A stretch of DNA of 64,000 nucleotides from Myrmaecium sp. VS I D KN 1 (Eukaryota; Ascomycota; Dothideomycetes; Valsariales; Valsariaceae). The translations under genes were made by a program, and so were the position numbers. This document shows, one piece after another, positions 1 through 64,000 of the stretch. The stretch lies in NCBI GenBank assembly GCA_019775845.1, contig JADQAV010000008.1:310001-374000 (forward strand), given 5' to 3'. Numbering within the stretch: the first letter of the stretch is position 1; every line of letters begins with the position of its first letter. The notes under the pieces were generated by a model that was not told the origin of the DNA, ran no database searches, and saw only the letters and a program-made list of their open reading frames with translations.

Positions 1-358
1 ACCGGCCCTCACTCGAGCAGCCTCGCCAACAAGGCCGACCCGCGAGTCGACTCGGACCGCGACGGCTCCCGCAACTACGGCGCTGCACAGTACAGTGCGG
101 GCAGCGGTGCCAACACCTACGGCTCCGGTCCGACGCACACCACCGGTGCTGGCGGATACAATGAGAGCGGCCTTCCGGGCCAAGCTCCCAACACCGCGGG
201 CCCTCACAAGGTAATTCACTCTCACACACCGTCTCGTTCCCATGAAGCCGTATGCTGACATCTCTCAGTCCGATCTTTTGAACAAGGCCGACCCCCGTGT
301 CGACTCGGACCTGGACGGTAGCCGCACCGTCGGCGGCAACGCCACCTACAACGCGTAG
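1..358 (+). CDS. Dehydrin-like repeat protein (NKADPRVDSD repeats), 3' end only
   Basis: Two exons are visible: 1-210 (reading frame open from base 1) and 269-358, joined across a GTAATT...TCTCAG intron, ending in TAG. The peptide carries two copies of the motif NKADPRVDSD followed by a D-G-S-R stretch, separated by a Gly/Ser/Thr/Tyr-rich low-complexity spacer. This repeat is typical of small hydrophilic, intrinsically disordered Pezizomycotina proteins often linked to stress or desiccation. The biochemical role is not established and I infer nothing further. The 5' end lies outside the window, so the number of repeats is unknown. Confidence 0.8.
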
Positions 359-1466
359 GCCCCTCCTTGCTTTTCCACCCAGCGCACACCCTTTACGACA
401 CGGCCAACATCTTAACTTCTCTTGTTCTTCCTCGACCCTTAGATCCTCTTCTTCTGGTGGACCTCCGGATGCGGCAACGCACACGCCCACCGAGTTCCGC
501 AGGCGCAGCGGCTCCTTCGCCGACAGCGGGTCCGACTTTCACTCCCGTCACGGCGGTCGCAGGGGCTCTCTGGTTGAGGCCGAGAAGGCCTATGGCCCAG
601 GTCATCGGTAGAGGGGACGTTTTTTGTTGCTGGGCGGAGTGCATCGGGTCCTTTCTCACGATTGATGACTCTTATTTCCTCGGTTGTGCTTTTCCTCGGC
701 AAAATGAACGAACATGATGATACCTCCCCCTAATCCGCCGGCTGTGAGCCTGGGTGGATTCTTGTATTTTTAGCGATATCAATAACGGAATGAAACAAAA
801 AAGCTCTTTCGCATTGCGAGAGGGCAGATTGCTTTCTTCAATGGATGGCGAATGAAAACTGATCGTTTCTGACTTGGTGAATTGTGAATCGTGGACGAGA
901 TAACCGGACTGCTGTGGTACGGTGAGGAGTGAGCAGCAACCTGTGCATTGCGTGCAGTAGTGAAGCGAAACAGGAACGACGAAGACAAGGCCGATCCTTT
1001 CGTGCGTCATCCATCACTTCTCATCTTGGCTTGCTCCATGTCCGTCTACAGAAAAGCAACACGAAGTGGCTGAAGGAGAAAAAGAAAGAGAAAAAAGAAA
1101 AAGGACCATGCGCACAGGATCTAGAAATAGAAAAAGATAAAAAAAAAAACACGTCCCCTCTCTAATTAAATCAAGAATAATATGTACTCTCTCTACGTGG
1201 ATATGTGCAATCTAAGATATTAAGAACTTTTTGACTTCCCTTCGTCATCTGGGAACGATACATTCCGCCCAACGTCAAACTTTTGTCTTTGTCGGTGGAA
1301 GGGACGCGAGCTGCCGAATCTCAAGGGTTGAAGGGGGACATTTGACGGCCCGACGCGGAACGCGAGCGCGTCAAACCTACGCGCTTCCCACTCCAGCTGC
1401 ACCCATTGACCGCTACGCAACGCAGCACACCCCCCATTGACCTCTCCATGAGAAGCCCCCACCGCT
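359..1466. other. Intergenic, convergent 3' ends
   Basis: Lies between the 3' ends of the repeat-protein gene and the symporter gene, so it mainly holds two 3' UTRs. It has an A-rich stretch around 1075-1155. No open frame here shows coding character. Confidence 0.6.
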
Positions 1467-4208
1467 CTAAAAGAACTTCCCCGGCTTCCCCCCATCCACC
1501 CCGGTAACCGAGACGCTATTCTCACGGCTCTCATCGCCCGGAACCACCAGCACCGGCTCGGACATCGGGAGCGGTTTATCCAGCGCCGTGAACGGTGTGC
1601 CGGTGGCGCGGGCGTAAATGTACAGCGCCGCGACGCGGACGCAGAACGCCGCGAGCGCCCAGAGGAGGGCGCCGACGGGGGCGGCGACGAAGGCGCCGAA
1701 GGCGGCCCAGTCGTTGGCGTACAGGCCGTTTTCGAGGAGGATGAGGTTGGCGGCGAGGCGGGCATCGCCGGCGTAGTAGACCAGGCCGAAGAGGAAGACG
1801 GAAAGGATGCCGCCGAGCCCCCCGACGACGACCTCGAAGCCGCGCAGGGCGTGGAAGCGGTCGCTCAGGCCGAGGACGAGGACGGGGATGACGGCGGCGG
1901 AGAGGAGGTCGCTGATCAGGTAGACCTGCAGGATGTCCGGGGACTTGAGGGCGACGACGATGGTGGGGATGATGATCAGGACGACGGCGGCGCGGATCCA
2001 CCACAGGTTCAGCTTGTTGCGGAACAGGTCGTTGGAGCCGGTCGAGACCATGGAGGATTGGAGCGAGTCGAAGGCCGCGCAGGAGAGGGAGACGACCATC
2101 ACCAGGCAGATGCCGACGACCCAGGCGGGCAGTCGGTCGAGCAGGAGGAAGAAGGCGAGGTAGCCCTCCTGGCTCGAGTCCCACGCGCCCGACCAGGCGG
2201 CGAGGAGTCCGGAGGCGCCGACGAGCGTCAGGATGCAGGTCACGGCCACCGTCGCGAGGGAGACGGCGATGCGGAGATCCTTGTCGCTGCGGGCGGCGAA
2301 GGTGCGCATCCAGAAGCCGGAGAGGAAGAAGTCGTTGGTCAGGACGGCGACGGGGAGGATGTAGATGAGCTGCCAGCCGAGGAGCGAGGCCTTGGTCAGG
2401 CCGGACGGCTCGATCTTGCTGCGGTCGATGTCGACCTCGACCCCGACGGTGATGACGCCGATGATGATGAGCAGGACGACCATCAGACCTTGGATGACGT
2501 CGGTGATGAAGGAGACCTTGAAACCGCCAACGGCTGGGAATGGGGTCAGTACTTCAGCTTCCGGGAAAGCGCTTTACCCGGGAAAATACATACAGGTGTA
2601 GATGGTAGTCACCACACACTGAACGATGACGACCGGAAGGCCGTCAAGACCGGTCATCACGTTGATGATCTGCTGAAGCGCCGAAAGCTCCGAGACCATG
2701 TACAGAAAGAGGGTGAGCATACTGCGAGAGAGACGTCAGTATTTCTGCACACCAGCGATCCGCGGGAACGGTGCACTCATACGTCGCCGCGCTCAAAAAT
2801 AAAGACGTGACCGTGCCGTATCGCTGCCTGGTCCACTCCGTCAAGACGAACCCTTCCGGGCACTTGCGGCGGATGATCGGACCGAGGAAGCCAAAGACCA
2901 AGAGCGGCAGCGAAGACGCGAGGGCGTACACGACCAAGCCCTGGACACCGCAGATGGTCGCGATCTCAGGGTAGGACATGAGGATACCGGATCCGAGAGC
3001 TATTGTCATCACACAAAAAGAAGTCCTACGATCAGTACAAAAACTTTATCAAGAGGGAGGGGGGGGGGAAAGATGTGGTTCAGTTGAACACGAGCGGCAG
3101 CACGTTCCTCACGCAAGTATTATCTTGTTCGAGTTCTTACGGTTCTTCTCAGCTTCTTCCCTGAACCCCCCGGGGTGTGTGTCGCAACTCCCAGAACATC
3201 TCCTTCCCTGCACGCGGAAAGGGTGGATCTTCTGGATGTCATGTTGCAACCGGTTCCCCAGGGTGGCAGGTTCGGCGCCCGTAGTGTAGCCGCGCAGGGT
3301 GGTTTCTGTTGGATACCCCCCTTTCCCTTCTTATCCCGCGCCATCGCCGCGCGATCTGCCACTCTCCCAGCTTCCCACTCCAAAAGAGGAGCATGGCAGA
3401 GAAACCAGAAGCGCGGGACGAACGGAAAAAAGAAGAGAAAAAAGGGGAATCGAAACATAGGCCAAGACCCGCGAGAGATGACCAATACGAACCTGTGAAT
3501 AATACTTGCAATTCCTCCATCGAAGAGGATGAGAGAGAAAGATAGAGAGAGGGGAGGATCCCCGTTCTCATTTTGTCTCTTCTCGCTCAAGACATCGCCA
3601 GCGCTCCGAAGCGCCGCATCGCTTGCTCGATCGTATCGTGCCCTTGTTGCTGCCGCCGTCGTTGCTGTCCATCCCGGAGGAGGGTGGCGGGTTCGGAACA
3701 CTCACCCGAGGCGATGAAGTTCAGGGCGAGGGGCCCTCCTGTACGTGAGAATGGACCGGGTCAGCTAATCCGTCCTTGCTTTTCCTTGTAAAGGGGGCAG
3801 GTTGTGACCAGCTCATGCACCCTCCGGTGAGAAACTCGTCGCATTGCCGGGGAAATGGGGGAAGGAACGAGGAGGCATGCGACGTTGAGTCCGGCCGTTG
3901 AGGAATGGGGCGCATGAGCTCATCGGTGTGTGTGTGTGTTTTTTGTTTCTTCCTAACCCTTCTGTGTGCGATTGCTGGAGAGGTACTCCGCCTTGGACTG
4001 ATGTCGGAGTCGCCATGCGACGGCGCAGCCGGAGACACTGTGCAGCGAGCGAGCGATCGAGCGATCGCGGTACGTCAGCAATTGGGCTCATCCAGGGGAG
4101 GAGGGGAGGTTTGTCTTGCGATGAGGAGGAGGAAGAGGGAACTCACAGGAATGCGCCGTAGGTCAGGTAGATGATCGCGTTGGAGGCGTCGAAGGATGGA
4201 GCGCCCAT
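1467..4208 (-). CDS. Sodium:solute symporter, Dur3-like urea transporter family
   Basis: Six exons in minus sense: 4208-4147, 4037-3958, 3738-3706 (or starting 3735), 2999-2783, 2721-2594 and 2533-1467, giving about 528 residues with consistent phases. Family signatures appear in order: an N-terminal membrane segment starting MGAPSFDASNAIIYLTYGAF, the loop SSNRTQKG followed by PLALNFIASALGSGILMSYP, then SELSALQQIINVMTGLDGLP and SVGGFKVSFITDVIQGLMVV. These are hallmark stretches of fungal Dur3 urea/H+ or Na+ symporters in the plasma membrane. Yeast and many fungal Dur3 proteins are 650-730 residues, so this is a short member and may be a paralogue rather than the main urea importer. Substrate (urea, polyamine or other) is inferred from family only. 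The long second and third introns (219 and 706 bases) are unusual for this window. Confidence 0.8.
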
Positions 4209-5089
4209 GGTTGGTGATGGTGATCGTAATCCAAACAAGTTCTATTCAATTGGCAAAAGAGTAGAAAAGAATAAGGGGAGGAATAAAAAGTGAAGTCACT
4301 CGAGATTGGAGGTGATCCGCAGGCTTTGTACTCAGTCAGACTCGGAGAGCAGAAGAAGAACAGGAAGCAGAAGAAAAAAAAGCGAAGCTCATCATCATCA
4401 GCTGAGATCTTCGCGAAAATGCGACGGGAAAAAGCGCCGCGACTCGGCCGCCGGCAAACGGCAGACCAGGACCTGAGGCGTCTAGCCCCTCACTCCCATC
4501 CTCATCTCACCCCGCCAAACTCCAAAGGGAAATCGCTGTGGCGGACTTTTTCGGCCCTTCTACAAACCTCACAGCTCATCCCACTCGACCTGTCCCGCCC
4601 GCCGAAAGGCATGCCTTGCCGTCCCGTTCAATATCATCAAAAAACACTCCTGATTCAATTCAATATACAGATAGCTTCACGTTGGATTTACTTTCCATTC
4701 AAACCAATATCAAAGAACAGCCAAGAGCTGCCCAAAAAGGAGCAAGGAAGGAAGAAAAATAGAAAGAAAACTAAAGTTAAAGCAAAAGAAAAGAACCAAT
4801 CCAGCCTACAAAGTACAACACGGAACATACAACATACTCACACCCTCCCATCCCCATCCACAATCTATCCGTTTTTGTAACTGCCTCATCCTTTCTTCCC
4901 CTTCTCGCCGCAGTTGAATAACATGCTCCAACAACACGGGAAGCAAAATGAAGGCAACCAAAACACCATGAACCTCGCATTTCTCTTTCTCAGCCTCTTC
5001 TCCTCATCGCACAACGCTCAAAGACCACCACCGTCCCTAACCTCAAACTTCACATTCCCATACCCATACCAATACCAATGCCCATAAAT
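4209..5089. other. Intergenic: promoter of symporter gene and 3' flank of SEC21
   Basis: Holds the 5' region of the symporter gene (minus) and the 3' region of SEC21 (minus). Purine-rich tracts occur near 4335-4390 and 4735-4800. No supported gene seen. Confidence 0.5.
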
Positions 5090-8000
5090 CTACGCCACGC
5101 TGTTCACCACAGCCGCAGCGACGCCCTGCTCATCCGTCCGCACCTCGATCTTCATCGTCACGCCCGTCTTAGCCGAGTACGCCATGCGGACGAGGGCCGC
5201 CACCTTGCCGCCGCCAATCGTCTTGCCGTACAGCTTGAGCGTGTGCGTGGAGGTAGAGAGGGCCACGTCGGAGCCCTCGAGCGGTTGCAGGGAGAGCGTC
5301 TTGGGGATGAGCTCCGCCGCATCTGGTGTTTTACGTTAGCGTAAACGGCGGTCAAATGTGTCGTCATCACAATGTACATACCAGCCAGACTCTTCAGGTT
5401 GCTCAGCTGCAGCGTCTCGGTCGCGCTGTCGCCGCCGGCAACCTGATCCCACACGCCGTCAAAGCTTCCGGCGTAGGCAGGAATGATGTAATCGGCGCCG
5501 TTGAGGTCCAAGTCTTCCACCTCGTACTCGTCCTCGTACCCGCTCTCCTCCGCCTCGCCCGTCGTCGGGTCGATCTCCTTCGTGGTGAACTTGAGCACGT
5601 TGCTGAAGCTCGCGCTCACGTACGGGCTCTCCGACTCCAGCTTCTTGAAGGCCACGTACACGGTGCCGGGCTCGTCGGTCTTGAGCTGCGGTGCCGGGAT
5701 GGTAAACTCCTCCTCCAATGGGACCTCTTCGTCCTCGCTGGACGGCGTGGCAATGACGCTGACATCGGCGAGCACTGTGTCGGGGAGGGTGTTCTTGATG
5801 TCGTACTGCAAGACGATGTGGCTCTTGAAGATATGCTTGATGGCAGTGACAACATACTCCGTCTCGGACTCCGTAAGCTCAACAACCTGCGAAGACTTGA
5901 GGACACCACCAAAAGCGGCAATGTCCGGGATGGCCTGCAGCTGCTGTGCATACTTCTGCGCAGCGGCGGTGGCAGAAGCGGCGGCATCGGCGCCACCACG
6001 GGACGTCGGCTTGGGTCCGGTGGAGGGAGCCTTGAGTGTCGGCGTGGCAGTGGTGAGCTTCTTGTTGCGATCCTCCGCATCGGCTTGTTCGCGGGTCACG
6101 ACCGGGATGTTGGACAAGTCGAAGGGCTGGTTGAACGTGTCCCGGTCTTCGGCGGTCACATACATGACAAGCTGGTGCTCGAGGACGGGAAGAGAGAACA
6201 TGGAATCTAGAGAGACGTCAGTCTGTGTTTCGTGTCGTGCAGACGCCAAGACCTACCGTTACGGATGAACTTGTTTGCGGTGTCATCATCCTCCTCCATG
6301 AGGCGGAGGTTGAGAGCAGCGCGGTCGCGGACTTCGTCATCGGTATCGTCCAAGCACCTTGTAAGCAGGACGTGCACGCTACGCTTGACATCCGGATCTT
6401 TCTGCCCCACGCCGAACTTGGCGAGCGCCGTAACGGCCGCAGCACGAACAATGGCATTCTCCAGAACGACGCGGTTGTAGATGTAGCGGATATACTTAGT
6501 GGGATGAGCAGTCTTCGGGCCCTCCATTCCAAGCAGGTGGAGAATGCGAACGGCGAGCTTCGTGAATTCGCAGTCCTCGATGAACTCGCAAAGATGGGCG
6601 AGAGCTGGAAAGAGTTAGTTTGCATCTGAAATCATGTGATCTAGAGCAACACATACCATCTTCCCTGCTTTCCGGAACGAACTTGATGAGGTCAAACATG
6701 CTCTCGACAACCGCGCGCTTGAATTCGTATCCGCCCTCGTCGCGCAGGATGCCGCTCAGGAAGGCGAGCATACCAGCCTGCTTGCTCGGGAACTTCAGGC
6801 AAAGTGTACGGATGGCTTCCACAATAGTGACCTTGAACTCATCGGTGATTTCCGCCATGAACCCGGAGATCTGCTTCATCAAGCGATCCACGCTGGATTC
6901 GTTGCCAGTCTTGAGCAGGGTAGTAATGGCGAAGGTGGCGATGGAGCGGTTGCTGTTGGTGATGAGCGCCTCGATGTCGGGATTGCATGGTCGCACAGCA
7001 TCAGGCTTGAAAGTGGCGAAGTTGTGGAGGATGCGGATCGCTGCAAACTTGGTGACTGCGCGAGGCGATGTGAGGAAGAGCTGGAGCACATGGACGGCCT
7101 GGGCGATCTCGGCATCGGTGACGTCGCGCATGTCGCAAATGGCCTTTGCCGCCTCGAAGTTGACCATCTCGCTCTTGTGTCGCAACCAACCATCCAACAA
7201 CTGCATCATCGGCCTTCTCAGACCCTGGTCCTCCTCCGCCAGCTTCGCTGCAAGACGGACCAACAGGACAGTCGCCGCCGGGCTCTTGACGACACCCGCG
7301 GCGCTGTACTGCTGAACCATCTTGACCAGCGCCATCCGGTCATGAGAGCGCATCTGGTAAAGCAGCCCGATGGCATGATATTGTGTCATGTAGTTGGTGT
7401 TGGACGCCGCCAGGGAGTGACCGCTACCGCCGAAACCCATGAAACCACCCGACGATTTCGTAGCAGAAGCAGCCTCCTGAGTTTCGCTCTGCCATCTTCG
7501 GACAACATCCTTGGCGACTGGGAGCAGGTGATACGAGGAGACGAGAGCGGCGGAGGAGACGGATGGCGTCTTGTCGACGATGGCGGTCTTGATCAGACGT
7601 TCGATCGCCTGTACTGTGGAGGCCTATCCAGGAGTTAGCGTGTTGCCCACGTAGATACGATCTGAATGCCATACGTCGATGACGCGGCACAACGCTCGTA
7701 TGGCATTGGCCCTGTAGACCACATCACTTCCGACCGCAGTATCCTTCATGATACTGCTCGTCACCATAATGACATCCTCAGCGGTGTTGGCCAGCTCCTT
7801 GATGACCAGGTACACCATCTGCCGCAGGCTCGCGTCTTTGTTCTGGAACAGCTTCGAGATGCCAAAGAACAGCGTGGTGGCCTCATTCGTCGGGAACTTC
7901 TCGCCCGTGAAGAGCAACAGGGCGATCTTCGTGAGGAGGATACGGCATTTGCGCGGTGATATGGGGGAGGAGTTGAACAGGCGCGCTGTGTGCCTGGTAA

Positions 8001-8117
8001 GCTTCTCGACATTCCGCCAGCCATCCCCGGGACCAACATACCCTCCTGGAAGACCGAAGTCCTATCTACCTTCACAATTGCTCCATCGGCATCCTCATCC
8101 TTCTTGTTGTAGCTCAT
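5090..8117 (-). CDS. SEC21: Coatomer subunit gamma (COPI coat)
   Basis: Six exons: 8117-8042, 7985-7675, 7623-6657, 6604-6257, 6206-5382 and 5322-5090, giving 919 residues, the usual length of gamma-COP. The start is [19 protein letters not shown]. An N-terminal adaptin/HEAT-repeat solenoid follows (residues roughly 20-540), including stretches such as [21 protein letters not shown] proline/alanine linker near residue 590 leads to the appendage domain, ending in AAAVVNSVA. Gamma-COP is a core subunit of the F-subcomplex of coatomer. It acts on Golgi membranes in retrograde transport to the ER and binds dilysine-type cargo and ARF-GAP. The gene is divergent from the phosducin-like gene, sharing a ~500 base intergenic region. 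Confidence 0.95.
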
Positions 8118-8619
8118 GCTGGGCTGGCAGGAGACCCAGCGAGGGTCTCAATGTTGTGGAGAAGGGGACAGGTGTATTCGCGGACTCGAGGGGCCGTGCA
8201 ACGTCGCCTGCTGGTGAGCCTCGAGATCGAACGGTGGATGAAGATGTGCGACGGCGGTGAATGGGCGCAGCTGGCCTGGGGTTGAACTGGAAGGGTGGCC
8301 GAAGATGCCTTGGTGGATGGATTGTGCACAAGCCGGGGCGAGCTGTCCTCACGGAATGCGGTGTCGTCTGGAGCGTTTGGAGCGTTCGGAGACCCTGGGA
8401 GAGATGTCTTGGCACTGCGCAACCATCAGCCCGCAATAGTTTGTCTTGGTGGACACCACGATTCGCGCACTCCATAGTAATTCAACAGTATACGAACAAC
8501 TTCCTCTTCCCGCTATCAGAGCAGCTGGTCTATCACCGGTGATACCAACTCATTCTACGTCCCCTTTCCAACCGAGCTACTCCAAGTCGATAATCTACAA
8601 TCCCCTTGCGCCCACCATC
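8118..8619. other. Bidirectional promoter region SEC21 / phosducin-like gene
   Basis: About 500 bases between the start codons of two divergent genes. Nothing with coding character is seen; it must carry both promoters and 5' UTRs. Confidence 0.6.
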
Positions 8620-9564
8620 ATGAACCCCGCCATACCGGACATGCCGGTGCAGGTCGAGGTCGACCCGAACGAAGACACGGAATGGTATATCACTCCGGAG
8701 ACCTTCTAATTCAACGACGGGTTGCTCATCCGCCGCCACAGGAACGACATCCTCCGCAAGCATGGGATCATCCCCGAAAAGCCTCCCTCTCCGACCCCGA
8801 TGATCGAAGAAGCTCTTGTCGAAGCGCGGCGGTTGGCCCACGAAAACCGACTGGAGGGAAAGGACCTAGACGAGCTTGCGGAGCTGGAGGATGAGGAAGA
8901 CGATGCATTCTTGGAACAGTACCGGTGCGGTCAGATTGTCAACTACGAGGGATAACGCAAATACTGAGCTGGTCCAGGCAAAAGCGGCTGGCGGAGCTCT
9001 CGACCATCAAAGCTAAATCGGTCTTCAACCAAGTATATCCGATACAGAAGCCGGAATACGCCAAGGAAGTCACGGATGCATCGAAAGACGCATACGTTCT
9101 TGTCCTCTTGACCTCTTCTCAGGGCATGAACACGGAGTCCAGAGTAGCGGCTGAAATCTGGAGAGAGCTTGCCTCGCGGTTCGGCGATATCAAATTCTGC
9201 CAGATGCGAGCGGACCTTTGCATTGAGGGATACCCGGACCGAAACACGCCCACCATTCTGATATACAAGGATAGCGACATCAAGAGGCAGATCGTGACAC
9301 TCAAAGAGCTTCGTGGACCGCGGACATCAATCGACGGTAGGTCTTTTGCCCGGAAATTGCTTTCCCTATCGCCACTAGCTTGCAAGACTGATGAGGGTTG
9401 TATCCCCAGATTTCGAAAAGGTTCTCGTCGAAGTTGGCGCTCTAACCCACGGCGACTCCCGCTTGCAGCGCAAAGATGAGCGGTCCGAGGATGCGAGCTC
9501 GAAGACCATCAAACAGAGCAACCTGAACAGGAAAGACGATTCTGATGACAGCGATTGGGATTAG
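8620..9564 (+). CDS. PLP2: Phosducin-like protein (PLP2/PhLP3 type)
   Basis: Four exons: 8620-8684, 8742-8924, 8978-9336 and 9410-9564, giving 253 residues. The start MNPAIPDMPVQVEVDPNEDT, then EWNDILRKHGIIPEKPPSP and the acidic helix KDLDELAELEDEEDDAFLEQ, are typical of fungal class II phosducin-like proteins. The thioredoxin-like domain covers residues roughly 90-220 (VLVLLTSSQGMNTESRVAAE, ending near LKELRGPRTSIDDFE), and the tail is acidic (DDSDDSDWD). These cytosolic co-chaperones work with the CCT/TRiC chaperonin in folding actin, tubulin and G-beta-type clients. The TAA seen in frame at 8707 is inside the first intron (GTATAT...CCACAG, CTAAT branch), so the gene is not broken. Confidence 0.92.
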
Positions 9565-9947
9565 ACCGAAATCTCACCTTCGGCTGTGATGGTACATCTG
9601 TAGCTTGGCATCGTTCGCTCTCAGTCATCTCCGCCATTGAACTAGTTGCGTTGGATGGCAATGAAAATGGGAAGCAGGCGCAGGTGTACATCTGGAGACG
9701 CAAGTTGCCTACGGGCCATACAATGGGCGCTTATCTACCAGCGCCCTCCGAAGCGTACTGAATAACGGAAAGGTGGTTCAGATGGTAACCTTTCAAGGCC
9801 ATTGATGTCAGCGCCTTCGATGTAGGTGATCGAGCTCCCGTCGCTCGAGCCGTTCCAATGTTAAACAAATCCTCTGTTTCTAGCGAGACAGCTAGGGCAT
9901 ACGAAGAAAGATCGATGCAAGCGGAATTGAATTTCCTCGGAGACAGG
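9565..9947. other. Intergenic
   Basis: Short 3' flank of the phosducin-like gene. Nothing else recognised. Confidence 0.4.
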
Positions 9948-10497
9948 TCATGCACATATCTCGCATATATTCTTCACGCAAGCTAGAAGCATTCTTGCTT
10001 TCTTCGACAAATGGATCCTCCTGCCATGCACAAGCCAGCAAGAGCCCAGTGCAATGGTCTCTCCGCTGTGCGTATGGAAACAATGAAAAAAGGTTACAAA
10101 ATCCTTCATATACTCACCTTGACTTGAACTCTTCAGCAAACGATACATCCTCCCGAACATCTCCTGCGAGCACCAGCGAAGCGCCGGCTTGGCTGCAAGC
10201 TCGCATTTTGTCGAGCACCACTCAGATAGGACATCCCCAAAAGGTCCCCGGGCGGTCTACGATCTCCAGTCATGGATCTGGAGCCGACTCGACCTTTGAC
10301 AAGCTGCCCGGCCAAGTCTCCATAGCATGGCCAGCATCCCGTAGTTCGCCGTCTACTTTCTCCAACAGCACAGTCCAGGGCACATCCAAGCTATCACCGC
10401 CCATCCTGCACCCACTGTATTCCACTATCTCTGCACCGCATCCTGCCGTCTTCGTGACCTTACCATCGCGTACTTCTGCCCACACGCGCAGTTCCAT
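9948..10497 (-). CDS. Possible small unrecognised gene, structure uncertain
   Basis: Three pieces of minus-strand sequence look coding but I could not join them with certainty. The first is an ATG frame from 10497 beginning MELRVWAEVRDGKVTKTAGC. The second is a stretch near 10190-10125 reading AGASLVLAGDVREDVSFAEE, which ends at a good donor (GTGAGTATATG, near 10121). The third follows a CACAG acceptor near 10073 and reads SGETIALGSCWLVHGRRIHL, closing with a stop at 9948. The last two are phase-compatible. A CTTGCAG acceptor near 10188 could link the first and second, but its donor would be weak. I do not recognise the family. The region may instead be a decayed gene. Confidence 0.35.
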
Positions 10498-11669
10498 GGC
10501 GCACCTACAGCATATTGCCGATTCGCGACATCTCTTCTGCTGCAGTCCAGCGACATCCCAAGCCCAAGCATAAGGTTACCGGCGCAGTCGCTCATCGCCA
10601 ACAGCACCTCGACCGCACCACTCACACTCCTAACCACCCCAGACAAATTCCCCGAGTCTTCTTCCCTTCACTATCATCCTTCTCTCCAAACCTGACCCAC
10701 AACCCCAAACCCAAACCCCCATGGCAAACATCAGATCCAAAAGCCTTCACGCAACAGACAATAACCCTGTTCACCCCTTGGAATAAACCCCTCCCCTGAA
10801 AAATCCCGCCCCTGACATCACAGAACCCTGGGTGCCTGAACCACCTTCCTCGTCGTTGATGCTGCTGCCCCCACGCCCTTCAACACCACTTCTCTCTAGC
10901 GACTACCGCAGGTAATTAGAGGGAAGACAAGAACAACATACAAAAACCCGCGCGATTTCCTTTCATCCCACTGGTAGTTTTTCTGAGTGGAAGGCTGTGG
11001 GAGCCGAAACCTCTGAGGAGAGTGGGGGAGGGGCGGCGGAAGAAACTCCGCCCCCTCCCCCCCCTGATAAGGAGGGTTTGGATATTTGGTTCATCGGGCG
11101 CGGCGACGCAAGGGCGTGGGGGTTTTGATGGGGATGGGCCCGCGGTTGGGGTTCGGGGCAAAGTGATGGTCCCAGGGGTGCTCCTGGGGTTGGGTTTGCT
11201 CGCGTTGCCTGTTGCAGCGGGAGGGGAGGGTAAGGATGGGGCGGGGAAAGTGAAGTACTTGAGTGATCAGAGGCTCAGTCTCTTGTTTATGTAGATTCGG
11301 AAGACACGGCAAATATAACAAAATGATAGGGTTTTTCTTGTTTTACTATCGATGGTATCTGGTGAAAGCAAATGAAGATGCATAGCGAGGGCTATGGAAT
11401 ATCAGGGAAGTACCTCGCCATTTGGGGACGACAGGCAAAGAAGTAAAACCACAAGGCATGAACCCCCCTCCTGCTTCTCTTCCTTCTCCCCGCCGTCAAC
11501 AAATCGCCAGGCTATATGCTCGAGCCGTGCCAACCCCCAACTCCCAGCAGCCAGCCCTCATACGGTCCCGCGGCATACAATAACCTATTTCCCTTTCCCG
11601 AAATATCGATCGCGCGTGCTCCCGGCACTGCACAGGAGGTGAGGAACTGCGGGAATTAGGCCGCCGACC
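10498..11669. other. Intergenic, no gene recognised
   Basis: GC-rich blocks with C/A-rich strand bias (10620-10800) and a G-rich block (11010-11250). No conserved protein stretch seen. It includes the 3' flank of the bZIP gene. Confidence 0.4.
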
Positions 11670-13075
11670 TCAAAAGTGGCATTGCATCTGCGATCTCCAT
11701 ATCAAAGGATCGGCGGTAGCGGTATTTGAGCCGACTGGACCCGCATGCGGCGGCAAGTAACCCATCGCAACGGTGTCGGAACGACATCCGTACGCAGCGC
11801 CATCAGCAGCGGAAGCGGTCGGAGTCGGCACGGCCGAGGCCGCTGAAGAAGCGTGAGACGTGGGGAAGAAGGGATTGGAGAACGATGCGCTGACCGGAAC
11901 CGTTGTCGTAGCGGGGGGAACAGGGTGAACGGCGTAGTAGTCGCCGTAGGTGTGTGTATATTGAAGTTCGTTGGGCGCCTGAGCGGCCGGCGCTTCTGTG
12001 ACTGCGACTCCATTCGCAGTGCCGTCGATGATACCCGGAGGCTCGTTGCAAATGCCTGTGCTGGCTTCCGGCTCCATCATCTCTATCCTACCCATCGCAA
12101 TCTCTTCAGGGTTGCTCCCGGTGGTGGTAGGCTGGTTGGTGCGGTCCATCAAGCTTGCGCGAAGAAATTGTATCACCTGTTTCGCGTTGGAAAGCTCTTC
12201 CCGCGTGTCCGTGAGATCTTTTTGTAGCTTTTCCTTGTCTGCCGTGAGTTGTTCAACTTTGTCCTTGGATGCCGCAAGATTTTTCTCCAGTGTTTCGCAT
12301 TCCTCCATGCACTTCTCCAGGCTGGTTTGCAGATTCCTCGTATGTTGCTCCTTACGCTCACGGAAGGCTCGCTGGCTGTAACTTTGTTAGTATGCTGATT
12401 AGGCTTCGCGCGGTACGTATAGAAGCGTCCGACCTGGAGTAAATAAGGAAAACAGGGCTTCTCTGGACTTACGCAGCTCGGTTTTGTGCTTTTCGCTTCG
12501 CCTGCGCCGGCGTCTGACCTTCCCCCTTTCGCTCAATGCTCCGACGTCGCTCAACATCAATTGGAGGGTGAGCCGGCGAGCTTGGGGATGGAGGATGAGT
12601 TGGCGACGTGTGTTCAACCGATCCATCATGTCCATGTTCCGTCACAGGGTACATGTTGGCATTCTGCTGCGATGGACCCTCAACAGAACCCTGGTTATAC
12701 TCTGGACTGTTGTTGCTGCTTGCTTCCGGCGTTAGGGGGGAGCTAGGCTGCGGAGCGACACCGGCCGGCTGAATTTCAGTCGTGGTCGGGAAATAGTTGG
12801 ATTGTGTCGATCTCCAGGCCGTTTGTAAGGCATGTGGAGAAGGATCGTATGAGGCCGAGAAGGGATTGTGTGTGATTGGAGGAGAAAGGGGAGACGGAAG
12901 GAACGCAGTTCCTTTGGCGCCTTGCTATAGAAATGTTAGATATTATAGCTAGATGGCTTATCGATGAACTTACATTCATAAAATCAATGTTCCTATAGAT
13001 GGTGGGTGGAGGTACCAGATCGTCACATGGACTGGAGAAAGGAAAGGCGGACGGGTGGATAGCTGCATGATCCAT
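11670..13075 (-). CDS. bZIP transcription factor, Yap/AP-1-like
   Basis: Three exons: 13075-12974, 12924-12473 and 12375-11670, giving 419 residues. The basic region KRKAQNRAAQRAFRERKEQH (about residues 177-196) is formed across the second intron, whose branch site is a perfect TACTAAC. NRAAQRAFRER is the fungal Yap-family signature (Q and F in place of the A and C/S of other bZIPs). A leucine zipper with heptad spacing follows (TLEKNLAASKDKVEQLTADK and on). The rest is Ser/Pro/Thr-rich and presumably carries activation functions. The C-terminal cysteine-rich domain that defines redox-sensing Yap1 is not evident, so an oxidative-stress role should not be assumed. It is a nuclear DNA-binding protein expected to recognise TTACTAA-type sites. 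Confidence 0.88.
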
Positions 13076-15389
13076 AACAGCGTCGGCTGTTGATCAGGTC
13101 CGTGGACAGGTCGATGAAACACAATATGCGGATAAGGCAGCAGTCAACACACGACTGGATAAAAGAAACAGGAGATAATAAATATATGGAAGGAGTCGGC
13201 TAGACAGTGCAGCACAGGCTTCCTAGATTGCAAAATCGACCCGTTCACCGGTGTTGGAGAAGTAGAAGAACAACCGGCCAAGCTTCAGATACAGGCCGAC
13301 GTTGGTCAACTTGTAACATCAGCAGCCAAGAGGTTGTATTTCAAAGCATCTGCTGCTAAGCCCCGGGACCGTCAGAAGAGTAGGAAGGGGACCTCGTCTG
13401 AACCGGGCTATGATAAACATAGGTAGGCGGCCGCCCCTGAGTTTCTGGAGATCCGGTACGGACGCATGTAACTAACGGCAAAGCGGGACGGGGAATCAGA
13501 GGCATCTTACGACCTCAAGGGAGCGGCCAGCGAGACGCAGGCTACAGCAGAGGGGTAATTCAGTGGTGGCTATCCTCGGCGAGCTCTGGGCTGGCGAGGG
13601 GTAGTAACCAGAGGAAGGGACAGAACGCCCGGAGCCATGAAAGATCGACGGAGCCGCCGAACGGTGTCCCGTAGCGACATTTAATCTGGGGTTCGTTTTT
13701 AGGGTCCATCCCTAGGGTCCGTTCAAAAGAGCCCAGGAGTGTTGTCGAGGCGAGAGGGAGGGAGTCGGTTCCAGCCTTCCGTAGTTCGTGCGGCCAGTAA
13801 GAATCCAAATCAACGCGCACTTCAAATGTCTAGATTTGGTGGCAATCACTTCAGCGAATCGCTGCGGACAGCGCAGCGCGGCGGCCTTGTGGGTAGCTCG
13901 TTGTATCTGCGCTGTTTCCTCGGCGTCCACATACTCGCAGGTATCCGGCAAAGCCACAAGAGGTCATTCCCGACGTGAGTACGTTCTCAGTTCTGATGGC
14001 AAGACGTATTGAACGCGGTTGCAGCGAGGCGATCTGATCCAGTGATGCTCGAGGATTTCGACGACACTGCATAATCGTTGGGAAAGTCATGACATCTTGC
14101 CTTCAGGTTATTTCCACTCTGAAATCAACTCTGGGTGAGAGCTACTCCTATCAAGGGTCTGTTGAGGAGATCCATCAACCATTATTTATTGTGCAAAGTC
14201 CAGCCCCTTGCCAGCCCTTCACCAAGCCAGCTGGAGAAGGGGGAGGATCAAGCTCAACCCCCCTCTCCGCCCTCCCTTGCCTCCTTACTTCGGGCGATAC
14301 CTAACCGAATTCCTAACTCCGACCCAGTTTTCGACTTGTTGGCTTGTTGATACATGACATTGCCCGGATTGGATTGGAACGTCGAGCACCAGGCCAATGT
14401 TACCGTTAGTGACTGCCAACCGGCTCAATTCCGTGCCGACGTCCGACCGTCCATGACTCGCTAAATATCGTCGTAAAGATGCGATCATGTCTCCGTCACG
14501 ACGGGAGGAAGGTTGCGGCCGCGTACGCGTTGCATGTGCCAAACCGAACTTGAATGGCGCACGGTCTGGCGGTAGCCTGAAAACTCCGGAGGAGGGTTTC
14601 GTTCTCCAGTCCACATTGGGTAAGTCGCAGGCATGCTCCGGAGACGTTAAACGGACCTCATTCTTCAGGGATTCTTTTACCAGAACCTGGTCGATAGGGG
14701 TCATGAGCACGCTGAGGGGTTGCGATGGATATGGCTCCAGACAGACCAATGACGAAAGAACAACCGCCACGAGACCGCTGAACGTATCTTGCTGCACCGT
14801 GTTCCAGGGGATAAGAAGTTGTGAGAAGGGTCTTGATACTCCAGTAGGAAGCAAGGAAGTGCTAGCTCAAAACGATGGAACCCTCTGAGCCATCCACAAG
14901 GTCAGCTTGGACGGTACGTTACCTGCGCTCTCGGAGCCATGTCCGTCAACCTCAAGACCACAACAAAAGACTGCGGCGCCCATCGCTCCGTCGCCGAAAA
15001 CGATCGCCGACGGGCCAGCTTGCGATTTATAATCGAGAATTTGTCAACTCTGGCCCCCTGACGTATCGAAAAATGAGCTTAGTTGAGAGCGCTTTTTGGC
15101 GGACGGGAATAACGGTCATTCTGTAAAGCATTGGCAAGTGAGCTTCGATGTTATTGTCATCCCCCACGTTCCCCTTCATAATTACAGAAACTGTTCTTCG
15201 TGCGAGACGTGAGCTGTTGAGCGAATCTGCATAGTATCCGTTGGTGAACCAATCGTGATGTGTTGATACAATGCCAGGTTGAAATAGCCGTTGGCCGGGT
15301 CCACCTTCAATACCGCTCTTTTCCCATTCCCCTTCCCGGAAACAGAACGCCGATGAAACGCCGTGATCAGAAAGGAATTGCGCAAAAAA
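13076..15389. other. Long intergenic region, no gene supported
   Basis: About 2.3 kb between the bZIP start and the LIP5 stop. Open frames exist on both strands (the longest near 14285-14854, minus), but none shows a recognisable domain or a convincing splice pattern. It probably contains the bZIP 5' UTR and promoter, since regulators often have long leaders. Confidence 0.45.
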
Positions 15390-16877
15390 TTAATGCTCTC
15401 GCTCGCTCGCCTGGGCAGCCAACGCTGCGACATCTTCAGCCGTCGTGGTGGTGTTGAAGCTTTCCGGCGCCTGCCCAGCTGCAGCTGCCGCGCGCTTTTT
15501 CAGCACATTCTCGATAAAGGCCTCGCCTGCTTTGTACGAGCTGCGAACCAGTGGGCCGGAGGCACAGTACAAGAAGCCCATATCGAGCGAGCGCTGTCGC
15601 CAGGCTTCGAACTTGGCAGGGGTAACGTATTCCTCGACCTTCATGTGGCGCTTGGTCGGGCGCATATATTGACCGAAAGTGACAACATCGACATCAATCT
15701 TGCGTAGCTCTGTAAAATTGAGCCAGTCAGTATGTATAATGGATGCGGGGGGGCCGTTTGGACAAGTAGTGGATGTAAATCGAAGGAGTAAAGAAAGGAT
15801 AGGACAGAAAGCACTCACCAGTCAAAGCATCCAAGACCTGCTCATCGGTCTCGCCAAGTCCGAGCATGATGCTGGTCTTGGTGATCAGGCCCGGCTTAGC
15901 CTTCTTTGCAGCTTCGAGCACTGCGAGACTCTGCCTGAACTTGGCTCGTCGGTCCCGCACAAACGGTGTGAGAGCCTCAACCGTCTCAATGTTGTGCGCG
16001 TACACATCGAGCCCACTTTGTGCGACGATCTTCACCATTTCAAGGTCGCCGGCATAGTCACCCGTCAGAGCCTCCACCAACATTGTCGGCGCCTTCTGCT
16101 TAATCTTGATAATCGTCTCGGCGAAGTGGTGAGCACCTCCATCCGCGAGGTCATCACGGTCCACTGATGTAAGGACAACATACCCGAGACCCCATCTGCG
16201 GAGAGCCTCAGCGGTATTCTCTGGCTCGTGAGGGTCGAGCGGCGGCGGTTTTCGGGAAGTCTTGACGGAGCAGAAGCGACATCCGCGGGTGCAGGTGTCG
16301 CCCATGAGCATGATGGTCGCCGTAGCAGCAGATTTTGACGAGCCGCCCCAGCAGTCCGAAATGTTTGGACATCTCGCTTCTTCGCAGACTGTACGCCGTC
16401 TCAGCTTTCTGATCTCCACACAAGGGCCATGCCCCACGTAGCTGAGGTGGCTGCGCCCAGCAGAAACGAACCTGTGTGCAAATTGAGACCTCTCAGATCT
16501 TGTTTGATCTTCTTGAAGTTGTTGCCGTCCGGTATGGGCGTTTTGAGCCATTCGGGTAACCTCGTGATTTGCTTTTGCTTTCCGGCCGGCCCCACCATAG
16601 CGGTCCGCAGCTCCAATGCCTCCTCCGGTGACAGAGGCTTCTCCTTCCCACCGCCTACGAAATCTCCGAAGCTTGGCCCAGCGTTGAGCTTGTCGGCGAA
16701 CGCGGTGCGTGGTCGTCTGGGCTTCTGGGCAGGAGCGGTCGCGGAGGGTTCGGGCACGGCGGTGGCCATGGTGCGGATCGGGTGGCTACTGGCATTGCGA
16801 AGCGCAGCGAGACCAGCCGCCCGGGAGAAAGTGCAGGCGGAGGTGAGCCAGCGGGCCCGAGGCGCTGCAGAAGCCAT
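15390..16877 (-). CDS. LIP5: Lipoyl synthase, mitochondrial
   Basis: Three exons: 16877-16472, 16388-15819 and 15709-15390, giving 431 residues. The N-terminus ([20 protein letters not shown]) is Arg/Ala/Ser-rich, as expected for a matrix-targeting presequence. Both iron-sulphur motifs are present: the auxiliary cluster Cys137-x4-Cys142-x5-Cys148 and the radical-SAM cluster CTRGCRFC (Cys168, Cys172, Cys175). The first intron falls just before the auxiliary-cluster exon. Radical-SAM core stretches ([32 protein letters not shown]) and the conserved C-terminal RSSYKAGE, whose serine ligates the auxiliary cluster in characterised enzymes, are intact. The enzyme inserts two sulphur atoms into octanoyl groups on the H-protein and E2 subunits of pyruvate and 2-oxoglutarate dehydrogenases. 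Confidence 0.96.
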
Positions 16878-17886
16878 CGTCAAGAGTCGGGAAGGGAGGA
16901 GGGGCGGAAGGAGGTAGGAGTGATGTTGAGGTTCGGATGGGTCGACAAGTTCATGACCCTCACTTGTTCCCCCAGGGTTTCGAGAGGTTTTCGCCAAGCC
17001 GTAGGGCTGAATAAGGTGGGTCGGATTGGCCGCCGCACCAGCCCGCGCCGTCGGCACGCCAAGGCCGTGTGGAGTAATGATCCTCGCGAGCAGATACCAT
17101 CGGCTTTCTAGCGCATCTTCAAGGCTGTTACAGTCTGGTATCCATGTATCAGTGACTGCACGATATTAAATCCTTAAGAGATTCGTCAACTCTAACCCTA
17201 ACCCCTAGCTGCAATAATTTTCGGGAGCTCTTTTTCCTCCGGAGGAAGGTATACGAGCAAAGTACGCTAGAACAGCCCTCCGAGACGAGGATTAATTGTC
17301 TGCTTCGGTTCCTACCCACGATTGGCATAGTAGGCATGCGTTGCTGGTACACTGGGAATATGTCAATCATTCTATGCGAAAGTAAGTCCGAAAGAACCAA
17401 TCGATAGATCGACCTATATGAGTGACCCGTATAGCTACAATATGCATGTGGAAATATCCAGTGAGAATTATCATTAATCATATTCGTTTAAACGAACGTT
17501 GGATAGCTAGAGAACGAATCATTTCTCATAAAGTGCATGGATTCGTCATTATCATTTAACTCTAAAGAAGAGCAAACCACTTCCCGTAGCGATTTGATCG
17601 TAGTCTGAGAATATACCTCCCGCGTTCCTCGGAAGATCCATTAGTATCCTTAAGTGTTCGTTATGGTCGTTCAGCCGTTTAAAGAAGCAAATTATTGCTC
17701 GCAGCAATTCGATCGCAAAAGCAAATCATTATCTCTCTTGAGATCATCGCATTTCTCGCAAATCCCTTGATGATCTTCCATCTTTGTTTGTATGTTTCGA
17801 TCTCCCCTTGCTCCATCTGGCTAACTATGTTCATCGTTTTTGTTCTTTAATTGGCCATGCTGTCTTTGTTATAGGCAAGACCTGTC
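16878..17886. other. Intergenic, AT-rich
   Basis: From about 17140 the sequence becomes AT-rich relative to its surroundings, without coding character. A short telomere-like run (AACCCTAACCC) sits near 17192, too brief to mean a telomere relic by itself. The part next to 16877 is the LIP5 promoter. Confidence 0.5.
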
Positions 17887-19946
17887 TCAGCGCGGAGCAG
17901 CCAAGGAAGCGTTGTTTTGGCCTTGGATATACCCGAAGAACACCTCAGGATGGACTCGATGAGGCATGCCAAAGGGCCAAGACGGCACAACGCTCATGGG
18001 AATGCCGCCATTCGCAATATCCTGATAGACAGCCGGATGGTAGCTAACCATGCTGAATGCACGGGGGTGCGGTGGGTTCGACATCAGGGGCTCCGGAGGA
18101 GGAATGCTCATGTTATCATCGACCTTGCGGATGGCCATGTACTGGGACTCTTTGCAGTTCAAATACATGTAAGCTTGTTTCGCCATATCAGGCGTAGCAA
18201 AGACGAAGTCGAAGCCTTGACGAAACATGTAGCCGGTGGGTGTGGCCATGAGGATTGTCGCCAGGGTAGGTAAGTTCAGAACATGCCCATGAGAATTAGC
18301 GACCTGATAGGCTTCTTCCACACTGAAATACTCCATTGAGTCCCGACGGACAAGTGTAAATGTCGCTAAGAGATATTAGCGAGAGATAGGAGAAGGAGTA
18401 TGGAATGCTTACTCGCAAATTTCACGGGCTCTGTACGAATCCGCCTCGATCCAATAGAAGCACCTCGTGCATGCCCCATCGCTTTTATTGCCGAGAATTC
18501 ATCCTGAGGAGGTTATCAATGATGCTCTGAATGTCGAAGTGATATATGCTTACATGAAACTGTACGAAGGCAATCGGATTTCCACTTGGAGCACGGACGA
18601 TTTTGGGGTAATTAGGGCCATACTTCCACATGAGCTGAGAGAGTCTGTCGAGGATATGGGCATCCGTTAAATGGCTTGGAAGACTGGAAGAAGCTGTTAG
18701 CGGTTTAGCGGGTTTAGAAGACGTTGCAACCACTCACTTTCCAACGAAGATCTTCGCTTCAGGTCCAAGAACATCTTGTGCATTTCCAACGTGGAGGGGG
18801 ATGCCCTGGCCCCGAAGCGGTGCCATACGTAGAGGAAATCCTGGCGCTCCAAAGGGCGATGCGAGATTCAATGAAGCTCCAATGTGGTATTGGAAAGGGA
18901 CTAATGCATTCTTGTTTAGCTCTTGCTGAGTCGTATTTGCATGACGAGCGACGTTTGCAAAATCCTGCGGTCCACCTCCATTCATGTTAAGAGTGCTGGG
19001 GAACTGAGCAGCCGCCATTGTAGGGTTGCCTGGACCGAAAGCAGCAGGGCGAGCATTGAAGCCAGCATTGGCGGTTAGATTCGGGCCCGGGACAGCAGAC
19101 ATGGTGCTAGGCATCTGGCTGTCAAGTCGAGCCATGGGATAGTAGTAAGGAACCGCCGAGTGGAAAGCAGGGACCTGTGCATATATGGGAGTATAGTAAG
19201 GCACGCAGGCGTAGTAAGCCGGCTTTGAATAAGCGTCTGGTCTGGAGTTGAGTTGGTTTCTGAAGGCAAAATGCTTGTCGGAAGCCGAGTAGTCCTCTGC
19301 AGTATAGCCGCGATAGTTTTGGTCTACAGAGATTAGATGGTAGTTCGCTAACGAAAAAGCGGTCACGCGTGACTTACTTTCTGTACTTCTCTTATCCACC
19401 AGATTCTCTAGCGCTGCAGGGCTAGAATCGCAAGGCTCGAGCGATCGAATTTTAGCACCATGACTGGGGCTTTGAGGCGAACACAAATCCGCGTCACCAG
19501 GAGGACTCTGGCTCGGCTCTTCCAAGTTATCAGGAGTCAGAACGTCGTCGACGTCAACCACCGGAGAACTGTCTATCTTCACAGTCCTTGGACTGGCAGC
19601 ATTTGGCCCGGGAGCACCAGGTGGCTTACTCTCATCGACCGTGTTGAGATATGGAGTGCTTGGGATTTCGAGTGTTCCCTCAGAGCTTGATGCTCTAGGA
19701 GACTGATAGACAGAGTGTATTCCGACTTTGACTGTGATCAGTCAGCTAGAACAGGGCAACGCGGTTGGGAATTGCAAGAGAAGGAATCCTGGACCACTTA
19801 CAACTCAGAATGTTGGCGGTGGGAGTTTCGGGGGTACCAAGCAGAGTATCAGCCGTGCTTGTCGGAGAAACATCCTTCTGATCTGGAGCATGGCTCAAGA
19901 TTGGCTGCGCTGATGCAGGACGGGGCGTGAAAGGAACAGCAGCCAT
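17887..19946 (-). CDS. RNA-binding protein with one clear RRM
   Basis: Six exons: 19946-19802, 19731-19378, 19323-18738, 18683-18554, 18503-18413 and 18365-17887, giving 594 residues. The first ~350 residues are low complexity, Ser/Pro-rich then Tyr/Pro/Asn-rich (PYYTPIYAQVPAFHSAVPYY). An RRM starts near residue 356 with RNP2 KIFVGNLP, split by an intron, and the RNP1-like strand PIAFVQFHDEFSAIKAM follows. A second segment (TTFTLVRRDSMEYFSVEEAY, then FVFATPDMAKQAYMYL) has the rhythm of a degenerate second RRM. A role in mRNA binding is inferred from the domain. I do not recognise an established orthologue. A likely 5' UTR intron runs from 20242 to 19980. Confidence 0.82.
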
Positions 19947-19979
19947 CGTTGGAGTAATCGTGGATGATACTCTGGCTAT

Positions 19980-20242
19980 CTGAAGGAAGGGTCAGCTATT
20001 GCTAAAGTGCTCTACCAAGTGACGGCTTGGGACGCGGCGTCCCGGCAAGCAAAAGCATCACCAGCCGTCAGGATGACGACGAATTCACAAGCACAGAGGA
20101 GGAAAATGTGGACGCATGTGAAACCGGTACCTGGTGCCGAAGCAAAGGGGTGGTATCGCAGGCAGAAGGTCAAAAAGCCCAGACGAGGCCAATTGGGCTG
20201 CTCTCGTTGGGATGAAGTCCAACTGGGAGGGATTAGACTTAC
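19980..20242 (-). other. Probable 5' UTR intron of the RRM gene
   Basis: In minus sense it has a consensus donor AAC|GTAAGTC at 20242 and an acceptor CCTTCCTTCAG ending at 19980, 34 bases upstream of the start codon. A CT-rich leader lies further upstream (20340-20480). Inferred from splice signals only. Confidence 0.45.
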
Positions 20243-22224
20243 GTTAAGCTGCTTTTGCTACGCAAGCAGTAACGATACACCTTGGAAGAGCTGCAGCACA
20301 GCCAGTGGGTTCTGAGGGATGTGATGCCGGGCAAGGATATCGAAGAGCAAGCTGTCGCAGCAAGCAAAGGGCAGATGAGGAGGTAACTGATGCTGTTGAG
20401 AGGAGCGCTGATGGAGTGAAAAGAGGAGAAAGGTGAAGAGAGAGAAGTGAGAAAGGAGGGGGTTTATTAACCACCGGTGTGCGGCCGCTTCGAAGAGACG
20501 GTGGAACGGCGCCAGGCAGACTTCCGACTTGAGCACATCGTCTTGCATACAAATTTGGCGGGGGCGGTATGAAATGAGGCCCATAGACCGATATAGGAGT
20601 GTGCTTGACGTCTGCTTAAGACCCTTGCCACCCCTCATTCGCATGGACCGCTTGGGAAAGAACGCGGGACGACAAAGACCGCGATCGGAGCAGCAGGTCG
20701 GTGAGAGCTTCATCCAAGACAGCGGCTTATCTTTTGGCGGCTCTGAGAGGTGCTCTATATGTATCTTTCAGCCATGTGATGGATGCTGCTACACCAAAAG
20801 AGGCGGTCACGGCTCAGGGGCTACCAATATGCCACTTGGGACAAACGACGAAGTCCGGTTTCCACAACGCAGAGACGCGGTCAACACCTCCCAACTCATC
20901 TGATGGAATACCGCCTTGTTGCCTAGACGAGATACCTGGGTCATCTTCAGGGGGCTCTCGTGTGAAGATATGCCGTATCTTGCCAGGAAGCACTAAAGCT
21001 CACCGCCCCGTACTTGGAACAACATGCCAGCTTCGAAGCAGCACAAAGAAGCAGCTTGAAGGCCCAGGTGTCCCCCCTGTGCTGGCGGTTGGGATTCTAC
21101 GCCGACACCGGGCGGGATAAGGGGTCGAAACAATGGACAAGAACTCACTATACCTGCTGTCTGGTACTTCCCCTAAACGCTCCTCATAACCAGTCACAGT
21201 ATGGCCAAATGACGGTGAGACATCGGCCTTGAGCCGATTCCTTGAGTATGACTCCGACAGTCTGTTGGAAGAAGCATACTACTCTCCCGGGGGCCTTGGC
21301 GAGCGACTTTTCCCTTTTAAAAAAATCCTCGACGTGGCTCTACTTGCAGAACGGGATTTCACCAGACAAACGAACCGAAAGGAACACAAGGCGGCTACAG
21401 TGCCGGACCCATCCATCCTTCTCGTTCACGAAGAGGGCTAGCTGGGCTAGACTACCGGAGTTTCAGGGCGGTAACGGCCGTGAGAGCTCCTAGGGTACAG
21501 CTTGAGCTTCTCTTCCAAGTTTGCTAGCGTCGACCCCCAGTTGCAGGGCACCTAACGGAGAGATGGGAAGCATCAGGGGTATGACGCAATGAAAACCGAC
21601 AGCTCTGAGGAAACGAAACCCAGAGGTTAAAGCGTGAGCCTAGATGGCATGAAATACATGCCCTAGTTTCCCCTTGGACACTCGAAATAACCGACAACAA
21701 TGGAAAGCAAGTTGACACATTCGCAGAGATGACAAGATATAGTGATTCTGGTGAAAGGAGTACGCTGGGTGGATGGATTTGCAAAGAAAGATACTGAGTA
21801 TGCAATTTCCCCTCTGGAAACACCAAGGTCCAAAATCGGTCTTCCGAATGGCGGCATGTGAGGCAACATATCTTCCGAAATTGTTGACTATGCGTTATGG
21901 TCGGCCTTGAGGAAGAAAATCGGAACTGCAGACCGCGATACAGAGCAAAGAAATCCCGGTGTGCTCAGAACGAGGACGTTCGATATGAAGTCACTTACTG
22001 ACAAGGTGTAGGGACTTTCTCCGGATCTCCTGCCACTGCCTCAGACAAAGGCCTTCAGCATCTTCTTTGGCGATCGGACACTTCGCTTTCCGGCTCCGCA
22101 AACCCATTACACGGTTTCATTCCGTCAGGAGCTCATGCCCTAAGGGCTCCTTCACGGACCAGCCTTCCGACGCCTCCTTTTTGTCTGCAAATATTCTAGC
22201 CATATCTCTTTCAAATCTCCTCCA
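20243..22224. other. Intergenic, no gene supported
   Basis: About 2 kb containing the upstream region of the RRM gene and the 3' flank of the DUF7704 gene. Several short open frames occur, none with recognisable features. No tRNA or other RNA gene was recognised. Confidence 0.45.
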
Positions 22225-22771
22225 TCACAGCTCCTTCTTCACCTCCACCGGCCTCCTCTTCCCCTCACCAAACAAGCCAAGGAAATACCCCGTCCTCACA
22301 GCAAACAGGAACGCGGTAACACCCACATTCCCCACCGCCGTCGCAGTCCACTGCTGCACGTGCCAGAAGCTGTCACCCATAAACCACGCAGTGACAGCAA
22401 CATGACCGATATCAGCGATCCACAGAGCCCAGAGGTAGGCCTTGACGACGCGGAGCTCGGTGGTGGTGTTGAGGATGAAGAGGCCGAGGAGCAGGAGGAG
22501 GAAGTAGGCGTTGCCGAGCTGGAGGGCGAGGAGGTGGGTGGTTGGATCGGCTGATGTCGAGGATGAGATGGGAGTTTGGGGGAGCTGGGTGGTGATGAAG
22601 TATTTGGGGGCGACCAGGGGGGCGACGGCGCCGGCGAGGCTGGGTGCTGTTAGCTTGGGCTTTGATATACCTCGGTGGAGGGGCTTGTGATAGGTTGGAA
22701 CAAGCTTACAGGGAGATCGGCTCGAAGATTGTGAATACGAGCCAGGGGAAAAGCGGAAGCGACAGCGCCAT
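22225..22771 (-). CDS. DUF7704-type small membrane protein
   Basis: Two exons, 22771-22710 and 22639-22225, giving 158 residues. The start MALSLPLFPWLVFTIFEPIS and the segment LLAGAVAPLVAP (formed across the intron using the second of two closely spaced AG acceptors) match fungal proteins of the DUF7704 type. Three to four hydrophobic segments are visible: residues about 8-30, 65-85 (LGNAYFLLLLLGLFIL), 90-110 (AYLWALWIADIGHVAVTAWF) and 120-140. The C-terminus is basic and cytosol-like (GEGKRRPVEVKKEL). Function is unknown. Confidence 0.75.
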
Positions 22772-23785
22772 TGTTACGGCGTAGTCAGCGGTGGCGGCGG
22801 CTGGTTCTCCCTAGGAGTCTGAACCGTGGAGGTCAATGGAATTGCGACAACAGAGAATTCTGAAGCTGCGGGTCATAACGTAGAAGATATCTTGGTATTC
22901 AAGCCACAGAAGGCCTCTAACATCGACAGAAATGGAAAGATTGGTGCAATAGGAGAGACGGCTGTCGGAAACCCGATGTCTTGGAACTGAAAAAACACGC
23001 GCAACGCAACGAGAATGCATAGCGACAAGACTGAAATGACCAGAGAGTTGACATATTGATGAAGACACTCTTAATAGGAGATTGGCAGAAGCTGTTGATT
23101 TTTCTTACTCCTTTGTTTATAGGACGTAACGCTGAAGAAGCCAATCCAGGGGGTAAAGCAAAGTGAAGGAAAGCGGTCGCTGATAGGGCGAGAATTTGAA
23201 GAGAAGATGAAGGGAAGAGCTTACCAAATCAAGGAAATCCTACCTTCAGATTCAAACCCCAACAAACGTGAGTACAACTGTAGCCAGATGCACTCACACA
23301 CCGTCGGACAGCTTGCTTCGTCAGCACTGACGAGTTGTTGTTGCACGTCTCCCACGACCCCTCACCTCGGCAAGAGCTTCCGGGGGGGCGCAGGTCCAGC
23401 AGTCTGGCACTTTCTCTGCCAAGCCCGGACCCCCATTCTCGCGCCGGTATCCCTGCCGTTGCCCTGCCTGCCCGCCCGCCTGCTCCCCATCATCACCATC
23501 CACCATCCGACCTCGAAGAACCGTTTGGGCACGCGAGTTAACCGGAAACACAGCCACCCCAGTACTACTAGTAGACTGAACGTCAGCAGCAAAAACTCCA
23601 CACTCACTTCTCAATCTCCATCGCCGCATAATTGCATCCCATTGCGCGAGACCATCCGAAAACTCCCAACGCCCTTCGACACACTTCGAGAGGAGAGCAA
23701 ACGAACGATCGTTTTCCCTGCAAAAGAGAAACCGCACGACGACCCGTGGGGCGCGCGCCGACCACCGCAATCGCAATCGCACGCC
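22772..23785. other. Divergent promoter region DUF7704 gene / SNX3
   Basis: About 1 kb between two divergently transcribed genes. It holds both promoters and leaders. No further gene is supported. Confidence 0.5.
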
Positions 23786-24474
23786 ATGCAGTCGCTTCCG
23801 GAAGCCCGTACGCAGACGTACGAGGAGCTGTACGGTCCGCCGGAGAACTTCCTCGAGATCGAGGTGAGTCGGTCTCCATACCTGCATGAGCTTTCCGTCG
23901 GGCGGATTTACACACATACATGGATTCACAACCAACATACATACTAACCCTCCTTCCCCAGGTCGTCAACCCCCAAACCCACGGCTTCGGCCGGCACATG
24001 TACACGACCTACGAGATCCGCCTGCGAACCAACATCCCGGCCTTCAAGCTCAAGTCCTCCTCGGTGCGGCGGCGATACAGCGACTTCGAAGCGTTCCGCG
24101 ACATCCTCGAGCGCGAGAGCGCCCGCGTCACCATCCCCCCGCTGCCAGGCAAGGTCTTCACGAACCGCTTCAGCGACGACGTCATCGAGCACCGCCGCGA
24201 GGGCCTCCAGCGCTTCCTCCAGATCGTCGTCGGTCACCCGCTGTTGCAGACGGGGAGTAAGGTGTTGGCGGCGTTTGTGCAGGGTGAGTGGGATGTTTTC
24301 TTTCTTTTTTGATTTTCTGGCGGTTGGCGCCGATGGATTGGGCTGGTGCGACGTGAGAGGCACGGGCGACGGGGAAAACGTGCGGTGCTGTGTGACGTGG
24401 AACGGAAAAAAGATTGGAAAGGCTAACATACCCTTCCAAAAACAGATCCGAACTGGGACAAGCATGCGTGGTGA
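23786..24474 (+). CDS. SNX3: Sorting nexin-3
   Basis: Three exons: 23786-23863, 23962-24283 and a last exon of only 29 bases, 24446-24474, giving 142 residues, the normal length. It starts [20 protein letters not shown] and is essentially a single PX domain. The phosphoinositide-binding region is intact: [18 protein letters not shown] carries the RRYSDF motif that contacts PI3P, then PPLPGK and the [18 protein letters not shown] helix. The C-terminus DPNWDKHAW is reached only through the last intron. SNX3/Grd19 binds PI3P on early endosomes and works with retromer to recycle cargo to the Golgi. Confidence 0.95.
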
Positions 24475-25137
24475 GTCGGCATGGGCGGAAGAGTGCTGAG
24501 GAAGAAGAGGACGACGATGAGGGGATCGTCCTCCGCCGTGGCGTCGGACGTGGAGGACTGGTTGCTGTCATGATACCTTTTTTTTGCTTTTTTTCTTCTT
24601 CTTCTTTCCCCCATTGTTTTTGCTATCTCTTTTTTGTTTTCTTCTCTGTTGCTTTCTGTTTCCTTTCTTTTCACCCGGGGGAAGAGCGATGATAGCAAGA
24701 GGATCAAGGATGAATCTGATCAACCCAAGCGAGCGGGGTTTTGCATTGCACTGAACTTGAAGTGTCTCACATGTTTAATTTTCTTGTTTCTTCCTTGGTT
24801 GCACTCGTTCTTTCATCGGCAAGAGTTCCGTCTGGTTCATTCTGGCCACACCGGATTCCACCGTCTCATCTGGCGCAGGATTATTGACGACAGCAGCCTC
24901 GCGTGCGTGATTCGAGCACATATCTGACGAGGACACCTTTTTCAATCGCTCTTCGGTGCCGGAGACAACATTCACGGAACAACCACAACGAATACAACAA
25001 GTCAAGATACCATGAGCCATTAGCACAGAAAGCAGAAGAGCTTGCAGCACATCCAGTCCCTCCTCGATTTTCTCTATAATACAAAACCTCCCCTTCCACA
25101 GCAACCACGCCTCTCCGCTTCCGCATCCACCTCCACC
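24475..25137. other. Intergenic, convergent 3' ends
   Basis: Between the SNX3 and Asterix-type stop codons. T-rich tracts at 24575-24670 are probably 3' UTR of SNX3. No gene seen. Confidence 0.5.
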
Positions 25138-26170
25138 TCACGCAGGCGGCACCGCCGCCGGCGCCTCGGTCGTCGTCCCCCTCGCCGTCGGCGGGGGGAG
25201 GAGCATAGGGAGGTACGTCTACAACAGACACCAAATCAGTCACTGTCATCCGGCGGATAGCCTGCGCCGAAGGCGCAAGGCAGACACAGAGAAAGTAGGT
25301 AGGTGTGGTACATACCACAACAAGCGAGCACACTAGGCGACGATGTTAGTGAGCGAGCGAGCGAGCGAGAGCGGGAACGAAGGATGGGGGAAGAAGGGGT
25401 GGTGGAGGGTGCTTACAGGCCATGAGAACGGAGAAGTAGCCGGGGGTGCTGGCGTTGCGTTTTTGCTCCGGGGTTTCGGCGAGCCAGGTTTGGAGGGCGA
25501 AGAGCACGGCGGTCCTGAGGGGTACGGTATTGTTTTAGCGGGTTTTTTCGGTGGGGAGGGAGTGTTGTTTGTAGACTTCAATCATCAGCCTTTACTACGT
25601 ACCAGCCGAGCATTCTGGTACCAGGGAGAGAGAGAGAGGATGTTAGTCAGCGCTTATTGCTTCTGAGCGCGCAGAGAGCAGAGGTGGCATTGTCTTACTT
25701 GTTCCTCGTAAACATCTATCCGCATAAAGAATCAGTCCCATCCAGACTCATTCTGCACTCAATCGGAGTGGTGCTGTACTTACCGCAGCCATAGGCAACG
25801 TACTAGCCATAGTGCCTGAGGCGCGAGAGCCTGTCAGCATTTGGGGGGGGATCCCATCTTCCACCCATCCACCATCACATCGCGGGTGGGATCGTGATTA
25901 CGAAGGTGTACTAAGGTACTACTCACTGGACATGTCGGCATCCGACTTCTCCTTGGGTGGATCCACATAGGGGACGACTGCGGATGGTTGGTTGGTTAGT
26001 ACTGTACTGTGCATCTGAACTGATGGTGGATGAGGGATGATGATGATGATGATGACACGTGATGCGTCTACGAGGCGACAGGTATGGACCTCAGGCGGCT
26101 GAGGAGAGTTGCGATGGAATGAGAGGGACGTACCCAGGTCCGGTCGGCGGAGATCTTTCTTGGAGGCCAT
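25138..26170 (-). CDS. Asterix / PAT10-type ER membrane protein (PAT complex)
   Basis: Eight exons encode only 114 residues: 26170-26134, 25977-25927, 25815-25784, 25715-25699, 25614-25603, 25514-25417, 25332-25316 and 25218-25138. All phases agree. The product starts MASKKDLRRPDLVVPYVDPP and contains STLPMAAMFTRNKMLGWTAV, LQTWLAETPEQKRNASTPGY and VVTYLPMLLPPP, the conserved core of the Asterix (WDR83OS, UPF0139) family. Known members pair with CCDC47 in the PAT complex, an intramembrane chaperone for multi-pass proteins at the ER translocon. Hydrophobic segments cover residues about 45-60 and 78-95. The exon of 12 bases and the two of 17 bases are exceptionally small. A gene finder without protein evidence would probably miss this gene. 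Confidence 0.9.
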
Positions 26171-27085
26171 CTTCTTGCGTTTGCTTGGGTGTTTTGGGTG
26201 GTGGTTGGTGGTTGGTGGTTGGTGGGTGGGTTGTCGCAGAAGGATGACTTAGTAATGGGGATGGATGATGAGGGATCCGACTGCGGCTGGGATGATGTAA
26301 ATAGGAGGATCCGGTCAATTCAGTTTGCTCCGAAGTGAACTGCAGTGAGTATACTGATATCCAGTAGGTATGTATGTGATGGGGTACAAATGAGTGGTAG
26401 TACGGAGCGGTGCTATCTACTACCATCTACTATCTGTTACTGGCCTGGCTTGAGTCCAGGGCTGCTGCTTGGCGCGGATAGCCACCTCATCCGCCGTCAG
26501 CACTTGCACGAGTGGGTGAGGGGGATCAAGGGGACAAGGGGACAACCTAGGGGACCATCAACGACTGCATGCCGGGACCCGCGCCGGGATCCATTGCGGA
26601 GAAGAGGGCGTTCAACCTTCCTTGTAGCACCCAACCTGTGCCCACCTTGCCCACCTTTGCCCTGGCTTGCCATCCTGCCCTGCCTGCAAGGCGTCAAGGC
26701 ACACATCACGCCAACTTCTTGTCTCTCGCCTCCACCTCCACCTCATCCTCCGCTCCTCTGTTTCTCTCTGCTCCTCTCCTCTCTCCTCTCTCTTCTTCCG
26801 CCTCCCCCCATCCTGTTGACAAATCGTATACCACCCACCATTCCTCCTAACCGACCGCCTGGCTCACCGCGTCGGTGCTCCGTCCCCCCATCCGAGCTGA
26901 GTCAGTAAGGATTGTACCACCACCCTCCGAACCCGCACCGTGCCTTCCCCCCCCCCGGGGCTGAACGTGGAGGGCAGATGCGCAAACCACCCCGACCGGC
27001 CCCAGCAACCTCGCCCGCCTCTTCTCCTCCGAAGATTTTCTCCAGACCCCGTCTCCTCCTCCTCCTCCTCCGTCGTCCACGAACC
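26171..27085. other. Divergent promoter region Asterix-type gene / MED12
   Basis: Contains a GTTGGTGG-type tandem near 26196-26232 and a long CT-rich stretch (26720-26830) likely in the MED12 leader. No protein-coding signal. Confidence 0.5.
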
Positions 27086-27106
27086 ATGGCCGCATCCCCC
27101 TTCTAA
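27086..27106 (+). promoter_or_regulatory. Upstream ORF overlapping the MED12 start (UAAUG)
   Basis: A six-codon frame (MAASPF) starts in the strong context ACCATGG, and its TAA shares its last A with the proposed MED12 ATG (TAATG). Such overlap is typical of termination-reinitiation coupling. It would affect translation only if the transcript starts upstream and no leader intron removes it. Confidence 0.4.
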
Positions 27107-30100
27107 TGAACCCCCCGCGATCGAATTTGGCTGGGCACAGCGCATCGCAGCGCACGCCTGTCGGAGGTGCGCTCCGCCGCCGCGACCAGCAATGCCTGCC
27201 CCCTCCGCTGCCCCCGACCAGCGGCCGGTCCGACCCGGAGCGGTCCAGCTCGATAAGGGGTGAAGACACTGCCCGCGCCGACCCCCGCTCGACTCCTATG
27301 CCACCGTCTCTTGCCACCGGCGGCAGGGACGCGGCCGGATCGACGTCGGAGAATCCGAGCTCACAAGAGGCGGCGGAAGCAGCAGTAAAGGGGATTGCGT
27401 CTGAACGGGGAGGGTCTCATGATGTACGGGGCGTGTCGGCGACGGTGCCGATATTTCCAGTGAGGGAAGGTCCCTTGTCATCCGCCCTGAAGGCGGGTCT
27501 CGAGTTGGGCCTGCCCCCGAGACCGATCATACAACAACCGAGGGAACACGCTCAGAAGGTGGACGACGGGGGCTCGTTCACCATCAAGGCACTCGCCCCG
27601 CCGCCCGGGGCAAACCCCGCAAAACTGGAGCCGCCGAAGGAAGCGCTGGTGTTCCCCCATGGACGTGAGTCGCACCCGAGATCAAGCAAACCAGCATGGG
27701 TCCTCCCGTCGTAGTTCCGCCAAAAGAAAAGAATAACACAGCTCTAACGCAAACCACATTCGCAGAACCCACCGACTTCGCGCCCTGGCAGGGGAACCAC
27801 CCCGAGGACACGCTCACGGAGACCGTGGTCAAGATCGGCATCGTGAACAAGCCGACGGTCATGCACGAGACGAACACGGCGCGGCCGGCCATCCACGCTA
27901 GCCTCAAGCACCACAAGGGCCTGCAAACCCTCTCCAGCCTCTTCGTAAACATGCTCGAGAAACGACAGGTGGCGCGCCAGGTCCGGACGAAGTCCACGTT
28001 CAAGCCTCCGCCCCGTCTCACGCTGACTAATCCCCGCCGCGAGGCGTGGCTGCAAGCCCTCGCGGACGAAAGCATCCCCCTCAAACGCATCCACAAGACC
28101 ATCCCGTATGGCATCGGCGGGAAGGCGCTGCTGGAGCAGTGCTTGACCAAGCAGATCCACCCCGAGCGGGCCCTGTGGCTGGCGAAGTGGGTGGGCGTCA
28201 ACGAGCTCCGAGCGTACAAGCGCAAGGACGCCAATCCGACCGTGTCCAGCGGCGCGGAAAGCCGCTGGTGCCGGGAGTGGACGACGACGTGTGAGCAGTG
28301 GCTGGAGTCGGTCATCGCGACCACCAACCGCGCGGTGTGGGTGGAGAAGGTACGATATGCGTAAGTTGTGGCCCCGGTTATAACGCCGAATGCCAATACT
28401 GATAATGTTACAGCATGAGCTTGATCAGCCATTTCTTCAGAGATCGCTTGATCGACCGGGACGAGTTCCTCATGTGGCTGGTCGTCTCCGTGGAGACGTG
28501 CCGGCCGGAACGGTTTCCGATCGCTCTGACGTTGGTTCAGTCGTATCTGCCGGAGATCATGCGTTTCAGACAACGAAGTCGACGGCTCGCTGAAGCGTTG
28601 CTCAATCAGATGTGTATTGGTTTGGAGGCCGACGATGACGATTCTTTTCGAGACCAGATCTTGCCCCTCCTCGACCCTGTCCTGATCACGTTGATCACGA
28701 ACTTCACCGACTCCTTCACCTTTCCCGACACCTGGCCGAAATATATCCCAGCCTTGGAGGATCTATGCAAAAGAGCACGGCTCCCGCCTCCGGCGGCACA
28801 GGGGCTGGCAAGGACCATCAAGCTGTTAACGGAACGCAACCAGTATCTCTGTCGTAGCGCCAACAGCAAGCACTCTCGGCCCGCGTCCGCGGCCACGCAG
28901 GTCGTCGCACGCCTGGACGGCGTCGGCATCCAGTTCAGCGTCACGGAGCTCTCCTCCGACATCATCGAGTGCGAAAAGGACCTCGCCAACCGCGTGAAGA
29001 CCGTGCTGCAGTGGGCCTGCACGCACTTCCGGTACGGCGAGCATCGCGTGCATCTCGCCACCCGTCTGCTGCGACGCTGGAGCGCTCGGGAGCCCGACGT
29101 GGATCGGGTTGTGTTGGATTTCATGAGCGAGGTCGATCAACTCCACCTCTGCAACGATAACGTCTTCCGGATCGTCGCCTACCTGATGTACTCGAACGAC
29201 TTCTCTTACACGGCTTACCTCCAATGGCTGATCGCCACCGGCTCGTTGGCGGCGCTGGCGGATCGGGGGAACGGGGAGGTGACGCAGGTGGGTCCTCCGT
29301 CTGAGACGCCGAGAAGATGGCGAGCTGATGAAGAACAGGATGATCCATGCCATCTGCGGCTCTTGACGGAGGTGCAGTACGACCAGAACGAAAGCGTGCA
29401 GAATCTGCGCCGGAGTCTACTTTCGCAGATCAATCATTCCGCGACGAGCGAGACGAGGAAGTTCCGCAGCGCGCAGCGGCTGGTGCTGCAGCGCGTGTCG
29501 TTTCTCTCTGGGATGGAGGATTTCATCTCGGAGGATGAAGAGGAGGGAGATGACACCCAGCCCTCGGATGTCGGTTTTGAGGCACTCAGCACCGGGCTGA
29601 AGATGAAGCTCAGCCGGTTCATCCGAGATATGATTGGGGAGGCGACGTCGAATCGGATGACGGATGAGATGAAGAGGTGAGTTTGTTCTTCCTACGAAAC
29701 CGCCATCCGCGTTGCCTCGTGTGCTGATCACTGAAGCAGTATTCCGCTGGCGGACTTTTACGAGATCCGGGCGATCATGGAGGCCCTGGGTGATCATGCC
29801 GTGCTGTGCGACGTCCTGAAGCTTGCGATCGACCATGCGGATGCTGAGGTCCTCGCGGCCGCGGCGGACACAGTGACCTACCATCTTCGTACGTGCGCAG
29901 CGATCGGCGCTCTTTTTGGTCCGCACGGGCTCTGCAACGCGCTTTTCAGCCGCTACGAGGCGTTGCGAGATGCTGGGAAGGTCGTTGATAGGAGGCTGGT
30001 GCTTGCGTTGATGGTCGTTAGTCAGCATACAGATGCAGATGCCGTGCGGAGGCAAGATTTGGCTGTCGACCTCCATAATCTGGATAAGAAAGCTGCTGCG

Positions 30101-32620
30101 GTGGCCGTGTGCTCCCCGGCGTCGGACACGATGGTGGAGATTATGCAGACCCCCAACGGTGGCCAAGATGAAGAGATCAACACCATCTTCAACAGCGGCA
30201 CGGTGATGGACGAGCCGGTCATGGCTCGTTTGTTCGAGAAGATCGTCCGGCGTCTCGAGGACAAGGTGGCTGGGAAGATGGAGAGCCGCGGGCTCTTCTC
30301 GACTTGGTTTACGGGGTTGCGACGCCTGGATGACAAAGTTTTCTTCAAGCTGGTGCGGGACTGGGTTGCTTCTTTGCTGTCGACGTTTGGCGCCGGCAGC
30401 GCCGCGATGTTGACCACGGCGATCCCGATCCTGGTCGGCGCGGGCTGCCTCCAGCTGGCGGCGTTCGCGGGGATGGTGGAGGAGGCCATCAAGGGCAACG
30501 CGGACGGACGGGGCGCGGACGACAAGATCGACATCGCGTTGGTTGCGCTCCGCGTCATTCTACCGGGGGAGGGTTTGGTGGATGCGTGCGACGTGAGCGA
30601 GTCGTATCGATTTCGCATCGAGCAGAGGTACTTTGGCTTGGACCCGACCAACAACATCTGGCGCATCCTGCGATGCACGCTGGAGAACTGCCTCCGCAGC
30701 ACCAAGACGGAGCTCATCAACCGGACGAAGGCTCTTCTGGCGAGCGAACCCATCGCTGCGGTGGCGCGAAGCGCGATCGTTGCCGACTACCGGGCGGTGA
30801 GCGAGACGCTGTTGCCGGGCATGGACGAGGATGTTCACATCGCCAACCACTTCGTCAACCCGTTTATCGATCGCCTGTTCGATCCCAAGGATCAGTTCCA
30901 TCTCGATGGCCTAAGCACTGCGGATCAGGTTGGGCTGTACGTGCAGAAGACCGATGCGTTTGCCTTGCCGTTCGTCCAGTTCAAGGTTCACTGCAACTTC
31001 AAGCCGAAGCCGGGCTTCGTCACCACTCGGGAGGCCGGCTTCTCCGATGCCGTCGTCGAGGCGGCGCAGCGGTGTTGGTCGACGGATCACTGGGAGTGGG
31101 TGGAGTTGCTGCCCAACCTGGACGACAGCATCGGGCAGAAGATCCGTCAAAAGGCGGAGGACTTGGTCTTCGCATCCGTCGAGAATTTCCTTGACGACAA
31201 ACCTCCCGATCACACGCTCGATGAGCTTCACCGGCTGCTTTCCGTCATCGAGATGACTTCCCCCACCATCTCGACCGACAAGCCCTCCCTTGCGAGCGCG
31301 TCCGGCACTCCCATCCCCACCCTGCTCATCCGATACATCACCCGCCTCGCTCACATGCACATCCCGACCTCCCCCGAGGCTCTTCCACCCGACCACTTCC
31401 CGCCCGCATCATCCTACCTCCAACTCCTCCTCCTCTTCTCCCTCGCGCACCGACCCTCCTTCTTCGCCGGCGGCGCCGCCTCCTATCCCGCACAATACTC
31501 CTTCCTCGCCCTCCTCCGCTCCCTCCTCCTCCTCTACTCCAACCCCGCCGCCTCCGCCATCCCGCCATCCTTCGCGCCCGGGCCCACGGGCGCCGGTCCG
31601 CCCCCAGCGCCTTCTCTCCCGCTGTCTCTTCGCCCACTCATCCTCGACGTCGCCGCCATCTTCTCCGACGCCCTCGCCCCCGAAGCCCGGGCCCGGCTGG
31701 CGGCGCTCGAACTCGCCCCCTCGTCGCGTCAGACGATGGATACGAACTGGTTGTTCGGACGCACCCGCGAGGCTTCGGCTTGGGTTATGGTTCTGAAGCC
31801 TCCTGCGCCAGCGGGGGCCAGCGTTGCGGGGGAGTCTTCCACCACCGGCGGCACTCCGACGTCACAGCAGCAGCAGCAGTCGCAGCAGCAGCAACAGCAA
31901 CGAGGCGGCATGCTCTCCCGGCCCCCATCCGCTCAGTCGCAGCATCAGTGGCAACAGCAGCAGCAACAACAGCAGCAGCAACAACAGCAGCAGCAACAGC
32001 AGCAGCAATTCTCAACTCAACGGCACTCCCCCGCCGCACCAATGCAAGCCGGCGCGCGCGGCGCATGGGGCCGAGGCGCCGGGCAAATCGGCGGCGGGCC
32101 CGGTCCGCCACTGCCGCCATCGTCAGGCAACGGCCTACAACTCCCCCCATCCTACCACTCGACGCTGCCGCCGGCGCCTTCGGCGACAGCGCAAATGCAT
32201 CGCGCGAGCTCACAATTCCACCACGGCTGGGCTCCGCAAGCTGCAGGGCGGAGTTATGGGCTTTCGTTGCACCAGCAGCAGCAGCAACAACTGCAACAAC
32301 TACAGCAGCAGCAGCACCAGCAACAACACCAGCACCAGCAGATACAGCAGCAACAGCAGCAACTACAGCAGCAACAACTGCAACAACACCAACAGCATCA
32401 GCAACAGCAATACCAGCAACAGCAGCAGCAGCAGCAGCAGATACAGCAGCAACAACACCAACAGCAACAGGAAGGCATGGTCATGCCCTGGGTGCCGCCG
32501 CGCTGGGGTCTGCTGCCGGATGCATCGTCCTCGTCCTCGTCCTCATCGTCGTCGACTCAGACGGCGGTGAATGACACGAGCGTTAGCTTGACGTTCTTTG
32601 GAGCGAGGAGGGTGGGTTGA
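27106..32620 (+). CDS. MED12: Mediator subunit 12 (Srb8)
   Basis: Four exons: 27106-27664, 27766-28360, 28414-29676 and 29740-32620, giving 1765 residues. After a disordered N-terminus, the Med12 domain is clear from about residue 188: FAPWQGNHPEDTLTETVVK, then KGLQTLSSLFVNMLEKRQ, IPYGIGGKALLEQCL and YAMSLISHFFRDRLIDRDEF. The middle is helical. The last ~260 residues are dominated by polyglutamine encoded by mixed CAG/CAA (about 31865-32470), followed by a poly-serine run. MED12 is part of the CDK8 kinase module that reversibly binds Mediator and activates cyclin C-CDK8. The start codon is weakly supported: it overlaps an upstream ORF, and fungal orthologues vary at the N-terminus. Confidence 0.92.
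31864..32470 (+). repeat. CAG/CAA polyglutamine-coding repeats in MED12
   Basis: Interrupted CAG/CAA arrays in several blocks (31866-31902, 31953-32008, 32272-32470), all in the glutamine frame. His and Leu codons interrupt them. Mixed codons suggest selection for the glutamine tract itself rather than pure slippage. Confidence 0.9.
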
Positions 32621-32750
32621 TTGGTTGATCGCTGCGGCGTTGGGGGGTGTTGGCGACGTCGTCGCGTTTATTGCGCTTCCTCGAGCTAAGGTTTTGGGCT
32701 TTTTGGGGTTCTTGGGGTGTGGGAGATGGTATTTTTATCCCTTTTCTTAC

Positions 32751-32783
<33 letters not shown>

Positions 32784-33551
32784 TTTTTTCTGTTTTGTCT
32801 CTATTGTGTCTTGGAGCGTTCTGAGCCGGTTCTGTTACGTTTTTCGTTTTGCTTGCGCGACGTTTCGTTTCTTTCTTCTTTTTGCATGGCGATGCGGGAA
32901 TGTTTTAGTTGTACGGGCTCCTTCTTCGATTTTCGGCATTGCGATTGCGTGGACTTTGGACCTTGGACCTTGAGAGTTAGGGTGTACGGTGTTTTTGTGG
33001 GCAAGGTGTACGTATGGTGTTTGAGGTGTTAAGGGTGTTCAGGGTGTTTGGTTTGTTTGGTCTGTTGACTGGTGGTTGTGGGGGCTTTTATTCATCTGCT
33101 GTTGGATTTGAGATGGGATGAATTTATTCTTATCATCATTTTTTCTTTTCTTTTTCTTTTTGGGAACTGATGGTGTGCGCTGGGTATTAGGTATCTATCT
33201 ATCCACATCCGTCTTGATCATGGTCCTCCCTCGGATCTCTGTGATACTTTTGCATGCAAGCGCCTCGTATGCAAGCGCCAAGAAGAAGAAGAAGNNNNNN
33301 NNNNNNNNNNNNNNNNNNNNNNNNNNNNNNNNNNNNNNNNNAGAAGAAGGAGAAGAAGGAGAAGAAGGAGAAGGAGAAGAAAGTCAATGTCAAAATAAGT
33401 TGATTTGACACCCATACACGTACATAAATCTATATCGCATCTTACTCATACACAGTAACCCTCCCACCCTCAATCCCCCATTTCCCCATTTTGGTTTTCC
33501 TTCTCCCCACTTCCCTCCCCATCCCTCCCCCTCCCTCTCAGCAAGCAATCA
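32621..33551. other. Intergenic with T30 tract, GAA repeat and assembly gap
   Basis: Convergent 3' flanks of MED12 and the MBA1-type gene. Contains an uninterrupted run of 30 T (32753-32782) and a purine-rich AAG/GAA microsatellite (about 33280-33382) interrupted by the gap of N. No gene seen. Confidence 0.6.
33295..33341. repeat. Assembly gap (47 N) inside a GAA/AAG microsatellite
   Basis: Both flanks are GAA-type repeat (AAGAAGAAGAAG before; AGAAGAAGGAGAAGAAGG after), so the true repeat length is unknown and the run of N is probably a placeholder. Confidence 0.9.
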
Positions 33552-34880
33552 TCACTTCCGCCCGGCCGCCAGCGCCTCCGTCAACATACGCATCTGCTCC
33601 TCCCACTCCTCCGGCGTAGTCTCCTTGGTCAAACCCCACACCATCCATCGGGGGTCCTCGCGGCCCATGCGCAACCGGCGCTGAATGACCAACAACTCAT
33701 CGGTGGTCTTCTCCTGGACGACGCGCTCACCGGGGGCGAGGGCGTAAGGGGGTTGTCGACGGGCGGGGTCCGGATGCGGGTCGTCGACGGGGAGGCCAAC
33801 GCCGCCGCGGCGGGCGTGCTCGCGCTCGACGATGCGGAGGCGCTCGAGCGGGGTGGGCAGCTCGACGAGGCGCTGGCGGGAGCGGATGCGGACGACGACC
33901 TGGCGGACGGCCCAGCCGGGCTGGGTCGGGTGCGGGATCTGCGCCGCGCGGTTGGCCATGATGCGGCAGCCGAGGATGGCCGGGCGGTCCCAGCGGAGTC
34001 GGGGCCCCGGCGGGCGGCGGGCGATCTGCGTGGCGAGGTGCCGGTTTAGGCCGTCGGCGGTGAGCCGGGTGAGTTGTTGGAGGTCCCCGGAGGCCACGGC
34101 GCTGTACATGGCGGCCTGGAGGCTGAGGGCGGTTTTCTTGAGGGTGCGGCGGGTGGAGAGGAGTGGTCGGGGTCGGCTCGTGGCCCAGTACCATTTGTAT
34201 AGGAGGCGGCTGCGTGGCGAGTGAGGGAAGGGTCAGCGGAGATGGGCAGAGAAAGGGTGGGAATGGTGATTCTGGCGGGCGGAACGTACCTGACCACGTC
34301 CGTAAAGCGGACCTTGACGCATTGCCACTCGAACCGGGACCGTTTTTTGAAATCGGTGAACCAGGAGGGCATGTTGGCGCCCGAGGGTCGGATTAAGGTG
34401 CCTGTGTGGGGAGGACGTTGGTATCAGCACGGTTGTGACTTCCCGGGGAATAGTCGTCCTCTCTCGGATCCTTCATGTCTCCCGTAGGTATTTTCCTCCC
34501 GAAACAACCATATCACGCGGTGCTCCCATCTTCTCGGATGTGAGGAGTGACGCAAACATACCAGGCAGCAGTCCCAAATCATTGGGATACGAATCCGTCT
34601 GCTCCGCCTGCCGGAGCGACTCAGCGCGCAGGCTCTTCTGCGGGTTATCCTTGAGCTGCGCGGAGAGCACCTGGCCACGAAGACCCGCGAATCGCTTCGA
34701 GCTCGACTGGAACGACCTGACAGCGGCGGCAGTGGCGGAGGAAGAAGGCGTCGGTATCGGAGCGTGTCTCCAGGCGAGCCGGGAGTGGAGGAGACATTGC
34801 GGGCGAGCGGCGGAGCGGAGGGAGGGGAAGGCGGCGGCGGCGACGGCGACGCGCAGCCGCAGAGGGTGGGAGGAGGCCAT
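33552..34880 (-). CDS. MBA1 / mL45-type mitochondrial protein (Tim44-like domain)
   Basis: Three exons: 34880-34562, 34401-34290 and 34209-33552, giving 362 residues. The first ~60 residues are Arg/Ala/Ser-rich, a clear mitochondrial presequence. The conserved block is PNDLGLLPGTLIRPSGANMP, then SWFTDFKKRSRFEWQCVKV, then a helical region (LQAAMYSAVASGDLQQLTRL) and a beta-rich Tim44-like fold with RQVVVRIRSRQRLVEL. This layout is that of fungal MBA1 and its ribosomal relative mL45, matrix proteins that attach the mitoribosome to the inner membrane for co-translational insertion. Whether it is a ribosomal subunit or a separate receptor in this fungus cannot be told from sequence. Confidence 0.8.
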
Positions 34881-35951
34881 TCTGGCGCGGCGGAGAAGGA
34901 GGCGGGCTGGCGCGCGCGGGGGGTGGGTGCCGGTGGGGGACGAATTGGTGGTGATGATTTTCTTGGGCGTAGCTGCGGAAAAGACGCGGAGGTGGATGGT
35001 GGAGAGCGGCGGCAGGTAAGCATATCACGTGATTGGGGATTGTTAATGCCTAAGGCTGCACGGAGGTCCGGCTTGCTCGCCGATATCTACATTACCTGGT
35101 ACATTACGGCAGAAGAACAGAACATAGAACAGATAGTATAGAACATGTCAGTCACAGTAATACTTAAGGTACTTACATTAGCATCATCCAAAACGATGTC
35201 AAGATGTCTCTAGTACTGTATAGAGTATTCTAGGTTGTATGTCAGCTGGACAGCTTGAACGGAGCTGGTTAGGGACTAGGGGAGGCGGCGGAAGAACGAA
35301 ATCTGGGGAAAGGGAAATCTGCCTGAGGTTTTCCTCTCACCTTACAGCGAATCCCACGAATCAGACGCCGACCCTTTCAATTTTTCCCTGTTTATCGCTG
35401 CTTCACGTCTCTTCAAGTTCCTCTCGGGCACCTCCTCTGTTCTTCCTTCCTGCCTCATCCGTCAGGCTTGTTCTCATTCTATAGCTGCCGGGCCGCATGC
35501 CTGAGCGTCCGGCACCGGCCCGCAGGCACTAATTCAGGCCACCTTGGATTGTGCATCGCTTTGCATCCCGCACACCTTCTGCGTTTGCCTTGGGCTTCCA
35601 TCACCACGCCCCCTCCCCCGGAAAAAGAACATAAGATACGGATCGAGGCTTCCAAATCCTGCTCCCGCCGTCAGGGTAGTAACGAAGCGTATCGTGATCC
35701 GAAGGGGTGTCCCGACTTCAAGTGGATGTCCGCCATATAGTCGTCCCCCGGTCAAAGACTCGCCAACGACCTTCCCCTCCCGAGCAGCAGCAGCAGCAGC
35801 AGCAACAGCATGATCCTGCGATTCCACTCGACCTGCTGCTCCACCATCTTCACCACTTCAATCCTCCACCTCACTTGAACGATTGACTTCATTTTCTTCA
35901 CCATCTTCACCACCAACCATCCCTCCTCCTCAGCTCCTGCTTCACGGCTAG
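34881..35951. other. Divergent upstream region of MBA1-type gene and EOS1
   Basis: Between divergent genes. Contains a CACGTG palindrome (see separate entry), an AT-richer piece (35060-35235), a CAG tract at 35783-35806, and probably one or more leader exons of the EOS1-type gene that I could not resolve. Confidence 0.5.
35024..35033. promoter_or_regulatory. ATCACGTGAT palindrome (E-box / Cbf1-type site)
   Basis: A perfect 10-base palindrome with CACGTG core, 144 bases upstream of the MBA1-type start codon and followed by ATTGG (inverted CCAAT). Such sites are bound by bHLH factors of the Cbf1 type in fungi. Function here is inferred from position only. Confidence 0.35.
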
Positions 35952-37385
35952 CATAAGCCGTACGCCGTCCCGAAACTGGCTTCCCACCCCCCGCAGCCGC
36001 CTCGCTCTCCTCCCCCAGACTACAGCCCCTCTCCGCTTCCGGTCCCGACGCCAATTCCGACTCCAACTCCGAATGCGACGGGCCTGACCCAGACCCCCGA
36101 CGGTACTCCGCCCCCGTACCACGAAGCTCTTTCCTCCGCCGTCCGCCGCTCCTCCACCGGCTCCATCCTCCACCGTCCGCCGCCCTCCTACTTCACTTCA
36201 GCCACCGCCGCCGCCGCCGCTTCCTCCTCCGCCACCTCACCACAGGTCGTCGAGCCCCTCACCTTCCTCGCCCCCGCCACTCCACGCCGCCGAAACTCCG
36301 AAAGCGAAATCGATCCGCTCTCCGACTCCCGGCTGCTCTCCGGCTCTCCACCGCCGCCACCGACCAGCGCCACCGCATCCGCCCTGCACCCGCAAGTCGC
36401 CGTCCTCCTCGGCGTGGACAAACGATGGCACCTCCCGCTGCAGCTCTGCCGCGCCCTGTCCGTCTCCCCGGCCCTGTACTGGGGTGCGCGGACGCTCTGG
36501 GCCGTCAGTCAGGAACTCCTCTTCCTCTGGCGGCGGGGTGAGTCGCCCATGGCCGATCTGACCTTGCGGCTGCGGTTGCTGGAGACCTTGCTCGCTGTAC
36601 TCTGGGTACGTTTCCTCCCAATCCTTTGGTTTCAATCGGCGACAGCGACAGCGACAACTAACCTACCTTCTCTTCCTCCTTTCCCCAGTGCGCCGCATCC
36701 GCCTACCTCTCCTTCTTCTTCGCCGACTGCCTCATGTCGCGCTGGTAAGTCTCCCTCCCCTCCCCCCCCCAAAAAAAAACCAAACCAACCCACACACACC
36801 TACCTAACCCCTCCCCCCCAAACAACAACCAGGCTCCTAAACTACACCCCCACCGCCACGCTCGTCCGCCTCATCACCCTCACCCTCACAACCGCCTACT
36901 GCGTCTCCCTCACCGTGCACCTGGCCGGCGTCTCCTCCGCCGCCTTCTCCCCCGCCGCCCCGCTCCACCAACCCCACCTCCTCAACCCGCAGCACATGCT
37001 CCCCGCCTGGATCGCCATCGCCGCCGCCCTCGTCGCCCTCGTCCGCCTCACCCACCATGGCCGCCGCCGCCGCCACAACCGCACCCGCATCCGCCGCGAG
37101 ACCTCCGCCGCCGCCGCCGTCCTGCGTGTCGTTGGCCTGGTGAGTTTCGTGTCGTTGTGTGTGTTGTGGGGGGGTTTGCATTGGCCGGTGGAGGGTTGGT
37201 CGGCTTCTTCTTCTGCTGCCGCACGTGCGAGCACTGGAACTACGTCCCCAGTCTCTAGCGACAAAACGTGGACGTCCGACATACCCGCCGATACGCACAC
37301 GCCGCCGCCGCCGCATGAGATTCCGCTCCTCGAGTTGGCGGCTCGACTCGGCTCGTTGTTTCGTTATCTGTGGGGTCTGCTCTAA
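35952..37385 (+). CDS. EOS1: EOS1-type ER membrane protein, 5' end unresolved
   Basis: The last three coding exons are firm: up to 36605, 36689-36744 and 36833-37385. Conserved EOS1 stretches are LHPQVAVLLGVDKRWHLPLQ, LWCAASAYLSFFFADCLMSR, WLLNYTPTATLVRLITLTL and IRRETSAAAAVLRVVGLVSF, with about four membrane segments. The N-terminal part is Pro/Ser-rich (PPPYHEALSSAVRRSS). EOS1 is an ER membrane protein needed for normal N-glycosylation and oxidative-stress tolerance in yeast. The frame is open from 35952 but contains no ATG before the membrane part. A TAG just upstream (35949-35951) coincides with a possible acceptor, so the start must lie in an upstream exon that I could not assign. The coordinate given is the open-frame limit. 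Confidence 0.8.
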   Translation, partial: HKPYAVPKLASHPPQPPRSPPPDYSPSPLPVPTPIPTPTPNATGLTQTPDGTPPPYHEALSSAVRRSSTGSILHRPPPSYFTSATAAAAASSSATSPQVVEPLTFLAPATPRRRNSESEIDPLSDSRLLSGSPPPPPTSATASALHPQVAVLLGVDKRWHLPLQLCRALSVSPALYWGARTLWAVSQELLFLWRRGESPMADLTLRLRLLETLLAVLWVRFLPILWFQSATATATTNLPSLPPFPSAPHPPTSPSSSPTASCRAGKSPSPPPPKKKPNQPTHTYLTPPPQTTTRLLNYTPTATLVRLITLTLTTAYCVSLTVHLAGVSSAAFSPAAPLHQPHLLNPQHMLPAWIAIAAALVALVRLTHHGRRRRHNRTRIRRETSAAAAVLRVVGLVSFVSLCVLWGGLHWPVEGWSASSSAAARASTGTTSPVSSDKTWTSDIPADTHTPPPPHEIPLLELAARLGSLFRYLWGLL

Positions 37386-37771
37386 GATCATTGCTGGTCC
37401 CGTTTTATTTTCATTATTATTTCTTTTTCCTTTCAGGTGGTATGGTGTACTGTAGTGGCATGTATCCGAGAGTTCTGATGAGGGGAAGGAGGGGGAGCTC
37501 TGGAGGGTGGATATATTGGTAGGGTGTGGAGACGATGAAGACGAAACATATCAAATTGAAAATAATGTTTTTCTTGTTCCTTCTTTTTCTTCCTTTCCCA
37601 TCTCTTTCTTCTTTTATCTTCCGACCCCCCGCCTCGTCTTACTTGGATTAATTCGATCAGAGCGAGTTAAAGCAAGGTAGCGATCGTCCTCATGGTATTC
37701 GACGCTAAACAGAAACAAACCTCACACATCACAGGAAACCCCCTACCCCCCCAATCCCGACCCCAACACCC
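37386..37771. other. Intergenic, convergent 3' ends
   Basis: 3' flanks of the EOS1-type gene and APC5; T-rich and C-rich tracts. No gene. Confidence 0.6.
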
Positions 37772-40484
37772 TCAATTACCCACCTCCCCCACCTCCCCCC
37801 CACCATCCCCACCACCCAACCACTCCCCCCCCTTCCCCCGTCGCGTCGCAAGATAGTTCTCCGCCCACTCACGCGCAAGATCATCATCGCCGCGCAAGCG
37901 CGCGATCAGCGCCTTCTTGGCCAGCTGCTCCAGCTCGCGGGGCAGGGCCTCCACGCGCGCGAACCCATCCCGGGCTACGTCGACGAAGACGTCCGCCTTG
38001 GCGAGGAGGGCGAGCGTGCGGCTGCGGCCGTGATGACGGCGACGACGACGCTCGTGGTCGTCGTCCTCGCCTCGATCCCGTGCTGGGGTTTGGGTGTCGG
38101 CTGAGGCTTCGGCGTCCGCAGCCCGGCCCGCCAGGCCCACGTAGCCGTCCCCGACGACGGCGTGCAGGTCGGCAATCAGGTGCTCGTCGCCGGACTCGGA
38201 GGCCGGGCCGAGGGCGCCGGCGCCGACGCGGGTGACGGTGTCGAACTCGCCGAGGTCGTTGAGGGCGACGAGCGCGCCGGCGAGGGCCTGCCAGCCCGCG
38301 ACGAGGCAGCCGACGCGGCCGGCTTCCCGGGCGGCGCGGAGGAAGAGGCCGAGACCCTTGACGGCTTGGCCTGCGGCTTGGAAGATCTGGCCTTTGGTGA
38401 TGAGGACCTCGAGTCGGTAGTACACGTCCGCCTTCTGCTGTCGGAGTGACTCGGAGAGGGTGTGGATCTTCGAGAGGGCGGTGGAGAAGTGGCCGAGGTT
38501 GGTGAGGTGCTGGACTTCGAGCAGGCGGAGACGAATGAGAAGGTCTGGGTCGGCGGCGGAGGTACAGAGAGGGCGAAGGGAGCGGAGGAGGTGCGGCGGC
38601 TCCGACGGGTCGCCGCGGCGGAGGGCGCGGGTGAGCTTGATGAGCCCGCTGCAGGCGGTGATGTACTGGTGGTATTTGAGAACGCGGCGGGTGGAGGGGT
38701 CGAGGTCGAGGGATTCGAGAAGGGAGAGGGCATCGGTGTAGCGGCCGGCTTGGGACAGCTGGGAAGGAGAGGTTAGGAATAGTCTCTGGCACGTGGCCGG
38801 CTAAGGTGTGTGAGCTCACCATGAAAGAGGATCGGCATGTGGCACGCAACTTCTCGTCCATCGGACAAGATGCATCGTAGACCTGCGTGACAAGATCGCA
38901 GTACACGCCGGACAGATGGGCATTTCCTTAGAAAGTCTGTCAGAGCTTTGTTCTAAGGTCAATCCTCAGCTGAAAGCACCTACCAAGTCTGCCGAATGCG
39001 GCAGATTGCATCAGTAGCTGTGCTCCAAATGTCCCAGTTATGTTCTCGCGGATATTGAGGTGCGAAGATTGGTAGATGTACTCCAAGGATTTGGGGATAT
39101 TATCGCCCTGTACGGATTTAGCAGCCTGAAATCCTCCGTTGTTGATGGTAACATACTGTACTCAACCCCAACTTGGCCTCATTCAGCAGGGTGGAGCTCA
39201 GTAAGTGATACATCTTACTGTCTCTCGCCTTCGTCTTCAAGAAAGTGAGTGCGTCACTCTCGGACCCGAGCATGCTCATGTAGCCCGCCCCACTCATCTC
39301 CTTCGGGTACGCTTTGCTCAGATGGTGAAGCCAGCTGAGGCTGAAGTTCAAACAGCTCATATCCTGATTTTCACGGGCCGTGGATATGGTCTCATTCATT
39401 GCGGCAATTGCCTCGTTGAAGCAACCGAAATCCGCATGTAAAATCGCCATGTGAAGAAGAGCGTATTGGTAATGAGTCCGATCTTGCGCCTGCATGGTAT
39501 AATCGAAATACCGGTGAAGGTTGTCGAAAGCGGAGGTGTAGTCTCCAGCCCGCCACGCGTCGAAGAATCTGTGAGTTGGTCAGTAAGGGACATACGCTGA
39601 CTTCTTTCTAAGGGATCACCGACTTGACGAAGTATGAGAGACTGGGAACTGATACCGCTGGTTCGATCATGCTGCGGAATTTGCTCTTGATATCATCCGG
39701 TACACGGTTGCCGAGTCCTAACATGGGTGAGCTATATGATTCGTTAATGTAGCCATCGACACATACTTTGAAGCTTGTCAACCTGGAACTCGAGGATCCT
39801 CTCGACGTCATCGGTGCTAATCAATCCCTCGGTTTCGTCCATGTCCTCAGGTCTCCCATAAACCGCCTGAAACAGCGGATCACCAGGAGCAAGCTCCAAC
39901 TCCGGCAAGTTCACATCGAAGCCTAAAGGCTCCGCAGCAGGGTTTCGCTTCCGCCAGGTCGCTGCGGTAGGCTCCTTGTATTTGAGAAAGGTCATCCATA
40001 ATCGGACAGCGCTGTCGAACTGCAGGCGCTCGAATTCTGCACGCGCTCGTCGGACAAAGAGGCCGAGAGGAGAAGTCCGGGCGAGAAGGATGCGGTCAGC
40101 GGGCGGTCCTGTGCCAGCCTCGGCTTCTTCCTCTGCCTGCTCCCGCGTGCGGACAAGAAGGTCACCAAGGCCTTCAAAGAAGCCTTCCAAGGCGTCGTGG
40201 GAGTTGATCGACCAAAGCTTTTTCAGGAACAGGTCAAGCAAGGTTCGTCCGGGAATGCACGATGCCTGAGTGATGGTAACATTCACGAAATCCTCAATCG
40301 GGATGAAGAAATTGCTCGACTCGCTGGGGTGCCTTGTTCGCGTATTTGACTGCGGAGGCGGGATGATATGTGAGGTGATGAAGGAAAGGATGGGTATCGT
40401 TGCGGAGCTTGGTACGACCGAGTCGCAGTACAGGTCTATGAGGACCAGCAGGCTGATTTTTGGGGGTGTAAGCCACCGAGACAT
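37772..40484 (-). CDS. APC5: Anaphase-promoting complex subunit 5
   Basis: Six exons: 40484-39767, 39717-39624, 39568-39157, 39125-38984, 38926-38820 and 38758-37772, giving 819 residues. It begins MSRWLTPPKISLLVLIDLYC. Signature stretches are SPLGLFVRRARAEFERLQFD, the TPR-like block HYQYALLHMAILHADFGCFN, and SLEYIYQSSHLNIRENITGT. The protein is a scaffold subunit with TPR repeats in the APC/C platform, the ubiquitin ligase that destroys securin and cyclin B. APC5 is a classical neighbour of fungal MAT loci, usually close to COX13 and APN2. Here it lies on the opposite side of MAT from them, which suggests rearrangement. Confidence 0.9.
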
Positions 40485-41132
40485 GATAGACAGGAGGTGG
40501 AAAAGATACAGGACAGCAGCTCTCGCTCCGTAGGCTCAAATATCGAAAGGAATTATCTCAAGGATGGTAAAGCTCCGTGAAGGCTGTCATCGACACATGG
40601 GCCTTGTGTTTGGCGAAGCTGATGGGCGTACGTATCTGTTTCCCTCGACAAGGGGAACTAAACGGCGACAGTGTGTAGTTTAGCGCACTTGTCAGGAGGA
40701 GCGCTCTTTAATTTAGAAAGCTTTGCGACTTGTTGCAATCTTTATTTTGTGAATGCTGATCAAAATGTCGAGTCGTTCAAGTCTGTACCAAACGCGGAAG
40801 AAGGCGCGTCGGGTCCGACAAGTGATGTTCTCACAGCCAATCAGAGAGCGTGGCGGGCCTTGAAGTAGCAGGAGCAGCCTTGAGACGCATCACAGATTCA
40901 CAGACCATGCATGCAATTTCATTGACCAAATTCTCGTCTCGAGATGTTTTTACATAGTTCGGATAGTCAGGGATCTTTCCGCTTTCAAAAGTCTGTTATT
41001 GATATAAGGTGTGCCAGGTACCATTTTGCATGGCTCTCATAGTGCATTAAAACTCCACGCGCGCCTACAACAACGCCCGACGCCAAAAAAGTGTAAAGGT
41101 CAAACCTGGAATGATCACACGGATCCGTGCAG
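40485..41132. other. Intergenic: APC5 upstream / CIA30 downstream
   Basis: Promoter of APC5 and 3' flank of the CIA30 gene, both minus. No coding signal. Confidence 0.5.
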
Positions 41133-42189
41133 CTAGATCTCAGAAGTCTCCAGCGGCTGCTCCCTTTTCAAATGCTTCGACTCCTTCTTCAACTGCCTGA
41201 GCCCGCCGCTGGATAGCTCGGACACGCCCTTCGATTCCTCCAACTCCTCGCCGTTGCTGGCCCAAATCTTACTTACCTTCAAATCGAATGGCCCAGGTAC
41301 CCTGTCAATCAGACTGAGCCCAACAGTCTTCACGCGGTTCCTCATCATCTCGCTCTGTGGCTCGACAACAATGCCGTGGTTTGTCCTAACAAAATCATTC
41401 CAGTTGATGAGGACAGTCTCCCATTCGCCAGGAGTTCGCGAAGTCAGCCGATGCTGATGCAGATCGGTCGGCACGATAGAGTCCGTTTGTAAATTCACAA
41501 AGTATCTCCTGCCATCTGATTTGAAGCGAATCCCGAGGTATTTGTAGGGATCAATGTCCCAGTATGCCTTGCCAAACAGCGACATGCCCCTCTCCAGTGT
41601 CCTCCATCCTGCGTATCCCGTCCGTTGAACATCAAGTCGATTGGTCGGCAGCTGAGTAGATATCTTGCCGTGGAAATGCAGGTGGGCTGGTTCACTTCCG
41701 GCAGCAGGGACCAGGTCGGCGTGGGCTTCGGAGAAGCCGCCAATGTCGGCATCAGACATGGCCTTGCATGCTGGGTGGGAGTCCGGATCGCCAAAGTCAA
41801 CGAGGACGTACGGGCTCTTGGCGCCCTTGATACCTTGAAGGCTGAAGGCTTTGAGCAAGCTTGTGTCAGTGGCGGCGGGGAAGCTGGTGGAGGCGAGCAT
41901 AGATACCAATGTCAGCGCCACGCTTGAACTGGTTCAAGCTCCGCCTCCAAAAGCCCTCAGAAAGACATCGTGCAGTGGGAATCATTGCGATCGCAGAAGG
42001 AGAGCTCTGATTCTGGAGGATATTCTTGTGTGCGACGCAGGCAGCTCTGCCTTGCGTGGTTCTCCGCGGGTCGGAGCTGCCAGCGGGAGCTCTAGGCCGG
42101 CGGATGTCCGGGCCAATGACGCCGACGCCCATCCTGGCTATACCGCTTTGGAGAAATTTCCCTGGCGTCGACCTCATCGACAGGGCCAT
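41133..42189 (-). CDS. CIA30: Complex I intermediate-associated protein 30
   Basis: Two exons, 42189-41907 and 41848-41133, giving 332 residues. The start at 42189 (MALSMRSTPGKFLQSGIARM) has an in-frame alternative ATG at 42177. The N-terminus is Arg/Ala-rich and mitochondrial in type. Conserved blocks are EGFWRRSLNQFKRGADI, SPYVLVDFGDPDSHPACKAM, RRYFVNLQTDSIVPTDLHQH and PGEWETVLINWNDFVRTNHG. CIA30 (NDUFAF1 in animals) is a matrix chaperone that binds the membrane-arm intermediate during assembly of respiratory complex I. It is divergent from the carrier gene with only 184 bases between start codons. CIA30 is known near the MAT locus in several Pezizomycotina. Confidence 0.92.
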
Positions 42190-42373
42190 CAATCTTCTCA
42201 GCCTTCCACTCGTTGTCTTCATTTTTTCCCTAACCTCACATACCATGTTTCCATAGGCCATTTTTCGTTTTTGCCGGAGTCCACATATCTGCTACAACTC
42301 TCTGCAGTCCTTCTTCCTTGCTGGCCATCCAAGAATCGCCCGTACCTCGAGTCCGCCACCGCAAAAACCACCG

Positions 42374-43631
42374 ATGACCCATCAATCGTCGTCGGGCCCG
42401 CGCTCGCTGGGCGCCGACTCGCGCAACGACCATATGGCGCCTCTTGTACAGCCTCGAGAAACAGGACAAGTTATACCAGACAAGGCAGAAGGCCGGCTCG
42501 TCGCAGAGAAGCCGAAGCCTCTGGCGAAATCATGGGCGCACTTCATTGCCGGAGGGTAGGATACCCTTTGCCACCTGATATGGATGTCTAGCTGACGATG
42601 TCTTCATTGAAGCCTCGGTGGTATGGCGTCCGCAACTCTCACTGCACCGCTGGACGTCCTCAAAACCCGGCTCCAGTCGACCTTCTATCAGCAGCAGCTC
42701 GCCTCCGCCCGCGCTGCGCGCGGATTGCCACCGATCGAGACGATGTCCTTCGCACGCGCCTCGGCACTTCACGTCAGGGAGACCTTCCAGATCCTCTTCG
42801 CTGTTCCGCGGGTCGAAGGATGGCGCGCACTCTTTAAGGGCCTCGGTCCGAACCTCATTGGCGTCGTGCCGGCACGCGCTATCAATTTCTACACATACGG
42901 CAACGGGAAACGATTGATAAGTCAATATCTCAATGACGGCAAGGAAGCGGCCTGGGTCCATCTGCTTGCAGCAGCATGTGCTGGTATCACAACGGGAACT
43001 GCGACGAATCCGATCTGGCTGGTAAAGACAAGGTTGCAGCTGGACAAGAGCAATCACAAGGATGGCACAGGGAGGCAGTACAAGAACGCGTTGGACTGCA
43101 CGATCAAGACGGTGAAGCACGAGGGTATCAGGGGGCTCTATCGCGGTCTGAGTGCTAGCTACCTCGGCGTTACCGAGAGCACGCTTCAATGGATGATGTA
43201 CGAGCAGATGAAGTTGTCGCTCGCTCGCAGAGAAGCACGCATTGAGGCTTCCGGACGCCCGCGAACTGCATGGGATCAGACAGTGTCATGGACGGGTAAC
43301 CTTGGCGCTGCGGGAGCGGCCAAGTTCATTGCGGCGATGTTGACTTACCCGCACGAAGTAGGTGTCCCTTGAATATCGATCTTGATCCGTCGACTAACAT
43401 ACGCCGCAGGTTGTCCGCACCCGTCTCCGACAAGCGCCCATGGAGGGAGGCCACCTCAAGTATACCGGCCTTGTTCAGTGCTTCACGACCATCTGGAAGG
43501 AGGAGGGCATGGCCTCTCTGTACGGTGGTCTGGTTCCCCATATGCTCCGTGTCGTTCCGAGCGCCGCGATCATGTTCGGCGTATACGAAAGCGTGCTGAA
43601 GCTTCTCGGCACTACCAGCAGCGTTCAATAA
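42374..43631 (+). CDS. RIM2: Mitochondrial pyrimidine nucleotide carrier
   Basis: Three exons: 42374-42555, 42613-43357 and 43410-43631, giving 382 residues. Three mitochondrial-carrier repeats are visible through their signatures: APLDVLKTRLQ in repeat 1, NPIWLVKTRLQLDK in repeat 2 and YPHEVVRTRLRQ in repeat 3. The long insertion after the first signature (TFYQQQLASARAARGLPPIE) is typical of the Rim2/SLC25A33-36 group. These inner-membrane carriers exchange pyrimidine (deoxy)nucleoside triphosphates and support mtDNA replication and iron use. The second intron falls inside the third signature. Confidence 0.9.
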
Positions 43632-44220
43632 ACGCATAGCTCAGCCCTCCTCTCATGCGTATCTCACCACTCTGTATCATAGTCTCCATGGGTTTAGGTG
43701 TTCTGGTCATTCTATTTCAAAAGTCTCGGTGTTTTGGGAGCTGCCTCATAGATGTTTGAACGCCGGTGATGAGGGGAATGCCGACATGGTGTGTCTCGAA
43801 GGTGCGGTGTACATAATTATAATACCAAAAAAAAGGTCGGCGAGCAAGCCCGCCTACATAATAAATCTCGTTGAACCTGTTCATTGTATGAGACCTTTTG
43901 GGGGAAAGAAAATGACGCCATGCCACCACCCGGCGCGCTTTTACGCTCCTGCGGTTAGAGATGCGCTCGGATCCGCGCGATGCGCTTCAGCCCTACCAGG
44001 GCAGTGTCACCCCGCCATCATGTTCGTGCCCCTCCAATCCGCAGGAAAATAACTCCAACTGCAGTCAGCCATCAGGAGATCCATCCACATCCGCCCGCGC
44101 GCATCCGCTCTACTCACGTCCCAGAGCTTCAGATAGGAGTAGTATATACACGAGGCGCTGAAGCCGAACGCTCCCAATCCCGCCCATCGCTACACCTCTC
44201 CCCCGCAGATACCAGTCACC
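43632..44220. other. Intergenic: carrier 3' flank and ADE1 promoter
   Basis: No gene seen. A TATATA element at 44146-44151, about 70 bases upstream of the ADE1 start, may belong to its promoter. Confidence 0.5.
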
Positions 44221-45337
44221 ATGTCTTCCGACGCGAACACCCCTACCGTCACGGTAGAAGACCTCAAGCAGAAGCTGAAGCTCATTGCTTCCGGCAAAGT
44301 CCGCGATATCTTCGAGATCGACGAGCATACTCTTCTCTTCGTCGCCTCTGACCGGATCAGCGCCTACGATGTGATCATGAAGAACGTGGGTGACCAGTGA
44401 CTGTTACTCGCATTGCCGGCGCGATATCACCGTACACATGTGTTAATGCCTCCCTAGGGTGTCCCGGAGAAGGGCAAGCTCCTCACGGCCATGTCGGACT
44501 ACTGGTTCCAATACCTGTCCCGCGAGATCCCCAATCTCAAGCACCACCTCATCTCCACCACTCTCCCCGAATCCCTGACGTCGAAGCTCTCCCCCGCCGA
44601 GGTATCCTACCTCACCGGCCGAAGTATGGTGGTCCGCAGGCTGCAGGTCCTACCCATCGAGTCCATTGTGCGTGGCTACATCACCGGCTCCGGCTGGGCG
44701 GAATACCAGAAGAACGGGACGGTCCATGGCATCCCCATGCCCAAGGGCCTGCAGGAGTCGCAAAAGCTCGAGCAGCCCCTCTGGACACCGAGCACGAAGG
44801 CGGAACTGGGCCAAAAGGACGAGAACATCCATCCGGACCAAGCGGCGAGCCTTATCGGCGAGGATGTCGCGAAGGAGATGGAGAGGTTGAGCTTGGAGAT
44901 CTACACTAAGGTAGGTCCTTTTCGTATTCTTCAGCGCTGAGGCCGGTTGTGCGTCCCTGCTCACTTCGCCAATGGACTGTGAACACTGTTCTGACTCCCC
45001 TCAGGCCCGCGACCACGCCGCCCGCAACGGCATCATCCTCGCCGACACCAAGTTCGAATTCGGTATCGACCCCTACGGCCCTGCCACCACTCCTCCTACT
45101 CTCTACCTCATCGATGAGGTGCTCACCCCGGACAGCAGCCGGTACTGGCCCGCGGACGGTTACGAGGTCGGCAAAGGCCAGTCCAGCTTTGACAAGCAGT
45201 TTCTCCGTGATTGGCTCACGACGAACAAGCTGAAGGGCGTCGAGGGCGTCGAGATGCCGCCGGAGATTGTGCAGAAGACGAGCGAGAAGTATAAGGAGGC
45301 GTATGAGAAGGTGACGGGGAAGAAGGTAGGAGCATGA
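44221..45337 (+). CDS. ADE1: SAICAR synthetase (purine biosynthesis)
   Basis: Three exons: 44221-44385, 44458-44910 and 45005-45337, giving 316 residues. Signatures are the nucleotide-binding [10 protein letters not shown] near the start, [13 protein letters not shown], and [20 protein letters not shown]. The C-terminal catalytic block includes [10 protein letters not shown] and [15 protein letters not shown]. The enzyme condenses CAIR with aspartate, using ATP, to give SAICAR in the cytosol. SAICAR synthetase is known near MAT in Eurotiomycete-type loci. Here it is the last recognisable gene before the MAT region on this side, where SLA2 often stands in other fungi. Confidence 0.96.
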
Positions 45338-48300
45338 TCGAAAGAAAGATGGTTCCGCGGGTGGGTCGAAAAATACGGATGTTTCTTTTCGTGCAACTTG
45401 TCCTTTCCTTTCCAAGAACCGTCACGATCCGTTATCCGCCGCTGGAGGACAATGCCTTTCGATTTCGTGGCGCATCGAGATTCGCAGCCTCTCTGTGTGA
45501 CTATGCTTTTTACCCAGTGCGTGTTTGAAAGAGCTTTGAACATTTGTCGATGCATTTACAGAAAAAAAGATTTCATTCTTCGAATATAGTACACTTTTCT
45601 TGTCCTACATTGGCTGATCCTGCACGCTTTTTTGTTGAGATTCGATTGATATGTTTAACACGCACAGGATCTAATTTCTAGCAAACGCCAACTTCACCAG
45701 GATCGAGTCAAAAGAGTCCGAAACGCGATCCTCCGTTTGTCGGCGCGGTCGCCATCTTTGTTGCTTCCTGACCGCTGCCTTGCCGCGCCCCTGAGCGGCG
45801 CTTGATGCCACCATGCATACAGCTTTGATAATCCATCCTAGAGCAAGGAAGCTACCCATCAAGGAGCCAAGAGGAAGTTAAACTCCTTCACCTACGATCA
45901 AGGCCACTCGGCCATTATGTCGCAAAAGGATGTCCGTTCTTCTGAGAAATTTCGCACCGTTAGTCCTGCCCTCTGGACCATCGTTCCACGTGCCTCTACG
46001 GCGCATGGAACTACTCGAATCCCAACAGTAACATACAGAAACTCGCAAAAGATATCCCAACTTTCCCAATGCGGAAATCAAGCCGATGGTTGCCATGTGG
46101 CATGGCAGTCCAATTCTCCCCATCGCCGACTTCGGCCCCCGGTCCATGGCCTTTTACAAGTGACACTTCGCAATTCCCAGCCCCAACACGGACGAACCGC
46201 TCCTAGAATCGGCGATGGCGGCATGTTGGGAGCGCCACACCGCTTCCCGATCTTCACATGTCGTTTGCTCGTGGTGTTTTTTTGATGGGCCCTGGTGTAA
46301 CTTGGAGTGCGCTCTGCACCGGCGAACCCGTCACAGTTCGTCCCCAATCTTTTCTATGTAGGCGGGGCCAACACGGAGGAGAGATAGATATCCAATTTGG
46401 GATATGCTCCCGGTCCTTGGTGTTACCGTGGGAAGAGGTCCTTTTATTTAAAATCCGCCTGCTCGCGTCTTTCTCTCCTTCTCTCTTCTCCCTCTCCTTT
46501 CCAACTTGCACCTGAACATCAACCTACCTCCCTACCAGTGTTTTTCTTTCCTACACGGATGTACTCCCTTCCAAAGCCTCCTGGACAGCAATTTAGGCCT
46601 TGGGAACCTACATGGACAGTTTCAGGATGATCTATCCATGTTGAGGCGTGATATGTCGCGTTTGGCTCCGTTTGCGGGAGACTCTCTGCAACCAACCCTC
46701 CTGCTCTGAGCAACAGGATGACGCGTCTCCCTTGACACAGATGGAACATCACTCAGTCTATCTCGACGACCGTGTCATATACTGCGCATCGCTACCCAAG
46801 CCATCTCAGTGTCGTTGGGGTAGCCCCTTTGTCGTCAGGGTGGTCCCACCCCTCAGCCTTGCGGTGGCAGCCTAACAAGTCCCACCACACACAACAACCC
46901 ACGACACGGATAGAATATTTATCACGCGTCTGTTCCTATGTGTTACGGGTGCCAAAATGCCCCAGAAAAATCCTGAGCACAATCTATCCGTGTCGTGGTG
47001 CGCAGGGTGTTGTTTGCCACGTTCCGTGCCACCACCATATGTCGCATCCCGGACCCGCACTATTTACCACGCGAGGTGCATTCCTCCACCATCGCCCGCA
47101 TCCGGCGGCCCCTTGGTACCACCACGACCCGTCAATGGTTAGACGGAAACTTAACCTGGACTACACCCTTACTCCGCGTCCATGGTATGGTCATGCTCTT
47201 CGACGTCGCCGCACACGGCTGTTGGCGGCGTCTCGACCGTCGACTCCATACTCTGGATTACGCCTGACATCACTGCAGCAGAAGACAGGCCCTTTTCTTT
47301 TCTTCAGTGGTATTACGGAATTCATTGTTGTTGCTGATAGGAAACTAGTCTACACTGAGATGGGATTATACTGAAATCCGCCGTCCGGTGCATTCCCAAC
47401 TCTGATCCGCTCGATCTTCAAGTCAAGAAAAGGAAAAGGAAAGAAAACGATTACCTCCCTTGGACCGAACCGAGATGAGACGATTGAGGAAAAAGTAAAA
47501 GTAGACTGCCCTTTCCAAACTCATTCCTCCACTGGGTGAGGGAGTCATGAGAAGAAGCGGCGAGTGGAAAAGAAAGAAGAGAGAAGCGCCCTTCACGTCA
47601 TCGCTTACCCCGTTTCCAGGGGAATGTGATGAACGATGGGAGAAAAAGGAAAAGAAAAAGCACAAAGGAAATCTCCATACATCCACCCTTTCATAACCGG
47701 CAGGACAATCAAGCCAGCGCTGATACGCGAGCCCCCTCGAGACTTTCTTTTGCCTGAACGCATTGGTAGTCTCCTTCAGAGAAAGGAACTAACAGCTGGC
47801 GGGTTCCGTGAGGACTGACCCTGTGCGTGGCAAGGGCCTTGCATATCAGGTGAATGTGTCAAAGGGAGCAAAGGCAAGGGGGCAAAATAAACACACAAAG
47901 GAAAAGTTGGAAAAGCATTGGGGTATCTTCCCTTGCGCCGAACCTGAGCTGTCAAAAGATGCCTCGAAAACATCATCCGCCTCCATCATCCGATTGCGTC
48001 AGATGTGGGGAGTGCAGAGTAAAAGAATCCGTCGATGAAGCGCTGGAGCCGATAAGCTCCAGATTACGTTGATGAAACTGTTCTTTTTTTTTGTCCTTTT
48101 TCTTCTTTCCGATTTTTTTGTTCGTTTTCTGTTCTTCAAGTATTGTTGAACTGTTTGGTTTCCGTTCTTTGGCATGAGCTGTCGATGTGCTTCTCGTACT
48201 GTTCTTGGGAGCCGTGAAAGCGACTCGACGGCCGGCAGCCGAACCTTTGGGCCCCATGAAGTGACGATCAAGAGGAGCTCACCGGACTCCGTCGAGTGCT

Positions 48301-48492
48301 CCAGGTATTGGTTGTTTAACGATCGACATCGTCATCCGATCCTTCGTTCCTTCTTTCTTGGTTTCTGATTTCTGATTTCCGATTTTTTTCTCTCTTTTCT
48401 TTCATTCAAATGTGAGTTGTTGCGTATGGCTCTGAGGGCCGAAGAAAGTCTAAAAAGAAACGAAGGCGATTTAGGTGATTTCGAAGAATCCC
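45338..48492. other. Long gene-poor stretch between ADE1 and MAT
   Basis: About 3.1 kb with several short open frames but no recognisable protein family and no convincing splice pattern. A 63-codon minus frame (45862-45671) with a hydrophobic N-terminus (MMGSFLALGWIIKAVCMVAS) is the only one I would look at again. Pyrimidine-rich tracts occur near 46470-46500 and 48085-48130. There is no sign of SLA2. Confidence 0.5.
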
Positions 48493-48697
48493 GTCAGGCT
48501 GGGACATGAAGCCTGACTGGTCTAGTCATAAACGAGTGTAAGTTTTGTTTAAAAAAACAAGATGGCGCCATGTGGTCCGTAAAGCACCAGTCCGGCATTG
48601 TATATAAAAATGTTGGGTAAAAGCTGTGTCGATAGATGGTAGGAATAAAAAACGTGCGGTTAGCGATAAATTCTGTTCTGCTCTTTCTTGTCGGAAC
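48493..48697. repeat. MAT flank repeat copy R1 (3' of the HMG gene)
   Basis: About 200 bases matching 51395-51596 in the same orientation. Shared runs include GTCAGGCTGGGACATGAAGC and GTCTAGTCATAAACGAGTGT, and ATGTGGTCCGTAAAGCACCA is identical in both. By eye the first ~165 bases agree at roughly 85-90%, the rest less. It starts about 80 bases past the HMG gene stop. Confidence 0.9.
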
Positions 48698-48775
48698 AGG
48701 ATCAAGTAAGACGGATGATCCTATAGGAATGTAGCTGCTCAGCAGTTACGCCCCAGTAGCGAGTTTTCTGACGCC

Positions 48776-49990
48776 TTAGTTCCAGACGAGAGAAGGTTCG
48801 AAAAGTGAACCGTTGTTTGCGTTGAGATTGTCCATACGGTTGGCCTCTTTATAGGGATTGGCAGAGCCCGTGGAAGGAGCAGGTCCGGCAGGCTGAAAGC
48901 TGTGATAGGCATTGCTGAGCAATAGTTCGAAGTTCAGCCTGGCTTCAATACCACGCTCGTTGCAGAACGTCTCTGCCCCGAGATAAGTCGGGTTTTGGTA
49001 GAGCTTTTCATAGCTCAAAGGAAGGACTGAAATACTGGCTGAGGGTTTTTGAGCAGTAGATACTTCGAACTCGGGAATGAGCGGAGGAATCGGATCAAGA
49101 ACTTCAGCAGCTTGTTTTGCGAGATCAGAGACTGCTGCAAGAATGTGTTAGTGAGTGCTTGTTGTAGTAGTTATATGCTGGAGCTACTACTTACCTGCTT
49201 TCTTCCTACTCAGACGTCTTTTCTTTTCACCAGGCTTGCGAGGCGAGTAGCGGTAACCGGGGTGTAACAACTCGTGCGCTTCGGCTTCCTTGCGAGCCCT
49301 CTCCTTCCACAGGTTCTTGACCTCGATCGGCTCTTTGCGCCACATCTCACCGATTATTTTGGCTAATGTAGGTCAGACATTGTCAATCTCAGATATACTT
49401 TGTGATGGAGACTTACAAACTTGGCAAGTGCGGAGAGCACCAGTGCTGATCTTGCTATGGTAATATTCGCGGTAAAGGATGAAACAGTTGCGGGGCCTTC
49501 TGACTTTGTCGGCCTTGGAAGCGGAAGACGGTTTGCTCTTTTTAGGACAATGTGCCGTGGTTCCTTCATCCCTGGGTTTATCTGTGGCAGGCGGTTCCTG
49601 TACTTCATTCATATTCGGCAACGGCGAGGTGTAATGGTGCTCAGTAAGTTGCTGCTGATCCACAGCGATTGTAGTACGAGCATTACAGTCTGCCACTGGT
49701 GGAGGAGCGGGCATCATTGCACGCTTGATGGTCGCTCCGCCTGGAAGTAAAGCCGTCGGGGCTTCTTGGATTTTTGTGAACGTCACCTCATCGTCGTGGA
49801 TGATGTACTGAGTATTGCATTGGTTCAACCACGAGTAGCGGGCAACGACCAAATTGAAGCAATTGTCGCCGAGGTCTCTCAGATAGGGCTGCTTCGGGAT
49901 CGTGAATTGTAGCGCAGTGCCCTGCTTGGATACTTGCAAGCAGTAGACCCAGAGTTGCTCCATTTCGGCGATCTTCTCTGATGATGACAT
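48776..49990 (-). CDS. MAT1-2-1: HMG-box mating-type protein
   Basis: Three exons: 49990-49417, 49362-49195 and 49134-48776, giving 366 residues. The HMG box spans about residues 163-235: RRPRNCFILYREYYHSKIST, then QVSKIIGEMWRKEPIEVKN, then HELLHPGYRYSPRKPGEKKR. The first intron splits the serine codon of VS-KIIG, the position conserved in fungal MAT1-2-1 HMG boxes. The N-terminal ~100 residues (MEQLWVYCLQVSKQGTALQF) resemble the N-terminal region of MAT1-2-1 proteins. An alternative is MAT1-1-3, also HMG. The idiomorph-like tandem layout and the position beyond MAT1-1-1 favour MAT1-2-1. It is a nuclear DNA-binding regulator of mating identity. The box is intact, though RPRNC departs from the usual RPPNA. 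Confidence 0.85.
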
Positions 49991-50595
49991 TGTCGGTGAC
50001 CGTCCGATGTGGTCAACGTGAGGTAACGAAGTAGAAGAAAGAAAGGCCGGAAACAAAGAATCGTGTCTTGCGCTATGTCTTAGCTCTATTGAAATGCTTT
50101 GTGGTGGTGTTCAGTAGAACAAAGAAAGGAAGAACGCGGATGAGGAATGGTCACCAAGGGGATCGCTTAGGCGAGGCAGAGTTGCGGATGCCAGAATACA
50201 GCAACCTCCCAATTTTTCTCGGTTCAGAAGGCTTAGTTAAGCTGTGAGAGTAGAAGTAATCTCAATGCCGAGCAATTGCATGTGATTGAGCCAGGTCTTC
50301 TCGTAGGCAAAATCTTGGAAGACTATAACCATCATTTTGCAGTCATTTCAGAAGAGAAGTATAGCATTCAGACGACTGATAAGGTCTTTGAACAAGGCAA
50401 AAGGCACAACATTTGATACGATGGTTGAAGTGCAAAGAAACTTGGAAGTTAGAGATATCTCATCTCCGCCTTAACAAACACTTTTGCTCTACAGCAAGTC
50501 TTTGCCCATTATTATCATGCTTCTATTGAACGAGATAAGAGGCTCGCTGAGTCTCTTTCCTACTTAGGCGGCTCAACATTCAAATGTGTTTGGGC
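49991..50595. other. Promoter region of the HMG gene
   Basis: About 600 bases upstream of the HMG start codon with no coding character. I see no clear match to the corresponding region upstream of MAT1-1-1, as expected for idiomorph-specific sequence. Confidence 0.5.
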
Positions 50596-51394
50596 TTACT
50601 CATTGCCGCGTTGATGGCGATTTTTGTAGGAGAGCTCCGAGGCCGACCGGTCTGCGCCAGGATGAATCGGAACTTGAGTTGATGTTCTGCAGAGAGTATT
50701 AGTACATGAAGTAGGTACCGAATCTGAGGATAGGATGGTCACGTGGATACTACAAAGGGGCATATCGGCAGCCTCCAATCGCCACGCCATACAGACCATA
50801 TTATACAGGTTGACGATCGTCAACCATGGTAATTACATAAAGGATACATATCTTCTCGTAACTCGCAGTCCGGGTTCTGAATATGCAGAAACCATCAGCC
50901 CAGTGGCAGACCATTGTATTGGATCCTCACCCTTGAACGCGCGTGGATGTCCTCTCCTACAAGCGACAGTCAAGCTCCTAAAGTTCACGAGCAGCAATCT
51001 CCTGATATATAGTTCCAATTGTGTCCAAAGTTTTAGAGGGCTTGCTTGATAATAGCCTCTCTATCATGTACTGAAGTCATCTGCTTGTATGACTGTCAGT
51101 CTCTGGCACATCAAGGCGTTGATCATGGCTCAATCTTGCCATTCTCCTGTCAGATGGCAATGTAATCTTCTTGTATGGCTCGCCCATATCTCCTTGGCGC
51201 TCTGTGTCAGTAGTTGGCAGCATTTGCCTGGCTCATCTCAGAAAGCTGTTGCGCAGGATCAATGTTTGTCATCTTTCGGTGTGTACACCGGGCGCACCTT
51301 TTCCAAAGAACTGGGCCTAGGGTGCCATCTCATCCCTGAAGTGAGGACATGACTCAAATACTGCTTCCTTCTCCATGGCCTTGTAGACGATCCA
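50596..51394 (-). pseudogene. Decayed 3' fragment of the auxiliary MAT gene
   Basis: This ~800 base stretch matches the 3' part of the auxiliary MAT gene (about 54335-53507) in the same orientation and collinearly. Examples in minus sense: GCCATGGAGAAG versus GCCATCGAGAAG at the upstream end, ATACATTGCCAT in GAATACATTGCCATT-like context (AGATTACATTGCCATCTGAC here), CAGAACCCGGACTG versus CACAACCCAGATTG, and near the 3' end KFRFILAQTGRPRSSP versus EFRFTLRHPGRPRISP. Stops interrupt the upstream half of the reading frame, so it is a host pseudogene, cut off at its 5' end exactly where repeat R2 begins. The last exon-like part is the best preserved. Confidence 0.85.
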
Positions 51395-51596
51395 GTCAGG
51401 CTGGGACATGAAGCCTGACCCGTCTAGTCATAAACGAGTGTAAGTATTTTTGGAAGAAACAAGATGTCGGCATGTGGTCCGTAAAGCACCAGTCCGGCCT
51501 CGTAAATAAAAATGTTGGTTAAAAGCTGTCTCAATAAATGGTAGGAATGGAATATGTGCGGTGGCGATATCTTTTAATGATCTTTTGTTCGGAGAA
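51395..51596. repeat. MAT flank repeat copy R2 (3' of MAT1-1-1)
   Basis: Second copy of the ~200 base repeat at 48493-48697, direct orientation. It begins right after the truncated end of the pseudogene and ends about 45 bases before the MAT1-1-1 stop codon. It is presumably the common 3' flank of the two MAT genes. Confidence 0.9.
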
Positions 51597-51642
51597 GCGG
51601 GTTGTTAGGGAGGTCACGATGATATAAAGATATCTTTTGAGC

Positions 51643-52921
51643 CTACTCAAAGGCAGGAGGCTGCATCCAGATTTCATCGCGGCCATCCACATTCATAGGC
51701 GCAAACGCATCGCCCTGAAGGTCCGAATGAAATGTCGTAATTCCCACGTTGAGATTGACGTCCGGATGAAAGAAACCATGGTAAGGAAATTCGGCCCTTG
51801 TATCCCAGATCCTTTTGGTACCAGCCGTGACGAAGTCAGACATAGCAGCATCTTGGGGATCAATGTAAAACGGTGCAGTATTGTTGATGCTGTTGACGTG
51901 AGCGCTCCCGTAACCTAGGACAGCATCGAAAACTGCCTCCATTGAGGCCTCGGCAGCTCTCTCTTGGCCTGCATGAGGGAATACAGGTAGGTTTGGCACA
52001 ATTCGGTTCTCATTGCTCCATTGGTGAGGCCCAGTGATCGGATATTTCTGCTGACCAGACTTCCCAGTATTTACTGGAAGAGGATTAGAAGATGCAGTAA
52101 AGTCGTTACAGATGTATGATGACTTACGGAAGGACCTTAATTCAGGCGCGACCGGTTCTGCTTGACTTTTGGTCTGCGGATGCGCAACGTCATCGCAGAA
52201 ACTGCAGATATGAATCTCGACTGGAGTAGGGGGAGTTTGAACGCTCATAATCAGAGATTCTCCTTCGGCCTGACGAGTGCTACCCATATTACTGTAGCCG
52301 TTCTCGCGACAAAACGTCAGGATATCATCCACGGAGGTAGTCGTAGTTGTGGGAATATTCGATCGATTGTTAGGCGAGAAGCGTAGCAGCTCTGGATTCG
52401 GTCCAACGAGGCTCAAATTCCAGCCAAGCGCTTCGAGGTAAACTTCCAACCGGGGAACGTTGATGAAAGGGACCGCCATATGCAGGAAGACATCCAGGGG
52501 AGCTTTGTCTTTACCAACTGTATCGCGGATCACAGACCAAGCTTTTGAAAGGATGCTCCATTTTGCCTTGTAGGGATCGCTACTCCAAAGCTTCTTCACG
52601 AAGCCGGAAATAACCTTCTGTTCGAGACCTTTGAAAATATTGCTGTAGTAACCTGATCACAGAGAGGTCAGTAATGACGGCCTGGCCGGGCACTGAGGCC
52701 TTCAAAGCTGCTCACTTACATCGAAATGCAATCCATGAGTTTAAGGGGCGCTTCGCTTTCGTGATGACCTCGGATTGTGGCTTCATTACAGTAGGGGGAA
52801 TTCTCGCGACGGTACGATTCCGGAGCAGCTTGCTTGTGATATCATGTATTCCCTCGAGCATTTCCTGGGTGCAAGTTTCATGCAACCACTTGATGCATGT
52901 AGGGTCAAGGGCGACAGCCAT
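51643..52921 (-). CDS. MAT1-1-1: Alpha-box mating-type protein
   Basis: Three exons: 52921-52720, 52652-52128 and 52073-51643, giving 385 residues. The alpha box starts near residue 56 with KAKRPLNSWIAFRCYYSNIF and continues GLEQKVISGFVKKLWSSDPY, KAKWSILSKAWSVIRD and KAPLDVFL. The first intron lies in the conserved position inside the box (RC-YYS). The downstream part includes VPRLEVYLEALGWNLSLVGP, also seen after the box in other MAT1-1-1 proteins, then a Ser/Pro/Thr-rich tail. It is the master transcription factor of the MAT1-1 mating type, working with Mcm1. The only in-frame ATG ahead of the box is at 52921. No interruption is seen, so it appears functional alongside the HMG gene. Confidence 0.93.
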
Positions 52922-53506
52922 GATGAAGTCGACGGAGAACAAAGAAACTGGGTACGTTGGTTTGTCTCAGTCTCACCGAGCTTCTTTGTTGTTGAGCTTC
53001 AATTGGACAAAGGCACGAAGAAAGAGATCGCCGAGTACAGACGGAAGGAATTCTTTGACGGAGTGAGGTGGCGAGGAAAGAATTCAGGAGCAATTAGACT
53101 GTAGCGATGTTGCTAGAAAGTGAAGCCAGCGGTGTAAGTGTAGTGGTCTTGAAAGGGTTGAGCTGACATGTGATATGAATCTTTCCGTGTGTAGGCGGCG
53201 CTCTCGTCTAATGAGGACGGCTTGTCAAGCAAACCCAGCGAGGACCTGAACGCTTGATTGCGAAGGAACATAAAGGTGCTGGAACAAAGCGAAGGGCTAG
53301 CATAAAGTCATGAAAAAGCCTGCTTTTAAGGTAATACACCGCCTCTGGGATCTTCATGATTTGAACTACTTTTCACTCCATTCAATTATTTGGTGATTCT
53401 TTAATTGCATGCCCTACACCCTACACTGGCCTCGCCTCCAAATTCTCAAAATTATCAGGCAAAAGCCATTGCAGAGAATTGCTTCCTCGCTGGGCTTTCT
53501 ATCATC
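52922..53506. other. Promoter region of MAT1-1-1
   Basis: About 585 bases between the auxiliary gene stop and the MAT1-1-1 start, both minus. No coding signal. Confidence 0.5.
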
Positions 53507-54817
53507 TCATTTCCCCTTCTTTGCAATTTTGGTTGCGTTGACTGCAATAATACCAGGCGAGATTCGAGGGCGGCCAGGATGTCTTAAGGTGAAACGGAAC
53601 TCTTGCTGACGGTCTGGTACATGTCAACTGGAAGCCTCACGCCAAGTAGATGTTGGGTGCTCTATTTACCAAGATGTATGTCGACCGTCTCCAGCCTCCA
53701 CGGCAAGCTGATCATATCCTGGGCATTCGTCAATATAGTGGGAAATAAATGGTACATATGTAATACATGCCTTCCGGTAGCCCCAATCTGGGTTGTGAAC
53801 AGCCTGCAATCCGTCAGTTAGGTCGACGCTGTCAATTTGATCGCCCTACCCGTGAAGTGCGTGCATGGATGTCACTTCCCAACAGGCGACGGTTGAGATT
53901 TAGAAGCCGGCGAGATGCCTTCGCCGTGAGTGTCAGTACAAGTTTTATCTCGGATCTTCGAGACTCACCTCATTATAGTCTTCCAAATTGTGTTCTTGGT
54001 GGACCTGCGGTTTCTACCTCATGAGATTCTACCACACTCCTCAAAGATAGCACAGTTGAGCCTTAGAGATGACTGACCTTGTCGATGTCCTGGCAAATGG
54101 CAATGTATTCTCTTGTGTGGTTCGCCCATATTTCCATAGCACTGTGGGGTAATAGTTGATAGTACTTGTTGGGCTCGTCTTTGACAAGCGGTTGCGCCGG
54201 GTCAACATAGGTCAGTTTGTCCGCAGGTACACCAGGCGCATTCTTTCCGAGGAATTGCGCCCAAGGTGCAACTCCGACTTTGTAGTGTGGTCTCGATATT
54301 GCTATCGCGCTCTTCTCGATGGCCTCATAATTGTCACAAACGTTATCTCGGGACCGAATGATAGTAGAAATGTCGCTTATAAGCTCCATGACACCTTTCT
54401 GAAACCAAGCGAGTTGCGCTACACCAGGGAAAGCCTCTGGGGTCCTCACAAGACGATCATAGCGCACCAAGGTAGCCTCTAGCATTTCTTTCACAACGTC
54501 TCTGTTGAGCATGGAGTAGTTTACTTGATACGCGGCTCGAATGGACATAAGAGTCCCAATGATGGAAATCAGAAGCTTTGTATCGGCAATGAACGGCTCC
54601 GCTAGGGACGTTAACCCGGTGTGATTGACAGCAACTCGGTGGAATTGGAGGATCGGAACTTACAAACACGATTCCCTTCATCGAAAATGTCGAATCCAGA
54701 ATAGAGACCCAGGCGGTCGGAGTGAAATGCGAGTCTCATAGGCTGTGACAGCAACTCCTCAGGGTTTTCTTTTTCATTGGATACTTGCATATAACCTTGT
54801 TTGAGTAGTTCTGCCAT
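53507..54817 (-). CDS. Auxiliary MAT1-1 protein (MAT1-1-2-like or class-specific)
   Basis: Seven exons: 54817-54664, 54601-54078, 54004-53969, 53918-53850, 53803-53756, 53718-53670 and 53601-53507, giving about 324 residues with consistent phases. The fifth intron is only 37 bases, so that junction is the least certain. The protein starts MAELLKQGYMQVSNEKENPE. Stretches that look conserved are APWAQFLGKNAPGVPADKLT, YYQLLPHSAMEIWANHTREY and LRHPGRPRISPGIIAVNATK. Conservation of the last one in the neighbouring pseudogene supports this 3' end. There is no known DNA-binding domain. Position next to MAT1-1-1 and general style fit MAT1-1-2 of Sordariomycetes, but a class-specific gene such as MAT1-1-7 of lichen fungi is equally possible. 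Function unknown. Confidence 0.72.
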
Positions 54818-55024
54818 GGTGTGCGAAGCGCAGTTCTGAACTTGGCAAAGCGCGACTTGATTGACTGCTGTACGGGGTTGCGATGGTCAGAATGCCGTGA
54901 CAGAACGCAAACCTGAGGAACCGAAATTTAGGTCACGCGCCCTCTTGCTCTGCCTTCATCCTTGGTTTTCTTCGCGCCGTACTAGTAACCTATCATCCGA
55001 AAGTCGACCACTTCAAAAGATACT

Positions 55025-56072
55025 ATGTCGACCATCAATACAAGTGGGTTTGACAGTATCGCACAAGCGTGGAGCGCATGCCGGCGTGACACAAGGAAAC
55101 AGAAAGACAGTGAAATCCTCACGATCTTGAGTTCTTTCGAGAAAGTGACTGCCGATGCACAGAGTGCCAATTGCGCTGATGAGAAGGACTTGGCTTTGAA
55201 CAACGACGCCGCGAACTCGAACGATCACGATGAGACCGAAGCCGAGAAATGTACGCAAACAAATCGTGAATCGACTTCTAGTGTTAGGGGAGAATCGGAA
55301 AACGAACAAGGTCCGACGGCACCCAAAACTATCAAGGACCTGCGCAATGAAATCAGTGATTTGTTACAAGAGTTATGCCCAAAACCGCACGGACGAGCGG
55401 AACAACAACAAGATTTCGAAGAGTTCCTCAGTGGCTACGCACCATCCGATGTTCTCGAGGCCTTAGATATACCTCCAGATATGGCGGAATTCTGGAGGCT
55501 GAAGGCTTTGGCAGATAGCGTGAAGCGCATGAATAAGTATGCGCTCATAGAAGATCTCCAGGGGTAAGTCAAAGAGCTATCGTATGCATTATTTTGCGCT
55601 GAAAATATTAGTGAACTCAAGAGAAATGAAGCACTTCAGAAGCTTCACGATTTGATCGAAGAAGAACAGGTGCCAGCATTCCCGGCACTGATGAGACAAG
55701 AGCAGTGCCTCACACTTCAAGAGTTCTTCGAATACTGTCCAAATCCAAACGAGGCCGAAATCGAATTTCTTGGACACTACCTCGACCTCAATCAGGAGGA
55801 GATTCGAGCTTTCTGTAGGTTCTGACATCGGCTATAAGTGGAGAACACCATCATTGACATTGAAACCTGCAGTTGTCGGCAAAAGACGGGAGAACAAGAC
55901 TGCCCTTATCCAGCGTGCGAGCGCCCAGGGCACAACCGTTTTCAAGCGGCCAGCGGGCATTCTCGACCGTACTATGGTTAGAGACCATATCACCCGTCCT
56001 GACGACCCAGAAATCGAACAGAACCCACTAAGAGGCCTTGATAACCCAAACAGATCGGGAAAGGCAGCTTGA
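55025..56072 (+). CDS. Divergent homeodomain-like protein in the MAT locus
   Basis: Three exons: 55025-55563, 55612-55814 and 55873-56072, giving 313 residues. The N-terminal half is acidic and hydrophilic. Residues about 205-256 follow the homeodomain pattern: LQEFFEYCPNPNEAEIEFL gives L215 and F219 (consensus L16 and F20) and PxP (NPYP-like). Then come L233 (L34), L239 (L40) and helix 3 EEIRAFFVGKRRENK, with I244 (45), F247 where W48 is usual, F248 (F49), G250 where N51 is usual, and R252 (R53). The second intron splits the helix 3 codon F248. Loss of W48 and especially N51 means DNA binding is doubtful. I know of no standard MAT gene of this type in filamentous ascomycetes. It is divergent from the auxiliary MAT gene (207 bases apart). 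Confidence 0.7.
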
Positions 56073-56944
56073 GTCTTCCGCAGAGATAGCTCACAATGAA
56101 CGGCGCAAGACCTAAACCTTGGTGAATCTTGCGTAAATGCAGGAAGATGAGTTATCCGATGACTCCAATTCATTGGTTGTCTCGTGTCAGTGCCGTTGCT
56201 GAGATGGCGTGTTGCTTGTCCCCAAGTCCAAAGTCGGGGTTTTCGAGGAAGTGTGCCTTCGTACTGGCTCTTTATCATGGATGAGACAAGAAATCGCCGA
56301 GATTCAGACAGTGGAAAATATTTGAATTAGCCAAGAAAAACTAACTTACCTTAGTTCCAGACCCATCAGTATAGCTGACAATTCTATACATATTCAAATG
56401 GCCATTACTGGTTCACTCCTGAATTCTGTACTCCGAGAACGCCATGATATTCCGAGTAGCCTCCGCCAAACCTCACCTACGGGCTTATCTATGTTCCCTC
56501 ACACCCCTCCTCATATGTCTAGGCACCATTCAAATATTGCTATGTGGCTCGACGTTGTTCGAACCGCATGTATCGACCTCCGAAGTGTTGCCATGCGGAA
56601 GCGTTGGCTCATCCTCTTGATCTCTCCGATCCGTGAGGCAAAGGATAGTGCTTGATATTTTTTGGCGCATGATAGATTAGAATGCACGAGTTGCGTTCCA
56701 GCTCAGTCGGCGTCAGCGACCAACTCATCGGTTGTCGTCGGCTTGGCTGTAGTTCTATCACTGGCCCATATAAAGGTATGACACCGCCATTCAGTGCCCT
56801 TCTCTTTACCTCCAGATGGCCCAACCGGTCTGTATGGGATGTCAGTGACGCTAGCAAATGTGGGGAAGTATTTCGGGGCTTAGAAGTCGCCATTTCAGGT
56901 GCTGTTGCAGTCATGCAGTAAGTCGCGGCAGTGCGCTTTTTATC
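56073..56944. other. Intergenic, convergent ends of homeodomain-like gene and APN2
   Basis: About 870 bases, no recognisable gene. If APN2 ever had a longer C-terminus, its remnant would lie at the right end of this stretch; I see no clear trace. Confidence 0.5.
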
Positions 56945-58928
56945 CTACCACTGCAGAGTGGAGCCAACCTGAGAGATGTATTGATGTCCTTCAACGTACC
57001 TTGGACAAATCCAAAACGAACGCCCGCAATTGAATCCTGCTTTCTTGGTCGTCAAGAAGATGCATGGTTCATCATGCCCTTCGCAACGGGGGGGCACTGG
57101 CTTTGAGAAGAGCTTGCTCCAGGATTCCTTGGAAGCGATGGGATCAACGAAAACTTCGGCGTCCCCCAACTCTGCCTGGACTGGTATGCCATTCGATGCC
57201 GCTGTGCTTGATGGCGTTTTCCCTGGAGATCTGCTATGACTCTCTGAGAGTGTAGTCGAGTCTTTTGCCATTGCTGGGGTGGTAGATACAATGTCGGGAG
57301 GCAGGACGCTCTCTGGGCTTGCAGTTTCTTTCGGATCAACTAAGTCTCCTTCGGCCGATCTTTCAGGGACCTCGTTTTGGACCAACGTTGCAGGCACGAG
57401 CATTCCAGTCCCCACGATTTTCCTGGTGGGAGGCTTGAAGAAGCTTTGAAGGGTCTGTTGGCCTGACAAACGGACGGATACCTTAGCTTGTGAGATGCTG
57501 GCTTTGGTGCGTTTCAGGGGCTTAGGCGATGTTTTTGAGGCCGACGAGGATGCGCGCTTAAGCGTAGAGGGGACAGTGAGCTTTTGGCTGTTTGAGGGTG
57601 ATATTGGTGATCCCTTGGTGAGACCAAGCGAACTGAAGCCCGAAGATTCCGAATCTACCGGCCGCCCGTTGGATGACTGAGCAGTTGCGGGGTTGGATTC
57701 GGTATCAGTCTCCAGTTGTGGAGGTTTACGAGCAAACATGTCTTTGATACTTCGACGATTCGTGAACTCTTCAAGCCTTCTTCCGGAGAACGCCAGTATA
57801 TCTCTGCTCGTGTACTCCCGGATTCGTACTCCGTTGCTAAACATGCCGTCTGGATTCATCATGTCCAGTAGATCCACAACTTTCCCATTGACAGAGACCT
57901 TCTTCTTGAAAGTAGCATAGACCGGGCAATGATCAGATCCCATCAGCCCCTCCTGGATGTTGGCATCCAACACCCAGTCCTTCAAGCTTGTGCTAACCAG
58001 GATGTAATCGATACGTGAACCGAAATTCGCCGGTCTCGCATTGATTTTCTGCTCCCAGTGCGTATACATTCCAGTGCGGCGAGGATGAAATTCACGGGTG
58101 GTATCCCAGAGGATCGGTTTCTCGCGGCCTTCGTCTCTCTGCCCCACAACTTCACCGCCTTCGAGCAGTTGATTGAAGATACGTCTGTTGGGTGTAGAGA
58201 TGTATTCTTCATGTGTGAGGCCTTCTTTGCGCAAGCTTTCTTCTGCATGGGCCGTGTCGATCTCGGAGCGAGATACGTTCAGATCTCCAGTAAGGATGAC
58301 TCTCTTCCCGGCAGCTGTTAGATTGCGGATTCTAGTGTCTAAGGCGGATACAAAAGCATAGCGAAAATCGTCCCGTAGTCCATTACTGTTCGCGGGACTA
58401 TATACGCCAAGAAGGACAAAGGCCGGGAATTCCAGTACAACGCATCGACCCTCGGCGTCAATGCTAACAGGATCGATTCCAAGGCTGTCGATTTGAGACG
58501 CACTAAGATAGCCGCCTATAGATTCATCCGCGGGCAGATCACAGTAGGGCACCTGAGCAGTTGGATGGTTCAGTACTCCCAGAAGGCCTTCCTCGGCACG
58601 TATAGGCGCGCAGACGGCATTGCGTGTGTATATGCCAACGCCGGAGTAACCTAGAAGATGGTGAGCTTTACAATATAGTATAAGTGATCTTCAGTAACTA
58701 TCGACCTTTCTTATGCTTTGGCAGGCTAAAGAAACAGTCCCACCCTGGGATTAGCACCATGTCATCACGGAGATCCTTGCGCTGGATTTTCAGTTCTTGC
58801 ATGACGACGATATCAGCTTGCAAGATATCGAACATCGCATTGAACGATCTATTGTCGCGCCATGGCTGGTAACTAAATGGATTTCGAATCCCATTCACAT
58901 TCCATGTCGTGATGCGAAGGCCAGCCAT
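56945..58928 (-). CDS. APN2: AP endonuclease 2 (DNA lyase)
   Basis: Two exons, 58928-58706 and 58650-56945, giving 642 residues. The exonuclease-endonuclease-phosphatase domain shows ITTWNVNGIRN, DIVVMQELKIQRKDLRDDM, LTGDLNVSRSEID, GSRIDYILVS and GSDHCPVYA, so the catalytic Asn, Glu, Asp and His are present. A PCNA-binding motif GQQTLQSFFKPP follows around residue 420. The C-terminal GRF zinc finger begins normally (PPRCEGHDEPCIFLTTKKAG, NCGRSFWICPR) but the protein stops about 17 residues later at LQW, without the last Cys and aromatic residues usual in this finger. A 3' intron could give a different tail. APN2 repairs abasic sites in the nucleus and is the classical MAT-locus neighbour. Confidence 0.93.
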
Positions 58929-59242
58929 GCTGAGCCCCACCTTCGACGGGCTAAGTTCAGCGGAGGTTCACGATCATGAGCGCGCCGATATCCTGGGCCG
59001 AAGTGAGATGTTCGAAGCATTCGCTCGTTGATTGGAGTTTCTGCGTTGAAGCCGCCGCATGCCACCAATAAGCGCAATCACAATGGGACGATGTCAGGAG
59101 GCTCGGAACTCGGGTTTCTCCGGCGGCTCTCACCTGATTCTCCCGAAACCAACTCCCCGTCAACAGCAAACTACTCCGAACGTACCGTCATTAGCTATTA
59201 GCTTGCCATTGCACCCTCTCCACTCCAGAACAACCCGCGAAA
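58929..59242. other. Divergent promoter region APN2 / COX13
   Basis: 314 bases between two divergent start codons. APN2 and COX13 are also divergent neighbours in many Pezizomycotina. Confidence 0.6.
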
Positions 59243-60016
59243 ATGCTGTCCCAGCAGTTCTTCCTTCGCGCCAGCCAGCGCATGGCCCGCCAGCCCGTTA
59301 TGCGCAACGTTATGCGTCGCAATTACTCCGCTCCCACCGAGAACAGCTTCCAGGGCGCCGCCGACAATGCCTTCAACCGTGAACGTGCTGCGGTCAAACA
59401 GCACGCTGCGGAGACCACTGGTTCGTATTCTCTTTCTCTTCTGTCGCTTGGAGATCCTTGTCACTAATCGCTGTGCCTTAGAGCTTTGGCGCAAGCTCTC
59501 TTTCTGGTAAGACAAAGCCCGCCCTCATCCGCAGTGCATACGCTGCCCTACTTTGGCTCCATATCGTCGCAATTGGATCTGCGAGCAATTCTTCCACATA
59601 GAGCGAGCGAGCCAGGTCATAGGATTTGGGATGCGGCGGATGGTACCGATGAAGCAGGATACACGCTGATAGGGCTATCATTGTAGGGTCGTGGTTCCCT
59701 CTCTTCTCCTCGCTGGCGCAAATGCGTACAAGCGATGGAACGAGCACTGGGAGCACTGGAGCCATCTTCCCCCCCTCGAAGAGCGCCCCGAGTACCCTTA
59801 CATGAACATCCGCACCAAGAACTTCTGGTTCGGCGATGGCGACAAGGTCAGTGCAATAAAAGCCTCCTTTCGGATACCGGGATCAGTGCAGCATATCTGC
59901 TACAGCAGTGTCCACAATCTTACCGATACTATTGATTCGTGTCCCGAGCAAATGCTAATTCGATTTAACAGACTCTTTTCTGGAACGACAGTGTCAACTA
60001 CCATCACAAGGAGTAG
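59243..60016 (+). CDS. COX13: Cytochrome c oxidase subunit VIa
   Basis: Four exons: 59243-59420, 59481-59505 (25 bases), 59687-59846 and 59972-60016, giving 135 residues. The N-terminus MLSQQFFLRASQRMARQPVM is a mitochondrial presequence. One membrane segment (WVVVPSLLLAGANAYKRW) precedes the conserved HWSHLPPLEERPEYPYMNIR and the C-terminal LFWNDSVNYHHKE. It is a peripheral regulatory subunit of respiratory complex IV in the inner membrane. The first intron is the one used as a landmark of COX13 in MAT-locus work: it follows the ETT codons. Confidence 0.95.
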
Positions 60017-60809
60017 ATAGTCTCGTTCATGCAACATCTTCGCCCTGCCCTGTATAAGTAGAGCATAACGAGCATACCCTGACCAGGAGGAATCTGAACA
60101 TCGATGGATACTTCGTACAGAAGCCGGCAGCGGATCTGTGATTTTCTGATTGTCAGTATTTCTTGGAATTCGAATAGTTGAATACATTGTGTATATCTCT
60201 CTACTTTTGCCTATCCCGATGCTTCCGAGTTCGCGAAACTCTCGTGCTTCCATGGCCTACGCGAACGTCAACTTTCTATTAGCGTATTATGCCATTGCAC
60301 CTCTGGATCTCCAGCTTGAGTGCCAATGCTTATGACTGCAGCCTAGGTCAGAATCTGCCGTCTTTCACCATAATTCCTAAGAGACAACTCAAGACATACA
60401 TATTTATGTACAGGAGTAATCAATACGGTGATTTGATTGGTACGTGGCTGATGTCATTCTTGGCGCTCACCTGTCCATCTATGTCCCCAGCCACTTGAAA
60501 CGCCCGATGCCAATACCAAACAGCTATCGCTAAAGCACTCGTACATTCTTCCCTCGAGTTCCGTAGCCGGATATCGCATTCTTACGCCTGCAGAAGTCAA
60601 AGGCTTTCTGATCCGAGACACGCCTCAGACCCTGCCTGCCATGACCGCATGGCCCCCATTTCCCATTCAGCGCTATACGGTTCAAGATCGCCATGACTAT
60701 TGACATCCGACAAGCTTCCGAAAAGTAGTGACAGACTACTGCTCGTTTGCTTCGCTCTCGAACCCAGCCAGGCTGTCTTCCCCTGTCAACCAGCTGGAAC
60801 TCACGCGCC
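60017..60809. other. Intergenic: COX13 3' flank and promoter of the SMP gene
   Basis: No coding signal recognised. Confidence 0.5.
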
Positions 60810-63737
60810 ATGTCCAGTCTCACTAGCTTTGTACTCGCCTATCTGTTCGGCGGCCTTACGTTCATACCTCTCTTGCTCGCGGCAATCCTATGCCATGCAT
60901 ATTACACGTTCCCAAAGGTACATGGTTACGACTCCGCCAACACAACGACTGAGGAATCGCACAGGGAGAGTGAGGAATTCAAGGAAGCATTAGCAAGGCT
61001 TCCGGAAGAGCTCAGAGCGAGGAGCGTAGATTCCGACGTGGCTGCAGGATATTTCGCGGTTTGTAGGGAATACGTACCGGGCGGTATCAATGGGAAGCCC
61101 CCGGAGCGGACGACACCTGCGGGCACTGTCATTGCGGCCGAGAGCCCGAGCGTTTACCAGCACATGTACAAGAGCATTTTCGAACGCAATAAGACCTCAG
61201 TCCCGACATTAGAACCCGGTAAAGTAAATGGCAAGGCCCTCAAAAGGGCGCGGAATGTCTTTTTCGTGGTGCTGAGGTACATTATCTCTTGGTCCTCGCT
61301 ATTAGTTGTCTACTAACTTTGACTTAGACATGGTCACCTCATGCTTTATGATGATGCCGAGCAGCTTGAAGTCCGTCATGTCATCTCCCTGGCTCATCAC
61401 AATATCGACATATACTCCGGTGGCGGTCGTATTCCGGAGGGGGAGCTCTGGATCAAGCGTAACTGCATTCGCCTGACCAAAAAGCCTGCATATGATGGAC
61501 TGCCGGATGCCAAACCCTTCTATCTGTTCTCGGACAATGCATCGGCGAAAGAGGATTTCTATCATGCTTTGCTCCAGAGCGCTGAGCGGATCGGGGATTC
61601 GGCGGAGAATCCCCCTATCCCTCAGGCTTTTAACAGCGCCTACATGGTCAAGCTGATTCAGCAGTTACATGCCTCAGAGGAACACTTCCAGACAAGATGG
61701 ATTAATGCTATCATAGGCCGGCTTTTTCTTGCCCTGTATCAGACGCCTCAGATTGAGGCGTTCATACGTACCAAGCTTGCGAAGAAGATCGCCAGAGTGA
61801 ACAAGCCAGCTTTCATCAACTCCATCCGTATTCACAAGGTTGACATGGGTGATGGAACTCCGTTCTTTACTAATCCGAAGTTGAGGGAATTAACCATTGA
61901 TGGCAGCCTGACTGTGGAAGCAGATGTATCTTACAAAGGCAATTTCAAGCTGGAGATCGCCGCCGTTGCCCGTATCGAGCTTGGCTCTCGCATCAAACCC
62001 CGGCAGGTGAACCTCATGCTGGCTGGCATTTTGAGGAAGATCGAAGGCCATGTATTGATCAAAATCAAACCGCCGCCCAGCAACCGGATATGGGTAACGT
62101 TCGAAACGATGCCTACTTTAGAAATGACTATCGAGCCCATCGTGAGTTCAAGGCAGATTACGTATGGAGTAATCCTTCGCGCCATTGAAAGCAGGATTCG
62201 CGAGGTTGTGGGCGAGACACTTGTTTACCCGAATTGGGATGACATGCCTTTCTATGAGACTGAATTGCATAGATATAGGGGCGGTATCTGGAAGGACACA
62301 GCAGACAATGAGCCTGTGGCGGACAGCCGGCCGCCATCTGCAGACACGAAAGTATTGCATTACGAAGAGGAGGATCTGGACCAGATCCACCCTTCCCTGT
62401 CCGAGTCAGATTTCATTGCTGCTCAAACAGAGACAATTGTTCCGCTCAGCCCTGCTATGACCCCAGAGCTTGGTTTACGCTCACGCCAAGGGAAGCCATC
62501 AATCTCCGCCCGATCAAGTGCATCAACTGGAGCAGAGCTGAAAGGGGCGGTGCCTCGCAAAGCTATGAGTCCTGGCACATTCGCGAACGCGTCCTCACCA
62601 TCCATTATTCTTGACCCGGCGACAGTGGAAGCAGCAAAGTCTGAGTTAAAGAGGCAGTCTGTCGCGTCTGATGTCATGAAAGACAGTACGTCGCGGTCAC
62701 CACCGACGTCGCCAGGCAAAATAGTCCTGCCCTCGTGCCAGTCAGATATCTCACCTGGTGGTGATGGCGTCGCAGACGACAAAGTGGCGTTCGAGGATCC
62801 AATCTCTGGCGACCTTGCAATCACTACTCCCTCCGCTTCAAGGTCGGCATCTACGCTAGAAGGATCAGAAACATCCACTTTAGAAAGCGCTACATCGTCG
62901 ATACCGAAAAGGTCCACAGTCAGTCAGCTCGAGAACCATAACGGGCGAGTGATGTCCGAGCCAGTTCTCAGCACCACAACCAAGCGGCAGCTTATCCCTC
63001 AAACCATCACAACGGCGTCTGCTGCTGCGAGAAGATGGTTAGGTAACCGTCGCAGCGGGAATGGAATTCAATCGTCAGAGCCTCAAATACCTTCGGCCGA
63101 GACGAATCATTCCACTGCTTTCGGGTCTTCTGGTAACAATCTCCAACACCATACCGAACCGATGGGGCGCGGCCACCCGCTCCCACCGCCAGGCACCCCG
63201 CTTCCCACTCCGCAAACCGTCGGCAAGGCAGGGACGTTCGACAACTGGTCTTCGACGTTCATAAAGCGGAAGCCTGTCCGCTCACCCTCGATATCCTCAT
63301 CATCCACCAGGAACAACAACAAAGCACAACCTATTCCTTCCTCCTCGGGTCACACGTCGACCGAACATATTCAGTCACCCGAGAGACCGCCGTCCTTACC
63401 TCCACGCCCTCATCGGCAAAGGCGTTCTAACGACGCATCGCTGCACGACTTGCCACAGGATGCAGGGTTGCTGGTCATCGAGGCGCCGGTCGCGGAGACG
63501 AGTCCCATGCCTAGTCCGGTACATGACAAGTCCTTTGAGAAGGAGTTGGGTGAGGGTCTTATAGATGCTGGGAGCGGAGATGGCGCGTCACGGAAGAGTG
63601 GTAAGAGCACTCTTTCACATCAAAGCGAGGCTTCGGGGGATACTAGGACCACTCCGCCAGCTGAAAGTGAAGAGCAGGTTAAGGATGAACTGAGTAAGGG
63701 AAGCAGTCGTGGAGAGGAAGATGAAGAGCAAGGTTGA
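60810..63737 (+). CDS. NVJ2: SMP-domain lipid-transfer protein (NVJ2/TEX2 type)
   Basis: Two exons, 60810-61276 and 61328-63737, giving 958 residues. It opens with a signal-anchor helix (SFVLAYLFGGLTFIPLLLAA). A PH-like module follows (about residues 140-255: HGHLMLYDDAEQLEVRHVIS and GELWIKRNCIRLTKK). The SMP/TULIP lipid-binding domain spans about residues 275-490 (QTRWINAIIGRLFLALYQTP, NPKLRELTIDGSLTVEADVS, VNLMLAGILRKIEGHVLIKI). The rest is a long Ser/Pro-rich disordered tail. Yeast Nvj2 sits in the ER at the nucleus-vacuole junction and at ER-Golgi contacts, moving ceramide; TEX2 is the animal relative. Confidence 0.92.
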
Positions 63738-64000
63738 CCGGTGCCATCTACACCAAATACGTTCTTGCGTTACCATCCTTGCATGCATCGGCGTTTTGGC
63801 GTTCCTTGTCCGTAGAATATGTATAGTCAATCTGGCATATTGGTCTCTGATCTTTCTGAGGGTTGGTCATTCTCGAACGCTTATGGGATTTTCGTGGTGC
63901 TTGTTATTCGTCGAGAAAAGGCGGTCTTTCGTTAGGCATATGAACCTACAGTCTTATGATTAGTCGTAGGAATGGATATTCCGAGGTGCCTGTGGGACTT
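63738..64000. other. 3' flank of the SMP gene to window end
   Basis: No coding signal recognised in the last 263 bases. Confidence 0.5.

Follow-up and report, generated by a model that had tools for sequence, protein, structure and literature searches.

How did the genes of both mating types come to lie side by side in a single mating-type (MAT) locus? The window analyzed here comprises 64,000 nucleotides of Myrmaecium sp. VS I D KN 1 (contig JADQAV010000008.1, positions 310,001 to 374,000), and its predicted gene models place an intact alpha-domain and an intact HMG-box MAT gene together. Reading along the minus strand from 54.8 to 48.5 kb, the order is an intact auxiliary gene (AUX), MAT1-1-1, a repeat (R2), a decayed 3' part of the auxiliary gene (aux'), MAT1-2-1, and a second repeat (R1); all features described below are on that strand. 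This is probably a fused, homothallic MAT locus. It belongs to a known kind of locus and has a legible fusion scar.

Two-gene MAT loci have been described in Chaetothyriales, in Capronia coronata, C. epimyces, C. semiimmersa, and Incumbomyces lentus (PMC8900376, PMC11195213, PMC10484061; excerpts of these and of the other papers cited here). As in that group, MAT1-1-1 and MAT1-2-1 share one locus, with APN2, COX13, and APC5 as neighbours, and C. coronata likewise has an auxiliary gene (MAT1-1-4), which AUX matches in position. The ascomycete MAT neighbours recognized here are an APN2-like nuclease, COX6A/COX13, APC5, and a SLA2 domain found on the same contig about 24 kb beyond the window end. 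In C. coronata, SLA2 and APN2 flank MAT, whereas here the two are on the same side of it. Unlike the Myrmaecium locus, those of Chaetothyriales, as far as the available excerpts describe them, are not said to contain duplicated borders or an aux'.

MAT1-1-1 (51643..52921; 385 or 403 aa in the predicted model, depending on the second intron) carries the alpha domain PF04769 (E 7.6e-38), and no other match to that family was found in the genome. MAT1-2-1 (48776..49990; 366 aa in three predicted exons) carries the HMG box PF00505 (E 7e-11) and also matches PF04769 weakly, at an E of 3e-5 that is below the family cut-off. A preliminary description of this DNA called the central genes unrelated. 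As DNA they are, with a local alignment score of 33 that 56 of 200 shuffles reach; as proteins they are not quite so, since blastp matches them at E 4e-5 in a region that overlaps the DNA-binding domains.

Around these genes, the two units have matching borders. When 46-58 kb was compared with itself by BLASTN (E<=1e-3; word sizes of 7 and 11), two matches resulted. The first joins R1 to R2 (48488-48668 vs 51390-51569; 181 bp, 87.3%, E 1e-58), and local alignment lengthens it to the full repeats, R1 at 48488..48695, about 80 bp past the MAT1-2-1 stop, and R2 at 51390..51593, about 50 bp past the MAT1-1-1 stop. None of 200 dinucleotide shuffles reached the score of this alignment, nor did any of 2878 windows of the same genome (276 vs a best of 33). 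Over 180 aligned columns the copies differ at 22 (12%), and their longest exact run is 28 bp. A 25-nt hairpin with a perfect 8-bp stem lies near the end of R2 (51395..51419), and the same 25 nt occur in R1 (48493-48517). A scan of R1 for promoters and terminators of bacterial type, a scan ill-suited to a fungus, returned nothing.

The second match joins AUX to aux' (54088-54269 vs 51145-51325; 72.7%, E 3e-21). AUX (53507..54817) is intact in a predicted six-exon model of 338 aa, with exons at 54817-54664, 54601-54078, 54013-53969, 53918-53850, 53803-53686, and 53613-53507; the last intron requires a weak GTCGAC donor. Local alignment lengthens the match to 53535-54325 and 50608-51381, about 740 aligned columns at 67%, and no shuffle among 200 with dinucleotides preserved reached its score. 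Genomic windows likewise fell short, both for AUX exon 2 (score 177 vs a best of 39; 0/2386 windows) and for the AUX 3' part (122 vs 45; 0/1042). Self-alignment finds both pairs similar, the opposite of what the preliminary description had named as refuting, and all controls are exceeded; the tandem pair of MAT units proposed there is confirmed.

That description had also drawn a border of about 800 bases. Its homology is real, and similarity goes further, resuming in a second block just upstream of both master-gene start codons. These proximal 5' blocks, of MAT1-1-1 at 52933..53178 and of MAT1-2-1 at 50048..50289, resemble each other weakly but significantly, with a local score of 60 that none of 200 shuffles reached; the best of 984 genomic windows scored 48, and none of 176 regions upstream of ORFs reached 60. 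The DNA that separates this block from the AUX end cannot be aligned between the units.

The fragment aux' (50607..51385) is decayed. Seven stops occur in the 176 codons that align cleanly, 16 of its 20 exonic indels are not multiples of three, and in that alignment each of the four introns compared has lost one or both splice sites. Where the exons align best, 39 of 83 third positions differ between AUX and aux' against 30 of 162 first and second positions; this concentration of differences at third positions makes it probable that both genes once functioned. On our assumption that silent changes make up 70% of those at third positions and 5% of those at first and second positions, the excess rejects neutral evolution of aux' after the split for the exon-2 block alone (2 delta lnL 8.0), and not over all exons (2 delta lnL 0.39).

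AUX itself has no match in Pfam at E<=10, and the predicted structure of its exon 2 is too poor to use (mean pLDDT 48.8). No relative turned up when viral contigs were scanned with 226 aa of the protein. We rejected additional paralogues in the genome, none having been found at E<=1 among the candidates scored. Its place next to MAT1-1-1, inside the MAT locus, is that expected of MAT1-1-4 as the cited excerpts describe it, and in this respect only AUX is MAT1-1-4-like.

Where do the units meet? The resemblance of R2 to R1 ends at 51390, and that of aux' to AUX begins at about 51385, in the middle of AUX exon 2, so that the two ends fall within about 10 bp of each other. This interval (51385..51390) is probably the fusion point. 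In local alignment the AUX 5' part has no counterpart upstream of aux', and the DNA beyond R1 does not resemble that beyond R2; both absences are expected if the join lies here.

We consider it likely that the locus arose when a MAT1-1 chromosome and a MAT1-2 chromosome were joined. The ancestral idiomorphs would have had a common layout of auxiliary gene, shared 5' block, master gene, and shared 3' flank (R). One chromosome would have broken immediately beyond R, downstream of MAT1-1-1, and this end would have been joined to a break in auxiliary exon 2, upstream of MAT1-2-1, in the other. The product would be a whole MAT1-1 unit and, after it, a MAT1-2 unit with an auxiliary gene missing roughly its first two fifths. 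Fusion of MAT1-1-like and MAT1-2-like units is well supported by the anatomy of the locus; the joining event and its direction are what we infer. Two different master genes each lie between copies of the same two borders, which keep their order and orientation in both units. With the 5' block, the shared layout reaches almost to the start codons, and the predicted reading frames of both master genes are open and include their domains. R was found in just two copies in the whole genome, and a genome DNA search with AUX returned AUX alone, aux' being visible only in more sensitive comparisons. As neither sequence was found elsewhere in these searches, they do not behave like dispersed repeats, and we rejected that interpretation of R.

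The preliminary description had proposed an unequal crossover between MAT1-1 and MAT1-2 chromosomes. Its fusion of units stands. At the junction, however, the R end showed no resemblance to AUX exon 2, nor could we demonstrate microhomology there. "Unequal crossover" should therefore be read loosely, and illegitimate exchange or insertion fits better.

The same description took the MAT1-2 idiomorph to have carried a truncated auxiliary gene beforehand. This is not needed, since aux' is truncated within about 10 bp of the end of R2 and one break-and-join in AUX exon 2 makes both ends; the fusion itself would have truncated aux'. The earlier version, itself a variant of the fusion reading in which an auxiliary 3' piece was already decaying beside the HMG gene and a later crossover fell exactly at its border, has precedents. 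Excerpts of the literature report that one idiomorph can contain a truncated auxiliary or master gene of the other, for Grosmannia (PMC3583454), for Botrytis cinerea, in which gene remnants border the idiomorphs (PMC3158057), and for Morchella, with Phyllosticta mentioned alongside. In Grosmannia/Ophiostoma, a truncated MAT1-1-1 stands beside the HMG gene in MAT1-2 and is ascribed to unequal recombination, much as aux' stands here; there, however, the idiomorphs are separate, in different strains, and the truncated gene is the master rather than an auxiliary gene (PMC3583454, in the portion available).

The dating bears on this variant. AUX and aux' are far more diverged than R1 and R2, at 41% of third positions and 37% of intron positions vs 12% for R (Fisher p 5e-10 and 1e-8, respectively). 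This contrast supports the earlier view that the parts are old and the fusion younger, provided that R has been neither constrained nor homogenized. R gives an age of 0.067 substitutions per site per lineage, whereas the stops in aux' give about 0.29 (95% interval 0.12-0.60); if R were neutral, 1.6 stops rather than seven would be expected at the R age (P 0.0014). A single clock consequently fails: either R has been constrained or homogenized, or aux' was decaying earlier. The stops suggest more neutral time for aux' than R does, which counts in favour of decay older than the R-based age. The exact runs in R are patchy by the third-longest run (24 or more; P 0.008) and not by the sum of the top three (P 0.088), which hints at constraint or gene conversion. 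Prior truncation, however, would require two borders of independent origin to fall within about 10 bp of each other and to leave no left-flank DNA separating R2 from aux', and we consider it unlikely.

We rate as distinctly improbable an ancestral homothallic locus, in which the tandem is old and heterothallic relatives arose by deletion. Excerpts of the literature propose ancestral homothallism for Botrytis (PMC3158057) and as the ancestral state in Morchella, and Sclerotinia sclerotiorum, like our fungus, has both MAT genes at one locus. For Botrytis/Sclerotinia the inferred direction is from homothallic to heterothallic (PMC3158057), unlike the one we propose. By itself, this history leaves the duplication of borders on both sides unexplained, and the R copies are just 12% diverged, though R may be constrained.

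Direct repeats 2.9 kb apart, on either side of MAT1-2-1, also recall unidirectional switching, which is compatible with fusion: recombination of R1 with R2 could delete aux' and MAT1-2-1, leaving a self-sterile MAT1-1 strain. In excerpts on Chromocrea spinulosa, Sclerotinia trifoliorum, and Ceratocystis fimbriata, direct repeats of 115-260 bp (115, 146, and 260 bp, respectively) flank MAT1-2-1 in the self-fertile locus (PMC5608430, PMC4891775), and R resembles them in size and place. According to the same excerpts, however, the repeats of Chromocrea and S. trifoliorum are identical and involve MAT1-1-1, whereas R1 and R2 are 3' flanks, 87-88% alike, and lack that near-identity. This divergence argues against active switching, which we hold to be very improbable at present.

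Assemblies are known to place alleles in tandem by mistake, but a spurious join between two haplotypes from a mixed or hybrid culture is hardly credible and was rejected, given diverged R copies, a truncated and decayed aux', a MAT locus without gaps (the single N run of the window is at 33295-33341), and a genome of 25.66 Mb, an ordinary haploid size among filamentous ascomycetes. A search of this genome for 5.8S rRNA gave no match.

Returning to the fusion of two idiomorphs, the auxiliary gene may go back to a pair of old alleles, with one in each mating type, although R and the stops give inconsistent dates. In Eurotiomycetes and lichens, the accessory genes MAT1-1-4 and MAT1-2-4 are named separately for each mating type. 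In most Lecanoromycetes studied, each idiomorph has an auxiliary gene, as here; there the two are reported as different genes, whereas AUX and aux' are homologous (PMC6414310, in the part available). A bolder and on the whole doubtful reading is that AUX and aux' are mating-type-specific alleles of one ancestral gene, that the idiomorphs, as the common 5' blocks and 3' flanks would also suggest, diverged from one ancestral locus, and that MAT1-1-4 and MAT1-2-4 might be alleles of a single gene. If so, the non-homologous part of the idiomorphs would be little more than master-gene coding sequence, and the fused locus would have caught both diverged alleles of one gene in one genome.

In ascomycetes, switches between outcrossing and selfing are often ascribed to MAT rearrangement (e.g., PMC3583454, PMC3158057, in excerpt), and MAT fusions are a known route to self-fertility. 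In this locus, the position of the probable join is narrowed to about 10 bp and each unit retains its own diverged version of the shared borders, which in principle separates the age of the fusion (from R) from that of the idiomorph split (from AUX). For heterothallic relatives, the prediction is that MAT1-2 strains should carry an AUX-related gene. In the fungus itself, both master genes in one haploid nucleus should allow selfing.

The MAT locus spans 54.8-48.5 kb of the window (bases 310001-374000 of contig C64; genome 25.66 Mb, 66 contigs) and, in minus-strand order, consists of AUX, MAT1-1-1, R2, aux', MAT1-2-1, and R1. Here AUX is the intact auxiliary gene, aux' a decayed 3' part of it, and R1 and R2 are repeat copies 3' of the two master genes. 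Every gene model at the locus is a prediction. MAT1-1-1 (52921-51643) encodes an alpha domain (PF04769, E 7.6e-38), the only match to that family found in the genome, and MAT1-2-1 (49990-48776) an HMG box (PF00505, E 7e-11). The predicted exons of both have open frames, and the only N run of the window lies outside the locus. Between the shared stretches the DNA of the two genes is unrelated (score 33, equalled or exceeded by 56 of 200 shuffles); their proteins retain a distant similarity (blastp E 4e-5).

The preliminary description proposed that both borders of the two units are duplicated, and these borders are indeed the sole matches in a self-BLASTN of 46-58 kb (E ≤ 1e-3). R1 (48695-48488) and R2 (51593-51390) are 87.3% identical over 181 bp by BLASTN, and AUX (54817-53507) and aux' (51385-50607) are 67% identical over 739 columns (66-70% across three scoring schemes). 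Neither score was reached in 200 dinucleotide shuffles, nor by real windows of the same genome (0/2878 for R, 0/2386 for AUX exon 2, and 0/1042 for the AUX 3' part). In whole-genome DNA searches, with the best candidates alone scored, R1 found the two R copies only and AUX only itself; a translated search with AUX (E ≤ 1, best candidates again) added aux' weakly (E 1.3e-4 and 0.05).

A third shared stretch lies just 5' of both start codons (53178-52933 versus 50289-50048), with an alignment score of 60 that none of 200 shuffles reached (maximum 43). Against the MAT1-1-1-side and MAT1-2-1-side blocks, the top scores were 48 and 44 among 984 genomic windows, and 48 and 36 among 176 ORF-upstream regions. 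From this block to the end of AUX the two units do not align above background. Taken together, the units thus match from AUX exon 2 to near the starts, with an unalignable gap, and matching resumes ~50-80 bp beyond both master-gene stop codons.

The R1/R2 match takes in a 25-nt hairpin and roughly five bases more, ending at 51390 in R2; aux' is similar to AUX at the protein level starting from 51385, which corresponds to residue 143 of 338, midway through AUX exon 2. Beyond the repeats, the DNA past R1 does not resemble that past R2 (score 24, equalled or exceeded by 166/200 shuffles), and no counterpart of the AUX 5' part was found upstream of aux' (score 26, 50/200). A single join, with one break just past R and the other within AUX exon 2, would account for the R2 end and the aux' start together. 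The preliminary description instead placed the truncation of aux' before the fusion, which requires two independent borders to meet within ~10 bp. The hairpin, identical in both copies with a perfect 8-bp stem (48493-48517 and 51395-51419), sits near the end of each R and beside the join; candidate roles are an RNA 3'-end element and a fragile site, the second of which, at the join, is a guess. Divergence is too great for microhomology there to be judged.

Of the 180 R1/R2 columns compared, 22 are mismatched (Jukes-Cantor 0.133), versus 41% of AUX/aux' third positions (38-43%) and 37% of intron columns (32-38%, three schemes each; Fisher p 5e-10 and 1e-8, first scheme). Decay of aux' is evident in 7 stops among 176 uninterrupted aligned codons, in 20 exonic indels, 16 of which shift the frame (the last four fall where the alignment is forced at its 3' end), and in the loss of at least one splice site in each of four introns compared. 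Those codons share 92 amino acids (wrong-frame controls, 60/173 and 75/174). In the best-aligned exon block 30/162 sites differ at positions 1+2 and 39/83 at position 3, and neutrality of aux' since the split is rejected (2 delta lnL 8.0); the all-exon version does not reject it (0.39). The stops correspond to ~0.29 neutral substitutions per site (0.12-0.60), and R to 0.067 per lineage, which is lower (P 0.0014). Given this mismatch, either constraint or homogenisation has kept the R copies alike, or the decay of aux' had begun on the MAT1-2 chromosome ahead of the fusion.

AUX matches no Pfam family and would be MAT1-1-4 by position alone. Its last intron is uncertain in the predicted model. 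At 53685-53614, exon 5 continues in frame to a TAA, and the conserved last exon can be reached only through a weak GTCGAC donor; this would reflect an unusual intron or else a shift of frame close to the AUX 3' end.

To the left of MAT are SAICAR synthetase (ADE1-like, ~44.5 kb), a mitochondrial carrier (~42.6 kb) and, beyond it, APC5 (39.1-39.6 kb; PF12862, E 2.5e-36). The right side carries an APN2-like nuclease (56948-58690; PF03372, E 1.5e-12), COX6A/COX13 (59.7 kb), and an SLA2 domain (C64:397519-398033). The names APN2, ADE1, and SLA2 are putative assignments from domain and order. The APN2-like gene and SLA2 domain, instead of flanking MAT, are 26-29 kb from each other on one side of it, with APC5 on the other; this suggests local rearrangement. 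Near SLA2, a long open frame (C64:387938-393211, 1758 aa stop-to-stop) has a putatively REV3-like start. A plus-strand frame of 180 aa (55025-55567) between AUX and the APN2-like gene has no Pfam match over the cut-off (best Menin, E 0.011); an account of Exophiala sideris mentions a gene in a similar place (PMC10411609).

This kind of locus is already known. Published accounts describe both MAT genes at loci of Capronia and Incumbomyces (PMC8900376, PMC11195213, PMC10484061), a fused MAT gene in E. sideris and E. viscosa (PMC10411609), and remnants of opposite-idiomorph genes in Grosmannia (PMC3583454), Botrytis (PMC3158057), and Morchella, with Phyllosticta mentioned alongside (PMC9318749). 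In lichens, auxiliary genes occur in both idiomorphs, described as different genes (PMC6414310), whereas here they are homologous. Against the descriptions cited, what stands out is the legible join, the double border set including the 5' block, and the homologous auxiliary genes.

The two R copies flank MAT1-2-1 in direct orientation, so recombination between them would yield a clean MAT1-1 locus; a MAT1-2 locus would result if AUX recombined with aux'. Exact identity extends for at most 28 bp (R1/R2) and 11 bp (AUX/aux'), whereas the repeats of Chromocrea (PMC5608430) and S. trifoliorum (PMC4891775) are reported to be identical, so active switching is unlikely here. Carrying both master regulators in the same nucleus, this fungus is predicted to be capable of selfing.
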